From assembly GCF_023476645.1 (NCBI RefSeq), contig NZ_JAMCOJ010000003.1, forward strand, positions 434,001 to 498,000: DNA of 64,000 nt, given 5' to 3'. Both the position numbers and the translations under genes were made by a program. Position 1 is the first letter of the stretch; every line of letters begins with the position of its first letter. Positions 1 to 64,000 of the stretch are shown here, in pieces. The notes under the pieces were generated by a model. The model did no database searches and was not told the DNA's origin. It saw only the letters and a program-made list of their open reading frames with translations. This DNA is from Cellulophaga sp. 20_2_10 (GTDB lineage: Bacteria > Bacteroidota > Bacteroidia > Flavobacteriales > Flavobacteriaceae).

Positions 1-2051
1 AAGTTTGATTTTATTGTTTGTAGTAGTTCTGTGTCAAATTCTTTTTCAGTTGATTCAAGTAAGTTTAAGAATTTGTACTCATTTTCTATTTTTGACTGAA
101 ACTCTTTGTCAATTCTCTCCGTAATTAACTTGTGATTTTTGAGAATACCTTGATTTTCTTTAATTGATTTAGAAAAATTAATACTTTCAAAGTCTTTGCT
201 ATGATTAGTTTTTAGTGAATAATCTTCAAAAAGTGTATATGTTGTTTTTTGCTCATTAAGTGTAGTTTTCTTTTCTTTTGAGAAGATAGAAATAGTTTTA
301 AATAAAAAACCATTTGTTTTTTCTTCATCAAAAAAATCGTTGTTTGCTTCGTGTTTTGTTAGGATGTTTTGAATAGAATTTTCAATATCACTAATTGAAG
401 TTTTTTGCAAATTAAATTGCTCATTTCTAATTTTATAATATTCTACTTCATAGCTTGAAATATCATCTAATATTATTTTCAACTCTTTTTTATAAATTGA
501 AAAGTCTTCTTCAATTTGTTGTTCTACAATAAATGGATTGTCTCCAACTAATTTTGCAGAGTTGATAAAAGAAAGGTTTATATGAGGTTTAAACTCTTCA
601 TATAAATTTTGCCCTTTTCTAATTAGTTCTAATAATTGATTTAGTTCAGATGATTCATAACTGAATGTGTCTTTTGCTAAATCAAGATTGTATTCTTCTG
701 AATTGTCTTTTAATTCTGACAATAGTGATCCGACAATGTGAGTCCAATTTTTATTACCGACTAAATTTGCACCTAATTTTTTGTGTTTCTTGTTTATTGA
801 ATCAATTAAGTTTTTTGACTTTTCAATTATGTTGTCTAAAGTTTCTTTGGAATGTGTATATCTATATCTGCGATATGAGGAATTATCAATTCTATCTCTT
901 ACCGAATCAACTGCGACTCTTCTGTCTTTAACAATATCTTTTAAAAGTACACATTGATAATTAAGACCCTTTTCATTTAGGGCGTTGTGCAATACTTCCA
1001 AAGCTGTCCGTTTTTCACAGACAACAATTGTCTTTTTTTGATTCTCTAGAGCATTTACTAAAATAGCTGTAAGCGATTGACTTTTTCCTGTTCCTGGTGG
1101 TCCTTGAATTAAAATGTTTCGAGAAGCTTTTAAAGAATGTAAAATTCCTTGTTGTGATGGGTCAGTTTCGACTGATGATATTGGTTGAAACGTATGTTCT
1201 TCCATATCCTCAAGGTCAATTGTAGCACCTTTTAATTCTAGTAAATTCGAATAATCGTGTATAATATTTTGCTTCTGAACCTCAAAAATTGAAAAAAGTC
1301 CGCCAAAATCTATAAATGAATTATTAGATGTTAATGGTAGCTTTTCGTAATATTTCTTTTCTGGAATAGATTTTACTTTATTTAGTTTTTTCTCAAATGT
1401 TTCACGAAGGTCATCTGGAATTGAGCTATTTATGGATTCAATGATATTTACACAAATATCTAAAAGTTCACTTTTATCAATTAAACCATCATCTAAAAAC
1501 TCACTAGAAATTTGATTGATTTCAATTTTGGAATCATTTTGTAAATGATTTATTAGAACCTCATTGATATAAATTGGGTCGTCTTCTGTTCGTAGTATTT
1601 CCCAAGTATTAAATTCTTTTGTTCTTCTTATTCTTAATGACCAAATTAAAATTGGTGCAACAGTTAATTTATTGTCTGATTGGTCACGTCTTACAAGTAT
1701 TGGAAAACCAAAACCAAATGTATTTATTCCTTTTTCTGATTCTATTGCATCTGTTTGATTGATAAGATTTTCAAAAGATTTTGTGATTTTCACCAATTGT
1801 GTTTGGTCATCTTCAAAAAGTGAATTCAAATCGGGAACATTATCTTTCCAACTAATTTTAAATTTTAAAGGTAATTCGGTTAATAATGCATTAATAAAAT
1901 TTGTAGGAAGATTTTCGTCAATGTGAGATAATCGTGTTAGATCAAACTTGTACCTTGAACGAGCTGGAATTGCATTTAAATGTACTCCTCTTCGGCTACC
2001 AACTTTTAGTCGGTTTTGTAATTCAATTAATAACTTTTCGGTTATCTCCAT
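1..2051 (-). CDS. UPF1-like superfamily 1 helicase / AAA ATPase (C-terminus outside window)
   Basis: An uninterrupted minus-strand frame of 683 codons begins at the ATG at 2051 (MEITEKLLIELQNRL) and runs off the left edge, so the C-terminus is missing. A P-loop GPPGTGKSQS lies at residues 317-326, followed about 20 residues later by a motif-Ia-like segment (TIVVCEKRTALEVL). This spacing is typical of the UPF1/DNA2 (COG1112-like) SF1 helicase group. Residues from about 480 onward are rich in Lys, Glu, Asn and Ile with coiled-coil character, which fits the long insertion found between the Walker A and Walker B parts of these proteins. Walker B and the later helicase motifs must lie outside the window. 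Proteins of this kind often occur in defence or mobile loci, but nothing here proves that role. Helicase-family assignment is good; function is unknown. Confidence 0.75.
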   Translation of the reverse strand, partial: MEITEKLLIELQNRLKVGSRRGVHLNAIPARSRYKFDLTRLSHIDENLPTNFINALLTELPLKFKISWKDNVPDLNSLFEDDQTQLVKITKSFENLINQTDAIESEKGINTFGFGFPILVRRDQSDNKLTVAPILIWSLRIRRTKEFNTWEILRTEDDPIYINEVLINHLQNDSKIEINQISSEFLDDGLIDKSELLDICVNIIESINSSIPDDLRETFEKKLNKVKSIPEKKYYEKLPLTSNNSFIDFGGLFSIFEVQKQNIIHDYSNLLELKGATIDLEDMEEHTFQPISSVETDPSQQGILHSLKASRNILIQGPPGTGKSQSLTAILVNALENQKKTIVVCEKRTALEVLHNALNEKGLNYQCVLLKDIVKDRRVAVDSVRDRIDNSSYRRYRYTHSKETLDNIIEKSKNLIDSINKKHKKLGANLVGNKNWTHIVGSLLSELKDNSEEYNLDLAKDTFSYESSELNQLLELIRKGQNLYEEFKPHINLSFINSAKLVGDNPFIVEQQIEEDFSIYKKELKIILDDISSYEVEYYKIRNEQFNLQKTSISDIENSIQNILTKHEANNDFFDEEKTNGFLFKTISIFSKEKKTTLNEQKTTYTLFEDYSLKTNHSKDFESINFSKSIKENQGILKNHKLITERIDKEFQSKIENEYKFLNLLESTEKEFDTELLQTIKSN

Positions 2052-2221
2052 ATTGCTAATATTTTAAATTATAACTTCTTAGTCATCCCCACAATGTATA
2101 AACTATTAAAATCACTTTATTACGGAAATCTGTAATTGGTAGGTTTTTATGTATAGTTGGTTCGCTAAAAAGTGTAGTTTGCTTTTTTAGTGTAACCTAA
2201 GATGCTTAAAAAGCTGTTTTT

Positions 2222-2911
2222 CTATTCTTTTTTTAACTGATATTCTCCCCATGGGTATTTCATTTTTAGGGTGTTTTTATCGAGGGCAAAACTATATCTA
2301 GCAAAATTTGTAATTGCATACCTAGATAGGCTGTCTATAATTACTTGTCCTGTATTTTGGGGTATGTTTATCTCTAGGTAATTGTCTTTGTGTTTGGTAT
2401 TTGGAATATACATTTCTATTTTTACAACACCCATATTCCTAGGTATTTCTAGTATGCCGCTATAATTGTAATCTACCTCTATTTTATTATTGTTTGCGTC
2501 GTAAAAAAAGAGTTGTCTCCCTGCTGTAAATTCTTGTTCTCCAGAATCATAAAAATAGTCACCTTCTTTAAAGAAAGTTTTTTCATTGGCTCTATTAAAA
2601 AACACTGTTAGAATTCCTTTTTTTAAGGATTCTTTTTTAAAGCTAACTTTGGGTTTTATTAGGTTAGATGGGTGTAAGTATATGCTATCTCCTTTTTGGG
2701 TGTAGTTGCCATACGAAAGTGTAATAGTCTCGTAGCAAACTTGGTCGTTTGTAAATTTATAACTAAAACTTTGGTCTGTATTTAATGTTAGTTGTACGTC
2801 TTGCGAAAAACCGTCACTAGTACTACCGCTATAATAATGGTAGGTATTATGTTGTGCTTGCGATTGTATGGCAACTATGTAAATAATAAAGAGAATCAGT
2901 TTTGTTTTCAT
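2222..2911 (-). CDS. Secreted or periplasmic hypothetical protein
   Basis: This 229-residue protein starts with a clear signal peptide (MKTKLILFIIYIVAIQSQAQ) ending in an AQ-type cleavage site common in Flavobacteriia. The mature part is rich in beta-forming residues with many Tyr and Asn and has no motif I recognise. It follows the DUF5071 gene with only 10 bases between them and is probably cotranscribed with the small genes upstream on the minus strand. It may be an extracytoplasmic or lipoprotein-like factor, but there is no lipobox cysteine at the cleavage site. The function is unknown. Confidence 0.6.
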   Translation of the reverse strand: MKTKLILFIIYIVAIQSQAQHNTYHYYSGSTSDGFSQDVQLTLNTDQSFSYKFTNDQVCYETITLSYGNYTQKGDSIYLHPSNLIKPKVSFKKESLKKGILTVFFNRANEKTFFKEGDYFYDSGEQEFTAGRQLFFYDANNNKIEVDYNYSGILEIPRNMGVVKIEMYIPNTKHKDNYLEINIPQNTGQVIIDSLSRYAITNFARYSFALDKNTLKMKYPWGEYQLKKE

Positions 2912-2921
2912 ACTATAGTTT

Positions 2922-3299
2922 TTACGTGCCTTTAATTATTTCTAGGGCTAAGTCCTGTATTTCTTCTGCAACCTCTTCTGGTGTTGGCTGTGTGGCAATA
3001 CGTTTAAATTCTGCTAGTAGTTTTGGAGCAATTGGTGTTGTTGCATTTGCACCAAAAACTAAAAGAAGCCAGTATTTCCAGACTTCGTCGTTACCCTTTA
3101 AAATCACAATAATATCATCTGCAATATATTCTGCTATAGATTGTAAATACAGAGCAAGTGGACCAGCAACGGGCCAGTTTAAATCTTGCAGCCAAGTAAG
3201 TAATTCTGGTACTATTGGTTTAATATCTTGATAGCTGTAATTTTTTAAAAGAGCTATAGCCTCTAAGTCTCCTTTATGTTTGGGTAATGGCGGTTGCAC
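2922..3299 (-). CDS. DUF5071 domain-containing protein
   Basis: The 125-residue protein matches the DUF5071 pattern: an N-terminal PLPKHKGDLEAI stretch, then PELLTWLQDLNWPVAGPLA, and a helical C-terminus. The frame has no ATG near its N-terminus. The only reasonable start is GTG at 3299, two bases after the stop of the upstream gene, so translation may be coupled. There is no signal peptide, so it is probably cytoplasmic, unlike its secreted neighbours. The biochemical role of DUF5071 is not known to me. Some members sit near toxin-immunity loci, but that is not supported by the context here. Confidence 0.7.
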   Translation of the reverse strand: MQPPLPKHKGDLEAIALLKNYSYQDIKPIVPELLTWLQDLNWPVAGPLALYLQSIAEYIADDIIVILKGNDEVWKYWLLLVFGANATTPIAPKLLAEFKRIATQPTPEEVAEEIQDLALEIIKGT

Positions 3300-3301
3300 T
3301 A

Positions 3302-4030
3302 TTAATTTTCTTTTTTAAACCCTTTGTTGGTCAGCTTCCATTGGGCTAGTGTTTGTTCTCTTTTGTAAAAACCTCTTTCTTCATCTTCTGGGTAACTAAA
3401 ATAAGACAATATTTTTTTTTCTGCGTCGTACTTTATTTTTATGTCTTGCCCGCGGTTTGCTTCTGTAAAAATATAATCTTTGCCAATAAAGGCAGTATTG
3501 CTTTTTTGTAATACGCCATCTACTATTTTGTACACTGTTGCTGTACTGTGATGTTTACCGCCACAACAAGTTCCCCAGCCCAATATTAAGTAGTGGGGTT
3601 GGTTGTTAATTTCTATGCTGTGCAAGCCAGTAATAAAAATATCTATTCCGCCAGTATTTGGATCTTTTAAGTTGGTGTATTTAATAGTGTTATTCTCTGT
3701 TTTGTATTGTGCATATACTACAGAAGAATGGCAACAGCCAGAGTCTCTCTCGCCCCAAGTATATGTTTTTACCACACTGTCTAAGCTGTATTGTATGCTT
3801 ATGTGTTTGGATAAACTATCATAAGGGTTTGTAAAGCTAGTGGAGTCTTTTAAGTGTTCTAAAAATCGTTCTTTTACAAAAGGAAACATACTGTTTGCCA
3901 TTTGAAAATCTACTTCTTGGTAGGCTTTAAATGTAGTGGTTAGCAGTACATCAGAATAATTGTATTCTTCTTGGGCTAACGTACTATTGCATATTACAAA
4001 TGCAAAAAATAATATTTTAAGTTTTTTCAT
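3302..4030 (-). CDS. Secreted hypothetical protein
   Basis: I place the start at the ATG at 4030, giving 242 residues. It is followed directly by a signal peptide (MKKLKILFFAFVICNSTLAQ) and avoids an overlap with the upstream gene that an earlier start would create. The mature protein contains an adjacent Cys-Cys pair twice (SGCCHSS and TCCGGKHH) plus further aromatic residues, suggesting disulfides or metal binding in the periplasm. No family was recognised. It belongs to a minus-strand run of small envelope genes between 2222 and 6908. Confidence 0.6.
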   Translation of the reverse strand: MKKLKILFFAFVICNSTLAQEEYNYSDVLLTTTFKAYQEVDFQMANSMFPFVKERFLEHLKDSTSFTNPYDSLSKHISIQYSLDSVVKTYTWGERDSGCCHSSVVYAQYKTENNTIKYTNLKDPNTGGIDIFITGLHSIEINNQPHYLILGWGTCCGGKHHSTATVYKIVDGVLQKSNTAFIGKDYIFTEANRGQDIKIKYDAEKKILSYFSYPEDEERGFYKREQTLAQWKLTNKGFKKEN

Positions 4031-4046
4031 TGCTTTAGTTTTATTA

Positions 4047-4445
4047 TTAGCTCGCTTTTCTAACAATTATATTTTTCCACTTTAAGGCAAACATAACAGT
4101 TATGCCAATTAGACCAAGACTAAAAACATAATAACCAATACCTATTGCCTTGTGCATACAGAACGATGTTAAAAACAAGAAAAATAGAATACGTAATACG
4201 TGCCATATTGATGAGCTAATCATATCAGATGTTTTTATAACTTCAATGTTGAAATCATTTTTGCCTAGAATTTTTATTGGAAAAGCATTGCTTTTTTTAT
4301 CGCCGTATTTGGCATAAATGGTTTTAGAACTCTCTGTTAATTCTACTTCTATTTTATCTGTAAGTATCCCTAGTTCCTTATTATCTAAAAAAAGAGTAAT
4401 GGGCTGGTTAACTTTTGACTTTAGATTAATGTAAATAGTTTTCAT
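4047..4445 (-). CDS. Hypothetical membrane protein with N-terminal beta domain
   Basis: This 132-residue protein has a hydrophilic, beta-rich N-terminal part of about 75 residues, ending near FNIEVIKTSD. Two predicted transmembrane helices follow (around residues 82-100 and 104-122) with a short basic C-terminus. It is packed between two other envelope genes, 10 bases after the 306-residue membrane protein and 16 bases before the next gene, so all are probably one transcript. The fold may be a small PEGA or Ig-like domain tethered to the inner membrane, but this is a guess from composition. No family was recognised. Confidence 0.55.
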   Translation of the reverse strand: MKTIYINLKSKVNQPITLFLDNKELGILTDKIEVELTESSKTIYAKYGDKKSNAFPIKILGKNDFNIEVIKTSDMISSSIWHVLRILFFLFLTSFCMHKAIGIGYYVFSLGLIGITVMFALKWKNIIVRKAS

Positions 4446-4455
4446 GCATATATTT

Positions 4456-5376
4456 TTAGGTGTAATCCCTATAAGAGATTTCTAATTTTTTAATTTGTTT
4501 AATTATATTTTCTTCTCTTTTAAGACTTATAAAATCTATAGGTATCTTAAAGTCTTTATGGTACACAGTATGTATAATTATTAATGTAGTTCTGTTTCTT
4601 CCGCCTCCTATAATTTCTTTAGAGGCATAGGTTATATCTTCTATTGATACTACAGTTTTTATAAACGGATTTATTAATTTTTTAATTATAATGTAATTTT
4701 TAGAACTTTCTATATACCCCATATTAAAAGTGAAAAGAAGCATAAACAAAAACGTACCTATACTAAATAAAAAATAACCAGGATCTAAATAGTTAGTGGT
4801 ACATAGGTCTATTAAGAATATAAAAGTAGCTAGTACTGCAGTTGCCATTAGTATTCTAATACCGAAAATATAAAATGGTATGGGTGTGGTTTTGTTGGTA
4901 ATATTAATTCTGCTGTTCTCTAATGACTTACTTTCTTGTACTTGTTTTTTACCAAGTTTATTGTCTAGGAACAAACGTATTTTCCAAAAATTGGAGTAGT
5001 ATGTTTCTTTTAAATATAATTTTTTGTTGTTTTTTAAGTGTATGGTTAGTCCTTTTTCATGAATAGTAAAGAACATAAATTTAGAAGGTACATTACTGTA
5101 AAGGTCTACACTAAGTACATCATTGTAGTTGTACGTTTTAAATAGGCCTACTCTCATATTTTTAGAATTAGCTCTAAAAAAAACTAGGCTCTTTGCTATT
5201 ATATAAAACCCGTATAATACAAAAGCGATAAAGGCTATTAAAAATAGTATTAGCTCTTCTTTAGTCACTAAAAGGATGTAAAGAAAAAATAATACAGCAA
5301 CAAAAAAAAATAACAAGAATACATACAGAAAATTGAATCTGCTTGTTACGGTTGTATTTTTTGAATTATTGCGCAT
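4456..5376 (-). CDS. Membrane protein with internal duplication (2TM plus PH-like domain, twice)
   Basis: The 306-residue protein appears to consist of two similar halves. Each half begins with two strongly hydrophobic helices (about residues 14-68 and 168-222) and continues into a soluble beta-rich stretch of about 80 residues ending in an amphipathic helix (IRLFLDNKLG and IIKQIKKLEIS). Two membrane helices plus a small beta-barrel-like domain is the layout of bacterial PH-domain membrane proteins, so I infer a duplicated bPH-type architecture. This needs structural confirmation. It is probably first in a transcript with the next small membrane gene. Function is unknown. Confidence 0.55.
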   Translation of the reverse strand: MRNNSKNTTVTSRFNFLYVFLLFFFVAVLFFLYILLVTKEELILFLIAFIAFVLYGFYIIAKSLVFFRANSKNMRVGLFKTYNYNDVLSVDLYSNVPSKFMFFTIHEKGLTIHLKNNKKLYLKETYYSNFWKIRLFLDNKLGKKQVQESKSLENSRINITNKTTPIPFYIFGIRILMATAVLATFIFLIDLCTTNYLDPGYFLFSIGTFLFMLLFTFNMGYIESSKNYIIIKKLINPFIKTVVSIEDITYASKEIIGGGRNRTTLIIIHTVYHKDFKIPIDFISLKREENIIKQIKKLEISYRDYT

Positions 5377-5524
5377 CTTACTTTAATTATAAGCACAAAT
5401 TATAAAATACAATAAAGATTGTAAAGCTTCAATGTTTATTTGTAGCAGTTAGGTTTATTATCGTACTAAAATAGTAACTAGTGGAAGATAAATTTGAAAT
5501 CGTTAAATGCGTACATAGGATGTA

Positions 5525-5710
5525 TTATTTTTTTACTTCTTTTCTATAAGCATTTAGTATAAGAACAGCCATAAATAGCCATATGAGTCTATACAGCCAA
5601 ATATTTACATCTTTTCCAAAAAAGAACACTGTTTCTGTATCTCTAAAAAAACTGTATGCAACATTTGCTAAGGCAAGTGTACCTCCAATAATTAAAATTG
5701 TCTTTCTCAT
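5525..5710 (-). CDS. Small two-helix membrane protein
   Basis: The 61-residue frame begins MRKTILIIGGTLALANVAYS, has a second hydrophobic helix (IWLYRLIWLFMAVLILNAY) and ends in a Lys-rich tail, a plausible helical hairpin. It lies 11 bases downstream of the DUF1275 gene on the same strand, which supports it as a real, cotranscribed gene. An open frame on the opposite strand is its shadow. No family was recognised. Confidence 0.5.
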   Translation of the reverse strand: MRKTILIIGGTLALANVAYSFFRDTETVFFFGKDVNIWLYRLIWLFMAVLILNAYRKEVKK

Positions 5711-5721
5711 AATAGCTACTT

Positions 5722-6462
5722 TTATTTATTTTTTCTTTGATTGTATTTCCTTTTTGTCTTTATCACTTTGTATCTAAAATCATCATAAAATAGACTTACT
5801 AATAAGAGTACAGCGGCAACAATTAAGGTGTTTAGTTTTAAATCTATTTTAGAGTAGAGTAGACCTCCGACTAATCCGCCAGTAAAAAAGAATAGTATAA
5901 TATAAATTCTAAGTTTAATAGTCGATTTTAGTTTGTCTCTTTGAGTGTGGACTTTTGGAAAAAATAGTTGAGAAATTTCAATTCCTAAATCGGTAAAAAG
6001 CCCTGTTAAGTGTGTTGTTCTAACCACGGCATTAGAAATTTTGGTAACATAAGAATTCTGTAAGCCCATTGATAAAAGTAGTAAGCAGGCAATTAAATCT
6101 GGATACTTTATAGAAGTAAAATTGCCAAGCATGGCAATAGCTATTAAAATTACCGATTCTAATACCGTGGGTAATACAAAAACATTTAGCTTTTTGTTTT
6201 CTCTGTACTTTTCAATTAAAAAACTAGATAAAAAAGAGCCTAGTAGAAAAGAGAATATATAGAGAAAATAGATGGTTCCTTTCCAAAATTTGAAATTAGT
6301 GACATCGTACATAAATAATGCAAAATGCCCTGTAACATTGGTCGTTAATTGCTTAAAAGATAAAAATCCTGTAACATTTACTATGCCGGCAACAAAAGAT
6401 AATACCGTAGCAATTTGTAAATTATGTTTTAACGTTCTGTTTTTTCCTTGATGTCTAAACAT
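5722..6462 (-). CDS. YoaK/DUF1275 family membrane protein
   Basis: The 246-residue protein has about six membrane helices and the DUF1275 signature near the N-terminus: a helix with VAGIVNVTGF followed by TTNVTGHFALF, and later a loop with GLQNSYVTKISN and RTTHLTGLFTDLG. Members of this family are predicted inner-membrane transporters or permease-like proteins whose substrate is unknown. The last 40 residues are basic and cytosolic. The downstream 61-residue membrane protein is probably cotranscribed. Family assignment is secure; the function is not. Confidence 0.85.
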   Translation of the reverse strand: MFRHQGKNRTLKHNLQIATVLSFVAGIVNVTGFLSFKQLTTNVTGHFALFMYDVTNFKFWKGTIYFLYIFSFLLGSFLSSFLIEKYRENKKLNVFVLPTVLESVILIAIAMLGNFTSIKYPDLIACLLLLSMGLQNSYVTKISNAVVRTTHLTGLFTDLGIEISQLFFPKVHTQRDKLKSTIKLRIYIILFFFTGGLVGGLLYSKIDLKLNTLIVAAVLLLVSLFYDDFRYKVIKTKRKYNQRKNK

Positions 6463-6548
6463 ATACTCTTTGTTTAACCTTAGGTAATCTTAGAAATGAG
6501 TTTTTCTGTTTAATATATTAAGATCTAGTACTATTCATTATACTTCCT

Positions 6549-6908
6549 TTATAGTTCGCTAGCAGCACCTATAAAGATAACGCCTATAAAAACCATAACA
6601 TAAAAAGCGATCCATATTAGGGAGATTACTACGCCAGCAATGGCAAGTCCACGAGGACGTTTAAAAAGACCTATTATCGAGAAAATTAGGCCTAAAATCC
6701 ATATTAAATGTCCAATTATAGGAACGCAGTACAATATGTAAGCAATTATAGATATTATAAAACCGGCAATACCCATACTATTACTACCGTTATTATTATT
6801 ATTATTATTATTATTATTCTGATTTATAATAATTGGCCGTGCCTGTAATGGTTGCTCTTGGTTGTGTTGTTCGTTTTGTTCTTGGTTCTGTGGTACTAAT
6901 TCACTCAT
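6549..6908 (-). CDS. DUF4190-like membrane protein with poly-Asn linker
   Basis: The 119-residue protein has a polar N-terminus rich in Gln, Glu and Asn, a run of ten asparagines at about residues 31-40, then two or three hydrophobic helices with the glycine-rich pattern typical of DUF4190 (GIAGFIISIIAYIL, GLIFSIIGLFKRP, LAIAGVVISLIW). The poly-Asn run is encoded by a pure AAT triplet repeat (see the repeat at 6790-6818), so linker length could change in frame by slippage. The protein is probably an inner-membrane protein with the Asn/Gln-rich tail in the cytoplasm. Its function is unknown. Confidence 0.7.
   Translation of the reverse strand: MSELVPQNQEQNEQHNQEQPLQARPIIINQNNNNNNNNNNGSNSMGIAGFIISIIAYILYCVPIIGHLIWILGLIFSIIGLFKRPRGLAIAGVVISLIWIAFYVMVFIGVIFIGAASEL
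6790..6818. repeat. Triplet microsatellite (TTA/AAT)n inside a gene
   Basis: A pure 29-base trinucleotide tract (TTA nine times plus TT on the plus strand) encodes the poly-Asn linker of the DUF4190-like protein. Because the unit is three bases, copy-number changes would alter linker length without breaking the frame. Confidence 0.9.
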
Positions 6909-7098
6909 AAAATGCGTTATTTAACTTAAAGTAAACAAGGTTTTCTTAAGTGTATAGTTGTTTGAGTTTAGGGGTAATTTGCTTTTAAAAACAAAGTAAC
7001 TAAAATAGTACGTATAAATAGTATCTGTATGTAAAAAATAAAAATCTAGAGGGCAAAGCAATTAGAAGAGAAGGAAATACGAAAGTTGTTAAAAAGCA

Positions 7099-7134
7099 AA
7101 AACCCTTGAAAATCGTTAGATTAACAAGGGTTTT
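7099..7134 (-). terminator. Intrinsic terminator of the tRNA operon
   Basis: A 10-bp perfect stem (7099-7108 with 7125-7134, core CCCTTG/CAAGGG) with A/T-rich shoulders lies two bases beyond the 3' end of tRNA-Leu on the minus strand. In that direction the stem ends in a T-rich run. Confidence 0.8.
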
Positions 7135-7135
7135 G

Positions 7136-7219
7136 TACTCGAGATGGGACTTGAACCCATACGGACTAATGTCCATTGGATTTTAAGTCCAACGTGTCTA
7201 CCAATTCCACCACTCGAGC
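7136..7219 (-). tRNA. tRNA-Leu (anticodon TAA)
   Basis: On the minus strand the sequence folds as a class II tRNA of 84 nt. The acceptor stem starts GCTCGAG and closes with CTCGAGT (one G-U pair). There is a long variable arm, a GGGTTCAAGTCCC T-arm and an anticodon stem TTGGA/TCCAA around the loop CTTAAAA, giving anticodon TAA. CCA is not encoded. It follows tRNA-Gly by 45 bases in the same transcript. Confidence 0.96.
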
Positions 7220-7264
7220 AAATTAACTGTTATTACTAACAGGCAATTGGTATAATTTTTTCTG

Positions 7265-7336
7265 AGCGAAAAAAGGGATTCGAACCCTCGACCTCCACCT
7301 TGGCAAGGTGATGCTCTACCCCTGAGCTACTTTCGC
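7265..7336 (-). tRNA. tRNA-Gly (anticodon GCC)
   Basis: The 72-nt minus-strand sequence folds as a cloverleaf. The acceptor stem is GCGAAAG paired with TTTTCGC (one G-U), the D-arm contains AGCTCAGGGGTAGAGC, the anticodon stem ACCTT/AAGGT surrounds the GCC anticodon, and the T-arm is GAGGGTTCGAATCCCTT. CCA is not encoded. It is the first gene of a two-tRNA operon. Confidence 0.96.
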
Positions 7337-7374
7337 AATTTTAATGAACGTTACATCTTTGTTAGATGCGGGTG

Positions 7375-7404
7375 CAAATTTAAGACAATTTTCTAAATCA
7401 CAAA
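7375..7404 (-). promoter_or_regulatory. Bacteroidota-type promoter of the tRNA-Gly/tRNA-Leu operon
   Basis: Read on the minus strand, TTTG (7401-7404) is followed after exactly 18 bases by TAAATTTG (7375-7382), a full match to the Bacteroidota sigma-A promoter pattern. It lies 38 bases upstream of tRNA-Gly. Confidence 0.8.
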
Positions 7405-7413
7405 GCCATTTTC

Positions 7414-7486
7414 AAAAAAAATATTAATATTTTTTTTATGTTTTATTTTACGTGTTTCAATTGTCGTAAAATGAGCAGTTTACGAC
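7414..7486 (-). terminator. Probable mutS 3' hairpins
   Basis: Directly after the mutS stop codon lies an 8-bp perfect hairpin (7463-7470 with 7479-7486, GTCGTAAA/TTTACGAC, 8-base loop). It is followed on the minus strand by a 24-bp perfect A/T palindrome (7414-7437, A8-TATTAATA-T8) that supplies a T-run. Together they are a plausible but unusual terminator. Confidence 0.45.
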
Positions 7487-10107
7487 TACTCTTTTTTTTG
7501 TGCTGAGAGCAATCTTTTTATTTCATTAAGTTTCATAAGAGCTTCTATAGGAGTTAGCGTGTTTATGTCTAGATCTATTATCTCTTCTTTTAGCTCTAAC
7601 AACAAAGGGTCATCCATATTAAAAAAGCTTAATTGCATTTCGTTTTGGGCATCTGTTAGTTTTGTGGTAAGCTCTTCGCTAGAGTGAGACTTCTCTAGTT
7701 TTTTAAGTATTTTGTTTGCTTTAGAGATTACTTGTTGTGGCATACCAGCCATTTTTGCAACGTGTATACCAAAACTATGTTCACTACCACCAGGCGTAAG
7801 TTTACGTAAAAACAAAACATTATCTTTTAGTTCTTTTACAGATACATTAAAGTTTTTTATGCGACTAAAAGTTGCTGTCATTTCATTTAACTCGTGGTAA
7901 TGCGTGGCAAATAATGTTTTTGCTTGTGTTGGGTGTTGGTGTAGGTATTCTGATATTGCCCACGCAATAGAAATACCATCATACGTACTAGTACCACGCC
8001 CAATTTCATCTAACAATACCAAACTACGGTCTGATAGATTATTTAGTATAGATGCTGTTTCGTTCATCTCTACCATAAATGTAGATTCTCCCATCGAAAT
8101 ATTGTCACTTGCACCAACTCTGGTAAATATTTTATCTACGTAACCAATTTTAGCTGCTTCTGCAGGTACAAAACTTCCCATTTGTGCTAAGAGTACAATT
8201 AAAGCTGTTTGGCGTAATATGGCAGATTTACCACTCATATTAGGCCCTGTAATCATTATAATCTGTTGTTCTTCTCTATTTAGGGAGACGTCATTAGCAA
8301 TATATGCTTCACCAACGGGTAATTGTTTTTCAATAACTGGGTGTCTACCGTTTACAATTTCTAGATCGGTAGAATTGTCTATCACAGGAGCGGTGTAATT
8401 ATTTTCTGTTGCTAATTGGGTAAATCCGCAAAGGCAATCTAGTTGCGCTATTAACTGTGCATTGTGTTGTACAGGAGCAATATATTCTTGCATCCAAACT
8501 ACAAGCTTTGTAAACAACTGTAGCTCTAATGTTTGTATGCGTTCTTCTGCACCTAATATCTTACTTTCGTATTCTTTTAATTCTTCAGTAATGTAACGTT
8601 CTGCATTTACTAAGGTTTGTTTACGTATCCACTCTTCTGGAACTTTGTCTTTGTGCGTATTACGTACTTCTATATAATATCCAAAAACATTATTACTTGC
8701 TATTTTTAAGGAAGAAATCCCAGTGCGCTCGGTTTCCCTTTCTAGCATTTTGTTTAGGTAATCTTTGCCAGAAAAAGCCAAGCCTCGTAGCTCGTCTAAT
8801 TCTGTAGAGTATCCTTTTGCAATAGTTTCCCCTTTAAGCATATTTACAGGTGCATCATCGCTAATCATTTCTTTAATTTTTGCGCGTAGCATATCACAAC
8901 CGTGCAATTGGTCTCCTATAAGTTTTACAGCTTCGTTTTTGCTAGTACTAGTTAATTGTTTAACTGGTAGTATCGCTTCTAAAGAATTTTTTAGTTGTAC
9001 TACTTCTTTGGGTGATATTTTTGCAGTAGCAACCTTAGAGATTAATCGCTCTAAATCTCCCATTTGTTTTATAGACTGTTGCAATTTATGTAGCGTAGTC
9101 TCATTTTTTTGTAAATAAGATATGACTTGGTGCCTTCTTGTAATTTTATCTACATTTTTTAGCGGTAATGCCAACCAACGTTTTAGCATGCGACCACCCA
9201 TTGGGGATATAGTTTTATCTATAACATCTAAAAGTGTAACAGCATTTGGGTTATAAGAGTGGTACAATTCTAGATTTTTAATGGTAAACCTATCCATCCA
9301 AATATATTCCTCTTCGGCAATGCGTTGTAATGTGTTTATGTGTTGTAGTTTGTGGTGTTGCGTTTCAGATAAATAATGTAAAACGGCGCCAGATGCCATA
9401 ATACCTTGTTCTAAGTGCGCAACGCCAAAACCTTTTAAAGTAGCAGTGTTAAAATGTTTGGTTAAGGTTTCTTGTGCATAGTCTTCTTGGAAAATCCAAC
9501 CTTCTGTGAAAAAAGTATGGAATTGAGTTCCAAAAATCTTTACGAAATCTTTTTTGTGGTTTTTAGAAACTAAAACCTCATTAGGTGCAAAGTTTTGTAA
9601 TAGTTTATCAATTTGTTCCTCAGTTCCTTCAGAAGTTAAAAACTCTCCGGTAGAAATATCTAAAAACGATACGCCAATTTTTTTACGTCCAAAGTGTACA
9701 GCACATAAAAAGTTGTTTGTTTTTGCAGATAAAATATCATCATTAAAAGCAACACCTGGAGTTACTAATTCTGTAACGCCCCTTTTTACAATAGTCTTTG
9801 TTTGCTTAGGATCTTCTAATTGGTCGCAAATAGCAACACGTTGTCCTGCTTTTACCAATTTTGGTAAATAAGTGTTTATAGAATGGTGAGGAAAACCTGC
9901 TAATTCTATTTTTTCGCCGCCATTGTTTCTATGTGTGCAAATAATACCAAGAATTTTTGATGCTTTAATAGCATCTTCTCCAAAGGTTTCGTAAAAATCT
10001 CCAACCCTAAAAAGTAACATAGCATCTGGGTACTTTGTCTTAATAGCGTTGTATTGCTGCATTAAAGGCGTTACCTTTTTCTCCTTAGGTTTACTTGTTT
10101 TTGACAA
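7486..10107 (-). CDS. mutS: DNA mismatch repair protein MutS
   Basis: The 873-residue protein has the normal MutS length and order of domains. The N-terminal mismatch-recognition domain carries the Phe-x-Glu motif ([11 protein letters not shown], residues about 36-46). Connector, core and clamp domains follow, and then the ATPase with Walker A GPNMSGKS near residue 622 and Walker [14 protein letters not shown] near residue 695. The glycine-rich [15 protein letters not shown] helix-turn-helix region follows. It binds mismatched bases and, with MutL (not in this window), starts repair. It is transcribed alone. A terminator-like hairpin follows its stop codon, and it is divergent from the SpoU methyltransferase across a short intergenic region. 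Confidence 0.98.
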
Positions 10108-10220
10108 ATTGAAAAAATCTAGTTGTTAGCTTAAAAAATGTAAACGAATTTAAGTTTTTCTCATTGGTTACAAAACCTTTGTTGATATTTGTGGATAAGT
10201 TTACCCAGATACAAATAAGA

Positions 10221-10754
10221 ATGCGAAAATTAAAGAACGACGAGTTACAAAGATTAAATATAGAAGAGTTTAAGGGGGCAAAAAAAACACCTATTGTTAT
10301 TGTTTTAGATAATATTAGAAGTTTAAATAATATTGGTTCTGTTTTTAGAACTTCTGATGCTTTTTTAATTGAAAAAATATACTTGTGTGGTATTACTGCG
10401 CAACCACCACATAAAGACATACAAAAAACTGCTTTGGGAGCTACAGATAGTGTTGCTTGGCAATATGTAGAAGAAACGTTGCCGTTGGTGCAACAATTAC
10501 AACAAGATGGTTATATGGCTTTAGCTGTAGAGCAAGCAGAAAATGCTACTTTTTTAAACGATTTTAAAGTGCAGACAAGTGAAAAGTACGCACTAATTTT
10601 TGGAAACGAAGTAAAAGGTGTTGCCCAAGATGTTGTTACGGCTAGTGATGTAGTTTTAGAAATTCCGCAATATGGCACCAAACATTCTTTAAATATATCT
10701 GTAAGTGCAGGTGTTGTAGTTTGGGATTTATGGTCAAAACTAAACCAGAAATAA
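10221..10754 (+). CDS. SpoU/TrmH-family RNA methyltransferase
   Basis: I place the start at the ATG at 10221 (MRKLKNDELQRLN), giving 177 residues. The open frame extends further upstream but that part has no similarity to the family. The three SpoU motifs are visible: NIRSLNNIGSVFRTSDAF near residue 32, ALIFGNEVKGV near residue 121, and LEIPQYGTKHSLNISVSAG near residue 150. The last forms the SAM-binding trefoil knot. The enzyme should methylate a ribose 2'-OH in tRNA or rRNA, but the target base cannot be read from sequence. It lacks an extra N-terminal RNA-binding domain, as in TrmL/TrmH-type short members. Confidence 0.9.
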   Translation: MRKLKNDELQRLNIEEFKGAKKTPIVIVLDNIRSLNNIGSVFRTSDAFLIEKIYLCGITAQPPHKDIQKTALGATDSVAWQYVEETLPLVQQLQQDGYMALAVEQAENATFLNDFKVQTSEKYALIFGNEVKGVAQDVVTASDVVLEIPQYGTKHSLNISVSAGVVVWDLWSKLNQK

Positions 10755-10780
10755 GATAGTAATCTTCAATTTTAGATATA

Positions 10781-10805
10781 AAAAAAGGCCCAACACTGTT
10801 GGGCC
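10781..10805 (-). terminator. Intrinsic terminator downstream of the HPPK-dNK gene
   Basis: A GC-rich 8-bp stem (GGCCCAAC/GTTGGGCC, 10787-10805) with a 3-base loop is followed on the minus strand by seven T residues. It lies between two convergent genes and is oriented to stop the minus-strand folK transcript. Confidence 0.85.
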
Positions 10806-10920
10806 AATTATATAGTTTGAGTTAGTTAGTTCCTCTTATAAGAGATATGCAATTAAGGCAAACGTTTTCAATCTTGCAAATAAAATGTGAAATAATTGTT
10901 AATTTAATACTTGCGTTTTT

Positions 10921-12066
10921 CTATAAATTTCTAGAAATATAACCTTGTATTTGATGTATAATGTACTTGTAGTCAGCTTCATTAGCTACAAAGTCAAGAT
11001 CACTAACGTCTATGATAAAGGTGTTTTGTTGCGGGTAACTTTTTATGAAATCTAAATAACCTTTGTTAATTTTCTCTAGATAATCTGTCTGAATATCCTG
11101 TTCATAGTCACGTCCGCGTTTTTTTATGTTGGCTAATAAGCGATCTGTGTTCTGGTATAAGTAAACAAAAACATCTGGTTTTTTAACTTCTTTATACATT
11201 AAATCGAACAGCTTACGATACAACTTAAATTCGTCTTGCTGTAAAGTTACTTTTGCAAATATGAGCGATTTAAAAATATCATAATCACTTACCATAAAAG
11301 ATTTAAATAAATCTAACTGGGAGGTATCATCTGAGTATTGTTGGTAACGATCTGCTAAAAAAGACATTTCTAAAGAGAAAGCATATCTAACCTGGTCTTC
11401 GTAAAACTTTGGTAAAAACGGGTTGTCTGCAAAACGCTCTACAACTAATTTGGCATTGTAATCTTCAGATATTCTATTAGCTAATGTAGTTTTACCTGCA
11501 CCAATGTTACCTTCTATGGCTAAGAATTGTGCTTTAGAGAGTAATTCTTCTATGCTGGCATAGAGTTTTCTTTCTGTGCGCTCTACTTTGCCCTTGTCTT
11601 TACATTCCTGAAACAAGTTTCTAGAATCTTTATTAAGTATTGGATGGTAAAACTGAGGGCCAACATCTGCTAAAGGGCGCAATACAAAACTTCTAAACTG
11701 TAAGTTTGGGTGTGGCAACACTAAAGTGTCTGTGTTAATTACCTCTTTGCCAAAGTAAATAATATCTATATCTATTGTTCTGGCTTGGTAGCCTTCTTCA
11801 TTTGTACGTAGTCTTCCTAATTCTGTTTCAATCTTTAAAATAATATCTAAAAGCTCAAAAGCGGTTTTGCTTGTGTTTATAGCAACACAGGCGTTTAAAA
11901 AGTCTTCAGATTCAAAACCCCAAGATTCGCTTTTGTATACTTTAGAGATACCGGCAATACTGCCAGCTTTTTCATTTAATTGAAAAATGGCATCTTGTAA
12001 ATTTGTAATCTTATCTCCTAAATTACTGCCTATGGATAGGTATGCAGTTGTAAAGTTCTTCTTCAT
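10921..12066 (-). CDS. folK: HPPK (FolK) fused to a deoxynucleoside kinase domain
   Basis: This 381-residue protein joins two enzymes. Residues 1 to about 160 are 6-hydroxymethyl-dihydropterin pyrophosphokinase (folate synthesis), with the N-terminal YLSIGSNLGDK and the signature RTIDIDIIYFG. Residues from about 180 to the end form a deoxynucleoside kinase fold with P-loop GNIGAGKTT and lid segment KKRGRDYEQ. In typical deoxynucleoside kinases, and in the stand-alone paralogue at 44916-45536 (QDRTIYEDAFIFA), a D/E-R-S/T motif follows the second helix. Here the aligned segment reads VSDYDIFKSLIFA, so the motif arginine is missing. The kinase half may therefore be altered or regulatory. FolK activity is well supported; activity of the second half is uncertain. 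Confidence 0.92.
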   Translation of the reverse strand: MKKNFTTAYLSIGSNLGDKITNLQDAIFQLNEKAGSIAGISKVYKSESWGFESEDFLNACVAINTSKTAFELLDIILKIETELGRLRTNEEGYQARTIDIDIIYFGKEVINTDTLVLPHPNLQFRSFVLRPLADVGPQFYHPILNKDSRNLFQECKDKGKVERTERKLYASIEELLSKAQFLAIEGNIGAGKTTLANRISEDYNAKLVVERFADNPFLPKFYEDQVRYAFSLEMSFLADRYQQYSDDTSQLDLFKSFMVSDYDIFKSLIFAKVTLQQDEFKLYRKLFDLMYKEVKKPDVFVYLYQNTDRLLANIKKRGRDYEQDIQTDYLEKINKGYLDFIKSYPQQNTFIIDVSDLDFVANEADYKYIIHQIQGYISRNL

Positions 12067-12152
12067 TTAAAACAAAGTAAATAAAATAGTTTTTAAGGCG
12101 CTATCTTAAAATTAAATATCTTTTTTGTAAAGGCATTAAAAGGTTTACTTAA

Positions 12153-12160
12153 TATCTTTG
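12153..12160 (+). promoter_or_regulatory. -7 box TATCTTTG upstream of the transporter gene
   Basis: An exact TAnnTTTG box lies 37 bases before the ATG at 12197. A matching -33 element at the ideal distance was not seen. Confidence 0.5.
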
Positions 12161-12196
12161 TAAATTGAATAGTAATTGGGACACTCTAGTGCAAAT

Positions 12197-12907
12197 ATGA
12201 ATAAAACAGATAAAAAATTAGCCTTTAAAATATATTTATACCTAGGTGCTTTGTTTATCACTTCCTTGGTGGTTTCTAATCTTATTTTTCAGAAATTTTT
12301 TATTTGGCAACCCTTTGGAGATGTTACCATTTTTGGAGCAACTTTGTTTGAAATCTCTGTAGGTGTGTTGCCTTACCCTGTGACTTTTTTGTTAACCGAT
12401 TTAATTTCTGAGATATACGGTAAAAAAAGTGCCAACCAAATTGTTGTGGCGGGTATATTTGCTTCGTTCTTTTCGTTAGTAATAGTTTGGCTTGCTTCTG
12501 TGTCTAATGCTACAGAGTGGTCTCCGGTAAGCAACACAATGTTTAGCGATGTTTTTGGGAACACAATTTTAGCAGTTACTGCATCTATGATGGCGTATTT
12601 GTTTGCGCAGTTTATAGATATACAAGTGTATCATTTCTGGAAAAAAGTAACAAAAGGCAAGCATTTGTGGTTGCGTAATAATTTTTCTACTTTCTTTTCT
12701 CAATTTGTAGATACGTGTACTGTTTTATTGCTTTTGTGCTCGTTTGGAGAAATTGGTTGGGATAAATTCACAGGTTTGTTAATTAGTGGGTTTATTTTTA
12801 AGATAATTATAGCATTTCTAGACACCCCTTTCCTTTATTTACTCGTATATATTATGCGTAAACGATTTAACTTAAAATTAAACCAAGAAATTACGTTAGA
12901 ATCATAA
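12197..12907 (+). CDS. Queuosine precursor transporter (VUT/YhhQ family)
   Basis: I take the ATG at 12197 (MNKTDKKLAFKIY) as the start, giving 236 residues; an upstream TTG in frame is less likely. The protein has about six membrane helices and the family signature TDLISEIYGKK near residue 66, with conserved polar residues in the later helices. Characterised relatives (E. coli YhhQ) import preQ0 or preQ1 for tRNA queuosine synthesis. The gene is divergent from folK-dNK and has its own -7 box. Substrate specificity is inferred from the family. Confidence 0.85.
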   Translation: MNKTDKKLAFKIYLYLGALFITSLVVSNLIFQKFFIWQPFGDVTIFGATLFEISVGVLPYPVTFLLTDLISEIYGKKSANQIVVAGIFASFFSLVIVWLASVSNATEWSPVSNTMFSDVFGNTILAVTASMMAYLFAQFIDIQVYHFWKKVTKGKHLWLRNNFSTFFSQFVDTCTVLLLLCSFGEIGWDKFTGLLISGFIFKIIIAFLDTPFLYLLVYIMRKRFNLKLNQEITLES

Positions 12908-12961
12908 TAAAAACGACCTTAAACTGTTTTAAATGTAAGATATTTAATACAGACTAGAATT

Positions 12962-12976
12962 TCACAATTTGTGTGA
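12962..12976. promoter_or_regulatory. Inverted repeat TCACA-N5-TGTGA upstream of the AsmA gene
   Basis: A 15-base inverted repeat lies 52 bases before the asmA-like start codon. It could be an operator or chance, and no regulator is assigned. Confidence 0.25.
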
Positions 12977-13027
12977 TGTTAAATAAAAGGTTGTATTAAT
13001 TAATAAAACCGAATAAAAAAGTTCTAT

Positions 13028-15766
13028 ATGAAAAAGAAAATTTTAAAAATTATTGGTGTTGTTGTATTGCTTATAGTAGTCTTGCTAATTGCGGCGCCGT
13101 TCTTTTTACAAGGAAAAATAGAAGAGATTATTAAAAGTAAAGTAAATAATAATATTGAAGCTACTTTAGATTTTGCCAGTGCAGATCTTAGCTTGTTCTC
13201 TAGTTTCCCTAATGCAAAGGTTACTATAAACGATTTGGTTTTAATAAATAAAGCCCCTTTTGCTGGAGATACACTTTTTGCTTCTAAGCAAATAGCTTTA
13301 GATATGGCAATTACAGAGCTTTTTAAAGATCCATCAGAGGCTATTGGTATTAAAAGTTTAGCTGTAGATGGTGCTAAGCTTACTATAATGGTAAACAAAG
13401 ATAGTATTGCTAATTACGATATTGCAAAAAAAGATCCAACTGCAGCTGTAGAAACAGCTGCAACAGAAGAAGAGGGTAGTAGCTTTAATTTAGCTATGGA
13501 GTCTTATCAAATTACTAATTCTAGTATTGTTTATGTAGATCAGACTTCTGGTATGGCATTGGCGTTAACAGATTTGCAACATTCTGGAACAGGAGATTTA
13601 TCTTTAGAGAAATCTGAGTTGGATACTAAAACAAAGGCGCTTGTATCTTTTGGTATGGGTGGTACTAATTACTTAAATAGAAACAGTGTTGGTTTAGATG
13701 CCTTAATTGGTATCGATTTAAAAGAAAGCAAATTTTCTTTTTTAAAGAACGAAGCTTTAATTAATCAATTGCCACTTGTTTTTGATGGTTTTGTAAAGTT
13801 AAACGATGATAACCAAGAGGTAAATATCAACTTTAAGACATTGTCTAGCGAGTTTAAAAACTTTTTAGCTTTGGTTCCGGAAGAATATACTAAAAGCATA
13901 GAAAACGTAAAAACTACTGGAAAATTTACAGTAGAAGGAAAGTTAGATGGTATAGTTGATGAAACACATATTCCTAAGTTTTCTGTAAAACTAAATTCTG
14001 ATAATGCTTCATTTAAATACCCAGACTTACCAAAGGCAGTAACTAATATATTTATAAATGCTGCTATAGATAATACAACTGGTTTGGTTGAAGATACTAC
14101 GGTAGATATTAAAAAGCTTGCTTTTTCTATAGATCAAGATAAATTTAATCTTACTTCTAAAATTACGGACTTAATGGGCAATACTAAGGTAAAAGCACAT
14201 TTAAATGGTAATATGAATTTGGCTAACATATCACAAGCGTATCCTGTGCCAGTAGATTTAAAGTTAAAAGGAATGCTTAAGGCAGATGTTTCTACGGCTT
14301 TTGATATGGCTTCCATAGAAAAAGAACAATACCAAAATACAACAACTAGTGGTACGTTGGATTTAAAGGGGTTTGAGTATAATTCTGATGAGCTTAAAAA
14401 TCCTGTAGAGATTACAACTACGTCTTTAACTTTTAATCCTAAAACGGTTTCTTTAAACGAGTTTCAGGGAAAAACAGGTAAGACAGATTTTTCAGCAAAG
14501 GGAACAATTACAAACTTATTAGGGTTTATGTTTAAGGATGAAAAAGTAAAAGGAGATTTTGCTTTAAATTCTAATACGTTTGCTTTAAATGATTTTATGG
14601 TTGATGAAGTTGAAACGGAATCAACATCGACAGGTAAGACAGAGTCAAAACCTGTTTCAGCAGAAGAAAAATTAAAAATACCATCATTTTTAGATGCAAC
14701 AATTACTGCTAACGCAAATACAGTGTTGTATGATAATTTAACGCTTAAAGATGTAAAAGGTACATTGCGTATAAAGGATGAGACAGCAACTTTATCTAAT
14801 ATGACAACTGCTTTATTTGGTGGTAAGATGTCTTTTAATGGAGAGGTGTCTACTAAAAACGAAGCGGCAACATTTGCTATGAATTTAGGGATGAACCAAT
14901 TTAATATTGGCCAGGCACTTAAAGGGCTAGAGATGTTAGAGGTTTTAGCGCCAATAGCTAAAATTGTTAGGGGTAATTTAAATTCTGATATTTCTATAGC
15001 TGGTAATTTAAAAGACGATTTTACACCGGACTTAGCTACCATTTCTGGTAAAGTTTTAGCAGAGTTATTATCTACAGAATTAAACCCAAATGAAGAAAAA
15101 TTTATGTCTGCAATAGGTGATAAGCTTAGTTTCTTAAAGCCAGAAAAATTAAACTTAAATGGTTTAAAAACTGCATTGTCTTTTGACAACGGAAAAGTGA
15201 CAGTAAAGCCATTTAAGCTAAACTACGGAGATGTTGTAATGAATGTTTCTGGTAGTCATACATTTGATAGTAAACTGGCTTACAACGCAACTGTTGAGGT
15301 GCCAGCGAAATATTTAGGTGGTGATATTAATAAACTTATTGCTAAAATAGATGATAAGCAGCTAGAGAGCTTAACAATACCAGTTACGGCAAACATTGGT
15401 GGTAATTTTACAAGTCCAGAGGTAAAGACAGATTTAACGAGTGGTGTTAAAAACTTAACTAGTCAATTGGTAGAGATAGAAAAGCAAAAACTAATTGCAA
15501 AAGGCAAGGATAAGGCTACAAGTGTTATTAGTGATTTGCTTAATAAAAATAAGTCTAAAACAGATTCTTTAACTGCTAAGGATGATAAATCTTCTGTAGT
15601 ACAGGATGTAGTGGGTGGCTTGTTTGGTAAAAAAGATACCACAGCAGTAAAGCAAGACTCTGCCGCTAAAACTAAAAAGGAAGAGCAAAAAGATGCTGCT
15701 AAAGCTATTTTAGGTGGCTTGTTTGGTAAAAAGAAAAAAGAAACAGAAAAAGATACTGCTAAGTAA
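13028..15766 (+). CDS. AsmA-family envelope protein
   Basis: The 912-residue protein begins with a basic N-terminus and one strong membrane anchor (residues 5-27). The AsmA pattern follows (DLSLFSSFPNAKVTINDLVL near residue 55), with a long series of beta-rich repeats forming an extended periplasmic body. AsmA-like proteins are thought to move or organise phospholipids between the inner and outer membranes. The C-terminal 130 residues are charged and contain two copies of a GGLFGKK motif (near residues 863 and 899), separated by Lys/Asp/Thr-rich linkers. The stop codon overlaps the end of the convergent DUF2797 gene by 8 bases. Family assignment is firm and the exact role is inferred. Confidence 0.88.
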   Translation: MKKKILKIIGVVVLLIVVLLIAAPFFLQGKIEEIIKSKVNNNIEATLDFASADLSLFSSFPNAKVTINDLVLINKAPFAGDTLFASKQIALDMAITELFKDPSEAIGIKSLAVDGAKLTIMVNKDSIANYDIAKKDPTAAVETAATEEEGSSFNLAMESYQITNSSIVYVDQTSGMALALTDLQHSGTGDLSLEKSELDTKTKALVSFGMGGTNYLNRNSVGLDALIGIDLKESKFSFLKNEALINQLPLVFDGFVKLNDDNQEVNINFKTLSSEFKNFLALVPEEYTKSIENVKTTGKFTVEGKLDGIVDETHIPKFSVKLNSDNASFKYPDLPKAVTNIFINAAIDNTTGLVEDTTVDIKKLAFSIDQDKFNLTSKITDLMGNTKVKAHLNGNMNLANISQAYPVPVDLKLKGMLKADVSTAFDMASIEKEQYQNTTTSGTLDLKGFEYNSDELKNPVEITTTSLTFNPKTVSLNEFQGKTGKTDFSAKGTITNLLGFMFKDEKVKGDFALNSNTFALNDFMVDEVETESTSTGKTESKPVSAEEKLKIPSFLDATITANANTVLYDNLTLKDVKGTLRIKDETATLSNMTTALFGGKMSFNGEVSTKNEAATFAMNLGMNQFNIGQALKGLEMLEVLAPIAKIVRGNLNSDISIAGNLKDDFTPDLATISGKVLAELLSTELNPNEEKFMSAIGDKLSFLKPEKLNLNGLKTALSFDNGKVTVKPFKLNYGDVVMNVSGSHTFDSKLAYNATVEVPAKYLGGDINKLIAKIDDKQLESLTIPVTANIGGNFTSPEVKTDLTSGVKNLTSQLVEIEKQKLIAKGKDKATSVISDLLNKNKSKTDSLTAKDDKSSVVQDVVGGLFGKKDTTAVKQDSAAKTKKEEQKDAAKAILGGLFGKKKKETEKDTAK

Positions 15767-16553
15767 TAGTAAGGCTTACGTAGTAGCCTTCGTTGCTTCT
15801 AATGTTAAAAACGGTATTGTCCTCAAAAATTAGGTACTGGCCTTTAATGCCTTTAAGCGTACCTTTATAATTAGGTGTTTTATCCAGATTAAGGCTTTTT
15901 ACTTTTTCTGGATATTGCATTACCGGAAATTCTAAGTGAGTTTCCTGGTTGTCTTCAATAAAATATTGTGAAGCTTCTTCAGGTATGTACTGCTTCAATT
16001 TGTTACGCCACTCAATTAAATTTTCATCATCCACAGTGTTGGTAAGCATTTTGCGCCAGTTGGTTTTATCGCCTACATAGTCTTTTAATGCAACTTCAGT
16101 AATACCTGCTAAATAGCGGTTAGGTACTTCTACAATTTCTATAGCTTCGTGCGCTCCTTGATCTATCCATCTAGTTGGTACTTGTGTTTTACGTGTAACT
16201 CCAACTTTTACATTGCTAGAATTAGCCAGGTAAACAATATGTGGTTGTAATTGCACTTTTTTTTCATAGGCTAAATCGCGATCTTCTTGGTCTAGATGTG
16301 CAGTGCTTAGCTCTGGTCTCATAATCCAATCTCCTGCAGTTGGAATCTCAAAAAAACAAGATTTACAAAACCCTTGACGGTATATAGGCTTGTCTAACTT
16401 ACAGTTAAGACATTGGTGTTTTATAAAGTTAATCTCTATAGATTTGTTTAAAATCTGATTTACATTTAAAAAGTCATTCTCAAAAACTAAATAATATTGT
16501 ATGGGATTTCCGTTCTCGGTTTGCATTTTTTGTAAAACACCTTGGTACTGCAT
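15759..16553 (-). CDS. DUF2797 domain-containing protein
   Basis: Starting at the ATG at 16553 (MQYQGVLQKMQTENG) the protein has 264 residues. Starting further upstream would overlap the divergent GH3-like gene. It contains a zinc-binding pattern (CLNCKLDKPIYRQGFCKSC), then the conserved DUF2797 block with NVKVGVTRK, PTRWIDQGA and a downstream acidic helix. DUF2797 resembles GIY-YIG-type folds, but its function is not known. It overlaps the 3' end of the AsmA gene by 8 bases in convergent orientation. The family is well conserved in Bacteroidota and Actinobacteria. Confidence 0.85.
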   Translation of the reverse strand: MQYQGVLQKMQTENGNPIQYYLVFENDFLNVNQILNKSIEINFIKHQCLNCKLDKPIYRQGFCKSCFFEIPTAGDWIMRPELSTAHLDQEDRDLAYEKKVQLQPHIVYLANSSNVKVGVTRKTQVPTRWIDQGAHEAIEIVEVPNRYLAGITEVALKDYVGDKTNWRKMLTNTVDDENLIEWRNKLKQYIPEEASQYFIEDNQETHLEFPVMQYPEKVKSLNLDKTPNYKGTLKGIKGQYLIFEDNTVFNIRSNEGYYVSLTIT

Positions 16554-16570
16554 AAAATGTATTTGAATAT

Positions 16571-16578
16571 TAAATTTG
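16571..16578 (+). promoter_or_regulatory. -7 box TAAATTTG upstream of the GH3-like gene
   Basis: An exact TAnnTTTG box lies 58 bases before the ATG at 16637, in the short divergent region shared with the DUF2797 gene. Confidence 0.5.
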
Positions 16579-16636
16579 GATAGGCTACTTTTATCAAAAT
16601 AACCTCTGAAATTTTTCAGGATAAAGATACCTAAAA

Positions 16637-18151
16637 ATGTCAATACCTTTTGTTAATTCTATAGCTTCTTGGTTGCTTAAAAAGCGGTATCACCAAATAG
16701 AACTTTTTTTAAAATATCCAGCTGAGGTTCAGGAAGAAGTAATGTTTAAGCTTTTAACTATAGCTAAAGATACAGAGGTTGGTAGAAAATACGATTTTGC
16801 TTCTATTACCAATTATAAGGAGTTTGCAGAACGCTTGCCAATTGTTTCTTATGAAGAAGTTGAGCCTTTTATAGAACGGACAAGAAGAGGTGAACAAAAT
16901 ATTTTTTGGCCAACAAGTATAAAGTGGTTTGCAAAAAGTAGTGGTACTACCAATGCAAAAAGTAAGTTTATTCCGGTTAGTACAGAGGCTTTAGAAGATT
17001 GCCATTACAAGTCTGGTAAGGATCTGTTGTGTTTGTATCTTAATAATAACGAGAACTCACAATTGTTTACAGGTAAGAGTTTGCGTTTGGGAGGTAGTAA
17101 AGATTTGTATGAAGATAATGGTAGTTTTTTCGGAGATTTATCTGCTATTTTAATTGATAATATGCCTTTCTGGGCAGAAATGAGTAGTACGCCAAGTAAT
17201 AAGGTGTCATTAATGAGTGAGTGGGAAACCAAATTAGATGCTATTATTAATGAAAGTAAATTGGAAAATGTGACAAGCTTGGCTGGTGTACCATCTTGGA
17301 TGTTGGTATTGCTTAATAATATGTTAGAGCAAACGGGGAAAACACATTTATTTGAAGTTTGGGAAAATCTAGAGGTCTATTTTCATGGTGGAGTTAGCTT
17401 TAGCCCTTACAAGGAGCAGTATAAAGCTTTATTGCCTAGAAAAAAGTTTAATTACTACGAAATTTACAATGCCTCTGAGGGATTCTTTGCAATACAAGAC
17501 AGGAACAATGCAGACGATTTATTGTTGATGTTAGATTATGGTATTTTTTATGAGTTTATTCCTATGGATGCCTACGGTACTTTAGATCAGACAGTAGTTG
17601 CACTTTGGGATGTGGAGTTGCATAAGAACTACGCTATCATTATTACAACCAATGCTGGTTTGTGGCGTTACAAAATAGGGGATACGGTTAGGTTTACTTC
17701 AGTAAGTCCGTATAGAATTAAGATTACAGGTCGTACCAAACACCATATTAATGTCTTTGGAGAAGAATTAATAATAGAAAATGCAGAAGAGGCATTAAGA
17801 AAGGTTTGTATAAAAACAGCGGCTCAAATAAAAGACTATACTGTAGCGCCTATTTTTATGGTAGGCAGAGAAAAAGGCGCGCACGAGTGGATTATTGAAT
17901 TTAGAAAAGAACCTGAAGATATTGCTCATTTTACAGAATTATTAGATAATGCTTTAAAATCTTTAAACTCTGATTATGAAGCAAAACGATACAATAATAT
18001 TACCTTAAATATGCCTAACGTGCACATTGCCAGGCAGGACCTTTTTTATGATTGGTTAAAAGTTAGAAGTAAATTAGGGGGGCAGCATAAGATTCCAAGA
18101 TTATCTAATAAACGGGACTATATCGATGAATTGCTTCTAATGAACAAATAA
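16637..18151 (+). CDS. GH3-family acyl-adenylate ligase
   Basis: The 504-residue protein has the full GH3 length and pattern. An adenylate-binding loop SSGTTNAKSKFIP lies near residue 100, YNASEGFFAIQ near residue 278, and a C-terminal adenylation lid with the hinge TGRTKHHINVFGEELIIENAE follows near residue 364. Plant GH3 proteins conjugate acyl acids to amino acids through an acyl-AMP intermediate. In Bacteroidota the substrate is unknown. It is followed after 70 bases by a small alpha/beta hydrolase that may act on a related acyl product, which is an inference from context. Confidence 0.88.
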   Translation: MSIPFVNSIASWLLKKRYHQIELFLKYPAEVQEEVMFKLLTIAKDTEVGRKYDFASITNYKEFAERLPIVSYEEVEPFIERTRRGEQNIFWPTSIKWFAKSSGTTNAKSKFIPVSTEALEDCHYKSGKDLLCLYLNNNENSQLFTGKSLRLGGSKDLYEDNGSFFGDLSAILIDNMPFWAEMSSTPSNKVSLMSEWETKLDAIINESKLENVTSLAGVPSWMLVLLNNMLEQTGKTHLFEVWENLEVYFHGGVSFSPYKEQYKALLPRKKFNYYEIYNASEGFFAIQDRNNADDLLLMLDYGIFYEFIPMDAYGTLDQTVVALWDVELHKNYAIIITTNAGLWRYKIGDTVRFTSVSPYRIKITGRTKHHINVFGEELIIENAEEALRKVCIKTAAQIKDYTVAPIFMVGREKGAHEWIIEFRKEPEDIAHFTELLDNALKSLNSDYEAKRYNNITLNMPNVHIARQDLFYDWLKVRSKLGGQHKIPRLSNKRDYIDELLLMNK

Positions 18152-18221
18152 ATTCGTTTTTTTAGTGGTTAAGCTTCATATTGCTAGTATAAACCTAACC
18201 AGTATATAAAACTATAAAAAT

Positions 18222-18812
18222 ATGAATTCAGAAAGACTAGTTATTTTGTCAGATATGTGGGGAGCCAAGAAGGGAATGTGGATTACTTCTTATTTAGGCT
18301 ATCTACAGCAATATTACGATATTGAATATTACGATATTCAGCAATTGGCAGATGTAGATTTGTTAGTACAATCCGAAAAAAATATTCACACAGCCTTTGT
18401 GGATGGTGGTATAGATACAGCTGTTTCTCAATTGGTAAAAAAAGAAACTAAGCCTGCTCATTACTTAGCTTTTAGTATGGGTGGTACAATTGCTTGGAAA
18501 GCGAACCTAAAAGGATTGCCAATGAAATCTTTGTACACGGTATCTGCTACTAGATTAAGAAAAGAAGTAGAGCGTGTAGACGGAGAGGTGAATATGCTTT
18601 TTGGAAGTAAAGATTTGTATAAGCCTTCTGTTAAGTGGTCCGAGACTATTGGCGTAAACCTTGAGATTGTAGAGAACTTTGGTCACGAAATGTATTCGGA
18701 CTCACAGGTAATACAGAAAGTATGTTTAGATCTTTTAGATAAAGTAATGACTAAACCTGTTGAAGAAAAAACAGAGGCTAAAATTAAAGTTTTAGCAAAA
18801 AAAATATCCTAA
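18222..18812 (+). CDS. Small alpha/beta-hydrolase-like protein
   Basis: The 196-residue protein has a nucleophile elbow FSMGGTIAW with Ser85. A downstream acidic residue (LFGSKDLYKP) and a C-terminal histidine (ENFGHEMYSD) have the order of an alpha/beta hydrolase catalytic triad. It is shorter than most family members and lacks a clear cap domain. The last 25 residues form a Lys/Glu-rich tail. It is probably cotranscribed with the GH3-like ligase. Its last codons form the first arm of its own terminator. The substrate is unknown. Confidence 0.7.
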   Translation: MNSERLVILSDMWGAKKGMWITSYLGYLQQYYDIEYYDIQQLADVDLLVQSEKNIHTAFVDGGIDTAVSQLVKKETKPAHYLAFSMGGTIAWKANLKGLPMKSLYTVSATRLRKEVERVDGEVNMLFGSKDLYKPSVKWSETIGVNLEIVENFGHEMYSDSQVIQKVCLDLLDKVMTKPVEEKTEAKIKVLAKKIS

Positions 18813-18834
18813 AGAAAACTTCAGGATATTTTAA
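18801..18834 (+). terminator. Terminator overlapping the alpha/beta hydrolase stop codon
   Basis: A perfect 10-bp stem (18801-18810, AAAATATCCT, with 18823-18832) surrounds a 12-base loop. The stop codon (18810-18812) begins at the last base of the left arm. A T-rich run follows on the plus strand. Confidence 0.65.
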
Positions 18835-18846
18835 TATAGTAATTGT

Positions 18847-18875
18847 AAAAGCCGTTTTGTTATGAAACGGCTTTT
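18847..18875. terminator. Bidirectional terminator overlapping the clpX 3' end
   Basis: An 11-bp stem (AAAAGCCGTTT with AAACGGCTTTT) is symmetrical and can work in both directions. On the minus strand its first arm is made by the last codons of clpX, and the stop codon (18860-18862) lies in the loop. Confidence 0.85.
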
Positions 18876-20095
18876 AGTTTTTTAACTGTTTCATAAGATA
18901 GCTTTTGCTCTGCATACTCTTTTGTTACCTTAAATTCTTTGTCTTCGCTGCTAGGTAGTTCAAACATAGCATCTGTAAAAATAGCTTCACATAGAGAACG
19001 TAAACCTCTAGCTCCTAATTTGTAGTCTATTGCTTTTTTAACAATGTAATCTAAGGCTTCGTCTGTTATGGTAAATTTAATATTATCCATACCAAACAGC
19101 TTTTCATACTGTTTAATAATAGCATTTTTAGGTTCTGTAAGTATAGCGCGTAGTGTTTTCTCGTCTAACGGATTCATGTGCGTTAAAACAGGTAAACGTC
19201 CAATGATTTCGGGAATTAAACCAAATTCTTTTAAATCTTTTGGAATTATGTATTGTAAAATATTAGAGTTGTCTACGTTGTCATCTAACTTAGATGCACT
19301 GTACCCAACTGCTTGCATATTTAAGCGTTTTGTAATAATACGTTCAATACCATCAAAAGCACCACCAGCAATAAATAATATGTTTTCTGTATTTACTTCT
19401 ATAAATTTTTGATCTGGATGCTTACGTCCACCTTTTGGTGGTACGTTAACTACGGTACCTTCTAATAGTTTAAGTAGACCTTGTTGCACACCTTCTCCAG
19501 AAACATCTCTTGTTATAGATGGGTTGTCACTCTTACGAGCAATTTTATCTATCTCATCTATAAAAACAATACCACGTTCAGCTTTTTCCAAGTTGTAGTC
19601 TGCGGCTTGTAATAAACGAGTTAATAAGCTTTCTACATCTTCACCTACATAACCAGCTTCTGTTAAAACAGTAGCATCTACAATAGCTAATGGTACGTTA
19701 AGCATTTTGGCAATTGTTTTAGCCATTAATGTTTTACCTGTACCGGTTTGACCAGCCATTATAATATTACTTTTCTGTATTTCTACATCGTCTTCCTCGC
19801 TAGAAGGTTGTAATAATCTTTTGTAGTGATTGTATACTGCAACAGACATTACTTTTTTTGTACGTTCTTGACCTATAATAAAAGTGTCTAAAAACGCTTT
19901 TATATCCATAGGTTTTTTAAGAACCAATTCGGCAGATAAACTATCTGTTTTAGATTGCTTAGTGTCTTCTATAACAATGCCGTAAGCCTGCTCTATACAT
20001 CTGTCGCAAATATGCGCACCTTCACCAGCAATTAATATATTTGTTTCTGCTTTGGTTCTTTTACAAAAAGAACATTCTAAATTTTCCTTTGCCAT
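18860..20095 (-). CDS. clpX: ClpX ATP-dependent unfoldase
   Basis: The 411-residue protein has the ClpX zinc-binding domain with Cys8, Cys11, Cys30 and Cys33. Walker A GQTGTGKT is at residues 115-122, a pore loop GYVGEDVE follows, and Walker [10 protein letters not shown] and an IGRLPV-type segment are present downstream. ClpX recognises tagged substrates, unfolds them and feeds them into ClpP. It lies 45 bases downstream of clpP in the classic tig-clpP-clpX order. The terminator stem overlaps its last four sense codons. Confidence 0.98.
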
Positions 20096-20140
20096 AAGTC
20101 TACATCTTCTCTTTAATAGGTTTGTTATTAGTCGGTTATA

Positions 20141-20818
20141 TTACTTTTCCCTAACTAATATTTCGTCTATCATACCATATTTTTTGGCTTCGTCAGCTTT
20201 CATCCAGTAATCTCTGTCACTATCGTTGCTAACTTTGTCAAAAGGTTGGCCAGAGTGTGTTGCAATAATAGTATACAACTCGTCTTTTAATTTTAATATT
20301 TCTCTAGCGGTAATTTCTATATCACTAGCTTGTCCTTGAGCACCACCTAAAGGTTGGTGTATCATAACACGAGAGTGAGTTAATCCGCTACGTTTACCTT
20401 CTGCGCCAGCACAAAGTAATACAGCTCCCATAGATGCAGCCATACCAGTACAAATAGTTGCTACGTCTGGCTTTATAAATTGCATAGTGTCGTATATACC
20501 TAAACCAGCATAAACGCTACCACCAGGAGAGTTAATATAAATTTGAATGTCTTTAGAGGCATCTGCACTTTCTAAAAATAATAATTGTGCTTGTACTATG
20601 TTAGCAACTTGGTCGTTAATACCTGTTCCTAAAAATATAATTCTGTCCATCATTAATCTAGAGAAAACATCCATTGCAATTGCATTTAGTTGTCTTTCTT
20701 CGATAATATTAGGAGTCATATTACTAGGGTACATTGTACTTAAGATTTTATCGTAGTACATACTGTTAATCCCTTGGTCCTTTATGGCGTAGTTTTTAAA
20801 TTCTTTTCCGTAGTCCAT
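20141..20818 (-). CDS. clpP: ClpP proteolytic subunit
   Basis: The 225-residue serine protease has its nucleophile Ser129 in GMAASMGA and His154 in [11 protein letters not shown]-terminal Asp-containing segment ([12 protein letters not shown]) completes the triad. The N-terminal extension of about 25 residues is longer than in E. coli and may be processed. It forms the chamber that degrades ClpX substrates. A strong terminator (20843-20876) separates it from tig, so clpPX expression is either by read-through or from a promoter I could not identify. Confidence 0.98.
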
Positions 20819-20842
20819 ATGTAGTATTTGGTATTTTTAAAT

Positions 20843-20876
20843 AAAAAAGGTGCCGAAAATTTTTACTTTCGGCACC
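20843..20876 (-). terminator. Strong intrinsic terminator between tig and clpP
   Basis: On the minus strand a perfect 10-bp GC-rich stem (GGTGCCGAAA with TTTCGGCACC, 8-base loop) is followed by six T residues. It lies 25 bases upstream of clpP and about 150 bases downstream of the tig stop codon. Confidence 0.9.
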
Positions 20877-21022
20877 GTAAATATACTTATTTTTTTTAGT
20901 GACGACCTATAGTCTAAATTGCTTTTAAGCCTTAAAGCTATAGTTTGATACTAAATTTAACGGAATTTTTTGTTTTACCTTATGTGTACTGGCATTTTTT
21001 TAACAGTGCGTGGTAATAAAAT

Positions 21023-22351
21023 TTATTCTTTTCCGTAAACTTCTTTGATAAATTCGTCATAAGAAAGTTCCTTTTCTTTAAGGTTTGCTTTCTCTTTGTA
21101 TAACGATAGTAATTTTTGGCTCATTAACTGCTCAGATAATCTTTTAACTTCGTCCTGGTTAGACATAATTCTAGCAGCGATGTTATCTAATTCTTCTTCT
21201 GCAGGATTTAATTGTCCATATTGTGCCATTTGAGACTTAATAAAACCTTTTGCAAAGTCTTTTAATTCGTCAAAATTAACTTGAAGGTTGTTTTCTTGTA
21301 TAATTTTACCTTCAATTAATTGGTAACGTAAACCTTTTTCAGATTTTTCAAATTCAGCGCTAGCTTCTTCTTCTGTTAATGGCTTTTCACCTGTTACCTG
21401 AATCCATTTTTTTAAGAATTCAGTAGGTAATTCAAACTTTGTATTTTCAATAAAGTTCTCAGTAATATCATTTAACAACTTCTGATCAGATTGTTGTTCA
21501 AACTGCTTTTCTGTATCCTCTTTAATTTTGTCTCTAAGTTCTTTTACTGTAGAGATTTTTTCTTCAGCAAATAACTTGTCAAACAACTCTTGGTTCATTT
21601 CTGCAGGCTCACGCTCGTTAATCTCTTCAATAGTGAAAGTAACTTCTGTGTCTAGATCTGCAGATTTATCAGCAGCCAAACCTAATGCGCTAGATAACTG
21701 GTAATCTTCTTTAAAAAGACCTTTAGTTTTTAATGTAACTACATCACCAACTTTTTTACCAACTAAAGCATCAGTTGCTTTTTTAGCTTTAAGGTTGCTT
21801 AATTCTATAGTTGTTTTGTTGTCTATTTCTTCAGCTTCGTTAGAGAAAGTACCAGTTACTTCGTCTTTTTTAGATACTTCTGTTTTAGAGATAAGTTTAC
21901 CATATTGTTTACCAATACGATCAACTTGTTCGTCTATCATTTTCTTATCTGCAACTATTTTGTATTGTGTAATTGCTTTTTTAGTCTTTATTGGAGCTTC
22001 AAATTTTGGAGCTAAACCTAATTCAAATTCAAAGTCTAGGTTTTCTGCATCCCAATTAAAATCGTCTTGCTGCTTTGGTAATGGATTACCAAGAACATCT
22101 AACTTTTCTTCAGTTAAGTATTTGTTTAGGTTGTCTTGTATAAGTTTATTTACTTCATCTACTAAAACAGCCTTACCATATTGTTTTTTAATAAGACCCA
22201 TTGGTACGTGTCCTTTTCTAAAACCTGGTATGTTTGCTTGCTTTCTATAATCCTCAAGAATTGCTTTTACCTTATCTTGGTAGTCCTCTTTAGTTACAGC
22301 AACTTTTACAACTGCATTTAATGCATCAATCTGCTCTTTTGTAATATTCAT
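21023..22351 (-). CDS. tig: Trigger factor chaperone
   Basis: The 442-residue protein carries the ribosome-binding signature near residues 38-48 (NIPGFRKGHVP), a degenerate FKBP-like middle domain (about 150-240) and a long helical C-terminal arm. It binds nascent chains at the ribosome exit tunnel. It is the first gene of the tig-clpP-clpX group, has its own promoter upstream and is separated from clpP by a strong terminator. Length and motifs fit Bacteroidota trigger factors. Confidence 0.96.
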   Translation of the reverse strand: MNITKEQIDALNAVVKVAVTKEDYQDKVKAILEDYRKQANIPGFRKGHVPMGLIKKQYGKAVLVDEVNKLIQDNLNKYLTEEKLDVLGNPLPKQQDDFNWDAENLDFEFELGLAPKFEAPIKTKKAITQYKIVADKKMIDEQVDRIGKQYGKLISKTEVSKKDEVTGTFSNEAEEIDNKTTIELSNLKAKKATDALVGKKVGDVVTLKTKGLFKEDYQLSSALGLAADKSADLDTEVTFTIEEINEREPAEMNQELFDKLFAEEKISTVKELRDKIKEDTEKQFEQQSDQKLLNDITENFIENTKFELPTEFLKKWIQVTGEKPLTEEEASAEFEKSEKGLRYQLIEGKIIQENNLQVNFDELKDFAKGFIKSQMAQYGQLNPAEEELDNIAARIMSNQDEVKRLSEQLMSQKLLSLYKEKANLKEKELSYDEFIKEVYGKE

Positions 22352-22386
22352 TTTTGAATCTGATTTTACTTAAATAAAATGGGCTG

Positions 22387-22417
22387 CAAAAATAGTACAT
22401 TTTAATTACCTCTACAA
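22387..22417 (-). promoter_or_regulatory. Promoter of tig
   Basis: On the minus strand TTG (22415-22417) is followed after 20 bases by TATTTTTG (22387-22394), 35 bases upstream of the tig start codon. Confidence 0.65.
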
Positions 22418-22449
22418 GTTTTTAAATTGTTGTAATACAAATGGGTATG

Positions 22450-22800
22450 TTATTTTTCGTTGTCGCTTTTTAAGATTGAAAATAATATAGATTGTAATAG
22501 CGATAATAATAAGCTAAATACTATGGCCCACAGCCAACTATCTACTGTAAATCCTGAAACAAAATAGCCTGCTAATTTTATAATACACGCATTTACAACT
22601 AGTAAAAATAAGCCCAATGTTACGATGGTTACAGGTAGTGTAAGTATAACTAACAATGGTTTTACAAAAAAGTTTAATAAGCTTAAGACAACAGCAACGA
22701 TAATGGCGGTTGTGTAACTGTCTACACCAATACCGGGCAAAACTTTAGAAAGTACTACTACAGCAATTGCGCTTAATAGTATGCGTAAAATAGTTTTCAT
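22450..22800 (-). CDS. PF04020 (phage-holin-family-named) membrane protein
   Basis: The 116-residue protein has four hydrophobic helices with the family pattern SLLNFFVKPLLVILTLP followed by TIVTLGLFLLVVNA. Despite the Pfam name, this family (YvlD-like) is usually chromosomal and unrelated to a prophage. There are no phage genes nearby. It follows the esterase gene by 19 bases and may be cotranscribed with pdxJ and the esterase. The function is unknown. Confidence 0.85.
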   Translation of the reverse strand: MKTILRILLSAIAVVVLSKVLPGIGVDSYTTAIIVAVVLSLLNFFVKPLLVILTLPVTIVTLGLFLLVVNACIIKLAGYFVSGFTVDSWLWAIVFSLLLSLLQSILFSILKSDNEK

Positions 22801-22819
22801 AGCGTATTTATTTAAGTAG

Positions 22820-23590
22820 TTATTGTTTTATAAAGGTAAGTGATTTTTCTAAGAATTCTTTAGGATTTTCTGCGTGTAACCAATGACCGGCATTCGTTAT
22901 TGTTTTTATCTCTGCTTTAGGGAAATGAGCTTTTATAATGTCATTGTCTAAAGGCGATATATATTCAGATTTAGAGCCTCTTAAAAAAAGAGTTGACTTG
23001 TTGTAAATAGCAGATGCTTCTATGTTTTCTCCTATTTGTTCCATACGTTCTGCTAAAACTTCTAAATTAAATCTAAATCCTAATTTGCCCTTTTCTTCCC
23101 AGTACAGGTTTTTTAGTAAAAATTGACGTATACCTGCATTAGATATGTATTTGGCAAGTTCTTCGCTAGCTTCTGTTCTAGATGTAATTGCATTTAAATC
23201 TAAAGCTTGTAAGCCATTAATTATTTCTTGGTGGTGTGGCGGGTAAAATTTAGGGGCAATATCTGCAATTATTAGTTTGCTTACTAATTCTGGATAACTA
23301 CACGCTAATTGCATTGCGGTTTTTCCACCCATAGAGTGCCCTAGAACGATACAGTTCTTTAAATTATGCTCTTCAATATACTCTTTAATATCATTGGCAA
23401 GAATATCATAATTGAACTCGTTCGAGTGAAAACTTTTACCGTGATTACGCTGATCTATTAAGTGTACTTGTAGACCTTCTTCAGCGTATTTATTGCCAAG
23501 AGTTTTCCAATTATCAGACATTCCTAAAAATCCGTGTAAGATTAACAACGGTTGTCCTTCTCCTAATATTTTAGAATGTAATGTTGGCAT
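22820..23590 (-). CDS. Alpha/beta hydrolase, YbfF-like esterase
   Basis: The 256-residue protein has the oxyanion-hole motif LHGFLGMSDNW at the N-terminus and the nucleophile elbow VLGHSMGGKTAMQ near residue 86. The catalytic His lies in NAGHWLHAENP near the C-terminus. This matches the YbfF-type acyl-CoA or ester hydrolase group. Its ATG overlaps the pdxJ stop codon by one base (TAATG), which indicates translational coupling with pdxJ. The natural substrate is unknown. Confidence 0.88.
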   Translation of the reverse strand: MPTLHSKILGEGQPLLILHGFLGMSDNWKTLGNKYAEEGLQVHLIDQRNHGKSFHSNEFNYDILANDIKEYIEEHNLKNCIVLGHSMGGKTAMQLACSYPELVSKLIIADIAPKFYPPHHQEIINGLQALDLNAITSRTEASEELAKYISNAGIRQFLLKNLYWEEKGKLGFRFNLEVLAERMEQIGENIEASAIYNKSTLFLRGSKSEYISPLDNDIIKAHFPKAEIKTITNAGHWLHAENPKEFLEKSLTFIKQ

Positions 23591-24303
23591 TATTTTAATT
23601 TATTTAGATACATGTTAACAACATTTTCTAGTCCTAAATATAGAGATTCGCTTATTAAAGCATGGCCAATAGAAACCTCTAGTAGGTTTGGTACATTTTG
23701 CTTAAAATATGCAATGTTATCTAGGCTAAGATCATGGCCTGCATTAATGCCTAAATTCAGTTTTTGTGCTAAAATAGCAGCATCTGTAAATGGTTTTATA
23801 CCTGTTTTATCTCCTAGAGCGTATGCATCAGCAAAACTTTCTGTGTATAATTCAATGCGATCCGTTCCTGTTTCTGCTGCGCCTTCAATCATTTTTAAAT
23901 CAGCATTTACAAAAATAGACGTTCTAATATTGTTCGCTTTAAAAGTTGCAATAACCTCCTTTAAAAAATCTTTGTGTTTCATGGTATCCCATCCAGCATT
24001 AGACGTAATGGCATTTACTGCATCTGGTACCAATGTAACTTGTGTTGGTTGTGTTTCTAAAACTAAATCTATAAACTTTTTAATAGGGTTGCCTTCTATA
24101 TTGTATTCCGTAGTTACTATTTGCTTTAAATCGCGGGCATCTTGGTATCTAATATGGCGTTCATCTGGTCTTGGATGTATAGTAATACCTTCTGCTCCAA
24201 AAGACTCTATGTCAGTGGCTACTTTGCATAAATTAGGTACGTTGCCGCCTCTAGAATTTCTTAAAGTGGCTATTTTATTAATGTTAACGCTTAATTTTGT
24301 CAT
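23590..24303 (-). CDS. pdxJ: Pyridoxine 5'-phosphate synthase PdxJ
   Basis: Starting at the ATG at 24303 (MTKLSVNINKIATLRNSRG) the protein has 237 residues. An ATG nine bases further upstream exists but would lie almost at the transcription start. The N-terminal VNINKIATLRN, the phosphate-binding ITIHPRPDERHI segment and the C-terminal NAGHDLSLDNI and VSIGHALISES are characteristic of PdxJ. It condenses aminoacetone 3-phosphate derivative with deoxyxylulose 5-phosphate in vitamin B6 synthesis. Many enzymes in this window (MetY, MetZ) need the PLP product. It is coupled to the esterase downstream. Confidence 0.97.
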   Translation of the reverse strand: MTKLSVNINKIATLRNSRGGNVPNLCKVATDIESFGAEGITIHPRPDERHIRYQDARDLKQIVTTEYNIEGNPIKKFIDLVLETQPTQVTLVPDAVNAITSNAGWDTMKHKDFLKEVIATFKANNIRTSIFVNADLKMIEGAAETGTDRIELYTESFADAYALGDKTGIKPFTDAAILAQKLNLGINAGHDLSLDNIAYFKQNVPNLLEVSIGHALISESLYLGLENVVNMYLNKLK

Positions 24304-24324
24304 TTTTATCATCTTTTACTACTG

Positions 24325-24332
24325 CAAAAATA
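24325..24332 (-). promoter_or_regulatory. -7 box TATTTTTG of pdxJ
   Basis: On the minus strand an exact TAnnTTTG box lies 21 bases upstream of the chosen pdxJ start. This supports the ATG at 24303 over that at 24312. Confidence 0.6.
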
Positions 24333-24449
24333 CAAATAAGGCATAGCTTTTGCAGTTAGTTTGTAAAGGATTTTTATTTTTATTAAAAGCCTTGTTAAAT
24401 ATAAGCTTGGTCGAATAAATTATTATTAATTTGCGTTATTATTAAAGCT

Positions 24450-25106
24450 ATGCAGATACAATCTCAAATATTAACTACAATTCCGGTATTTTCTACTGAT
24501 GACAATATGGAAAAGGTGATTCGTTTTTTTAAAACATCTACTTTTTCTCATGTAGCAGTGGTAGAAGATGGTAAATTGTTAGGAATGATTTCTGAAAACG
24601 ATTTTGAAACCTTTGAAAAAGGGAAAAAAATTGAAGAGTACAAATACAATTTAGAAATGTTTTTTGTTGATTCTGATACATCTTGGTTAGATGTTCTAGA
24701 AGTTTTTTCTAAGAATGATGCCAATATATTGCCAGTTTTAGATAAGGATGAAACCTTTTTTGGGTATTACGACTTAACAGATATTGTAAGTCTTTTTATA
24801 GGAACTCCTTTTTTTACAGAACCAGGCGGAATTTTAGTCGTGGCAAAAGGATTGTCAGATTATTCTTTTAGTGAAATAGCACAGATTGTAGAAAGTAATA
24901 ATGCTAGATTATATGGTGCATTTATTACAGAGATTGAAAATGATGTTGCCCAGATAACATTGAAAATTACTTCGGCTAATTTAAACGAAATTACACAGTC
25001 TTTTAGGCGTTATAACTATACTATTTTGTATGGTAATGATGATGATCTTTTTTTAGAAGATTTAAAAGATCGTTCTAACTACTTAGCTAAATATTTAAAC
25101 GTATGA
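24450..25106 (+). CDS. CBS-domain protein
   Basis: The 218-residue protein contains two CBS motifs in the first 125 residues (segments ending HVAVVEDGKLLGMISENDFE and ANILPVLDKDETFFGYYDLTD). An ACT-like C-terminal part follows. CBS pairs bind adenosine nucleotides and regulate partner proteins. Its stop codon overlaps the nadK start by four bases (ATGA), so the two are translationally coupled. The nearby NAD kinase is a reasonable candidate for functional linkage, but this is inferred only from the overlap. Confidence 0.85.
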   Translation: MQIQSQILTTIPVFSTDDNMEKVIRFFKTSTFSHVAVVEDGKLLGMISENDFETFEKGKKIEEYKYNLEMFFVDSDTSWLDVLEVFSKNDANILPVLDKDETFFGYYDLTDIVSLFIGTPFFTEPGGILVVAKGLSDYSFSEIAQIVESNNARLYGAFITEIENDVAQITLKITSANLNEITQSFRRYNYTILYGNDDDLFLEDLKDRSNYLAKYLNV

Positions 25107-25984
25107 AAGTTGCCATATACGGACAAACTTATAATGACGACGCCACAGCCTATGTGCTAGAGCTTTTAGATGAGTTAGAGCAGCATAATGCAATTGTCTT
25201 TTTTGAAAAGGGTTTTTATGATTTTGTGGTGCAATCAGAAGAGATTAATGATTTTTCAACCTTTACAGCATCTAAAGGTTTAGATGCTTCTTTTGATATG
25301 TTTGTTAGCTTTGGTGGTGATGGTACTATTTTGCGAGCAATTACTTTTGTTAAGGATTTAGGAATTCCTATAGTAGGTGTCAATACTGGGCGTTTAGGAT
25401 TTTTGTCGACCTTTAAAAAAGAAGATGTTAGAAAAGTAGTTCAGGAATTTGTAGCCAATGCATATACGGTTGTAGATAGAAGTTTGGTTGCGGTAAGTTC
25501 TAATGTGGTTATACCGGAATTTGATTCTATTAATTTTGCTTTAAATGAGGTTACGGTAAGTAGAAAAGATACCACCTCTATGATTACTGTAGAAACGACG
25601 TTAAATGGTGAGTATTTAAATTCGTATTGGGCAGATGGTTTAATTGTTTCTACGCCAACTGGTTCTACTGGGTATTCTTTAAGTTGTGGTGGTCCGGTTA
25701 TAACGCCAACAGCAAAATCTTTGGTTATAACGCCAATAGCGCCACATAATTTAAATGCTAGACCTCTGGTTATTTCAGATGACACGGTGGTTAAATTAAA
25801 AGTTTCTGGCAGAGAAAAAAATCATTTGCTTTCTCTAGATTCTAGAATTGTAACTCTGGAAAATGGAACAGAAATAACGGTTAAAAAAGCGGGCTTTACT
25901 ATAAAAATGGTAGAGTACACGTCAGAGAGCTTTTTAAAAACGCTGCGCAATAAATTATTGTGGGGAGAAGACAAGCGTAATTAA
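25103..25984 (+). CDS. nadK: NAD kinase
   Basis: The 293-residue protein has the NAD kinase signature FGGDGTILRA near residue 72, the NE motif within FALNEVTVSRKD, and the glycine-rich STPTGSTGYSLSCGGP near residue 185. It phosphorylates NAD to NADP in the cytoplasm. It overlaps the CBS-protein gene by four bases. The DUF6089 gene that follows has its own promoter. Confidence 0.97.
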   Translation: MKVAIYGQTYNDDATAYVLELLDELEQHNAIVFFEKGFYDFVVQSEEINDFSTFTASKGLDASFDMFVSFGGDGTILRAITFVKDLGIPIVGVNTGRLGFLSTFKKEDVRKVVQEFVANAYTVVDRSLVAVSSNVVIPEFDSINFALNEVTVSRKDTTSMITVETTLNGEYLNSYWADGLIVSTPTGSTGYSLSCGGPVITPTAKSLVITPIAPHNLNARPLVISDDTVVKLKVSGREKNHLLSLDSRIVTLENGTEITVKKAGFTIKMVEYTSESFLKTLRNKLLWGEDKRN

Positions 25985-26055
25985 TTGTTTTTTAAAACAA
26001 TAAATAAGGTATAAAACTGTTATTCAAAGGGAGAACAGAGGTGTAGCAATTTAGT

Positions 26056-26085
26056 TTTGGCTAAAATCTATTATTGTTATATTTG
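26056..26085 (+). promoter_or_regulatory. Promoter of the porG-like gene
   Basis: TTTG (26056-26059) and TATATTTG (26078-26085) are separated by 18 bases, a complete Bacteroidota promoter. It ends 17 bases before the ATG at 26102 and so supports that start over the longer open frame. Confidence 0.8.
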
Positions 26086-26101
26086 CAAACTTTTAGAATT
26101 T

Positions 26102-26797
26102 ATGAGAATATTTATTGCTATTCTATCACTTTTCTTTTTTGGAGTCACTAGTGCGCAAACCTATGAGGTTGGTGTGCTTGCGGGTGGTTTAAATAATATA
26201 GGAGACGTTGGTAGTACAAATTATATAAGTCCAAGTGGTTTTGCGTACGGTGGAATCTTTAAGTGGAATAAAAGCAAGCGTTATGCTTGGCGCGCAAGTA
26301 TATTGCACGGCAAGTTTGTTGCAGATGATTTAAAATCTGGGTTGGCTTCTAGGCAAAAAAGACAACTGAAAATGGAGAATACCGTTACGGAGTTTTCTGC
26401 TGGTTTAGAAGTTAACTTTGTAGAGTATAATTTGCATAAGTTAGGACCTGCTTTTACTCCTTATTTATATACGGGTGTAACTTATTTTAGATACGATTAC
26501 AATTATTTTGAAGTTGGGTTTTTACAAGATTTAGACCAGCGCGAAGGAGATTTTGCAATTCCAATGACTGTTGGTGTTAAGTATAGATTAAATCAATTCT
26601 TTATCTTAGGCGCTGAAATAGGTGCTAGATATACGTTTACAGACAATTTAGACGCTAGTAATCCAGAAAAAGCAAACGTTGCAACCCTTATAGATCCTAA
26701 GTTTGGAAATATTTTTAGTGATGATTGGTATGTGTTTTCTGGTTTTACGTTAACTTACACTTTTGGTAGAAAACCGTGCTCAGATTGTTTTGAGTAA
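26102..26797 (+). CDS. porG: DUF6089 / PorG-like outer-membrane protein
   Basis: The protein (231 residues from ATG 26102) starts with a signal peptide (MRIFIAILSLFFFGVTSAQ). Amphipathic beta strands of a small outer-membrane barrel follow, and it ends FGRKPCSDCFE. It matches the DUF6089 group. In Porphyromonas gingivalis the type IX secretion protein PorG is, as I recall, encoded directly before uppS, bamA and two skp/ompH genes. The same order is seen here, so a role as the T9SS outer-membrane component PorG is likely. The start is fixed by the promoter at 26056-26085. Confidence 0.7.
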   Translation: MRIFIAILSLFFFGVTSAQTYEVGVLAGGLNNIGDVGSTNYISPSGFAYGGIFKWNKSKRYAWRASILHGKFVADDLKSGLASRQKRQLKMENTVTEFSAGLEVNFVEYNLHKLGPAFTPYLYTGVTYFRYDYNYFEVGFLQDLDQREGDFAIPMTVGVKYRLNQFFILGAEIGARYTFTDNLDASNPEKANVATLIDPKFGNIFSDDWYVFSGFTLTYTFGRKPCSDCFE

Positions 26798-26806
26798 ATT
26801 ATACTT

Positions 26807-27547
26807 ATGGATACTATAGAAGATTTAAATAAAGAGAATATCCCTGCGCATTTAGCTATTATAATGGATGGTAATGGTAGATGGGCAAAACAAAAAGGAA
26901 AACTACGTATATTTGGTCACGAAAATGGAGTAAAAACTGTGCGTAGAGTAGTAGAAAGTTGCGCAAAAATAGGTGTAGGTTACTTAACATTATATACTTT
27001 TTCTACAGAAAATTGGAATAGACCTAAGTTAGAGGTAGATACGTTAATGCGTATTTTGGTGTCTTCTTTAAGGAAAGAAGTTAAAACTCTTAACAAAAAC
27101 AACATAAAACTTAATGCTATAGGTAATTTAGATTCTATGCCTTCTAAGGTAGGTGAGGAGCTAAAGAATGTTATCTCTAAAACAGCCGAAAACACTGGTA
27201 TGACGCTAACATTGGCGTTGAGCTATGGCTCTAGAGATGAGATAAAAAGAGCTGTTCAAGAAATTAGCATCAAAGTTAAAAATAATATAATTTCTGCTGA
27301 AAATATTGATGAAATCATTATTAATAACCATCTTTACACGCAAAATTTACCGGACGTAGATTTACTTATTAGAACAAGCGGAGAACACCGTATAAGTAAT
27401 TTTTTATTATGGCAAATAGCGTATGCAGAGCTGTACTTTACAGATGTACTTTGGCCAGACTTTAAAGAACATCATTTAGTAGACGCAATTAAAAATTATC
27501 AGAACAGAGAACGAAGATTTGGAAAAACTAGCGAACAACTCAACTAA
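26807..27547 (+). CDS. uppS: Isoprenyl (undecaprenyl) diphosphate synthase
   Basis: The 246-residue cis-prenyltransferase has the catalytic Asp21 in IIMDGNGRWAK, the FSTENWNRP segment and the C-terminal DLLIRTSGEHRISNFLLWQ signature. It makes the C55 lipid carrier for peptidoglycan and surface polysaccharides from farnesyl and isopentenyl diphosphates. It starts 9 bases after the PorG-like gene. Its 3' end overlaps the bamA start by 29 bases. Confidence 0.97.
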   Translation: MDTIEDLNKENIPAHLAIIMDGNGRWAKQKGKLRIFGHENGVKTVRRVVESCAKIGVGYLTLYTFSTENWNRPKLEVDTLMRILVSSLRKEVKTLNKNNIKLNAIGNLDSMPSKVGEELKNVISKTAENTGMTLTLALSYGSRDEIKRAVQEISIKVKNNIISAENIDEIIINNHLYTQNLPDVDLLIRTSGEHRISNFLLWQIAYAELYFTDVLWPDFKEHHLVDAIKNYQNRERRFGKTSEQLN

Positions 27548-30140
27548 CACAACCAAGAGAACCATTACTTTTGGTTCCATTATCACAATATTTTTTCTTT
27601 TTACAAACTTAGTCGCTTTTGCGCAAGAGACATCTTATGAAGATGGTAAAAAGTATATATTGGGTGGTATAAAAATTACCGGCGTACAAAGCTATAATGA
27701 GCAAACTGTAAAAACTTTTACTGGCTTGCGCGTTGGTCAGCCATTAACGCTTCCAGGAGAAGAAATTAGTGCTGTTATTAATAAACTTTGGGGTCTAGAG
27801 CTTTTTAGCGATATTAATTTTTATATAACAGATATTAAAGGAGAAGAAGTTTTTCTAGAACTTAATATTGTTGAACGTCCAACTTTAACAGATGTTACTG
27901 TCTACGGGGTTAAAAAACGTAAGGTAGCAGATATTATAGATGATACAGATCTTAAGAAAGGAAAAAAAATTACTCAGAGTCTTATTAATAATACCGAGAA
28001 CTACTTAAAGAATAAGTATAAAAAGCAAGGGTATTTAAATACCAAGGTTACTATTGCTACAGCAACAGATACAACTGAGAGCAACGCCAGAAAAATGGTT
28101 ATCAATATTAAAAAAGGTGAAAAAGTAAAAATTAGTGATATTACTTTTGATGGTAACGATGCTTTAGGCGCAAAGAAGTTACAGAAATCTTTAAAGAAGA
28201 CTAAGAAGAAGAAATTTTACCGTTTCTGGAAAAAATCTAAATATATAGAAGAGGATTATAATACAGATTTAACTTCTTTGGTAGAGAAGTATGCAGAAAG
28301 TGGTTACAGGGATGCAAGGATAGTTGCAGATACAATAACTAATGTTAATGATAATAATATTGCAATTAACATAAAAGTAGAAGAGGGTAAAAAGTATTAC
28401 TTTGGTGATATAGATTTTGTTGGTAATACAGTATATCCAGACAGATTTTTAGAAAGAGCTTTGGGTATAAAAAAAGGTAGTACCTATAATGGTGTATTAT
28501 TAAAGAAGAGAATTGCAGATAATACAAAACCAGATCCAGACGATTTAAGTAGTTTGTATCAAAACAACGGTTATATGTTTTCTAGTATTAATCCTGTAGA
28601 AATTTCTGCGGAAAATGATACTATTAATTTTGAAATAAGAATTATAGAAGGTAAAGAAACCTTTTTAGATCACGTAACTGTTACGGGTAATGATAAAACA
28701 AATGACCACGTAATTTTTAGAGAACTAAGAACACGTCCAGGTCAAAAATATAACAAAGCAAATATTATTAGAAGTATTAGAGAATTAGGTGCTTTAGGTT
28801 ATTTTGATGCAGAAAGCATTAAGCCAGATGTACTTAACCCTAATCCAGATACAGGTACTGTAGATATTAACTATGGTGTATTAGAAGCAGGTTCTAGTCA
28901 AATAGAACTACAAGGTGGCTACGGTGGTGGTGGCTTTATTGGTACATTAGGTTTGTCTTTTAGTAACTTTTCTTTAAAGAATATTTTTAATAAAAAAGCA
29001 TATACTCCGGTTCCAATGGGAGACGGACAAACATTTGCTATTAGATTGCAAGCTAGTAGAACTTATAGAGTGTATAGTTTAAACTTCTCTGAGCCTTGGT
29101 TGGGAGGTAAAAAGCCAGTGCAGTTTAATATGTCATTGTCTAGAACACAACAGTTTTCTTACGATTACCAAGAAAGAGAAGTAGATAAAGATAGGCAGTT
29201 TTCTATTTCTAGTATTTCTGTTGGTTTAGCAAAAAGATTAAAATGGCCAGATGATTTCTTTGTGGCATCTCACTCATTAGCATACCAGTTATACGATTTT
29301 AAAGATTATAATATTGGTTTGTTTAATTTTGGTAACGGTTCTGCAAATTCATTTTCTTATACATTTGGTTTGTCAAGAGAATCTTTGGCAGGTGGTAAAA
29401 TATTTCCACGTGGCGGTTCTAGTTTTCAGTTAAAGTTAAAAGCAACTCCACCTTATTCTTTGTTTTCTAATAAAGACTATAAAGGTTTAAAGGCTGAAAG
29501 TGATGAGATACAGGATGCTCGTACAACTAGAGCATTAACTGCTTACGAGCAAACACGTTTAGAAAAAATAGAAGAAGATAGATTTAAGTGGTTAGAATTT
29601 TATAAAGCTAGTTTCAAAGGAGATTGGTATACAACACTTACAGGAGATTTAGTTTTACGTTCTAATGCGGAATTTGGTTTCTTAGGTAGCTATAATAATG
29701 ATATTGGAGATGTGCCTTTTGAGCGTTATTTTGTAGGTGGTGATGGTCTGGGTAACTTTACCTTAGATGGTAGAGAAACAATACAATTAAGAGGTTATGA
29801 AAATCAATCTTTAACGCCAGTTATTGCAAGTACAAACGAGCAAGAAGGTGGTGTTGTGTATAATAAGTTCTCTATGGAGCTTAGATATCCTATAACATTA
29901 AAACCTTCTGCATCTATATATGCACTAGGATTTTTAGAAGGAGGTAACTCTTTTAGCAATTTTAATGAATTTAATCCGTTTGAGATAAAACGATCGGCCG
30001 GAGTAGGGTTGCGCATATTTATGCCAGCTTTTGGTTTATTGGGAATTGACTTTGGTTATGGGTTTGATAAGGATAACTTACCAACCTCTACTGAACCAAG
30101 TGGATGGCAAGTTCACTTCATCATTGGTCAGCAGTTTTAA
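27519..30140 (+). CDS. bamA: BamA outer-membrane assembly factor
   Basis: The 873-residue protein has a signal peptide ending in NLVAFAQ and several POTRA domains (about residues 45-440, with the EGKKYYFGDIDFVGN-type strands). A 16-strand barrel follows, with the loop-6 signature ETIQLRGYENQSL, and the protein ends in Phe. It inserts beta-barrel proteins into the outer membrane. There is no ATG or GTG upstream of the signal peptide in this frame. TTG at 27519 is the only reasonable start and places it 29 bases inside uppS. The two periplasmic chaperone genes downstream fit a shared task. Confidence 0.95.
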   Translation: MEKLANNSTNTTKRTITFGSIITIFFLFTNLVAFAQETSYEDGKKYILGGIKITGVQSYNEQTVKTFTGLRVGQPLTLPGEEISAVINKLWGLELFSDINFYITDIKGEEVFLELNIVERPTLTDVTVYGVKKRKVADIIDDTDLKKGKKITQSLINNTENYLKNKYKKQGYLNTKVTIATATDTTESNARKMVINIKKGEKVKISDITFDGNDALGAKKLQKSLKKTKKKKFYRFWKKSKYIEEDYNTDLTSLVEKYAESGYRDARIVADTITNVNDNNIAINIKVEEGKKYYFGDIDFVGNTVYPDRFLERALGIKKGSTYNGVLLKKRIADNTKPDPDDLSSLYQNNGYMFSSINPVEISAENDTINFEIRIIEGKETFLDHVTVTGNDKTNDHVIFRELRTRPGQKYNKANIIRSIRELGALGYFDAESIKPDVLNPNPDTGTVDINYGVLEAGSSQIELQGGYGGGGFIGTLGLSFSNFSLKNIFNKKAYTPVPMGDGQTFAIRLQASRTYRVYSLNFSEPWLGGKKPVQFNMSLSRTQQFSYDYQEREVDKDRQFSISSISVGLAKRLKWPDDFFVASHSLAYQLYDFKDYNIGLFNFGNGSANSFSYTFGLSRESLAGGKIFPRGGSSFQLKLKATPPYSLFSNKDYKGLKAESDEIQDARTTRALTAYEQTRLEKIEEDRFKWLEFYKASFKGDWYTTLTGDLVLRSNAEFGFLGSYNNDIGDVPFERYFVGGDGLGNFTLDGRETIQLRGYENQSLTPVIASTNEQEGGVVYNKFSMELRYPITLKPSASIYALGFLEGGNSFSNFNEFNPFEIKRSAGVGLRIFMPAFGLLGIDFGYGFDKDNLPTSTEPSGWQVHFIIGQQF

Positions 30141-30197
30141 TTACAGAGAATATTTTCAATTTACCATATGTTAATGTGCTTATTTTTAGCTTGTTAG

Positions 30198-30205
30198 TAT
30201 TTTTG
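30198..30205 (+). promoter_or_regulatory. -7 box TATTTTTG upstream of the first skp/ompH gene
   Basis: An exact TAnnTTTG box lies 36 bases before the ATG at 30242. It suggests that the chaperone genes can be transcribed independently of bamA. Confidence 0.5.
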
Positions 30206-30241
30206 GCACGATATTTTCTATGTATTAAAACAATAAACAAA

Positions 30242-31027
30242 ATGAAAACAAAAGTTCTTTTAATTTTAACTACGTTGCTACTGTCAACTAGTATTTTTGC
30301 CCAAAGAGGTGTTAGGATCGCCTATGTAGATATGGAATACATTCTTGAGAATGTAGAAGAATACAGAGACGCTAACGAACAACTGGCTAGTAAAGTTGAA
30401 AAATGGAAACTGGAGATTGAAGGTGAAAAGAAAGAGATAAGTGAAATGCGACAAGCTTTACTTGCCGAAAAAGTATTATTAACGAATGAGTTAATAGAGG
30501 AGCGCGAGGAAGATATAGCATTACTTGAAAAAGAAATGTTACAATACCAGCAAGATAGGTTTGGGCCACAAGGAGACTTGGTTATGCAAAAACTTAGATT
30601 GGTACAGCCTATACAAGATCAAGTTTTTAACGAGGTGCAGCAAATTGGACAAAATAAAAATTACGATTTTATTTTTGATAAATCTGCAGATGTTGTAATG
30701 TTGTACGCAGAAAAACGAAATGACATAAGCGAATTGGTGCTTAGGGCTATTTCTAGAACTAGAAAAGTAAGTGCTCCTAAGAAAAATGCAAGAAGTAGGT
30801 TTGATGATGAGGAAGAAGAAAAACCTATTACTGAAGCATTAAAAGAAAGACAGGAGCAAGCTAAAGCTGCAGATGCAACTAGAGCTAAAAGCGCCGAAGA
30901 GAAAAGAGCAGAACAGCTAAAGATGCGTGAAGAACGTAAAAAGGCTTACGAAGCTAGAAGAAAAAAATTATTAGAGGAAAAGGCAGCTAAACAGAAAAAG
31001 ACCAAAGAAGAAAAGGACGATAATTAG
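30242..31027 (+). CDS. OmpH/Skp-family periplasmic chaperone with charged C-terminal tail
   Basis: Starting at the ATG at 30242 (MKTKVLLILTTLLLS) the protein has 261 residues. The signal peptide ends in SIFAQ, and the Skp/OmpH pattern VRIAYVDMEYILENV and a long coiled coil follow. It differs from the next gene by an extra tail of about 80 residues made almost only of Lys, Glu, Arg and Ala. Skp-like trimers hold unfolded outer-membrane proteins in the periplasm for delivery to BamA, the product of the preceding gene. Confidence 0.9.
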   Translation: MKTKVLLILTTLLLSTSIFAQRGVRIAYVDMEYILENVEEYRDANEQLASKVEKWKLEIEGEKKEISEMRQALLAEKVLLTNELIEEREEDIALLEKEMLQYQQDRFGPQGDLVMQKLRLVQPIQDQVFNEVQQIGQNKNYDFIFDKSADVVMLYAEKRNDISELVLRAISRTRKVSAPKKNARSRFDDEEEEKPITEALKERQEQAKAADATRAKSAEEKRAEQLKMREERKKAYEARRKKLLEEKAAKQKKTKEEKDDN

Positions 31028-31084
31028 AAAAAGTCTATACACTAAAATTAACTAAATACTTAAAATTAACATTCAATTACTATT

Positions 31085-31594
31085 ATGAAACACTTAAAGA
31101 AAATAGCAGTAGCATTAGTATTATTTGTATCTGCAACGTCATTTGTAAACGCACAAGCAAAAGTTGCTCACATTAATGTTCAGCAGTTATTACAAGAGAT
31201 GCCTTCAATGAAGCAAGCAGATGCAGAATTAAAAAAGTTGAACGAAACTCTAGGTGCAGATATACAAGCAAGTATGACTGAAGCTAGGAATAAAGCGACA
31301 CAGTATCAAAATGAAGCTCCTTCTAAGACTGCAGAAGAAAATGCAAAAAGAGAACAAGAGATAATGACATACCAAAAAACAATTCAAACTGCACAACAAG
31401 CTGCACAACAAGAATTGCAAAAAAAGCAACAAGAATTGTTAGCTCCTATTCAGGATTCTGCAATGAAAGCTATCGAAAAGGTTGCGGCTGCTCAAGGGTA
31501 TGACTACGTTATGGATGCTAGCCCTGGAGCTGGTGTTTTAGTAGCAAAAGGAAAAGATCTTTTAGCTGACGTAAAAAAGGAATTAAAGTTCTAA
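31085..31594 (+). CDS. OmpH/Skp-family periplasmic chaperone
   Basis: The 169-residue protein has a signal peptide (ending SFVNAQ), the N-terminal strand KVAHINVQQLLQEMP and a long helical hairpin typical of Skp/OmpH. It ends with a conserved beta segment (GYDYVMDASPGAGVLVA). It is probably a paralogue of the preceding gene, with the canonical length. A strong terminator closes the cluster just downstream. Confidence 0.93.
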   Translation: MKHLKKIAVALVLFVSATSFVNAQAKVAHINVQQLLQEMPSMKQADAELKKLNETLGADIQASMTEARNKATQYQNEAPSKTAEENAKREQEIMTYQKTIQTAQQAAQQELQKKQQELLAPIQDSAMKAIEKVAAAQGYDYVMDASPGAGVLVAKGKDLLADVKKELKF

Positions 31595-31616
31595 GAAATT
31601 AAAAGTTTTTAATATT

Positions 31617-31648
31617 AAAAGGCTATGCAATTTGCATAGCCTTTTTTG
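31617..31648 (+). terminator. Intrinsic terminator after the skp/ompH genes
   Basis: A near-perfect stem GGCTATGCAA with TTGCATAGCC (31621-31641) is flanked by A residues on the left and a run of T residues on the right. It ends the plus-strand porG-to-skp group before murI. Confidence 0.9.
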
Positions 31649-31682
31649 TTTCTTTGCAGTATATTTAAGTTTTAATATAGAA

Positions 31683-32480
31683 ATGAATAAGCATAGTAAT
31701 CCTATTGGAATTTTTGACTCTGGAGTTGGTGGCACCTCTATTTGGAAAGAAATACATAAGTTACTTCCGTTAGAGAATACAATCTATTTGGCGGATAGTA
31801 GTAATGCTCCTTATGGTGAGAAATCTGCAGAGGATATTCTACAATTGAGTATTAAGAACACTGAGTTGCTCTTACGTTACAATTGCAAGCTTATTGTTGT
31901 GGCTTGCAATACGGCTACTACTAACGCAATTGAATATTTAAGAGCTACATATAAAGATGTCTCTTTTATTGGTATAGAGCCAGCAATAAAACCAGCAGTA
32001 TTGCAATCTAATTCTAAAACTGTGGGTGTTTTAGCAACAAAAGGCACCTTGTCTAGTAGTTTGTTTCATAGTACCGTTAAAAACCACGCAGAGGGCATTA
32101 AAATCATTGAAAAAGAGGGTGTGGGTCTTGTGCCTTTAATAGAAGCAGGGAAGGCATCATCAAAAGAAATAAAAGAAGTGTTAATTGCTTTATTGGAGCC
32201 TATGTTAAGTCAGAATATAGATTATCTGGTTTTAGGTTGCACACATTACCCCTACTTAATACCGGTGCTTAAAGAATTGCTTCCTGCGCACGTAAATATT
32301 ATAGATTCTGGAGAAGCTGTTGCAAAGCAAACAAAGGCAGTTCTAGTTAAGGATGCTATTTTGTTAACTAAAAATTTAAAACCAACACATCAATTTTATA
32401 CAAATGCCGATGTTGTTATTTTAAAGTCTTTTTTAAAAGACGTAGGTGATAAGCTATGTGTTGATTTCCTAAATTTTTAA
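31683..32480 (+). CDS. murI: Glutamate racemase
   Basis: From the ATG at 31683 (MNKHSNPIGIFDSGVGG) the protein has 265 residues. The longer open frame upstream lies within the terminator region and was not used. Both catalytic cysteines are visible, Cys75 in VVACNTATTNA and Cys186 in LGCTHYPYL. It makes D-glutamate for peptidoglycan. It converges with folA with only 7 bases between the stop codons and no visible terminator. Confidence 0.96.
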   Translation: MNKHSNPIGIFDSGVGGTSIWKEIHKLLPLENTIYLADSSNAPYGEKSAEDILQLSIKNTELLLRYNCKLIVVACNTATTNAIEYLRATYKDVSFIGIEPAIKPAVLQSNSKTVGVLATKGTLSSSLFHSTVKNHAEGIKIIEKEGVGLVPLIEAGKASSKEIKEVLIALLEPMLSQNIDYLVLGCTHYPYLIPVLKELLPAHVNIIDSGEAVAKQTKAVLVKDAILLTKNLKPTHQFYTNADVVILKSFLKDVGDKLCVDFLNF

Positions 32481-32487
32481 ACTATAG

Positions 32488-32985
32488 TTAGCATCTACGT
32501 ACATATGTAATGTATGTAAAATCTAGTTTGTGTTTATCATCTTTTGGGTGGTATTCTTCAAAAACAACTTCCCAATTATCTTTAGTTAACTCTGGAAAAA
32601 ATGTATCGGCCTCAAACTTAGCGTGTACTCTAGTAAGTTCTACTTTGTGTGTATATTCTAGTGCAAGTTTATAAATTTCTCCACCACCAATAATATAGGC
32701 TAAGTCTTCCTTTTTTGTTAGTTCTAAGGCAGCTTCTAGAGAGTGTACAACAATGCAATTGTCAAAAGCTATAGCGTAACTTTTGTCTCTAGTAATAACA
32801 ATATGTTTTCTATTTGGTAAAGGTTTAGGGAAGCTTTCAAACGTTTTTCTGCCCATAATTATAGTATGGCCAGTAGTTAATTTTTTAAAGCGCTTAAAAT
32901 CGTCAGGTAAATGCCAAAGTAAGTCATTGTCTTTACCTAATGCATTATTTTCCGCTGCAGCAGCTATAGCTATTATTTTTTGCAC
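32488..32985 (-). CDS. folA: Dihydrofolate reductase
   Basis: The 165-residue protein begins with IIAIAAAAENNALGKDNDLLWHLPDD and has the GRKTFES and IIGGGEIYKLAL segments of DHFR. It regenerates tetrahydrofolate used by thymidylate synthase, encoded 18 bases upstream. The two genes form a thyA-folA operon, and together with the folK fusion in this window they cover several folate steps. Confidence 0.97.
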   Translation of the reverse strand: MQKIIAIAAAAENNALGKDNDLLWHLPDDFKRFKKLTTGHTIIMGRKTFESFPKPLPNRKHIVITRDKSYAIAFDNCIVVHSLEAALELTKKEDLAYIIGGGEIYKLALEYTHKVELTRVHAKFEADTFFPELTKDNWEVVFEEYHPKDDKHKLDFTYITYVRRC

Positions 32986-33003
32986 CTTTTATTAGTTTAA
33001 ATA

Positions 33004-33828
33004 TTATATGGCTACTTTACCTTTAATATGAGGGTGAGGATCATAACCTTCCAATGTGAAATCGTCAAAAGTAAAATCAAAAATATTTTTTACGTCAGGA
33101 TTTAAAATCATCTTAGGTAATGCTCTAGGTTCTCTGCTTAATTGTAATTCAACCTGTTCTAAATGGTTGTTGTATATATGAGCATCGCCAAAAGTGTGAA
33201 TAAAATCACCAGCTTCATAACCGCAAACTTGCGCCATCATCATTGTAAACAAAGCATAAGAGGCTATATTAAAGGGAACACCTAAAAATATATCTGCGCT
33301 TCTTTGGTATAGTTGGCAAGACAATTTACCATCTGCTACATAAAATTGAAAAAACGCGTGACAAGGAGGAAGTGCAGCTTTTCCGTTTGCTACGTTTTCA
33401 GAAAAAGAAACAGAGGTATCTGGTAATACGCTAGGATTCCAGGCCGTAACCATCATTCTTCTGCTGTTAGGGTTGCTCTTTAGAGTTTCGACAACTTCTT
33501 TAATCTGATCTATATCTTCACTGTTCCAGTTACGCCATTGATGACCATAAACAGGACCTAAATCTCCGTTTTCATCTGCCCATTCATTCCAAATACGAAC
33601 TCCGTTTTCTTGTAAATAAGCAATATTTGTATCGCCCTTTAAAAACCAAAGTAATTCGTATATGATAGATTTTAAATGTAGTTTTTTTGTGGTAACCATA
33701 GGAAAACCTTTGCTAAGGTCAAAACGCATTTGGTGTCCAAAAACACTTATTGTTCCAGTGCCAGTACGGTCGCCTTTTTGGTTTCCTGTTTCTTGTACGT
33801 GTTTAAGTAAGTCGTGATATTGTTTCAT
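33004..33828 (-). CDS. thyA: Thymidylate synthase
   Basis: The 274-residue protein has the nucleophile Cys156 in [31 protein letters not shown] near the N-terminus and the C-terminal [13 protein letters not shown]. It converts dUMP to dTMP and produces dihydrofolate, which the adjacent folA product reduces. Length and motifs are standard for ThyA. Confidence 0.98.
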
Positions 33829-33902
33829 TTTAAAGCAGCATCTTTTTTCTGTTTAAAGTCAACAGAAATTGTTTAGTCTTATGTAAAAATAAGTAATAGC
33901 CT

Positions 33903-33946
33903 AATAAGTTTTGAATAATGATTTAATCATATATCCAAAACTTATT
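33903..33946. repeat. Inverted repeat between nupC and thyA
   Basis: Arms AATAAGTTTTG (33903-33913) and CAAAACTTATT (33936-33946) are perfect 11-bp complements, with a smaller inner ATGATT/AATCAT stem. It lies after the nupC stop codon on the minus strand and may act as a terminator, though no T-run follows immediately. Confidence 0.5.
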
Positions 33947-33982
33947 AACTAGTTTATAAATTTGTTCTGTTTTAGGTTGCTG

Positions 33983-35473
33983 TTAGCCTAATATCATACC
34001 TGCAATAGTAGCAGAAAGTAATGATGCTATAGAGCCACCTAATACTGCTTTAAGTCCAAGCTCTGATAATGTCTTTCTTTGACCTGGCGCTAAAGAGCCA
34101 ATACCACCTATCTGTATGCCAATTGAAGCAAAATTTGCAAAACCACAAAGCATGTATGTTGCCATTAAAATAGACTTGTTATATGTGAAATGAGGATTTG
34201 CAACAACATTTTTAAGTTCTGCTAATTGTTTGTAACCAATAAATTCACTTGCAGCTAATTTTACACCTAGCAATTGTCCCATAAGCATGATGTCTTCTTT
34301 AGCAACGCCAATTAACCACATTAGTGGTGCAAAGGTGTAGCCTAGAATAAATTCTAAGGATAAGCTATCATACTGGGTGTTAGTAGAAATAATAGTATTT
34401 AAAGACGTAAAGTGCCAAGAGATATTTAGGGATTCAATTGTAATTCCGTCAAAACTTGCGGCACCACCTAAAATACCATTTATCATGGCTATAAGTGCAA
34501 CAAAAACTAAGAGCATTGCACCAACGTTTACTGCTAATTTTAATCCTTCTGTTGTTCCATTTGCAATGGCGTCTAATATGTTAGCTCCAATTTTATCTTG
34601 TGAAACGTGAACATCTGTATCAACTTTTTCGGTCTGTGGGTATAGTATTTTTGAAATTACAATAGCACCGGGAGCGGCCATTACAGAAGCTGCTAATAAG
34701 TGCTTGGCAAATTCTAATCTTAGGGCAGGATCATTTCCTCCTAAGAATCCAATATAAGCTGCCAATACAGCGCCAGCTACAGTAGCCATACCACCAACCA
34801 TTACCAGTAAAATTTCAGACTTATTCATTTTTTCTAAATAAGCCTTTATTAATAAAGGTGCTTCAGTCTGACCTAAAAATATGTTACCAGCAACAGATAG
34901 ACTTTCTGCGCCAGATATACCCAGTGTTTTTGTTAGTAATTTTGCCAATGCTTTTACAACTCTCTGGATTATACCTAAGTAAAACAATACAGAGGTTAAG
35001 GCAGAGAAAAAGATAATTGTAGGTAGTACTTGAAAAGCGAAAATGAATCCAAATTTATCCATATCCGTTACTAAGCCTTCAAATAAAAACTTACTTCCCT
35101 TTGTGGTAAAATCAAGTATGCTCACAAACACTTTACCTACGCTATCAAAAACAATAGCGATAAATTCAATTTTTAGAACACCAATCGCAATAATTAACTG
35201 TAATCCCAGACCAATACCAACGGTTTTCCAGTTTATGGCTTTGCGGTTAGCGCTAAATAAAAAGGCTATTAGTATTAAAACAGCCATTCCTAAAAGGCCA
35301 CGTAAAAGGCTAGTTATAGAAAAACCTTGGTTTTCTATAATTGGAGTTATTGTATTGTTAATTGCAGTTGCATCTATAGTTTGGGCAACTTCTTGTACAG
35401 GAATAGAATCTTGTGCTATAGATGGAAATATAACAAAAAAAGTAATAAGGAAAATCCAGTAACTTTTTTTCAT
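33983..35473 (-). CDS. nupC: Concentrative nucleoside transporter (NupC/CNT family)
   Basis: The 496-residue protein contains the CNT core with segments SVAGNIFLGQTEAPLLIKAYL and TYMLCGFANFASIGIQIGGIG and about ten membrane helices. It imports nucleosides with Na+ or H+. At the N-terminus it carries an extra signal-peptide-like helix ending SIAQD and a hydrophilic spacer of about 35 residues before the first core helix. This is longer than in E. coli NupC (about 400 residues). It lies 21 bases downstream of the bifunctional-nuclease gene. Two deoxynucleoside kinases in the window could trap imported deoxynucleosides. Confidence 0.93.
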   Translation of the reverse strand: MKKSYWIFLITFFVIFPSIAQDSIPVQEVAQTIDATAINNTITPIIENQGFSITSLLRGLLGMAVLILIAFLFSANRKAINWKTVGIGLGLQLIIAIGVLKIEFIAIVFDSVGKVFVSILDFTTKGSKFLFEGLVTDMDKFGFIFAFQVLPTIIFFSALTSVLFYLGIIQRVVKALAKLLTKTLGISGAESLSVAGNIFLGQTEAPLLIKAYLEKMNKSEILLVMVGGMATVAGAVLAAYIGFLGGNDPALRLEFAKHLLAASVMAAPGAIVISKILYPQTEKVDTDVHVSQDKIGANILDAIANGTTEGLKLAVNVGAMLLVFVALIAMINGILGGAASFDGITIESLNISWHFTSLNTIISTNTQYDSLSLEFILGYTFAPLMWLIGVAKEDIMLMGQLLGVKLAASEFIGYKQLAELKNVVANPHFTYNKSILMATYMLCGFANFASIGIQIGGIGSLAPGQRKTLSELGLKAVLGGSIASLLSATIAGMILG

Positions 35474-35494
35474 AATAAGTTTTGTGTAAGTTGG

Positions 35495-36127
35495 TTATTT
35501 TCTTTTCGAGATTTCATCTCTAAGTTTTGCTGCTTTCTCATAGTCTTCATTAGCAACAGCTTTGTTTAATTCTTCGTGCAGTTCGTTAATGTTTAACTCT
35601 CTATACGCATCAGAAGGATTAGATTCTATCTCTACAGTTTCGCCTTCTTGTAGAATTTCATCAACCATAATACTATCATCTTTATCCGGGTCTTCGTCTT
35701 CTTCTTTAGAGGAGAACTTTAGGAAAATACCAGCTTTGTCTAGTATGGTTTTATATGTAAATATTGGAGCATCAAAACGAAGAGCTAATGCAATTGCGTC
35801 ACTAGTTCTTGCGTCTATAATTTCTTCGACCATATCTCTTTCACATATAATACTAGAATAGAATACACCATCAACTAGTTTGTGTATAATTACCTGTTTT
35901 ATAACAATGGCAAATCTATCTGAGAAATTCTTGAAAAGATCGTGTGTTAATGGTCTTGGTGGTTTAATTTCTTTCTCCAGGGCAATCGCTATAGATTGTG
36001 CTTCAAAAGCACCAATAACTATAGGTAATTTTCTATCGCCATCTACTTCATTTAATATAAGGGCATATGCGCCATTTTGCGTTTGGCTGTATGATATTCC
36101 TTTTATTTTTAGTCGTACTAAACTCAT
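35495..36127 (-). CDS. Bifunctional nuclease (BFN/DUF151) domain protein with UVR motif
   Basis: I place the start at the ATG at 36127 (MSLVRLKIKGISYSQ), giving 210 residues. The open frame continues upstream into a long hairpin but without similarity. Residues 1-130 match the BFN/DUF151 domain (LPIVIGAFEAQSIAIAL and DARTSDAIALALR). The C-terminus carries a UvrB/UvrC motif (ANEDYEKAAKLRDEIS). Plant and bacterial BFN proteins have reported RNase/DNase activity. The cellular role in Bacteroidota is unknown. Confidence 0.88.
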   Translation of the reverse strand: MSLVRLKIKGISYSQTQNGAYALILNEVDGDRKLPIVIGAFEAQSIAIALEKEIKPPRPLTHDLFKNFSDRFAIVIKQVIIHKLVDGVFYSSIICERDMVEEIIDARTSDAIALALRFDAPIFTYKTILDKAGIFLKFSSKEEDEDPDKDDSIMVDEILQEGETVEIESNPSDAYRELNINELHEELNKAVANEDYEKAAKLRDEISKRK

Positions 36128-36142
36128 ATAAACATTTAAAAT

Positions 36143-36198
36143 TACTAAGGGCTGCTTAAATAAAAGGGATTTCCTTGTATTTAAACAGCCCTTTAGTA
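36143..36198. other. Long stem-loop between etfA and the BFN gene
   Basis: A stem of about 20 bp (TACTAAGGGCTG and TTAAATA with TATTTAA and CAGCCC-TTTAGTA, one mismatch and one bulge) fills most of the 91-base gap. On the minus strand it would lie in the etfA 3' or BFN 5' untranslated region. There is no strong T-run, so a processing site, attenuator or weak terminator are all possible. Confidence 0.55.
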
Positions 36199-36218
36199 TG
36201 GGCACAATTTATAAAAAA

Positions 36219-37187
36219 TTAAGCGTTTTGAGCTTTAAATTCTTTTAATTTTTCTATTAGCTTAGGAACTACTTCAAAAGCATCGCCTACAATACCGTAA
36301 TCTGCAGCTTTAAAGAAAGGTGCTTCTGGGTCTGTATTTATAACAACTTTTACTTTAGAAGCGCTTATGCCGGCTAGGTGTTGTATAGCTCCAGAGATAC
36401 CAATTGCAATGTATAAATTACTTGCTACTGGTTTTCCTGTTTGACCTACGTGCTCACTATGAGGTCGCCATCCTAAATCCGAAACTGGTTTAGAACAAGC
36501 TGTTGCAGCGCCAAGTACGTCTGCTAATTCTTCTATCATTCCCCAATTTTCTGGACCTTTTAATCCTCTACCACCAGATACAACGATGTCTGCATCTGCG
36601 ATAGTAGCTTTGCCAACAACTTTGTCTACTTCTATAGACTTAGTAGAAAAATCTGCGTCTGATAATGTCGGAGAAAAATCTTCTGCTGTAGCTGTAATGT
36701 TATTTTCAATAGCGCCAAAAGAATTGTTAGACACACCAATAACTTTAATATCTGTGTTAATAGTTGTGTGTGCAAAACCTTTATTGCTAAAAACTGTTCT
36801 CTTTACTTTAAAAGGAGATGTGCTATCTGGAGCAGTAACTACATTAGGAGTATAACCAGCTTTTAACTTTGCTGCTACTATTGGAGCTACATATTTACTA
36901 TCTGTGCTAGAGCCAATTACAATAACTTTAGATCCTTCTTTAGCTGCTGCTTCAGTTATTGCGTGTGCAAAAGCTTTGGCGTTAAAAGTTTTAAGGTTAT
37001 CGCTGCTAACATTTAATACTTTAGTAACACCATAGTTACCTAAAGTGTCGTTACTATCTGCGTTAAATGAGATGGCAGTAACTGTTGTACCTAATTGTTG
37101 TGCTACAGCGTAAGCATAAGAAGCTACTTCAAAAGCACTCTTTTTAAATTTTCCGTTTTCTGATTCTGTATATACTAAAACTGACAT
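36219..37187 (-). CDS. etfA: Electron transfer flavoprotein alpha subunit
   Basis: The 322-residue protein has the C-terminal FAD-binding domain with GRGLKGPENW, the AATACSKPVSDLGWRPHSE segment and VGQTGKPVASNLYIA. It pairs with EtfB, encoded directly upstream, to carry electrons from acyl-CoA and other dehydrogenases to the quinone pool. The two genes are separated by two bases. This housekeeping ETF lacks extra ferredoxin domains. Confidence 0.97.
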   Translation of the reverse strand: MSVLVYTESENGKFKKSAFEVASYAYAVAQQLGTTVTAISFNADSNDTLGNYGVTKVLNVSSDNLKTFNAKAFAHAITEAAAKEGSKVIVIGSSTDSKYVAPIVAAKLKAGYTPNVVTAPDSTSPFKVKRTVFSNKGFAHTTINTDIKVIGVSNNSFGAIENNITATAEDFSPTLSDADFSTKSIEVDKVVGKATIADADIVVSGGRGLKGPENWGMIEELADVLGAATACSKPVSDLGWRPHSEHVGQTGKPVASNLYIAIGISGAIQHLAGISASKVKVVINTDPEAPFFKAADYGIVGDAFEVVPKLIEKLKEFKAQNA

Positions 37188-37189
37188 AA

Positions 37190-37936
37190 TTAGATTGCTT
37201 TTGCTTCGTTATGTAATAAGTTTATTAACTCGTCTATGTTGTCCGCGTCTACCAGTTTTACAGCACCTTTAGCAGCAGGCTTGTCAAAACTAACATCGTT
37301 AGTCGCAGCTTCTGCTTCTGTTGGTTCTACAACTGTTAAAGCTTTTTTACGAGCCATCATAATACCTCTCATGTTAGGTATTCTTAAGTCGCTTTCTTCA
37401 ACTAAACCTTTTTGTCCGCCTATAACTAAAGGTAATGATGTGCTAATTTTTTCCTTACCACCATCAATTTCTCTAGTAGCGGTAACAGTATCACCATCAA
37501 TCTCTAAACTTGTACAAGTGTTTACAAAGTTCATATCTAATAAGGTAGCTATCATTCCAGGAACCATACCTCCATTATAATCTATAGACTCACGACCTGC
37601 AATAACAAGGTCGTAGCTTCCATTTTTAATTACTTCTGCTAATTGTTGTGCTACAAAAAAACCATCTGTAGGTTCTGCGTTAACACGTATAGCTTCATCA
37701 GCACCAATTGCTAATGCTTTTCTTATGGTAGGTTCAGTTGTTGCTCCTCCAACGTTTACAACGTGTACAGTTGCTCCTTGTTTTTCTTTAAACCACATTG
37801 CTCTTGTAAGACCAAACTCATCATTTGGATTAATTACAAATTGTACACCGTTTGTATCAAACTTAGTATCTCCTTCTGTAAAGTTAATTTTAGAAGTCGT
37901 GTCTGGTACGTTACTTATGCAGACTAATATTTTCAT
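37190..37936 (-). CDS. etfB: Electron transfer flavoprotein beta subunit
   Basis: The 248-residue protein starts KILVCISNVPDTTSKINF and contains the beta-subunit AMP-binding region (LVIAGRESIDYNGGMVPGM). It also has the recognition-loop segment LRIPNMRGIMMARKK. It is the first gene of etfBA and is divergent from pdhB. A near-consensus -7 box (TATCTTAG on the minus strand, 37953-37960) lies upstream, beyond which is a 26-bp palindrome shared with pdhB. Confidence 0.97.
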   Translation of the reverse strand: MKILVCISNVPDTTSKINFTEGDTKFDTNGVQFVINPNDEFGLTRAMWFKEKQGATVHVVNVGGATTEPTIRKALAIGADEAIRVNAEPTDGFFVAQQLAEVIKNGSYDLVIAGRESIDYNGGMVPGMIATLLDMNFVNTCTSLEIDGDTVTATREIDGGKEKISTSLPLVIGGQKGLVEESDLRIPNMRGIMMARKKALTVVEPTEAEAATNDVSFDKPAAKGAVKLVDADNIDELINLLHNEAKAI

Positions 37937-37984
37937 CTTTTATCAATTTTATAATAACTTCGCTAAGATACCATTTAATTTTAT

Positions 37985-38010
37985 AATTTACTATGCATGC
38001 ATAATAAATT
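37985..38010. promoter_or_regulatory. 26-bp near-perfect palindrome in the etfBA/pdhB divergent region
   Basis: AATTTA-C-TATGCATGCATA-A-TAAATT has 12 of 13 complementary pairs, with a single C/A mismatch. It lies 48 bases before etfB and 94 before pdhB. Its size and position suggest an operator for a dimeric regulator acting on one or both genes. Confidence 0.55.
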
Positions 38011-38058
38011 TTATTGTTTTTTTGCCAGCATGTTAACTGTAATTGAAAGATTATTTCC

Positions 38059-38066
38059 TATTTTTG
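38059..38066 (+). promoter_or_regulatory. -7 box TATTTTTG of pdhB
   Basis: An exact TAnnTTTG box lies 38 bases upstream of the pdhB start codon. No well-spaced -33 element was seen. Confidence 0.55.
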
Positions 38067-38104
38067 CTAGCGTTTTTATCATTATATTAATTTATTCCAC
38101 GTAA

Positions 38105-39082
38105 ATGAAAACATTACAGTTTAGAGAGGCTATTGCTGAGGCTATGTCTGAAGAGATGCGAAAAGATGAATCTATCTATTTGATGGGTGAAGAAGTAGCT
38201 GAGTATAATGGAGCTTACAAAGCATCTAAAGGTATGTTAGATGAATTTGGAGCTAAAAGAGTAATAGATACTCCAATTTCTGAATTAGGCTTTACTGGTA
38301 TAGCTATTGGTTCTGCAATGAACGGAAATAGACCTATAGTGGAGTTTATGACATTTAACTTTGCTTTAGTTGGTATTGACCAAATAATTAGCAATGCTGC
38401 TAAAATTAGACAAATGTCTGGTGGGCAGTTTAATTGTCCAATTGTTTTTCGTGGACCTACAGGTTCTGCGGGACAATTAGGTGCTACGCACTCACAAGCT
38501 TTTGAGAGTTGGTTTGCTAACTGTCCTGGTTTAAAAGTTGTTGTGCCATCTAATCCAATGGATGCAAAAGGGTTGTTAAAAGCAGCTATACAAGATGATG
38601 ATCCTGTTATTTTTATGGAGTCTGAACAAATGTATGGTGATAAAGGTGAAGTGCCAGAAGGTGAATATACATTACCTTTAGGTGTGGCTGATATTAAAAG
38701 AGAAGGTACAGATGTTACTATTGTTTCTTTTGGTAAAATTATAAAAGAAGCTTACACAGCTGCAGATGAGTTGGCAAAAGAAGGTATTAGTTGTGAAATT
38801 ATAGATTTAAGAACTGTTAAGCCTTTAGATTACGACACCGTTTTAAAGTCGGTTAAAAAAACAAACAGATTAGTAGTTTTAGAAGAAGCTTGGCCTTTTG
38901 GTAACGTTGCTACTGAAATTACATACCATATACAGTCTCATGCATTTGATTATTTAGATGCACCTGTAGAAAGAATAAATACAGCAGATACACCTGCTCC
39001 TTATTCTCCTGTTTTATTAGAAGAATGGTTGCCTAACCATACTGATGTTATTAAGGCAGTTAAAAAAGTTTTATACAAATAA
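38105..39082 (+). CDS. pdhB: Pyruvate dehydrogenase E1 component beta subunit
   Basis: The 325-residue protein has E1-beta motifs: GEEVAEYNGAYKASKG, RVIDTPISELGFTGIAIGSA and PIVEFMTFNFALVGIDQ. A C-terminal transketolase domain follows with ISCEIIDLRTVKPLDYDTV. With E1-alpha (not in this window) it decarboxylates pyruvate in the pyruvate dehydrogenase complex. Separation of alpha and beta genes is common in Flavobacteriia. The 2-oxoisovalerate E1-beta is a close alternative but the N-terminal motifs favour pyruvate. A terminator follows. Confidence 0.92.
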   Translation: MKTLQFREAIAEAMSEEMRKDESIYLMGEEVAEYNGAYKASKGMLDEFGAKRVIDTPISELGFTGIAIGSAMNGNRPIVEFMTFNFALVGIDQIISNAAKIRQMSGGQFNCPIVFRGPTGSAGQLGATHSQAFESWFANCPGLKVVVPSNPMDAKGLLKAAIQDDDPVIFMESEQMYGDKGEVPEGEYTLPLGVADIKREGTDVTIVSFGKIIKEAYTAADELAKEGISCEIIDLRTVKPLDYDTVLKSVKKTNRLVVLEEAWPFGNVATEITYHIQSHAFDYLDAPVERINTADTPAPYSPVLLEEWLPNHTDVIKAVKKVLYK

Positions 39083-39108
39083 GAAACTAGATTTTTTATA
39101 AAGTATTT

Positions 39109-39138
39109 AAGCTTTGTCATTTATGACAAGGCTTTTTT
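39109..39138 (+). terminator. Intrinsic terminator after pdhB
   Basis: AAGC-TTTGTCAT pairs with ATGACAAG-GCTT around a two-to-four base loop, followed by T-rich sequence on the plus strand. Confidence 0.8.
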
Positions 39139-39179
39139 CTTTTTTTTTAAATGTAGTTCGCTTTTAAGAATTTAATGCT

Positions 39180-41675
39180 ATGAGGAAAATTTTTTTCGTG
39201 CTATTCTGTTTTGTTACGCTTGTAAACTTTGCACAGACAAAGGTTAGTGGTGTTGTTATAGATGAATTTGGGGAGCCAGTTGCATTCGCAAACGTACTAT
39301 TTAAGAACTCCACTGAAGGTACAATTACTAATGATGATGGTCGCTTTTATATGGAGTCACCAAATAATCATAGTATTCTACAAATATCATTTGTTGGTTA
39401 TGAAACTTTAAATATAACATTAGAGACAAAAGTTACTTATAAAATTGAAGCGACTTTAAAGGAGTCTGGGGAGGAATTAAACGAAGTTGTGATTTTTTCG
39501 GGCAAGCTTTCTAAAAAGAATAATCCAGCGATAGATATTCTTAAGAAAATATGGGCTAAAAAAAGAGAAAACGGTTTACGTAAATACAAGCAATACGAGT
39601 ATGATAAATATGAGAAAGTAGAGTTTGATCTTAACACAATAGACAGTGCTTTAATTAAAAGTAAAATGTTTAAAGGTTTAGAGTTTGTGTTTAAAGATTT
39701 AGATACTTCTAGAGTAACTGGAAAAACATATTTACCTATTTTTTTAAACGAGACTTTTCATAAAGTAAATGGTGATAATGTTTTAGGGGTTAAAAAAGAA
39801 AAGTTACAAGGGAGTAAAAATTCTGGTTTTTCTAACAATCAAGCTATAACAGCATTTGTAGAAGATCTTTATACAGACTACGATATCTACAATAACTACT
39901 TAAAGTTTTTTGATAAGAGTTTTACTAGTCCCCTTTCTAAAACAGGAATAGATGTTTATAATTACGCTTTAGCAGACAGTGCTTTTATAGATAATAAGTG
40001 GTGTTACAATATTATTTATTACCCAAGACGTAAAAACGAACTTACGTTTAAAGGAGATTTTTGGGTAAACGATTCTACATACGCCATTAAAAAAATTAAC
40101 CTAGAGGTTACAAAAAGTGCCAATATAAACTGGGTCAAAGAAATTTATATAGAACAGGAGTTTGATGTTGTGAACGATTCTGTTTTTCTTTTAAAAAGAG
40201 ATTATATGTTAAGCGATTTTAGCCTTAACAAAAAAGAAAATTCTAAAGGTATTTATGGTAAGCGTACTACCATTTACAACAATTATAAGTTCGATAGTCC
40301 TAAGGAAAGAAAATTCTATAAAGATACAGGAGATGAATATAGTCCTGCTGCTTTTAGTAGGGATGATGATTTTTGGACAGAAAACAGGTTAGAAAGACTT
40401 AATAAGGATGAAAAAGGAGTTTATAAACTTTTAGACACCTTAAAGACAGTCCCCAAGTTTAATACGTATTATAATATAGTTAGTATTCTAGGATCTGGTT
40501 ATGTAGAGATTGATAAATGGAACTTAGATATTGGTGATGTATATAGTGTTTTTGGTTACAATGATGCAGAAGGAGTACGTGTACGTGCAGGAGCCAGAAC
40601 TTATTTTGGACAGAATGACCCTTGGCGAGTAGAGGGCTATTTGGCGTACGGTTTTGATGATGATAGAGTAAAACACGGTATTTCTGGTAAATGGCTGCTC
40701 GATAAAAAGAGTAGATTAATAGTTTCTGGTGGTCATAGACAAGATATAGAGCAATTGGGTTTAAGCTTAACTGCTACTAATGATGTATTGGGTAGGAGTA
40801 TTGCATCTTCATCTGTATTTACTGTAGGTTCTAATGATAGGTTAACAAATATAGATTTATCGGCCTTTAGTTTAGAGGTAGAACCCATACACAATGTAAG
40901 GTTGCGTATGGGTAGTTCTTATAGAAAACTTAGCTCGGCCTTACCAGATGCTTTTAGCTTGGATTATGTAGATGCTGAATCGTTAACTGGGGTGTCATCA
41001 GAAATAAAACAATTAGATTTTACAACTACATTAATTTACACGCCAGGTAAGCGAACTATTGGTTATGGCGTAGAACGTAAAGATATTAATGACGAGTATA
41101 GTACTTTGTTATTTAATTACTCTAAAGGTTTTAAAGGACCAATGGAGAGCGATTTTGAATTTGATAAAGTACAGTTTTCTTATGGACAACCTTGGCAAAT
41201 AGGTGGTTTTGGAAGGTTGTATAGCACAGTAGAAATAGGTAAAACCTTTGGTGAAGTTCCTCTAGGGTTATTAAATGTAATTCCGGGTAACCAAACTTTG
41301 TTTTCTATTTACAACACTTTTCCTAATCTAGATTTTTACGAGTTTGTGACAGATACATATGCATCTGTACATTTAGAACATAATTTTAACGGTAGAATTT
41401 TCTCTCGTATACCATTTATGAGAAAATTAAACTTACGTGAAATAGTAGGCTTAAGAGGTGTTTGGGGTGAGTTATCATCAGAAAACATTGCTTTAAATGC
41501 ACCAACGAGTATTCCTTTAATAGCACCATCGGATGAAATGTATTGGGAATATTCTTTTGGTATAGGAAATATATTTAAGGTTCTACGAGTAGATTTTAAC
41601 TTTAGAGGTAATTATTTTGATAATCCAAACGCAAGACCTTTTAGCGTAACTGGCTCTTTTGGATTTAATTTTTAA
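39180..41675 (+). CDS. DUF5686 outer-membrane protein with carboxypeptidase-regulatory-like domain
   Basis: The 831-residue protein has a signal peptide (ending LVNFAQ) and a CarboxypepD_reg-like domain at residues 20-105 (TKVSGVVIDEFGEPVAFANV). A DUF5686 region and a C-terminal barrel-like half ending in FGFNF follow. The terminal Phe is typical of BAM substrates. Such proteins are widespread outer-membrane components of Bacteroidota with unknown cargo. It lacks a TonB box and plug, so it is not a classical TonB-dependent receptor. It is transcribed separately from pdhB after a terminator. Confidence 0.85.
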   Translation: MRKIFFVLFCFVTLVNFAQTKVSGVVIDEFGEPVAFANVLFKNSTEGTITNDDGRFYMESPNNHSILQISFVGYETLNITLETKVTYKIEATLKESGEELNEVVIFSGKLSKKNNPAIDILKKIWAKKRENGLRKYKQYEYDKYEKVEFDLNTIDSALIKSKMFKGLEFVFKDLDTSRVTGKTYLPIFLNETFHKVNGDNVLGVKKEKLQGSKNSGFSNNQAITAFVEDLYTDYDIYNNYLKFFDKSFTSPLSKTGIDVYNYALADSAFIDNKWCYNIIYYPRRKNELTFKGDFWVNDSTYAIKKINLEVTKSANINWVKEIYIEQEFDVVNDSVFLLKRDYMLSDFSLNKKENSKGIYGKRTTIYNNYKFDSPKERKFYKDTGDEYSPAAFSRDDDFWTENRLERLNKDEKGVYKLLDTLKTVPKFNTYYNIVSILGSGYVEIDKWNLDIGDVYSVFGYNDAEGVRVRAGARTYFGQNDPWRVEGYLAYGFDDDRVKHGISGKWLLDKKSRLIVSGGHRQDIEQLGLSLTATNDVLGRSIASSSVFTVGSNDRLTNIDLSAFSLEVEPIHNVRLRMGSSYRKLSSALPDAFSLDYVDAESLTGVSSEIKQLDFTTTLIYTPGKRTIGYGVERKDINDEYSTLLFNYSKGFKGPMESDFEFDKVQFSYGQPWQIGGFGRLYSTVEIGKTFGEVPLGLLNVIPGNQTLFSIYNTFPNLDFYEFVTDTYASVHLEHNFNGRIFSRIPFMRKLNLREIVGLRGVWGELSSENIALNAPTSIPLIAPSDEMYWEYSFGIGNIFKVLRVDFNFRGNYFDNPNARPFSVTGSFGFNF

Positions 41676-41730
41676 TACTAAAGTTTCATTAATTTAAACT
41701 AAAAAAAACTTTCTGTTACTACAGATTACA

Positions 41731-41738
41731 CTATTTTT
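41731..41738 (+). promoter_or_regulatory. -7 box TATTTTTG of ppa
   Basis: An exact TAnnTTTG box lies 21 bases upstream of the ppa start codon, with a weak -33-like TTTC 18 bases further upstream. Confidence 0.6.
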
Positions 41739-41759
41739 GTATAATAATTTATAATAAGA

Positions 41760-42287
41760 ATGACTAAACAAGGAAAAACATCTTTTGATGTATTAATAGA
41801 GATTCCAAAAGGAAGTAGAAATAAGTACGAATACGATTTTGATTTAAAAAAAATACGCTTTGATAGAATGTTGTTTTCTTCAATGATGTATCCTGCAGAT
41901 TATGGTTTTATACCAGAAACATTGGCATTAGATGGTGATCCATTAGATGTGTTAGTTTTAGGTGGTGAGCCAACTTTTCCTATGTGTGTTGTAGAAGTAA
42001 AACCAATTGGGGTTTTTCATATGGCAGACGAAAAAGGTCCAGATGAGAAAGTTATCTGTGTGCCTGTATCAGATCCAATCTGGAATATATTAAATGACTT
42101 ATCTGATATGAATCCACATCAGATAAAAGAAATAGAACATTTCTTTCAAGTTTATAAGGATTTAGAAAAGAAAAAAGTAGATGTAGGTGGTTGGGGAGAT
42201 GCCAAAGAAGCTTACGCTATATTAGATAAATGTATAGAAAGATATAATGAAAGTGAATTTAAAGAAAAAGACGCTTTTAAGATATAA
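41760..42287 (+). CDS. ppa: Soluble inorganic pyrophosphatase
   Basis: The 175-residue family I pyrophosphatase has the signature DGDPLDVLVLG and the substrate-binding IPKGSRNKYEYD and MMYPADYGFIPET. It hydrolyses pyrophosphate released by biosynthesis in the cytoplasm. It is directly followed by a terminator and then by the membrane pyrophosphatase gene, so the cell can either discard or conserve the energy of pyrophosphate. Confidence 0.97.
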   Translation: MTKQGKTSFDVLIEIPKGSRNKYEYDFDLKKIRFDRMLFSSMMYPADYGFIPETLALDGDPLDVLVLGGEPTFPMCVVEVKPIGVFHMADEKGPDEKVICVPVSDPIWNILNDLSDMNPHQIKEIEHFFQVYKDLEKKKVDVGGWGDAKEAYAILDKCIERYNESEFKEKDAFKI

Positions 42288-42312
42288 CTAGTAAATCATC
42301 AATATTTTTATC

Positions 42313-42350
42313 AAAAACCCTTTCATATGACAAATATGAAAGGGTTTTTT
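42313..42350 (+). terminator. Intrinsic terminator after ppa
   Basis: A perfect 16-bp stem (AAAAACCCTTTCATAT with its complement, 5-base loop) ends in a run of T residues. It separates ppa from hppA. Confidence 0.92.
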
Positions 42351-42405
42351 TGTTAAGTTTCATTTTATTACATTTACTAGGCTAATAATTAAACAATAAT
42401 AAAAT

Positions 42406-44823
42406 ATGGAGTCAATAATGATTTACGTGCCAATTATTTTGGCAGTATTAGGACTGGTTTATATGGTTATTAAACAATCCTGGGTTATGAAACAAGATGC
42501 CGGAGATGGTAAAATGAAAGAAATTTCGGATCACATCTACGAAGGTGCTTTAGCTTTTTTAAATGCTGAGTATAAACTTTTAGCAATTTTTGTGGTAATA
42601 GTAAGTATACTGCTTACCATAGTATCTGTAGTTGTGCCCACAACACATTGGCTTATAGTTATTGCTTTTATATTTGGAGCTGTATTTTCTGCATTTGCGG
42701 GTAATATAGGGATGAAAATAGCGACCAAAACAAATGTAAGAACAACACAAGCGGCGCGTACAAGTTTGCCAAAAGCACTAAAAGTTTCTTTTGGTGGTGG
42801 TACTGTAATGGGCTTAGGTGTTGCAGGTTTAGCTGTTCTAGGTTTAACGACATTCTTTATCGTTTTCTTTCATTTCTTTATGGGCGGACAATGGACTAAT
42901 ACTGGAGATATGACTATAGTATTAGAGACATTAGCAGGTTTTTCTTTAGGGGCAGAATCTATTGCCTTGTTTGCCCGTGTTGGTGGTGGTATTTATACAA
43001 AGGCTGCCGATGTTGGAGCCGATTTAGTTGGTAAAGTAGAAGCTGGTATACCTGAAGATGATCCACGTAATCCTGCCACTATAGCAGATAACGTTGGTGA
43101 TAATGTAGGTGATGTTGCAGGTATGGGGGCCGATTTGTTCGGGTCTTATGTAGCAACAGTTTTGGCAGCAATGGTTCTTGGTAACTATGTAATTAAAGAT
43201 ATGGGTGGTGCAATACAAGATGCTTTTGGCGGTATTGGTCCAATTTTGTTACCAATGGCAATAGCTGGTGTAGGAATTATTATTTCTATTATTGGTACAT
43301 TATTGGTAAAGATAAAAAGTAACGATGCTAAAGAGTCTCAGGTAATGGGAGCTTTAAATCTAGGGAACTGGACATCTATAGTTTTGGTAGCAGTTTCTTG
43401 TTATGGACTAGTTACTTGGATGCTTCCAGAGACAATGAAAATGGAATTCTTTGGTGAAGGTGTATTAGAAATTTCTGCAATGCGAGTTTTCTATGCTACC
43501 TTGGTTGGTTTAGTTGTTGGAGCCGTTATTTCATCGGTAACAGAATATTATACAGGATTGGGTAAAAAACCAATTCTAAAAATAGTACAACAATCTAGTA
43601 CTGGCGCCGGAACAAACATTATAGCAGGTTTAGCAACAGGGATGATATCTACTTTTCCGTCGGTATTATTATTTGCGGGTGCTATTTGGGCTTCGTATGC
43701 TTTTGCTGGTTTCTATGGAGTGGCGTTAGCAGCTTCAGCTATGATGGCAACAACGGCTATGCAATTGGCTATTGATGCTTTTGGACCAATATCAGACAAT
43801 GCGGGTGGTATTGCAGAAATGAGTGAGCAAGAACCTATTGTAAGAGAGCGTACAGATATATTGGATTCAGTTGGTAATACAACAGCAGCAACTGGTAAAG
43901 GTTTTGCTATTGCTTCTGCGGCACTAACCTCGTTAGCATTATTTGCTGCCTATGTAACATTTACAGGGATAGACGGAATTAATATTTTTAAAGCACCCGT
44001 TTTAGCAATGTTATTTGTTGGTGGTATGGTGCCAGTAGTATTTTCTGCCTTAGCAATGAATGCTGTAGGTAAAGCAGCTATGGAGATGGTACAAGAAGTA
44101 CGCAGACAGTTTAGAGATATTCCAGGTATTATGGAAGGTACCGGAAAACCTGAATACGATAAATGTGTTGCAATTTCTACAAAAGCATCTTTAAGAGAAA
44201 TGGTATTGCCAGGATTGTTAACTATAGGTTTTCCGTTAGTTATAGCTTTTGTTCCTATGATTTTTGGAATGAATAATATGGCTATTGCAGAAATGTTAGG
44301 TGGTTATATGGCTGGTGTTACCGTAAGTGGTGTGCTTTGGGCTATTTTTCAAAATAACGCTGGTGGTGCTTGGGATAATGCCAAAAAATCTTTTGAAGCT
44401 GGAGTAGAGATTAATGGGGAAATGACCTATAAAGGATCAGATGCGCATAAGGCAGCTGTCACTGGTGATACTGTTGGTGACCCCTTTAAAGATACCTCTG
44501 GCCCATCAATGAATATTTTAATAAAATTAACGTGTTTAATTGGTTTGGTTATAGCTCCTATTTTAGGCGGACATACAGCTGATGGTACAACGTCTAACGA
44601 ACATCAAACTAAAAAAGAAATACAAGTAGAACTTGCAGTGACTAATATGACAGCAACTGTAGTTGCCAATACACTAACAGATAGTAAAGGTCATGTAGAG
44701 CGTAATGTTAAAGTGTTAAATGGTCTACAAGAAGAGCAAAAAGCTAAAATAGCAGTATTAGAAGATGGAAAAAACAGTACTGTAAATAGTATAAATAATG
44801 AAAAATCTAAATTTTTGAATTAA
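42406..44823 (+). CDS. hppA: Membrane ion-pumping pyrophosphatase (K+-dependent type)
   Basis: The 805-residue protein has about 16 helices and the hallmark acidic motifs ([40 protein letters not shown], and [20 protein letters not shown]). At the K+-specificity position the sequence is [12 protein letters not shown], near residue 490. Alanine and glycine, rather than lysine and threonine, mark K+-dependent enzymes, which include the Na+ pumps. Na+ pumping is therefore plausible but not proven. The usual core ends near residue 725 (APILGGH). About 80 further hydrophilic residues form an unusual C-terminal tail. A terminator follows. Confidence 0.95.
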
Positions 44824-44867
44824 GAATTTTCGTTTTACTAAATGATAATACAAGCTTTTCTAAAAAC

Positions 44868-44898
44868 AAAAAAACCACACTGTTAAGTGTGGTTTTTT
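44868..44898. terminator. Bidirectional terminator between hppA and a convergent kinase gene
   Basis: The stem CCACACT/AGTGTGG with A-run and T-run shoulders (AAAAAA on the left, TTTTTT on the right) and a 4-base loop can end transcripts arriving from both sides. Confidence 0.88.
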
Positions 44899-44915
44899 AC
44901 TTTAAATTATAATTT

Positions 44916-45536
44916 TTAAGGTTTAAATAAACCGTTTATTTCTGCATCAATTTTATTAATTACAAAACCTAAGTCTTCTGGGTTGTCTACAAAGTTTAAA
45001 TTATCTACATCTATAATAAGTAAATTTCCTTTTTTGTATCCGTGCGCCCAAGCTTCGTAACGTTCGTTTAATCTACTTAAATAATCAATAGAGATTGTAT
45101 TTTCATATTCTCTTCCTCTTTTGTGAATCTGACTCACTAAATTAGGAATAGAGCTACGCAAGTAAATTAATAAATCTGGTGGTTGCACTAAGCTTTCCAT
45201 CAATTCAAAAAGACTAGCGTAATTACTAAAATCTCTGTTTGTCATTAAGCCCATTGCGTGTAGGTTGGGTGCAAAAATAAAGGCATCCTCATAAATGGTT
45301 CTGTCTTGTATAGTGTCTTCGCCACTTTCCCTAATTTGTAGAATTTGTCTAAATCTGCTATTTAAAAAGTAAATCTGCAAATTAAAACTCCAGCGTTCCA
45401 TTTGGTTGTAAAAATCATCTAAATATGGATTGTCTACTACATCTTCAAAATTTGGTTGCCAATTAAAATGTTTGGCTAGCAATCTGGTTAGTGTTGTTTT
45501 GCCTGCACCTATGTTTCCTGCTACTGCAATATGCAT
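44916..45536 (-). CDS. Deoxynucleoside kinase
   Basis: The 206-residue protein has P-loop GNIGAGKTT at residues 7-15. The DRT/DRS catalytic motif is present in IQDRTIYEDAFIFA, and the lid is HKRGREYENTIS. This is the complete set for the bacterial dGK/dAK-like deoxynucleoside kinases that phosphorylate salvaged deoxynucleosides. It is a paralogue of the second half of the HPPK fusion at 10921-12066, which lacks the DR(S/T) arginine. The exact base specificity cannot be read from the sequence. Confidence 0.9.
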   Translation of the reverse strand: MHIAVAGNIGAGKTTLTRLLAKHFNWQPNFEDVVDNPYLDDFYNQMERWSFNLQIYFLNSRFRQILQIRESGEDTIQDRTIYEDAFIFAPNLHAMGLMTNRDFSNYASLFELMESLVQPPDLLIYLRSSIPNLVSQIHKRGREYENTISIDYLSRLNERYEAWAHGYKKGNLLIIDVDNLNFVDNPEDLGFVINKIDAEINGLFKP

Positions 45537-45673
45537 CTTCTGTCTGTGTTTTTTAGTTTCTTATTAACCATAATAGGGGTCGCACAATATACAAGATAAG
45601 ACTAGTATCTAAAAATGTTTATACCATTAAAGCAAAAAATTTTAGTGTTTATGACTCACCTCTTCTAATTCTA

Positions 45674-45681
45674 CAAAGTTA
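45674..45681 (-). promoter_or_regulatory. Possible -7 box TAACTTTG for the kinase gene
   Basis: On the minus strand an exact TAnnTTTG box lies 137 bases upstream of the kinase start, which would give a long untranslated leader. The 284-base gap between the kinase and the GLPGLI gene otherwise shows nothing I recognise. Confidence 0.35.
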
Positions 45682-45820
45682 CAACGATAATATGGCCTAT
45701 AAATGCATGTTTAATATCATTTTAATTAAAATTTAACAAAGGTCAATTAAACTATGTGTATAATTTAAAGTCTAAACCTTTGAAAACTAACTATCCGACT
45801 AGGATAAAAACCTATACATA

Positions 45821-46654
45821 ATGAGAAATATTTTTTTAGCAATTTTTACTTTAGTGTGCATTATGTACACGGGTACTGCGCAAGACTTTCAAGGAAAGGC
45901 TATTTATGAGACAAAGATTACGGGAACTCAAGATTTTGGAGGTAGAGATATGCCAGAAGCTCGTAAAAAAGAAATTATGGAGCGTATGAAAAGCGCTATG
46001 GAAAAAACATACATTTTAACTTTTAATAGAACAGAGTCTTATTATGTAGAGGATGAAAAATTAGAAGCTCCAGGAGGAGGAGGCCCAGGATGGTTACGTT
46101 TTATGAGTGGTGGTAGTACAGGTAAATATTATAAAAATATAAAAAATCAGACCTATACGAACCAAATTGAAATGTATAGTAAGAATTTTTTAATTAAGGA
46201 TGAGCTAAAAAAGCCAGACTGGAAAATGGGTTCTGAAACTAAAAAAATAGGAAATTATACAGCATATAAAGCAACACTTACAACACCTATAGATACCACA
46301 GGTATGGGTGCAATGTCTAAAATGTTTAGACGTGGAGGTAATGATGCCAATAGAACAGAACGTAAAATACCTACAGAAAAAACAGTAATTGCTTGGTATA
46401 CATTAGATATTCCAATTAGTCAAGGACCTGCCGAGTATTGGGGGTTACCTGGTTTAATTTTAGAAGTAGAGCAAGAGAAGTCTACTTTAATTTGTTCTAA
46501 AATTATTATGAATGCAGAAGATGTTGTTGAGGTAAAAGCACCTGAAAAAGGAAAAGATATTAATCAGGCAGATTTTGATGCTTTGATGCTAAAAAAACGT
46601 CAAGAAATGATGCAGAATTTTCAACAAAGAGGCCGTGGAGGTAGAGGTCGTTAA
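45821..46654 (+). CDS. GLPGLI family protein
   Basis: The 277-residue protein has a signal peptide (ending YTGTAQ) and contains the family-defining GLPGLI motif near residue 207 (EYWGLPGLILEVE). It ends in a Gly/Arg-rich tail (QRGRGGRGR). GLPGLI proteins are Bacteroidota envelope proteins often encoded beside TonB-receptor-like barrel proteins, as here, where the next gene starts 28 bases later. Their function is not established. A pair with the barrel protein is likely. Confidence 0.88.
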   Translation: MRNIFLAIFTLVCIMYTGTAQDFQGKAIYETKITGTQDFGGRDMPEARKKEIMERMKSAMEKTYILTFNRTESYYVEDEKLEAPGGGGPGWLRFMSGGSTGKYYKNIKNQTYTNQIEMYSKNFLIKDELKKPDWKMGSETKKIGNYTAYKATLTTPIDTTGMGAMSKMFRRGGNDANRTERKIPTEKTVIAWYTLDIPISQGPAEYWGLPGLILEVEQEKSTLICSKIIMNAEDVVEVKAPEKGKDINQADFDALMLKKRQEMMQNFQQRGRGGRGR

Positions 46655-46682
46655 CCAATAGCAGTATTTAATAAATTTAGCA

Positions 46683-49451
46683 ATGAACAAATTCATAAAA
46701 ATATTTATGGTTATGGCTTTTTTAGGCTTAACCGGAGCTACTTACGCTCAAAAAGTTACTGTTACAGGTGTTGTTACAGATAGTCTTAATAATCCGTTAG
46801 AAATGGCAAATGTTGTCGCCATAAATAACGAAACAAAGGGGCTGGATGGTTTTGGAATTACCAATGAAAAAGGTATTTACAAAATGAATGTAAACGAAAA
46901 TACCAAGTATAATATTAAGGTAAGTTACCTAGGTTATAAAACTAGAGAGATTGTTTTAGACACCAAAACAGGTGATATAACAAAAAACTTTATATTATTA
47001 GATGAGGCCGAAAGTTTAGACGGAGTAGAGATTACCTATGAGATGCCTGTAAGCGTTAAAGGTGATACTATAGAGTACAATGCAGATTCTTTTGCAACAG
47101 GAACAGAAAAGAAATTAGAAGATATTCTTAAAAACTTACCAGGAGTAGAGGTTAATGATGATGGTGAAATAGAAGTAGAGGGTAAAGCTGTTGGTAAAGT
47201 AATGGTAGAGGGTAAAGATTTTTTTGATGGTGATAGTAAGCTAGCTTCTAAAAATATACCTGCTAACGCGTTAGATAAAATTCAGGTTTTAAAGAACTAT
47301 AATGAGGTAGGTCAATTAAAAGGTGTAACAGATAATCAAGATAGTTATGCAATTAACATCAAACTAAAAGAAGGAAAAAAGAACTTCTGGTTTGGAGAAA
47401 TTACTGCTGGTGTTGGTAATGATGAGCGTTATATAGCGCATCCAAAATTGTTTTACTACAATCCAAATTATAGTATAAACCTAATTACTAATTTTAACAA
47501 TATTGGTGAAGTAGCCTTTAGTCGTAGAGATTATTTTAGATTTACTGGAGGTTTTGGTGGTGGAGGTAGTTCTGGTAGCGGAACTAGTTTTGATGTTGGC
47601 TCTAGTGATATGGGCTTTTTAACAGTACAAAACAATAGAGCAAAAGAAATAAATTCAAAATTTGGTGCGGCTAACTTTAGCTATTCACCTAAAAAAACTT
47701 GGGATCTTAGTGGTTTTGCCATCTATTCTGGTAACAATACAGATATGCAACAAAACACATTTAGACAATACAAGTCTATTGCAGATGGTACACAACCTTC
47801 TCCAGATGAATCTACAGAAAGTTTTACCAACCAAAAGAGTGATCTTGCTTTGGTAAAATTTAGTTCTAGTTACAAGCCTAATGCAGATAACCATTTTGAT
47901 TATGATATTTTTGGTAGAATATCTAGTCAAAAAGAAGTACAAGATTTATTTTCTACCTTAACTGGTAATATAGATGAGGTTCAAAAACAAGACCCTTATA
48001 GCATAAACCAAAATGCAAATTATTACTACACTTTAAATGCTAAAAATATCTTTGCAGTAGAAGCACAGTATTTAATACAGGAAGAAGATCCTTTTTACAA
48101 TGCAGCTTTAGCGCAGAGTGACCAGTTTAGATTAGACGAGGTTTTAGGAATGGAACAAAATCAAGACGGTTTTGATGTTGTGCAAGACAAACTTGTAAAA
48201 ACAAATAAGCTAGATGCCAAAATAGACTACTGGTATATTACAGGAGATAAGAGTAATGTAAAATTTACTTTGGGTTCTTTGTTAAGTACACAGAAGTTCA
48301 GTTCAGAAATTTTTCAGATACTGGATAACGGAAATAAATTTACATTAGATAATGCAGTTAGTTCTGTAGATAATGATGTTAAGTATAACTTTAGCGATGT
48401 TTATTTAGCTTTTGAATATAGAGTAAAAGCAGGTATTTTTACCTTTACTCCAGGAGTTTCTGTACATAACTACACTACAAAGAATGCACAATTAGGTTCT
48501 ACTGTTACAGATGATTTTGTTCGTTTGTTACCAAACTTTACAACTAGAATGCAGTTAAAAAAGAGCGAGGATATCAACTTTAATTATAGAATGACAACTA
48601 GTTTTTCTGATGTTAACCAGTTTGCATCTTCTTTTGTAATGAACAATTACAATTCACTTTTTCAAGGAAATAGAGATTTAGAAAGTGCATTATCTCATAA
48701 TTTATCTCTGCGTTACAACAACTTTAATATGTTTAATTTTAGTAATATTAGAGCATCTGTATCGTATAACAAAAGAGTAGATCAAGTACGTAACATATCA
48801 GACTTTTTAAATTACGCTAATCCAGATTTTCCTGCGACTTCTAATGAAGAGTTTATACAGACATCTAACAGAATATCGTCTCCATTTAACTCTAACTTTG
48901 CAGATGAAACTTTTTCTGCAAACGGATCTTTTGAGCGTACATTTGGTAAAATAAAAGGAGGTTTAGGGGCAACTATGAACTATTCTAAGTTTAACCAAAT
49001 AGTAAATAACGAGCAAGCAGTGAACGAATCTTTTACAACAAGCTATAGAGGTAGTTTAGGAACTCGTTTTTTAAATGCGCCAAACATAGAGATTGGTTAT
49101 AATTTATCAATTAATAATTATGAGCAACCAAATGGTTCTAGCATTAAATATTTTACACATAGACCAAGTGTAAAATTAGATGCATCATTTTTAAAGAGTT
49201 TTATATTTAATGCAGATTACTCGTACTACAATTATAAAAACGAGGTAGAATCGTTAAATACATATACTTTTATGGATGCTTCTTTGGGGTATCAAAAGAA
49301 AGATAGTCAGTGGGAGTATATTTTGGGAGTAACAAACTTATTTAATACAAAATCGTTAAATCAAGATAGTGACAATACCTTGTTTGTAAGCACAAGCGAG
49401 TATTTTATACAACCTAGATATGTAACTTTAAAAGTAAGATACAACTTATAA
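46683..49451 (+). CDS. TonB-receptor-like outer-membrane barrel protein with carboxypeptidase-regulatory domain
   Basis: The 922-residue protein has a signal peptide (ending GATYAQ), a CarboxypepD_reg-like domain (VTVTGVVTDSLNNPLEMANV, about 23-105), a plug-like region (GTEKKLEDILKNLPGVEVNDD) and a large beta-barrel ending in LKVRYNL. This layout fits the outer-membrane beta-barrel group often seen beside GLPGLI proteins. It differs from SusC by lacking the SusC-specific signature and a SusD partner. The ligand is unknown. A strong terminator follows. Confidence 0.85.
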   Translation: MNKFIKIFMVMAFLGLTGATYAQKVTVTGVVTDSLNNPLEMANVVAINNETKGLDGFGITNEKGIYKMNVNENTKYNIKVSYLGYKTREIVLDTKTGDITKNFILLDEAESLDGVEITYEMPVSVKGDTIEYNADSFATGTEKKLEDILKNLPGVEVNDDGEIEVEGKAVGKVMVEGKDFFDGDSKLASKNIPANALDKIQVLKNYNEVGQLKGVTDNQDSYAINIKLKEGKKNFWFGEITAGVGNDERYIAHPKLFYYNPNYSINLITNFNNIGEVAFSRRDYFRFTGGFGGGGSSGSGTSFDVGSSDMGFLTVQNNRAKEINSKFGAANFSYSPKKTWDLSGFAIYSGNNTDMQQNTFRQYKSIADGTQPSPDESTESFTNQKSDLALVKFSSSYKPNADNHFDYDIFGRISSQKEVQDLFSTLTGNIDEVQKQDPYSINQNANYYYTLNAKNIFAVEAQYLIQEEDPFYNAALAQSDQFRLDEVLGMEQNQDGFDVVQDKLVKTNKLDAKIDYWYITGDKSNVKFTLGSLLSTQKFSSEIFQILDNGNKFTLDNAVSSVDNDVKYNFSDVYLAFEYRVKAGIFTFTPGVSVHNYTTKNAQLGSTVTDDFVRLLPNFTTRMQLKKSEDINFNYRMTTSFSDVNQFASSFVMNNYNSLFQGNRDLESALSHNLSLRYNNFNMFNFSNIRASVSYNKRVDQVRNISDFLNYANPDFPATSNEEFIQTSNRISSPFNSNFADETFSANGSFERTFGKIKGGLGATMNYSKFNQIVNNEQAVNESFTTSYRGSLGTRFLNAPNIEIGYNLSINNYEQPNGSSIKYFTHRPSVKLDASFLKSFIFNADYSYYNYKNEVESLNTYTFMDASLGYQKKDSQWEYILGVTNLFNTKSLNQDSDNTLFVSTSEYFIQPRYVTLKVRYNL

Positions 49452-49472
49452 TAGAACAGTATTTGTTATGTA

Positions 49473-49519
49473 GAGGCTATGGTTTACAAATTAATTTGTA
49501 GCCATAGCCTCTTATTTTT
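49473..49519 (+). terminator. Intrinsic terminator after the barrel-protein gene
   Basis: GAGGCTATGG (49473-49482) pairs with CCATAGCCTC (49502-49511), with an inner TACAAATTAATTTGTA palindrome, followed by a T-rich run. Confidence 0.92.
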
Positions 49520-49553
49520 TCGTTAAAACTATTTTAGAACCAATCTAATTTTA

Positions 49554-49561
49554 TACTTTTG
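49554..49561 (+). promoter_or_regulatory. -7 box TACTTTTG of the metK leader
   Basis: An exact TAnnTTTG box lies just upstream of the SAM-II riboswitch, so transcription should start at about 49567 and include the whole aptamer. Confidence 0.7.
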
Positions 49562-49572
49562 CAGTCTAAATT

Positions 49573-49645
49573 AAGAGGAAGGATTTGACTGATTGCAACC
49601 TCGTATACTGACACTCAGTACTACAAAAAATGCTAAAACAGATTT
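49573..49645 (+). ncRNA. SAM-II riboswitch upstream of metK
   Basis: The sequence shows the SAM-II core. GAGG (49575-49578) pairs with CCTC (49599-49602), enclosing the conserved GATTTGACTGATTGCAA. A downstream GCTAAAA (49632-49638) forms the pseudoknot strand. An extra hairpin (TACTGA-CAC-TCAGTA, 49606-49620) extends the intervening loop, as in long-loop versions of this class. SAM binding is expected to reduce metK expression. The aptamer ends about 85 bases before the metK start. Confidence 0.85.
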
Positions 49646-49727
49646 AGTTGATTTTTTTTCAACGCCTTTTCCTGTTTTTTTGCAATCTATCTTACGGTTT
49701 CTCTACTAACAATAGAAGTATATAATT

Positions 49728-50984
49728 ATGGCATATTTATTCACATCAGAATCTGTAAGTGAAGGACATCCAGATAAAATTGCAGACCAAATTAGCGATG
49801 CATTATTAGATAACTTTTTAGCTTTTGATCCAGAAAGTAAAGTAGCTTGCGAAACTTTAGTAACCACAGGGCAAGTAGTACTTGCTGGTGAGGTAAAGAG
49901 TAATACCTATGTAGATTTACAAAACATAGCACGCGAGGTTATAAATAACATTGGGTATACAAAAGGAGCATACCAATTTAGTGGTGATTCTTGTGGTGTT
50001 ATTTCGTTAATTCACGAACAGTCACAAGACATTAACCAAGGTGTAGATCGTGGTTCTAAAGAAGAACAAGGCGCAGGAGACCAAGGTATGATGTTTGGTT
50101 ACGCAAGTAAAGAAACAGAAAACTACATGCCATTGGCGTTAGATATTTCTCATAAAATATTACAAGAACTTGCAGCATTGCGTAGAGACGGCAAAGAGAT
50201 CTCTTATTTACGTCCAGACGCTAAGGCCCAAGTAACCATAGAATATTCAGACGATAACATACCACAGCGTATAGATACTATTGTTGTGTCTACACAACAT
50301 GACGATTTTAATGCAGACGATACTGTAATGTTGGCGCAAATAAAATCGGATATTCTAGCTATACTATTGCCAAAAGTAATAGCGAAGTTTCCAGAAAAAG
50401 TACAAGCATTATTTACAGATAAAATAGAATACCATATTAACCCAACAGGTAAGTTTGTAATCGGTGGTCCACACGGAGATACAGGTCTTACAGGCCGTAA
50501 AATTATTGTAGATACTTACGGTGGTAAAGGTGCTCACGGTGGTGGTGCATTTAGTGGTAAAGATCCAAGTAAAGTAGACCGTAGTGCAGCGTATGCAGCA
50601 AGACACGCAGCTAAAAATTTAGTAGCAGCAGGTATTGCAGACGAGATTTTAGTACAGGTAAGTTACGCTATAGGGGTAGTAAAACCAACGTCTATCTACG
50701 TAGATACATACGGTACATCTAAAGTAAATTTAACAGACGGAGAAATAGCTAAAAAAGTAGCGGAAATTTTTGATATGCGTCCTTTTGCAATAGAAGAACG
50801 TTTAAAATTAAGAAACCCTATTTATTTAGAAACTGCAGCTTATGGCCATATGGGTAAAGAACCAAAGATCATAACTAAGGTTTTTGAGTCTCCTTACAAT
50901 GGTAGAGTAGAAAGAGAAGTAGAGCTTTTTACGTGGGAAAAATTAGATATGGTAGCTACCGTAAAAACAGCTTTTAACCTATAA
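49728..50984 (+). CDS. metK: S-adenosylmethionine synthase
   Basis: The 418-residue enzyme has [20 protein letters not shown] at the N-terminus, DQGMMFGYA near residue 122 and the [20 protein letters not shown] signature. It makes SAM from methionine and ATP. It lies behind a SAM-II riboswitch, so product feedback at the RNA level is expected. The length is slightly above the E. coli enzyme and normal for Bacteroidota. Confidence 0.98.
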
Positions 50985-51008
50985 AATAATATTTTTCATA
51001 AAAATATA

Positions 51009-51043
51009 AAAGTGCTTTGCCATAATGGTAAAGCACTTTTTTT
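51009..51043 (+). terminator. Intrinsic terminator after metK
   Basis: AAAGTGCTTT pairs with AAAGCACTTT around a CCATAATGG inner hairpin, followed by seven T residues. Confidence 0.92.
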
Positions 51044-51065
51044 ATGCTCAATTTTTTCTAATTAT

Positions 51066-51152
51066 TTGGGTGTTACCGCAAGGGTCGGGCTTTTTGTTTC
51101 AATCTTTTTTTTGAAAAAATAAAAAAGGATTTTCACTACAATCCCTAACACA
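51066..51152. repeat. GC-richer intergenic element, possible degenerate copy of a flavobacterial repeat
   Basis: This block starts GGGTGTTACCGCAAGGG, continues with GTCGGGCTTTTTG, and ends with CAATCCCTAACAC. Its ends carry the inverted hexamer GTGTTA/TAACAC. It is richer in G and C than the surrounding spacer. I recall similar GGGCGTT...TAACGC elements between genes in other Flavobacteriaceae. The match is from memory. Confidence 0.45.
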
Positions 51153-51281
51153 AATAAAGTTTCAATTTAAAAAATCGTTACAAAAACAAACAAAAATTAT
51201 GTTTCTGTTATTTAACGGTAGTTGGAAAGCAGAATTCAATATTTTTTCAAAAAAGATTAGGATATTAAATTTTTCTGAGCA

Positions 51282-51289
51282 TATATTTG
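51282..51289 (+). promoter_or_regulatory. -7 box TATATTTG of the metY leader
   Basis: An exact TAnnTTTG box lies 30 bases before the SAM-I aptamer and 286 bases before the metY start codon. Confidence 0.65.
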
Positions 51290-51318
51290 TAGCTCAAAGT
51301 TCAAACACATATTGAATA

Positions 51319-51429
51319 GTTATCAAGAAAGGCGGAGGGATTAGACCCTATGAAGCCTTAGCAACCCTTTGTGCAAAACAAAGAAGGTGCTAAATTCTAC
51401 CAAGTACAGCGGTACTATAGGCAGATAAC
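51319..51429 (+). ncRNA. SAM-I (S-box) riboswitch upstream of metY
   Basis: P1 is a perfect 6-bp stem (GTTATC 51319-51324 with GATAAC 51424-51429). The conserved core is present: GGCGGAGGGATTAGACCC, TATGAAGCC, TTAGCAACC, then a CTTTG/CAAAG hairpin, AAGGTGCTAAATTCTACC and an AGTAC/GTACT hairpin. These are the S-box consensus blocks in the right order. An intrinsic terminator (51496-51540) follows, so SAM binding should stop transcription before metY. Confidence 0.96.
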
Positions 51430-51495
51430 GAAACAAGCTTTTTTTATTTCAAAAAAAGGCAAATTTCCAATTTCTTTTTAACTCATTTAATTTTT

Positions 51496-51540
51496 AATCC
51501 ATCTTGCAAAGTCGGCAAGATCAGGATTGGGCTTTTTTTA
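51496..51540 (+). terminator. Intrinsic terminator of the SAM-I leader
   Basis: A 12-bp stem (AATCC-ATCTTGC with GCAAGAT-CA-GGATT, one 2-base bulge) with a 7-base loop is followed by GGGCTTTTTTTA. It lies between the aptamer and the metY start codon and is the probable expression platform. Confidence 0.85.
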
Positions 51541-51574
51541 TTTTATCAATTTTAATAATAAAAAATTCAAAATT

Positions 51575-52867
51575 ATGAGTACGCAAAAATTAGCAACAAA
51601 CGCATTACACGCAGGTCACAATCCGTCAGAAACAGCAGGTACAAGAGCTGTGCCTATTTACCAGACATCTTCTTATGTTTTTAAAGATACAGACCACGCG
51701 GCAAATTTATTTTCTTTATCAGAATTAGGATTTATTTACACACGTTTAAATAATCCAACAAATCAAATATTACAAGACAGGCTAGCTGCTGTAGAAGGTG
51801 GTATAGGGGCAGTTGTATTTGCATCTGGTACGGCAGCAATTTCTACAGGGTTACTAACACTTTTAAGAGCTGGTGATCATATTGTAGCATCTAGCAGCTT
51901 GTACGGTGGTACATTTAATTTGCTAAATGTAACGTTACCAAGATTGGGTATTACAACTACTTTTGTAGACGCATCTAACCCAGAAAGTTTTGGTAAAGCA
52001 GTACAAGAAAATACAAGAGCCTTTTTTGTAGAGTCTTTAGGAAATCCAAAATTAGATGTGCTAGATTTAAAAGCAATTTCTAAAGAAGCAAAGGCAGCAA
52101 AAGTACCATTTATTGTAGATAATACAGTGGCATCGCCAGCATTGCTAAATCCAATAGAACACGGGGCAAACTTAGTAATACACTCTCTTACAAAATATAT
52201 AGGGGGACAAGGAACTTCTTTAGGAGGTGCAATTGTAGATGCAGGTACGTTTGACTGGACTAACGGAAAATTCCCAGAGTTTACAGAGCCATCTGCTGGT
52301 TACCACGGTTTAGTCTACAGCGATGCTTTAGGTAAGGCAGCCTTTACCTATAAATTAATTTTAGAAGGTTTGCGAGATTTTGGTGGAGCTTTAAGTCCGT
52401 TTAATGCATTCCAAATTATACAAGGCTTAGAAACTTTGCCAGTGCGTATAAAGCAACATAGCGCAAATGCATTAGAGCTAGCCACTTGGTTAGAGGGTAG
52501 AGATGAGGTGGCTTGGGTAAATTACCCTGGATTAAAAAGCAATAAATACTATGACCTTGCTAAAGAATACTTACCAAAAGGGCAAAGTGGTTTAGTTACA
52601 TTTGGTGTAAAAGGTGGTTTTGAAGCCGCTAAGAAATTTACAGATGCAACCAAAGTGTTTTCTCTTTTAGCAAATATTGGAGATACTAAATCTTTAATTA
52701 TTCATCCGGCAAGTACAACGCATCAACAATTAACTGCAGAGCAACAAGAGTCGGCTGGTGTTGGTCAAGATTTAATTCGTTTGTCTGTTGGTTTAGAAGA
52801 AATCCAAGATTTAAAAGCTGACTTAGAAGAAGCATTTAAAGCGGTTACTTCTGCTGTTATAGCATAG
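51575..52867 (+). CDS. metY: O-acetylhomoserine aminocarboxypropyltransferase (sulfhydrylase) MetY
   Basis: I use the ATG at 51575 (MSTQKLATNALHAGHN), giving 430 residues. An upstream TTG in frame lies inside the terminator and is rejected. The PLP-binding Lys207 lies in HSLTKYIGGQGTSLGG. The extended internal region (GFIYTRLNNPTNQILQDRLAA) is typical of the long MetY subfamily. The enzyme joins sulfide to O-acetylhomoserine to form homocysteine. Expression is controlled by the SAM-I riboswitch, and the downstream fusion gene (66 bases away) is probably in the same transcript. Confidence 0.95.
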   Translation: MSTQKLATNALHAGHNPSETAGTRAVPIYQTSSYVFKDTDHAANLFSLSELGFIYTRLNNPTNQILQDRLAAVEGGIGAVVFASGTAAISTGLLTLLRAGDHIVASSSLYGGTFNLLNVTLPRLGITTTFVDASNPESFGKAVQENTRAFFVESLGNPKLDVLDLKAISKEAKAAKVPFIVDNTVASPALLNPIEHGANLVIHSLTKYIGGQGTSLGGAIVDAGTFDWTNGKFPEFTEPSAGYHGLVYSDALGKAAFTYKLILEGLRDFGGALSPFNAFQIIQGLETLPVRIKQHSANALELATWLEGRDEVAWVNYPGLKSNKYYDLAKEYLPKGQSGLVTFGVKGGFEAAKKFTDATKVFSLLANIGDTKSLIIHPASTTHQQLTAEQQESAGVGQDLIRLSVGLEEIQDLKADLEEAFKAVTSAVIA

Positions 52868-52933
52868 TAAAAAATCTCATTATTTTATTAAAAAGAAGAC
52901 TTAGAAAGGTGTCTAGGTTAAAACAACTGTATT

Positions 52934-55900
52934 ATGTTGCATCATATCAAACTAAAAAAATATACAACGCTTAGTGGTAAAACACAAGACATAGACTTGT
53001 CTTACCAAGTATTTGGAGCAGAGTTGCACACAGCGCCAATTGTACTTGTAAATCACGCTTTAACTGGGAACTCCAATGTATCTGGTACAAACGGTTGGTG
53101 GTCTACTTTAATTGGCGACGGTAAATGTATAGATACTACAAAATATACGGTCTTGTCTTTTAATATTCCGGGCAATGGTTTTGATGGTTTTGTAATAGAA
53201 AACTACAAAGATTTTGTTGCTAGAGATATAGCGCGTCTGTTTTTGTTAGGATTAAAGGAACTAAAAATAAATTCGCTTTACGCAATTATTGGTGGTTCCT
53301 TAGGTGGTGGTATTGCTTGGGAAATGGCAGCATTACATCCAAAACTTACACAGCATTTAATTCCGGTAGCGTCTGATTGGAAATCTACAGATTGGTTAAT
53401 AGGTAACTGCCAAATTCAAGAGCAATTTTTGGTAAATTCTAAGCAACCAGTACACGATGCTCGTATGCACGCAATGTTGTGTTACCGCACACCAGAATCT
53501 TTTAAGGCACGTTTTAATCGTAGTACAAATACAGAAGAACAGTTGTTTAATGTAGAAAGCTGGTTAACGCATCACGGAAAAAAACTGCAAGAACGTTTTC
53601 AACTTTCAGCCTATAAATTAATGAACCAGTTGTTAAGAACTATAGACATTACAAGAGAAGGTAATGAGGCGTTTATCAACCTACAAAATAGTAATACATC
53701 TATACATATTGTTGGTGTAGATTCAGATTTGTTTTTTACAGCTAAAGAAAATAAAGACACGTTTAAACAATTAGCGCAAGCAAATAGTAACGTGACTTAT
53801 GGTGAAATACATTCGCTGCACGGACACGATGCTTTTTTAATAGAGTTTAACCAGTTAGAGCAGTTGTTAAAAGGGATTTTTAATGATCATAAAAACACAG
53901 AAGAACTTAAGGTAATTAAGTTTGGAGGTAAATCGTTAGCCAACGGAGAAGGTATTTCTAATGTTGTTGCTAAAATTAAATCTAAAGTTAACGATAAGGA
54001 AAATATTGCTATAGTGGTTTCTGCTCGTGGTGGTTCTACAGATGTACTCGAGAAATTACTAGATTTAGCAGCAGAAGGTAAAGAGTATATTTCAACTTTT
54101 GAAGATTTTAAAGTATATCAGAAAAATGGTTTAGAGTTAGATTTTTCAGCGGAGTACAAAGAAATATTGCAAATTTTAGAAGGGGTTACCTTGTTGGGTG
54201 ATTATAGTCTAAAAATTAAAGATCAAATATTGGCGTATGGCGAATTATTATCGGCAGCGTATCTTGTAAAAGCATTGGAAAATAACAAAATTGAAGCTAC
54301 AGTTATAGATGCTAGAAAGGTATTAAAAACAGATGCCAGTTTTGGAAATGCAAATGTGTTAGAAGAAGTGTCTAAAGAAAATATACAGGGAGTGTTTTCA
54401 AATTTGTCTAATGCAGTTGTACCGGTAATTACTGGATTTATAGGAACTACAGAAGATGGTAAAACAACAACTTTGGGTAGAAACGGTAGTAACTACTCGG
54501 CCTCTTTATTTGCAAATTTTTTAAACGCTGTAGAGTTACAAAGTTACACACACGTAGATGGTATTTTTACTGCTAATCCAGACTATGTTTTAGATGCTAA
54601 AAGAATAGAACAATTAAGTTATTCTGAGGCTAATGAGCTGGCGAATTTTGGAGCGACTATTTTACATGCAAAAACTATTATACCATTACTAGAGAAAAAT
54701 ATTCCACTGCGAATTTTAAATACTTTTAATGGTGACAATGAGGGTACATTAATTAGTGCAAAAACAACTAAGGAAGGTATAAAATCGCTTTCTGTGATAG
54801 AAAATGTAGCATTAATTAATTTAGAAGGTCGCGGTTTATTGGGTAAAGCTGGTATAGATGCTCGTATTTTTAAAGCTCTGGGAGATGCGCATATTAGTGT
54901 TAGTATAATTTCTCAAGGCTCATCTGAGCGTGGCATTGGTTTGGTTGTAGATGCAGTAAGTGCAGAGAAAGCAAAGTCAGTTTTAGAACACGAGTTTGCA
55001 TCAGATTTCTATTCAAAAGACATTAATTTAATAACGGTTCAAAAAGATGTTTCTGTAATATCTATTGTTGGTCAGGATTTAAGCACATTTCATAAGCCGT
55101 ACAATGCCCTAATAAAAAACCGAATTATACCATTGTTGTTTAACAATACAGTGTCTGGTAAAAATGTGAGTTTGGTGGTTAAAAAAGCAAGTTTGCACAA
55201 GGCTTTAAATGTAATGCACGGTCAAATATTTGGAGTAGCTAAAAAAGTAAACATAGCTATTTTTGGTCACGGTACGGTTGGTGGTACGTTAATAGCGCAA
55301 CTATTAAAGTCCGCTAAAAATATAGAAGAGCGTAAAGGGATTAACCTGAATGTTTTTGCAGTTGCAAACTCTAAAAAAGTATTACTTAGTAAAAAGGGAA
55401 TTGGAGAAGATTGGACTTCGAAGTTAACAGAAAAAGGAAAGTCGTACGAGCTTAAAGATATATTTGAATATTCAGAAAAGCATCATTTAGAAAATTTAAT
55501 AGCAATAGATAATACAGCCAACCAGGCATTTGTATCTCATTATATAGATTTTGTAGAAAATGGATTCGACTTGGTGTCATCTAATAAAATCGCAAATACG
55601 TTGGGGTTCGATTATTATAAAAATCTTAGAGAAATCTTAGTAAAAAATCAAAAACAATATTTGTATGAGACTAATGTTGGCGCAGGTTTACCTTTAATAG
55701 ATACTATTAAATTGTTGCATTTATCTGGAGAAAATATTACCAGAATCAAAGGTGTGTTCTCTGGATCTTTGAGTTATATTTTTAATACTTTTTCGGAGAG
55801 TGATGTACCTTTTTCTACCATTTTAAATGAAGCTATGGAAAATGGTTATACAGAACCAGATCCGCGAGAAGATTTATGTGGTAATGATGTTGGTAGAAAA

Positions 55901-56317
55901 CTGCTGATTTTAGCACGTGAATTAGAGTTAAGCAATGAGTTTTCAGATATCAATATTCAGAATTTAATTCCTGAGGCATTAAGAGAAGGTAATAAAACGG
56001 AATTTTTAAGTCAGTCTGATGCTTTAGATGCAGCATTTTCTAAAATTAAGTCAGACCAAAAACCAAATCACGTTTTACGTTATGTTGGTGATTTGCACGG
56101 TAATCTTCAGGAAGAAAAAGGAATTTTAGATGTAAAACTTGTTTCTGTGCCTAAAGAAAGTGCATTAGGACAAGTAAAAGGGTCAGACTCTATTATAGAA
56201 ATTTATACCGAGTCTTATGGAGAAAATCCATTAGTAATACAAGGAGCGGGAGCAGGTGCAGCTGTAACAGCAAGGGGTGTTTTTGGAGATATTTTAAGAA
56301 TAGCAGAGAAGGGATAG
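52934..56317 (+). CDS. Three-domain fusion: homoserine O-acetyltransferase (MetX-like), aspartokinase and homoserine dehydrogenase
   Basis: The 1127-residue protein joins three enzymes of the aspartate pathway. Residues 1 to about 320 form an alpha/beta-hydrolase-type acyltransferase like MetX, with Ser122 (GGSLGGG), Asp265 (VGVDSDLFF) and His298 (GHDAFL) in triad order. Aspartokinase follows from about 325 (KFGGKS at 329-334), with two ACT-like domains at about 610-760. Homoserine dehydrogenase starts near 772 (VNIAIFGHGTVGG) and contains the catalytic region YTEPDPREDLCGNDVGRK. It would catalyse the first and third steps toward homoserine plus its activation for methionine. It is likely cotranscribed with metY. 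Confidence 0.93.
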   Translation: MLHHIKLKKYTTLSGKTQDIDLSYQVFGAELHTAPIVLVNHALTGNSNVSGTNGWWSTLIGDGKCIDTTKYTVLSFNIPGNGFDGFVIENYKDFVARDIARLFLLGLKELKINSLYAIIGGSLGGGIAWEMAALHPKLTQHLIPVASDWKSTDWLIGNCQIQEQFLVNSKQPVHDARMHAMLCYRTPESFKARFNRSTNTEEQLFNVESWLTHHGKKLQERFQLSAYKLMNQLLRTIDITREGNEAFINLQNSNTSIHIVGVDSDLFFTAKENKDTFKQLAQANSNVTYGEIHSLHGHDAFLIEFNQLEQLLKGIFNDHKNTEELKVIKFGGKSLANGEGISNVVAKIKSKVNDKENIAIVVSARGGSTDVLEKLLDLAAEGKEYISTFEDFKVYQKNGLELDFSAEYKEILQILEGVTLLGDYSLKIKDQILAYGELLSAAYLVKALENNKIEATVIDARKVLKTDASFGNANVLEEVSKENIQGVFSNLSNAVVPVITGFIGTTEDGKTTTLGRNGSNYSASLFANFLNAVELQSYTHVDGIFTANPDYVLDAKRIEQLSYSEANELANFGATILHAKTIIPLLEKNIPLRILNTFNGDNEGTLISAKTTKEGIKSLSVIENVALINLEGRGLLGKAGIDARIFKALGDAHISVSIISQGSSERGIGLVVDAVSAEKAKSVLEHEFASDFYSKDINLITVQKDVSVISIVGQDLSTFHKPYNALIKNRIIPLLFNNTVSGKNVSLVVKKASLHKALNVMHGQIFGVAKKVNIAIFGHGTVGGTLIAQLLKSAKNIEERKGINLNVFAVANSKKVLLSKKGIGEDWTSKLTEKGKSYELKDIFEYSEKHHLENLIAIDNTANQAFVSHYIDFVENGFDLVSSNKIANTLGFDYYKNLREILVKNQKQYLYETNVGAGLPLIDTIKLLHLSGENITRIKGVFSGSLSYIFNTFSESDVPFSTILNEAMENGYTEPDPREDLCGNDVGRKLLILARELELSNEFSDINIQNLIPEALREGNKTEFLSQSDALDAAFSKIKSDQKPNHVLRYVGDLHGNLQEEKGILDVKLVSVPKESALGQVKGSDSIIEIYTESYGENPLVIQGAGAGAAVTARGVFGDILRIAEKG

Positions 56318-56330
56318 ACTTTGTTTAGAA

Positions 56331-56491
56331 ACAAGAAACAAGAGACAAGAGACAAGAGACAAGAGACAAGAGACAAGAGACAAGAGACAAGATGTAAGAA
56401 TAAAGAGTAAAGAAAATAGAGTAAAGGAAATACAGTAAATGAAATAGAGTAAAGAGTAAAGAAAATAGAGTAAAGAAAATAGAATATAGAT
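56331..56491. repeat. Heptanucleotide tandem repeat (23 units)
   Basis: The spacer is built from 23 consecutive 7-base units in one phase. Seven exact copies of ACAAGAG (56338-56386) lead into degenerate units such as TAAAGAG, TAAAGAA and AATAGAG. The plus strand is almost entirely purine. It fills most of the 220-base gap before metZ, and nothing else was recognised there. Confidence 0.9.
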
Positions 56492-56537
56492 ATAGCGCTA
56501 ATGGCTAATAGTAGATAGTCAATAACAAAAGAATACT

Positions 56538-57701
56538 ATGGAAAAGAAATTTGAAACAAAGGCAATACGTACTCAGATAGAGCGCTCACAATTTTTAGAG
56601 CATTCGGCACCTTTATACTTAACATCTAGTTATGTTTTTGAAGATGCAGAGGATATGCGTGCTTCTTTTGCAGAGGAAAAAGACAGAAATATTTATTCCA
56701 GGTATTCTAATCCTAATACATCAGAATTTATAGAAAAAATTTGTCAGATGGAAGGAGCAGAGGCTGGCTTTGCTTTTGCTTCTGGTATGGCTGCTGTATT
56801 TTCAACCTTTGCTGCTTTGGTAGAGAGTGGAGATCATATTATTTCATCTAAAAGTATATTTGGTTCTACCCATAGCTTATTTGTGAACTTTTTCCCTAAA
56901 TGGAATGTAAGTACAAGTTATTTTGATGCTCATAACTTAGAGAGTATTGAAGTATTAATTACTCCAAAAACTAAAATTTTGTATGCTGAGTCACCAACCA
57001 ATCCGGCTGTAGATATTTTAGATTTAGAAGTACTTGGTGCTATTGCTAAAAAACACAATCTTATTTTAATTATTGATAACTGTTTTGCATCGCCCTATTT
57101 ACAACAACCTATTAAGTTTGGTGCAGATTTGGTGATACATTCTGGGACAAAATTAATTGATGGTCAAGGTCGGGTATTGGCGGGTATAACGGTTGGTAGT
57201 ACAGAACTAATAGACAAAGTGTATCGTTTTTCTAGAATATCAGGACCAGCATTGTCTCCTTTTAATGCGTGGATTTTATCTAAAAGTTTAGAAACATTAG
57301 CAATAAGAGTAGACAGACATTCTGAAAATGCCTTAAAGTTAGCCGAATTTTTAGAAGCGCACCCTAAAGTAAATTGGGTAAAATACCCTTTTTTAAAGTC
57401 GCATCCACAATATAAAGTCGCACTAAAGCAAATGAAAGCTGGTGGTTGTATTGTTGCCTTTGAGGTAAAGGGAGGTTTGCAAGCAGGGCAAGAATTTTTT
57501 AATGCCATTAAGTTGTTATCACTTTCTGCAAACTTAGGAGATTCTAGAAGTATTGTAACGCATCCAGCATCTACGACCCATAGTAAACTTGTAGCAGAAG
57601 ATAGGATAGCAGTGGGTATTACAGATGGTACGGTTAGAGTTTCTGTAGGTTTAGAACATATAGATGATATTATTGCAGATATTAAACAAGCATTGGGGTA
57701 A
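56538..57701 (+). CDS. metZ: O-succinylhomoserine sulfhydrylase (MetZ-like)
   Basis: The 387-residue PLP enzyme of the Cys/Met metabolism family has its lysine (Lys205) in HSGTKLIDGQGRVLAG. It lacks the internal extension seen in MetY. Its closest match among subfamilies is MetZ, which condenses sulfide with O-succinylhomoserine. Since the upstream fusion is MetX-like, the actual acyl group used in this organism is uncertain, and MetB or MetC functions are alternatives. The long heptanucleotide repeat separates it from the fusion gene. Confidence 0.85.
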   Translation: MEKKFETKAIRTQIERSQFLEHSAPLYLTSSYVFEDAEDMRASFAEEKDRNIYSRYSNPNTSEFIEKICQMEGAEAGFAFASGMAAVFSTFAALVESGDHIISSKSIFGSTHSLFVNFFPKWNVSTSYFDAHNLESIEVLITPKTKILYAESPTNPAVDILDLEVLGAIAKKHNLILIIDNCFASPYLQQPIKFGADLVIHSGTKLIDGQGRVLAGITVGSTELIDKVYRFSRISGPALSPFNAWILSKSLETLAIRVDRHSENALKLAEFLEAHPKVNWVKYPFLKSHPQYKVALKQMKAGGCIVAFEVKGGLQAGQEFFNAIKLLSLSANLGDSRSIVTHPASTTHSKLVAEDRIAVGITDGTVRVSVGLEHIDDIIADIKQALG

Positions 57702-57798
57702 ATTGTAGTAATAAAGTATATATTTAGGCTTTTAATTAAAGGGTTAATTTAAAAATAGTTGCACTGTATAACTGTACTTTTTAAATCCCAATTTTGCC

Positions 57799-57806
57799 TA
57801 TCTTTG
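57799..57806 (+). promoter_or_regulatory. -7 box TATCTTTG of the Rrf2 gene
   Basis: The exact box ends only four bases before the ATG at 57811. This places the transcription start at or next to the start codon and predicts a leaderless mRNA. Confidence 0.6.
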
Positions 57807-57810
57807 TACT

Positions 57811-58218
57811 ATGCTATCCAAGAAAACCAAATACGGGCTAAAGGCCTTAACATATTTAGCCAAGAAAGAAGATAGGAATCCGGTTCCTATTGGAGAAATT
57901 GCACAACAGAATAATATTTCTCAGAAATTTTTAGAGAGCATCCTATTAATGTTGCGTAGAACTGGTGTTTTGTCTTCTAAAAAAGGCAAAGGTGGTGGTT
58001 ACTATCTGATAAAAGAACCAGCAGAAATTTTAATGACAGATGTTATTAGAGTTCTGGAAGGGCCTATTGCAATGGTACCTTGTGTTAGTTTAAACTTTTA
58101 TGAAAAGTGTGATGATTGCCCAGATGAGGGTACGTGTTCTGTACACAAACTAATGCTAAAAGTTAGAGATAGCGCACTAGAAATTTACAGAAATACAACA
58201 CTTAAGGACTTAATTTAA
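57811..58218 (+). CDS. Rrf2-family transcriptional regulator with four-cysteine cluster
   Basis: The 135-residue protein starts MLSKKTKYGLKALTYLAKK, which matches the exact N-terminus of Rrf2 proteins. It has the winged helix with QNNISQKFLESILLML and the glycine wing GKGGGYYL. Four cysteines (91, 100, 103, 109) lie in the sensor region. IscR and NsrR use three cysteines there for an iron-sulfur cluster, and CymR has none. Its position before the sulfate-reduction operon makes it the probable regulator of cysteine synthesis genes. The ligand, whether Fe-S cluster, zinc or a thiol precursor, is unknown. Confidence 0.9.
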   Translation: MLSKKTKYGLKALTYLAKKEDRNPVPIGEIAQQNNISQKFLESILLMLRRTGVLSSKKGKGGGYYLIKEPAEILMTDVIRVLEGPIAMVPCVSLNFYEKCDDCPDEGTCSVHKLMLKVRDSALEIYRNTTLKDLI

Positions 58219-58331
58219 AACGCTCAATTTTTCTTACTCTATATAGCTACTTCCTGTTTTAGGAGGCAGATATTCTATGTCTTACAATAGATACTTCAGA
58301 ATCATCAAAAAAACTTCTTATTTTTTATTAA

Positions 58332-58348
58332 TCTACTAAAACCATAGG
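58332..58348. promoter_or_regulatory. Candidate Rrf2 operator, upstream imperfect copy
   Basis: TCTACTAAAACCATAGG matches the 17-bp CCTA-N9-TAGG pattern at seven of eight arm positions. It lies about 70 bases upstream of the better copy at 58401 and about 40 bases before the -7 box. Confidence 0.4.
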
Positions 58349-58387
58349 ATTTGTATGTTTTTTAACAACTTATGTCCCTAAAAGTTT

Positions 58388-58395
58388 TACATTTG
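58388..58395 (+). promoter_or_regulatory. -7 box TACATTTG of the sulfate-reduction operon
   Basis: An exact TAnnTTTG box lies 41 bases before the DUF2061 start codon. The candidate operator at 58401-58417 covers the expected transcription start. Confidence 0.65.
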
Positions 58396-58400
58396 TAATT

Positions 58401-58417
58401 CCTACTAATTAAATAGG
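58401..58417. promoter_or_regulatory. Candidate Rrf2 operator before the sulfate-reduction operon
   Basis: CCTACTAATTAAATAGG is a 17-bp palindrome with perfect 4-base arms and six of eight pairs overall. It lies directly at the predicted transcription start, a typical repressor position. The same pattern occurs at 61750-61766. Confidence 0.6.
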
Positions 58418-58435
58418 GTAATAAAAATTAACTAA

Positions 58436-58699
58436 ATGATTGCTGATCAATTGATTTTAAATAAGGAAACTTCTAAAGGAAGCTACAAATCAGACAAACA
58501 GTCAGAGAGTCCAAAAAGGAGCATAATTAAATCTATTAGCTGGAGAATAGTTGGTACCATAGATACCGTTTTAATTTCTTGGTTTGTAACAGGAACTTTA
58601 AAATTAGCATTCTCTATTGGTGTAATAGAATTAGGGACAAAAATGGTATTGTATTTTTTTCACGAACGTGCTTGGAATTCAATTAAGTGGGGTAAATAA
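58436..58699 (+). CDS. DUF2061 membrane protein
   Basis: The 87-residue protein contains one DUF2061 domain: KSISWRIVGTIDTVLISW followed by a hydrophobic helix and GTKMVLYFFHERAW. DUF2061 proteins are small membrane proteins often linked or fused to sulfate-activation enzymes (CysN/CysC-type). A role in sulfate uptake or handling is suspected but unproven. It is the first gene of the operon with cysH, cysD and cysN, and cysH starts 20 bases later. Confidence 0.85.
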   Translation: MIADQLILNKETSKGSYKSDKQSESPKRSIIKSISWRIVGTIDTVLISWFVTGTLKLAFSIGVIELGTKMVLYFFHERAWNSIKWGK

Positions 58700-58719
58700 T
58701 AACGTATAAGTATAGTATA

Positions 58720-59343
58720 ATGGGTCTTACAGAAGATATAATTAAAAATTTAAATGCTCAGTTTAGAGGTATTCCTCCAGAAGAAATTATTTCTTGGGCT
58801 GTAGAATATGCTAGAAATGCTGTAATTACAACTAATTTTAGACCCTATGAGGTTGCTATACTAAATGCGGTTACGGCAATAAAAAAGGATATCCCTGTTG
58901 TTTGGTGTGATACAGGTTACAACACGCCAAATACATATAAACACGCAGAGGAGATAATATCTACATTAGATTTAAACGTAAAATTATACGTGCCCTTACA
59001 GACTAGTGCACACAGAGATGCCGTAATGGGTATACCATCTATAGACGATCCAAAACACAAAGAATTTACAGAGCAAGTTAAGCTAGAGCCTTTTAAAAGA
59101 GCAATGGCAGAACACAAGCCAGATGTTTGGTTTACAAACCTAAGAAAGGGACAAACGGCACTTAGAGATTCTTTAGGAATTTTAAGCTTAAGTAAAGACG
59201 GAGTTTTAAAAGTGAGCCCGTTTTACCACTGGTCAGATGTGCAGTTAGATGCATATTTAGCAGAACGTAATTTACCAAACGAACATAAATATTTTGATCC
59301 CACTAAGGTTTTAGAAAACAGAGAGTGTGGTTTACATACCTAA
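58720..59343 (+). CDS. cysH: Phosphoadenylyl/adenylyl-sulfate reductase (CysH)
   Basis: The 207-residue protein has the CysH family C-terminus RECGLHT with catalytic Cys203, and DTGY near residue 64. The only other cysteine is Cys63. The paired CC and CxxC cysteines that hold the 4Fe-4S cluster of bacterial APS reductases are absent, as in PAPS-type enzymes. No APS kinase gene is seen beside it, so whether it uses APS or PAPS is open. It reduces activated sulfate to sulfite with thioredoxin and is followed by cysD. Confidence 0.9.
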   Translation: MGLTEDIIKNLNAQFRGIPPEEIISWAVEYARNAVITTNFRPYEVAILNAVTAIKKDIPVVWCDTGYNTPNTYKHAEEIISTLDLNVKLYVPLQTSAHRDAVMGIPSIDDPKHKEFTEQVKLEPFKRAMAEHKPDVWFTNLRKGQTALRDSLGILSLSKDGVLKVSPFYHWSDVQLDAYLAERNLPNEHKYFDPTKVLENRECGLHT

Positions 59344-59388
59344 TTAGGACTAAGGATTAAAATAAATAAAATATTAAAAAATCAAGAT

Positions 59389-60336
59389 TTGGAAACATTG
59401 ATAAACGAAATAAAAGCACAAACAACAACCAACACTTCAGTACAAGGGTTAGGTAACGCTTTAGAAAACGAAGCTATTTACATTTTTAGAGAAGTAGTAG
59501 CTCAGTTTGAAAAGCCTGTTTTACTGTTTTCTGGAGGAAAAGACAGTATTACATTGGTGCGTTTGGCTCAAAAAGCATTTTGGCCAGCAAAAATTCCTTT
59601 TCCATTAATGCATATAGATACAGGTCATAATTTTCCTGAAACTATTGCTTTTAGAGATAAATTGGTTAAAGAACTTGGCGTAGAGCTTATTGTAAGAAAC
59701 GTGCAAGATTCTATAGACCAAGGTAAGGTAGTAGAAGAAACGGGTAAGTATGCTAGTAGAAATATGTTGCAGACAACCACGCTTTTAGATGCTATTGAAG
59801 AATTTAAATTTGATGCTTGTATAGGTGGTGCCCGTAGAGATGAGGAAAAAGCAAGAGCAAAAGAGCGTATTTTTTCTGTTCGTGATGATTTTGGACAATG
59901 GGATGAAAAAAACCAGCGACCAGAATTGTTTGATATGTTAAACGGTACGATAGAAATAGGACAAAATGTACGTGTTTTTCCTATTAGTAACTGGACCGAG
60001 TTAGATGTGTGGAGCTATATTCAGAAAGAAGATATAGAAATTCCATCTATCTATTTTGCACATCAAAGAAACATCTTTTTAAGAGACGGTTTAATCTGGT
60101 CTGCAGAAGACGATGTTGTTTTTAGAGCAGAAGATGAGGTTGTAGAAGAACGTTGGGTGCGATTTAGAACTGTTGGAGATATGTCTTGTACAGCTGCAGT
60201 TTTATCTAAAGCAGATTCTATAGATAAAGTAGTAGAAGAAATTAGAGACTCTAAAATATCTGAACGTGGTGCACGTATAGATGATAAACGTTCTGAAGCT
60301 GCTATGGAAAAAAGAAAACAACAAGGGTACTTTTAA
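59389..60336 (+). CDS. cysD: Sulfate adenylyltransferase subunit 2 (CysD)
   Basis: The 315-residue PP-loop ATPase has LLFSGGKDSITLVRLAQKAF near residue 45 and PLMHIDTGHNFPET downstream. The conserved GGARRDEEKARAKERIFS and C-terminal KRKQQGYF are also present. With CysN it makes APS from ATP and sulfate. No ATG is available upstream; the start is TTG at 59389, 46 bases after the cysH stop codon. It is in the middle of the sulfate-activation operon. Confidence 0.95.
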   Translation: METLINEIKAQTTTNTSVQGLGNALENEAIYIFREVVAQFEKPVLLFSGGKDSITLVRLAQKAFWPAKIPFPLMHIDTGHNFPETIAFRDKLVKELGVELIVRNVQDSIDQGKVVEETGKYASRNMLQTTTLLDAIEEFKFDACIGGARRDEEKARAKERIFSVRDDFGQWDEKNQRPELFDMLNGTIEIGQNVRVFPISNWTELDVWSYIQKEDIEIPSIYFAHQRNIFLRDGLIWSAEDDVVFRAEDEVVEERWVRFRTVGDMSCTAAVLSKADSIDKVVEEIRDSKISERGARIDDKRSEAAMEKRKQQGYF

Positions 60337-60448
60337 AAAGTACAGCGTACTTAGTCAAAAGTATATAGGTTAAAAAGAAGTTTAAAATAAAAAAAAGTAA
60401 GAGTAATAAAGTCTTTGTACTTGCTACTTTATACTTAATACAGATAAA

Positions 60449-61696
60449 ATGAACGTACTAAAAATAGCAACAGCAGGTAGTGTAGATGATGGTAAAAGTA
60501 CCTTAATTGGTAGGTTGCTTTACGATACAAAATCGCTTACTGAAGATAAATTGGAAGCCATTAAAAAGAGCAGTGAACAACGTGGGTACGATTACCTAGA
60601 TTTTTCATTGGCTACAGATGGTTTGGTTGCAGAACGTGAGCAAGGTATTACTATAGATGTTGCTCATATTTATTTTTCAACACCAACAAAAAGTTACATT
60701 ATTGCAGATACTCCTGGTCACGTAGAGTATACTAGAAATATGGTTACAGGAGCATCAACTTCTCAAGTGGCTATTATTTTAATTGATGCTAGAAAAGGTG
60801 TTATAGAACAAACATACCGCCACTTTTTTATCAATAATTTACTACGTGTAAAGAATATAATTGTAGCTGTTAATAAAATGGATTTAGTAGATTATTCTGA
60901 AGAGGTGTTTAACAATATAAAAAAAGATTTTGAAGCACTAAATGCCAAGAGTACTTACGGAGAACAAATAGTTAGTTATATTCCTGTTAGTGCCTTAAAA
61001 GGTGATAATATTGTAGACAAAACAGCTGCAATGTCTTGGTACAATGGCGATACAATTTTAGGTCATTTAGAGGAGTTGGAAGCACAAGATGTCTATGACG
61101 CTGGTAAGGTTCGTTTTCCTGTACAAACAGTAATTAGACCAAAAACAGATGAGTTTCACGATTTTAGAGGGTACGCTGGTAAAATTTCTGGTGGTAGCTT
61201 AAAAGTTGGTGATGCTGTAACTGTTTTACCTTCATTAACTCAATCTAAAATAAAAGAGATTTTCTTCTTTGATACCTCTTATGACGAGGCTCCTGCAGGT
61301 AGTTCTGTAAACATCACTTTAGAGGGTGATATTAATGTTACTAGAGGAGATATGTTGGTTAAAACAGGGGAACTTCCTAAAATTGAAAAGCAAGTTACTG
61401 CTACAATTTGTTGGATGGATAGTAAAAACCTAGTTCCAGGAACAAAGTATATTGTACAGCACAACACCAACCGTGTATTATCTAAAATAGAAAGTATCAA
61501 CAGTGTTATTGCTACAGATTATACAGGAGAACAAGAAAATCATAACAAGTTGTCTTTAAATGAAATAGGAGAAGTAAGTATTAAACTTAGTAAACCTATT
61601 TATTTTGATAGTTATGCAGATAATAAATCGAACGGAGCTTTTATTTTAATTGATGCACAAACCAATACAACGGCTGGTGCAGGATTTATAAATTAA
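60449..61696 (+). CDS. cysN: Sulfate adenylyltransferase subunit 1 (CysN GTPase)
   Basis: The 415-residue GTPase has P-loop GSVDDGKST at residues 10-18, DTPGHVEYTRNMVTGAS near 91 and VNKMDL, followed by EF-Tu-like beta domains. GTP hydrolysis drives APS formation by CysD. It ends without a CysC (APS kinase) domain, unlike the CysNC fusions of many bacteria. It is followed by a hairpin terminator, so it closes the first sulfate-reduction transcript. Confidence 0.96.
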   Translation: MNVLKIATAGSVDDGKSTLIGRLLYDTKSLTEDKLEAIKKSSEQRGYDYLDFSLATDGLVAEREQGITIDVAHIYFSTPTKSYIIADTPGHVEYTRNMVTGASTSQVAIILIDARKGVIEQTYRHFFINNLLRVKNIIVAVNKMDLVDYSEEVFNNIKKDFEALNAKSTYGEQIVSYIPVSALKGDNIVDKTAAMSWYNGDTILGHLEELEAQDVYDAGKVRFPVQTVIRPKTDEFHDFRGYAGKISGGSLKVGDAVTVLPSLTQSKIKEIFFFDTSYDEAPAGSSVNITLEGDINVTRGDMLVKTGELPKIEKQVTATICWMDSKNLVPGTKYIVQHNTNRVLSKIESINSVIATDYTGEQENHNKLSLNEIGEVSIKLSKPIYFDSYADNKSNGAFILIDAQTNTTAGAGFIN

Positions 61697-61710
61697 GTTG
61701 AGGAAATACT

Positions 61711-61741
61711 AAAAAGAATGCTTTTTTTAAGCATTCTTTTG
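61711..61741 (+). terminator. Intrinsic terminator after cysN
   Basis: AAAAAGAATGCTT pairs with AAGCATTCTTTT around a T-rich loop, followed by further T residues. It separates cysN from the sulfite reductase gene. Confidence 0.75.
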
Positions 61742-61749
61742 CTTAAAAT

Positions 61750-61766
61750 CCTATTACACCTATAGG
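61750..61766. promoter_or_regulatory. Candidate Rrf2 operator before the sulfite reductase gene
   Basis: CCTATTACACCTATAGG has perfect 5-base arms (CCTAT/ATAGG) and the same 17-bp spacing as the site at 58401-58417. It lies 36 bases before the start codon, after the cysN terminator. No TAnnTTTG box was recognised nearby. Confidence 0.6.
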
Positions 61767-61802
61767 ATAATAGTAATTATAAAAAGCCATAATCACAAGC
61801 AA

Positions 61803-63893
61803 ATGCAAAGTTTTAGAACAGAAATAGAAAACCCAGTAGTAGCTAAAGATATTATAGATTTAGAAGCTAAAATTAGACAGTTTAATGACGGTAAGTTAGA
61901 CGAAGAAAAGTTTAGAAGTTTGCGTTTAGCTCGTGGTATCTATGGTCAGCGTCAGCCAGGCGTACAAATGATTCGTATAAAATTACCTTACGGAAAAGTA
62001 ACGTCTACGCAGCTAAAACGTATTTGTGATGTTTCTGAAGAATATTCTACAGGGCGTTTGCATATTACTACACGTCAAGACATACAAATACATTATGTAG
62101 ATATAGAGCGTACACCAGAATTATGGGCACAACTAGCAAAGGATGATATTACAATTAGAGAAGCTTGTGGTAACGCAGTACGTAATATAACTGCTAGTGA
62201 AACTGCAGGTATAGATGTAGATGAACCTTTTGATGTATCTCCCTATGCACACGCAATGTTTCAATACTTTTTAAGAAATCCTATTAGTCAGGAAATGGGA
62301 AGAAAATTTAAAGTTTCTTTTTCTTCTAGTGATGCTGATACTGGACTTTCTTATATGCATGATCTTGGTTTTATAGCTAAAATTGAAAATGGAGTTAGAG
62401 GTTTTAAAGTTCTTTTAGCAGGTGGTTTAGGTTCACAACCACGCCACGCAGAAGAGTTGTATACTTTTTTAGAGGCCGATAAAATTATTCCGTTAATGGA
62501 TGGTGTTATTCGTGTTTTTGATAGATACGGAGAACGTAAAAGTAGAGCTAAAGCCAGAATGAAATTTTTACTTAAAGATTTAGGTTTAGACGGATTTAGA
62601 GCATTGTTAGAAGAAGAGCAAAATGCAATTCCGCAAGATTCTTTTCCTATAGATGTAGATGCATATCCAAAGGTAAAAGTTGCAGATGCTAAAGTACCAG
62701 AAGTAACTATTAAAAATACAACTGCTTTTGAGCAATGGAAAAGCACCAATATTGTTCCTCAAAAACAACAAGGTTATGTTGCTTTAGGGATAAAAGTAAA
62801 ACTAGGCGATTTTTATATTGAAGAAGCACGACAATTAGCAGATTTAGTAGATGCATATGCAGCGGGAGAATTTCGTTTGTCATTGCGTCAAAACATATTA
62901 ATACCATACGTAAAAGAGGAGTTGGTTCCTTTCTTTTATACAGAGTTAGAAAAATTAGGCTTTGTAGAGGCTGGTTACAACAAAGCATTAGATATTACTG
63001 CTTGTCCTGGTACAGATACGTGTAATTTAGGTATTGCAAGTAGTACTGGTATTGCAGCAGAATTAGAGCGCGTTATTACAGCAGAATACCCACAGTATAT
63101 AAACAATAAAGATGTTGTAATAAAAATTAGTGGATGTATGAATGCCTGTGGTCAGCACAATATGGCAAACATAGGTTTTCAAGGAATGTCTGTGCGTACA
63201 AAAGATAAATTAGTAGCACCTGCTTTACAGGTATTGTTAGGTGGCGGCAACTTAGGAGATGGTAATGGTGTTTTTGCAGATAAAGTTGTAAAAGTGCCAA
63301 GTAAAAGAGGTCCAGAGGCGTTGCGTTTAATCTTAAATGATTTTGATGCCAATGCAAACGGACAATCGTTTACAGCATACTACAAAGAAAAAGGAGAGCA
63401 TTACTTTTATGATTTTCTAAAGCATTTAACGGATGTAGATAATTTAACTCAGGAAGATTTTATTGATTGGGGAAATACAGAACGTTATGAAAAAGCTATT
63501 GGTGTAGGGGAGTGTGCAGGTGTGGTTATAGATTTAATTGCGACTTTATTGTTCGAGAGTGAAGAAAAAATAGAAAACGCAGCAACAGCATTAGAAGATA
63601 AAAAATGGTCAGCTAGTATTTTTCATTCGTATTCTGCAATGGTAAACTCAGCTAAAGCATTGCTTACAGCACATAATACAAAAACCAATACACATATAAG
63701 TATTATTAAAGATTTTGATACTCATTTTATAAGCAACGGCTTACTAGAATTACAAACTTCTTTTGAGGATTTAGCGTTGCAAATAAAAAGCAACAAACCA
63801 ACACAAGAGTTTGCAGCAGCGTACCTAAAAGATTCTAAAGTGTTTTTAGAGGTGGTACAAAAATTTAGAGAAAAAGAATTAGCAGAAGCTTAA
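61803..63893 (+). CDS. Siroheme sulfite/nitrite reductase with C-terminal HEPN-like extension
   Basis: The 696-residue protein contains two ferredoxin-like and siroheme-binding repeats. The cluster ligands are Cys401 and Cys407 ([11 protein letters not shown]) and Cys445 and Cys449 ([11 protein letters not shown]), which hold the coupled 4Fe-4S cluster and siroheme. It should reduce sulfite to sulfide. About 180 residues after the usual end form a helical tail (including [19 protein letters not shown]) resembling HEPN-type four-helix domains. Context with cysHDN and SUMT favours sulfite over nitrite. A candidate operator precedes the gene, and SUMT starts 4 bases after its stop codon. Confidence 0.9.
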
Positions 63894-63897
63894 TATT

Positions 63898-64000
63898 ATG
63901 GCAAACAAACAAAACACAAAAGGGTTACTAACAGTTGTTGGTGCAGGTCCAGGAGACCCAGAGCTTATTACGCTAAAAGCTATAAAAGCATTGCAAAATG
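63898..64000 (+). CDS. cobA: Uroporphyrinogen-III C-methyltransferase (SUMT), 5' end only
   Basis: Translation from the ATG at 63898 gives [20 protein letters not shown] followed by [14 protein letters not shown], the characteristic N-terminus of SUMT (CobA/CysG-A). It makes precorrin-2, the precursor of siroheme, the cofactor of the sulfite reductase encoded four bases upstream. The gene runs off the right edge. Whether it is fused to a CysG-B domain cannot be seen. Confidence 0.92.

Follow-up and report, generated by a model that had tools for sequence, protein, structure and literature searches.

The sulfate-reduction genes of this Cellulophaga genome are preceded by copies of a 17-bp near-palindrome, and the locus raises the question of whether these copies are operators and, if so, which protein reads them and to what effect. 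The window considered here, that is, the whole 64-kb stretch of DNA analysed, carries on its plus strand a gene for an Rrf2-family regulator (rrf2, 57811–58218, 135 aa) directly upstream of these genes, as the initial annotation had it; the family is confirmed by Pfam PF02082 (E 1.7e-37; 129 bits against a cut-off of 30) and by TIGR00738 (119.7 against 73.3). A second Rrf2 protein of the same genome (G000:C1:437201) is distant, with 30% identity. The operon downstream of rrf2, also on the plus strand, begins with a gene for a DUF2061 small membrane protein (58436–58699; Pfam PF09834, E 1.2e-22) and continues with a cysH-type PAPS/APS reductase gene (58720–59343; Pfam PF01507, with NCBIfam matches under the curated cut-offs), cysD for the small subunit of sulfate adenylyltransferase (59389–60336; NCBIfam TIGR02039, above cut-off) and cysN for the large subunit (60449–61696; NCBIfam TIGR02034, above cut-off). 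An inverted repeat with a T-run (61712–61740, listed on the minus strand by the terminator scan) separates cysN from the next gene and is a possible terminator, terminator-like sites in the 57.7–61.9 kb interval numbering 2 against a shuffle mean of 2.0. The gene that follows on the plus strand (61803–63893) encodes a sulfite/nitrite-reductase-type hemoprotein of 696 aa (SiR; Pfam PF01077, PF03460 and PF05168) with a C-terminal HEPN-like domain.

Three copies of an oriented motif

Direct reading of the sequence finds the three 17-mers, all on the plus strand, where the initial annotation had placed them, the imperfect copy included. The putative proximal operator, P (CCTACTAATTAAATAGG, 58401–58417), spans approximately +2 to +18 relative to the start site predicted for the DUF2061-cysHDN transcript, in agreement with its earlier assignment to this start, and a predicted sigma-A -7 box of the TAnnTTTG pattern (TACATTTG, 58388–58395, plus strand) ends 5 nt before it; the box takes positions -12 to -5 in the numbering given in the accessible part of PMC6847099. 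Lying on the predicted start site, P occupies a position where a repressor would bind. The putative distal copy, D (TCTACTAAAACCATAGG, 58332–58348), lies at approximately -68 to -52 and holds seven of the eight fixed letters of the CCTA-N9-TAGG pattern, and the third putative copy, S (CCTATTACACCTATAGG, 61750–61766), precedes the SiR gene on the 3' side of the inverted repeat. A search for promoters of the E. coli sigma-70 type was uninformative (12 found, 16.7 in shuffles).

The search pattern suggested earlier, CCTAYT-N5-ATAGG, has to be corrected in its spacing, as the exact copies P and S both read CCTAYT-N6-ATAGG. Refinement gives a longer motif with a defined orientation, about YCTAYTAAA-NNN-ATAGGRTAA, with strict symmetry across sites limited to the CTA-N9-TAG core, so that the operator is otherwise an imperfect palindrome. 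Bare CCTA-N9-TAGG occurs at 50 places in the genome (20 for a reversed control pattern). Of these, 47 are outside the window, and 41 of the 47 fall inside ORFs, as does the third place within the window (17849–17865); none of the six remaining places carries the extended motif, all being absent from the 41 genome-wide matches of the motif model. Because the bare pattern has so many genomic places, most of them inside ORFs, we rejected it as proof by itself.

When the genome was scanned with a 33-column motif model, the three sites took the first three places among these 41 matches (E 5.7e-6, 1.8e-4 and 4.3e-4 in order of rank, P being second genome-wide at 1.8e-4), but the window's sites were among the rows on which the model had been trained, so we dropped this ranking as independent proof and repeated the scan with a model from which the window and its closest relatives were left out. 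S then came first genome-wide (E 6.4e-5), D second (E 4.8e-4) and a site at a peroxiredoxin gene third (E 0.0017). P, at E 0.029, was sixth of 35 rows and fifth among distinct places, outranked among others by an ORF-internal place listed on both strands. Within the 64-kb window, the clade-left-out matrix ranked the three sites highest, with 25.1, 24.7 and 20.6 as the top scores and 13.8 as the next.

Conservation and co-occurrence with rrf2

With a matrix built from the window and its relatives, 71 of 72 named Flavobacteriaceae loci of other genomes show a site scoring at least 15 in the stretch that separates rrf2 from the first cys gene; these loci are related to one another and hence not independent events. 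The chance level for 72 loci was a mean of 0.02 and a maximum of 1 in 100 rounds of dinucleotide shuffling, 100 column-permuted matrices gave a mean of 0.03, and none of 807,307 off-target positions across 80 loci reached 15, two off-target matches (L194, L212) scoring 12–15. The motif is thus conserved upstream of orthologous cys genes, the point on which the earlier operator claim could have failed. Its geometry is conserved too: in 64 of the 72 loci the distance from the end of TAnnTTTG to the proximal site is exactly 5 nt, and where a second site scores at least 12 (41 of 72; none at that score in the other 31), it stands exactly 80 bp upstream of the proximal one in 31 of the 41 loci and 69 bp in the window and its six closest relatives. 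Read by eye, the intergenic DNA around the sites has diverged while sites and distances are kept.

The initial annotation placed an operator before both transcription units and from this drew a small cysteine regulon. For the cys operon this holds nearly throughout the named loci, whereas the SiR site is patchier and belongs to only part of the family, being present in 32 of 69 named loci and absent from 37. Beyond those cys genes, a peroxiredoxin gene elsewhere in the genome seems to be a further member of the predicted regulon: a matrix trained on cys sites only finds a site scoring at least 12 before 18 of 27 peroxiredoxin orthologues in relatives that have the Rrf2 protein, and none before the other nine. 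The neighbours of rrf2 and the top-scoring putative targets in the genome itself are DUF2061-cysHDN, SiR and the peroxiredoxin, not Fe-S assembly genes. A [2Fe-2S] ferredoxin gene has a site in three genomes (G023, G036, G159) and counts as no more than a candidate. Candidates from single genomes (SelO, metK, a NIL-domain protein, a 2-oxoacid oxidoreductase, a GDP-mannose dehydratase, an ABC transporter and others) were not counted in the regulon.

Across 159 genera, the motif at E ≤ 0.003 was found in 83 of 121 with an Rrf2 orthologue and in 0 of 38 without one; 12 of these genera belong to the genomes that supplied training sites, and leaving them out gives 71 of 109 against 0 of 38. Among the 87 best matches listed, 70 are on the same strand as rrf2 and no more than 600 bp beyond its 3' end. 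Of the 17 best ones, among the matches listed, that are not directly 3' of rrf2, 11 precede DUF2061/cys, SiR or peroxiredoxin genes, and the remaining six (G173, G182, G175, G172, G111, G117) precede unrelated genes, are near no called gene or are ORF-internal. One genome (G052) retains the DUF2061-cysHDN operon, its CysD being 86% identical, and has neither the Rrf2 orthologue nor the motif. Eight operons distant from rrf2 keep the site (G020, G031, G088, G123, G192, G203, G204, G206), and in the first of these genomes (locus L064) the site stands only at the distant operon and not beside rrf2. The genus co-occurrence, the double absence and the sites kept at relocated operons all support, at the level of comparative genomics, reading the copies as operators tied to the adjacent rrf2 gene.

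The correspondence has its exceptions. No match was found in 38 of the 121 genera with the orthologue at E ≤ 0.003, or in 27 at E ≤ 0.01, for which stricter scan filters and more divergent Rrf2 proteins may be partly responsible. In G024, which has the orthologue, there is only a weak site 3' of rrf2 (11.6), and its 63%-type CysD gene has no site upstream; G029 likewise has no site at its 63%-type CysD locus, its site preceding a cysH that adjoins rrf2, and in G040 and G053, which are more distantly related (Rrf2 50–52%), a weak site downstream of rrf2 is all that was found. Four genera without the orthologue have a match at E ≤ 0.01 (G021, G074, G169, G198), and both of the two inspected (G021, G198) lie inside ORFs. 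A site in front of rrf2 itself was found in one of 78 loci, which gives no sign of autoregulation.

A four-cysteine Rrf2 protein and its relatives

By sequence profile, the regulator matches best the IscR chain of T. potens in 4cic (E 1.1e-21), and its Cys91, Cys100 and Cys109 align with three serines of that chain, which we take to be a Cys-to-Ser mutant, Cys103 being extra. All four cysteines are invariant in 20 of 20 aligned orthologues. It scores below the cut-off of the IscR model (NCBIfam TIGR02010, 75.3 bits against 207.55), and it adjoins cys genes, unlike IscR with its isc/suf (Fe-S assembly) neighborhood. CysB and CysL serve the same physiological task as the window's regulator, but they belong to a different protein family from this Rrf2 protein, CysB being LysR-type. 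CysL, too, is described as LysR-type in the accessible part of PMC2940859.

The predicted fold matches Rrf2 structures, with CymR closest (2y75, TM-score 0.82 on the query), the loop 91–99 being of low confidence in the model. CymR of B. subtilis and S. aureus is also of the same family and regulates sulfur/cysteine genes. In the parts of the sources available, the CymR regulon of Clostridium acetobutylicum is predicted to contain an operon in which cysC, cysD and cysN occur (PMC3828012), and B. subtilis CymR has no iron-sulfur cluster and acts in complex with CysK (PMC9338935, PMC3828012). The window's protein falls below the CymR cut-off (NCBIfam NF047409, 91.7 bits against 195), and CymR in 2y75 has a shorter loop without cysteines, in contrast to the four invariant ones here. 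Because of these loop cysteines, absent from CymR, Fe-S or thiol sensing by the window's Rrf2 protein is plausible. Among Fe-S sensors of the IscR/NsrR/RisR type, its cysteine spacing resembles Cys92, Cys102 and Cys108 of RisR, which, according to the accessible text of PMC9973013, represses from sites overlapping promoter elements.

A proposed circuit and its alternatives

Taking these observations together, we have good confidence that P, D and S are operators of the Rrf2 protein encoded at 57811–58218, which would repress the cys genes when reduced sulfur is plentiful. The parts of this proposal differ in strength. Binding of the sites by the adjacent Rrf2 protein seems very likely, and that the effect is repression is probable; reduced sulfur is somewhat favored as the physiological signal, and we see an even chance that the four-cysteine loop does the sensing, either with an Fe-S cluster or as a thiolate sensor. 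In mechanistic terms, an Rrf2 dimer would most likely sit on P and block initiation of DUF2061-cysHDN under plentiful reduced sulfur, and a second dimer on D, at its fixed distance, might strengthen or tune this block. The copies before the SiR and peroxiredoxin genes would then subject both sulfate reduction and thiol-peroxide defence to a single regulator.

Let us assume instead that Rrf2 binds but mainly activates, with D, at approximately -60 to -70, recruiting RNA polymerase and P being secondary. The 11-bp shift of D between clades (69 against 80 bp), about one helical turn, is what one would expect if D must face the promoter or the other site, and E. coli IscR offers a precedent for both modes, the holo form repressing isc and the apo form activating suf (PMC9973013, accessible part). 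Yet the copy kept in nearly every locus is P, on the start site, while a second site is missing from 31 of the 72 loci, and in Cellulophaga relatives the peroxiredoxin site itself contains TAATTTTG, a -7-like box; we regard predominant activation as unlikely. Still less probable, in our view, is that another transcription factor binds the sites and the rrf2 gene only travels with the cys operon. Adjacency may indeed be hitchhiking, and the genome does have its second, distant Rrf2 protein, but the motif is missing at E ≤ 0.003 from all 38 genera without the orthologue, the eight relocated operons that keep the site are in genomes holding rrf2, and two genomes with only distant Rrf2 proteins (G022, G025) have no motif at E ≤ 0.01, the first having no CysD match and the second one of only 61%.

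That P falls, in almost every locus, within the predicted 5' leader would also suit an element working as RNA, a leader hairpin or translation signal, but the same motif, as D, lies upstream of the predicted start at a fixed distance, the strictly symmetric CTA-N9-TAG core would make only a short stem, and Rfam matches that reach gathering score do not overlap them, the only ones in the 50–64 kb interval being a SAM riboswitch (51317–51431) and Flavo-1 (51079–51153). We give this reading very little weight. Chance or phylogenetic inertia without function draws on the relatedness of the loci, all of one family, and is hardly credible given the shuffles and off-target counts, the retention of site and distances by eye amid diverged intergenic DNA, and the presence of sites in unrelated positions, in front of peroxiredoxin genes and of operons that have been relocated.

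Among the titles and abstract openings covered, most subscription papers lying outside this scope, we found no named regulator or operator of Bacteroidota sulfate assimilation, and in a flavobacterial transcriptome study (PMC9723704) neither of the words Rrf2 and sulfate appears in the main text. With that coverage, such silence is weak evidence that a Flavobacteriaceae sulfate-reduction operator or circuit has no prior description. A motif of this sharpness can serve directly to predict one regulon in more than 80 genera, and it links a peroxiredoxin to sulfate reduction. The small defined promoter, with two putative operators at fixed spacing and a recognizable -7 box, lends itself to studying how an Rrf2 protein whose loop holds four cysteines senses sulfur or redox state. 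We tentatively suggest that in Flavobacteriaceae this protein might read Fe-S/thiol status and jointly set sulfide production and peroxiredoxin, with a pair of dimers, set a fixed helical distance apart, clamping the cys start site between them. If true, this would be a sulfur-and-peroxide regulon intermediate between the CymR and IscR types, with an operator sequence of its own.

The probable operator motif and its conservation at cys loci

The Rrf2-family regulator (57811-58218) is followed in the window by DUF2061-cysH-cysD-cysN and then by a sulfite-reductase-type gene (SiR, 61803-63893); MetZ is also encoded there. Read directly from the sequence, the three 17-mers of the CCTA-N9-TAGG type that the initial annotation had proposed as the operator of this regulator lie exactly where it had placed them: a proximal (58401-58417) and an imperfect distal (58332-58348) site before DUF2061-cysHDN, and a third before SiR (61750-61766). 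The organism's own genome contains 50 instances of the bare pattern versus 20 of a reversed control pattern, and 41 of the 47 places outside the window fall within ORFs. The remaining six comprise four identical copies, one place ahead of a 65-aa ORF and one without a called gene nearby. The four identical palindromes, CCTAGAGTATATCTAGG, adjoin AAAAAGGCC repeats near contig ends (loci L089, L098, L099 and L111 on contigs C4, C14, C18 and C58 of this genome, G000) and form with them a separate repeat element.

The useful signal is a longer motif rather than the bare pattern. At orthologous loci of relatives its consensus is approximately YCTAYTAAA-NNN-ATAGGRTAA, of which CTA-N9-TAG is the strictly symmetric portion, and its orientation relative to the gene is constant at the cys promoters. 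With a 33-column model including the window's sites, these three were the top 3 of 41 genome matches. When the scan was repeated with a model built without the window and its closest relatives, the SiR site came first, the distal site second and a site before a peroxiredoxin gene third, followed by an ORF-internal place, after which the proximal site stood sixth of 35 rows (E 0.029). This ORF-internal match, at G000:C1:325551-325577, scores on both strands and is most likely a matter of chance. Across the 64-kb window the clade-left-out matrix puts the three sites on top (25.1, 24.7 and 20.6; next 13.8). Weaker matrix matches at 36631-36647 and 58613-58629, the latter within the DUF2061 coding sequence, score 15.2 and 15.4, falling to 12.9 and 13.8 once the clade is omitted from the matrix.

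Conservation was assessed at loci around Rrf2 orthologues in named genome records (the best 80 of 583), of which 72 were tested after removal of six without a downstream cys gene and two identical to training genomes. The site proves conserved before orthologous cys genes of other genomes: in the stretch separating rrf2 from the first cys gene, 71 of these 72 loci carry a site with a matrix score of at least 15, and 69 one scoring at least 20, the single miss (L216) reaching 12.4. By comparison, an average of 0.02 of 72 loci had such a site after dinucleotide shuffling, and 0.03 with column-permuted matrices. Elsewhere in the 80 loci, over 807,307 positions, no match scored at least 15 and two scored 12 to 15. 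Gene order in these loci is mostly DUF2061-cysHDN-SiR, with some cysH-SiR; the SiR site was found in 32 of 69 named loci from the same best 80 of 583, and in 9 of 26 training loci.

Co-occurrence of the site with the regulator gene

Among 159 genera of the family, an Rrf2 orthologue (called at E <= 1e-30) is present in 121 and a motif match at E <= 0.01 in 98. At E <= 0.003 the motif was found in 83 of the 121 genera with Rrf2 and in none of the 38 without; omitting 12 of the 159 genera that belong to genomes supplying training sites leaves 71 of 109. Co-occurrence gives a Fisher p of 1e-15, with genera treated as independent. At E <= 0.01 the counts are 94/121 and 4/38, and in the two of these four Rrf2-less genera that were inspected both matches lie within ORFs. 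Among the matches listed, 70 of 87 best hits lie within 600 bp 3' of rrf2.

Where the operon lies apart from rrf2, the site is still at the operon (genomes G020, G031, G088, G123 and G192). Six genomes have Rrf2 loci without cys genes, and four of them carry the site at the operon at E <= 0.02 (G201, with hit coordinates identical to those of G088, G203, G204 and G206); in the other two, G202 and G205, no motif match was found, and only a 61-62% CysD is present. G024 and G029 possess rrf2, yet no site was found at their 63% CysD loci. The rrf2 neighbours in G024 are metH-type genes, not cys genes, and the regulator there may have other targets. About 100 bp after rrf2 in G024 (L063), ahead of a gene of unknown kind, stands CCTACTTAATTGGTAGG, scoring 11.6. 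G052, from another family, has the operon with an 86% identical CysD, and neither an Rrf2 orthologue nor the site was found in it.

The gene for the DUF2061 membrane protein (58436-58699) still heads the operon where the latter has relocated away from rrf2 (L127, L134, L319-L321 and L358-L360; in two copies in L134), and this protein may take part in reducing or transporting sulfate.

Promoter geometry and further candidate targets

A TAnnTTTG -7 box, TACATTTG in the window (58388-58395), ends exactly 5 nt ahead of the proximal site in 64 of the 72 loci (best 80 of 583). In Flavobacterium johnsoniae such a box extends from -12 to -5 (PMC6847099); the proximal 17-mer would therefore occupy approximately +2 to +18, where a bound dimer should, by this analogy, block initiation. 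The SiR site has been assigned no -7 box of this kind. From the same best 80 of 583, 41 of the 72 loci have two sites, separated by 80 bp in 31 and by 75-84 bp in the other 10, and 31 have one site only at a score of at least 12. The window, like its six closest relatives, has a spacing of 69 bp, shorter than 80 by 11 bp, or about one DNA turn. Many loci with only the proximal site show, where two-site loci carry the distal one, another conserved stretch around ATTATTCTAAAAAGTTGTTAA, upstream of the -7 box (L145-L147, L151, L159, L160).

After cys and SiR, the next probable target in the own genome is the peroxiredoxin gene (NCBIfam PRK13189, 215.5 bits versus 211), with a site 33 bp before it. 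Of 30 Rrf2-bearing relatives, 27 yielded an orthologue of it, and 18 of the 27 have a site scoring at least 12 that begins 45-57 bp ahead of the start codon. The site is present in both of two cases in an outer family that has Rrf2 (f5), and in none of four genomes without an Rrf2 orthologue, though three of the four proteins there are more distant peroxiredoxins (46-51% identity). A ferredoxin gene is preceded by the site in G023, G036 and G159, and rrf2 itself in only 1 of 78 loci (from the best 80 of 583).

Two RNA elements and a protein domain were also observed in the window. A SAM riboswitch (RF00162, 51317-51431, 75.3 bits), adjoined on the opposite strand by a Flavo-1 RNA (51079-51153), lies some kilobases before homoserine-pathway and MetZ genes, themselves ahead of rrf2, and the sulfite-reductase-type protein has a HEPN-like domain at its C-terminus (residues 582-674; PF05168, E 3.9e-6).

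The regulator and its possible signal

Cys91, Cys100, Cys103 and Cys109 of the regulator are kept in 20 aligned orthologues; the predicted monomer has a mean pLDDT of 83.3, with loop 91-99 below 50. CymR is the best match to this predicted monomer by fold, while Thermincola potens IscR is the best sequence-profile match, with CymR second, and the protein falls below the cut-offs of both. In chain 4cic of T. potens IscR, a Cys-to-Ser form, serines align with three of the four cysteines. CymR is described as having no cluster (PMC9338935). Because of this and of the 4cic alignment, we favor an Fe-S or thiolate sensor that would repress when reduced sulfur is sufficient and be released by sulfur shortage or oxidation; the peroxiredoxin as an added target fits such a release.

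Considering the test in other genomes together with the co-occurrence with rrf2, the initial annotation was right in substance, and the operator is real and well conserved, with a small regulon. Together they constitute a new regulon under a known regulator family, not a new kind of system.
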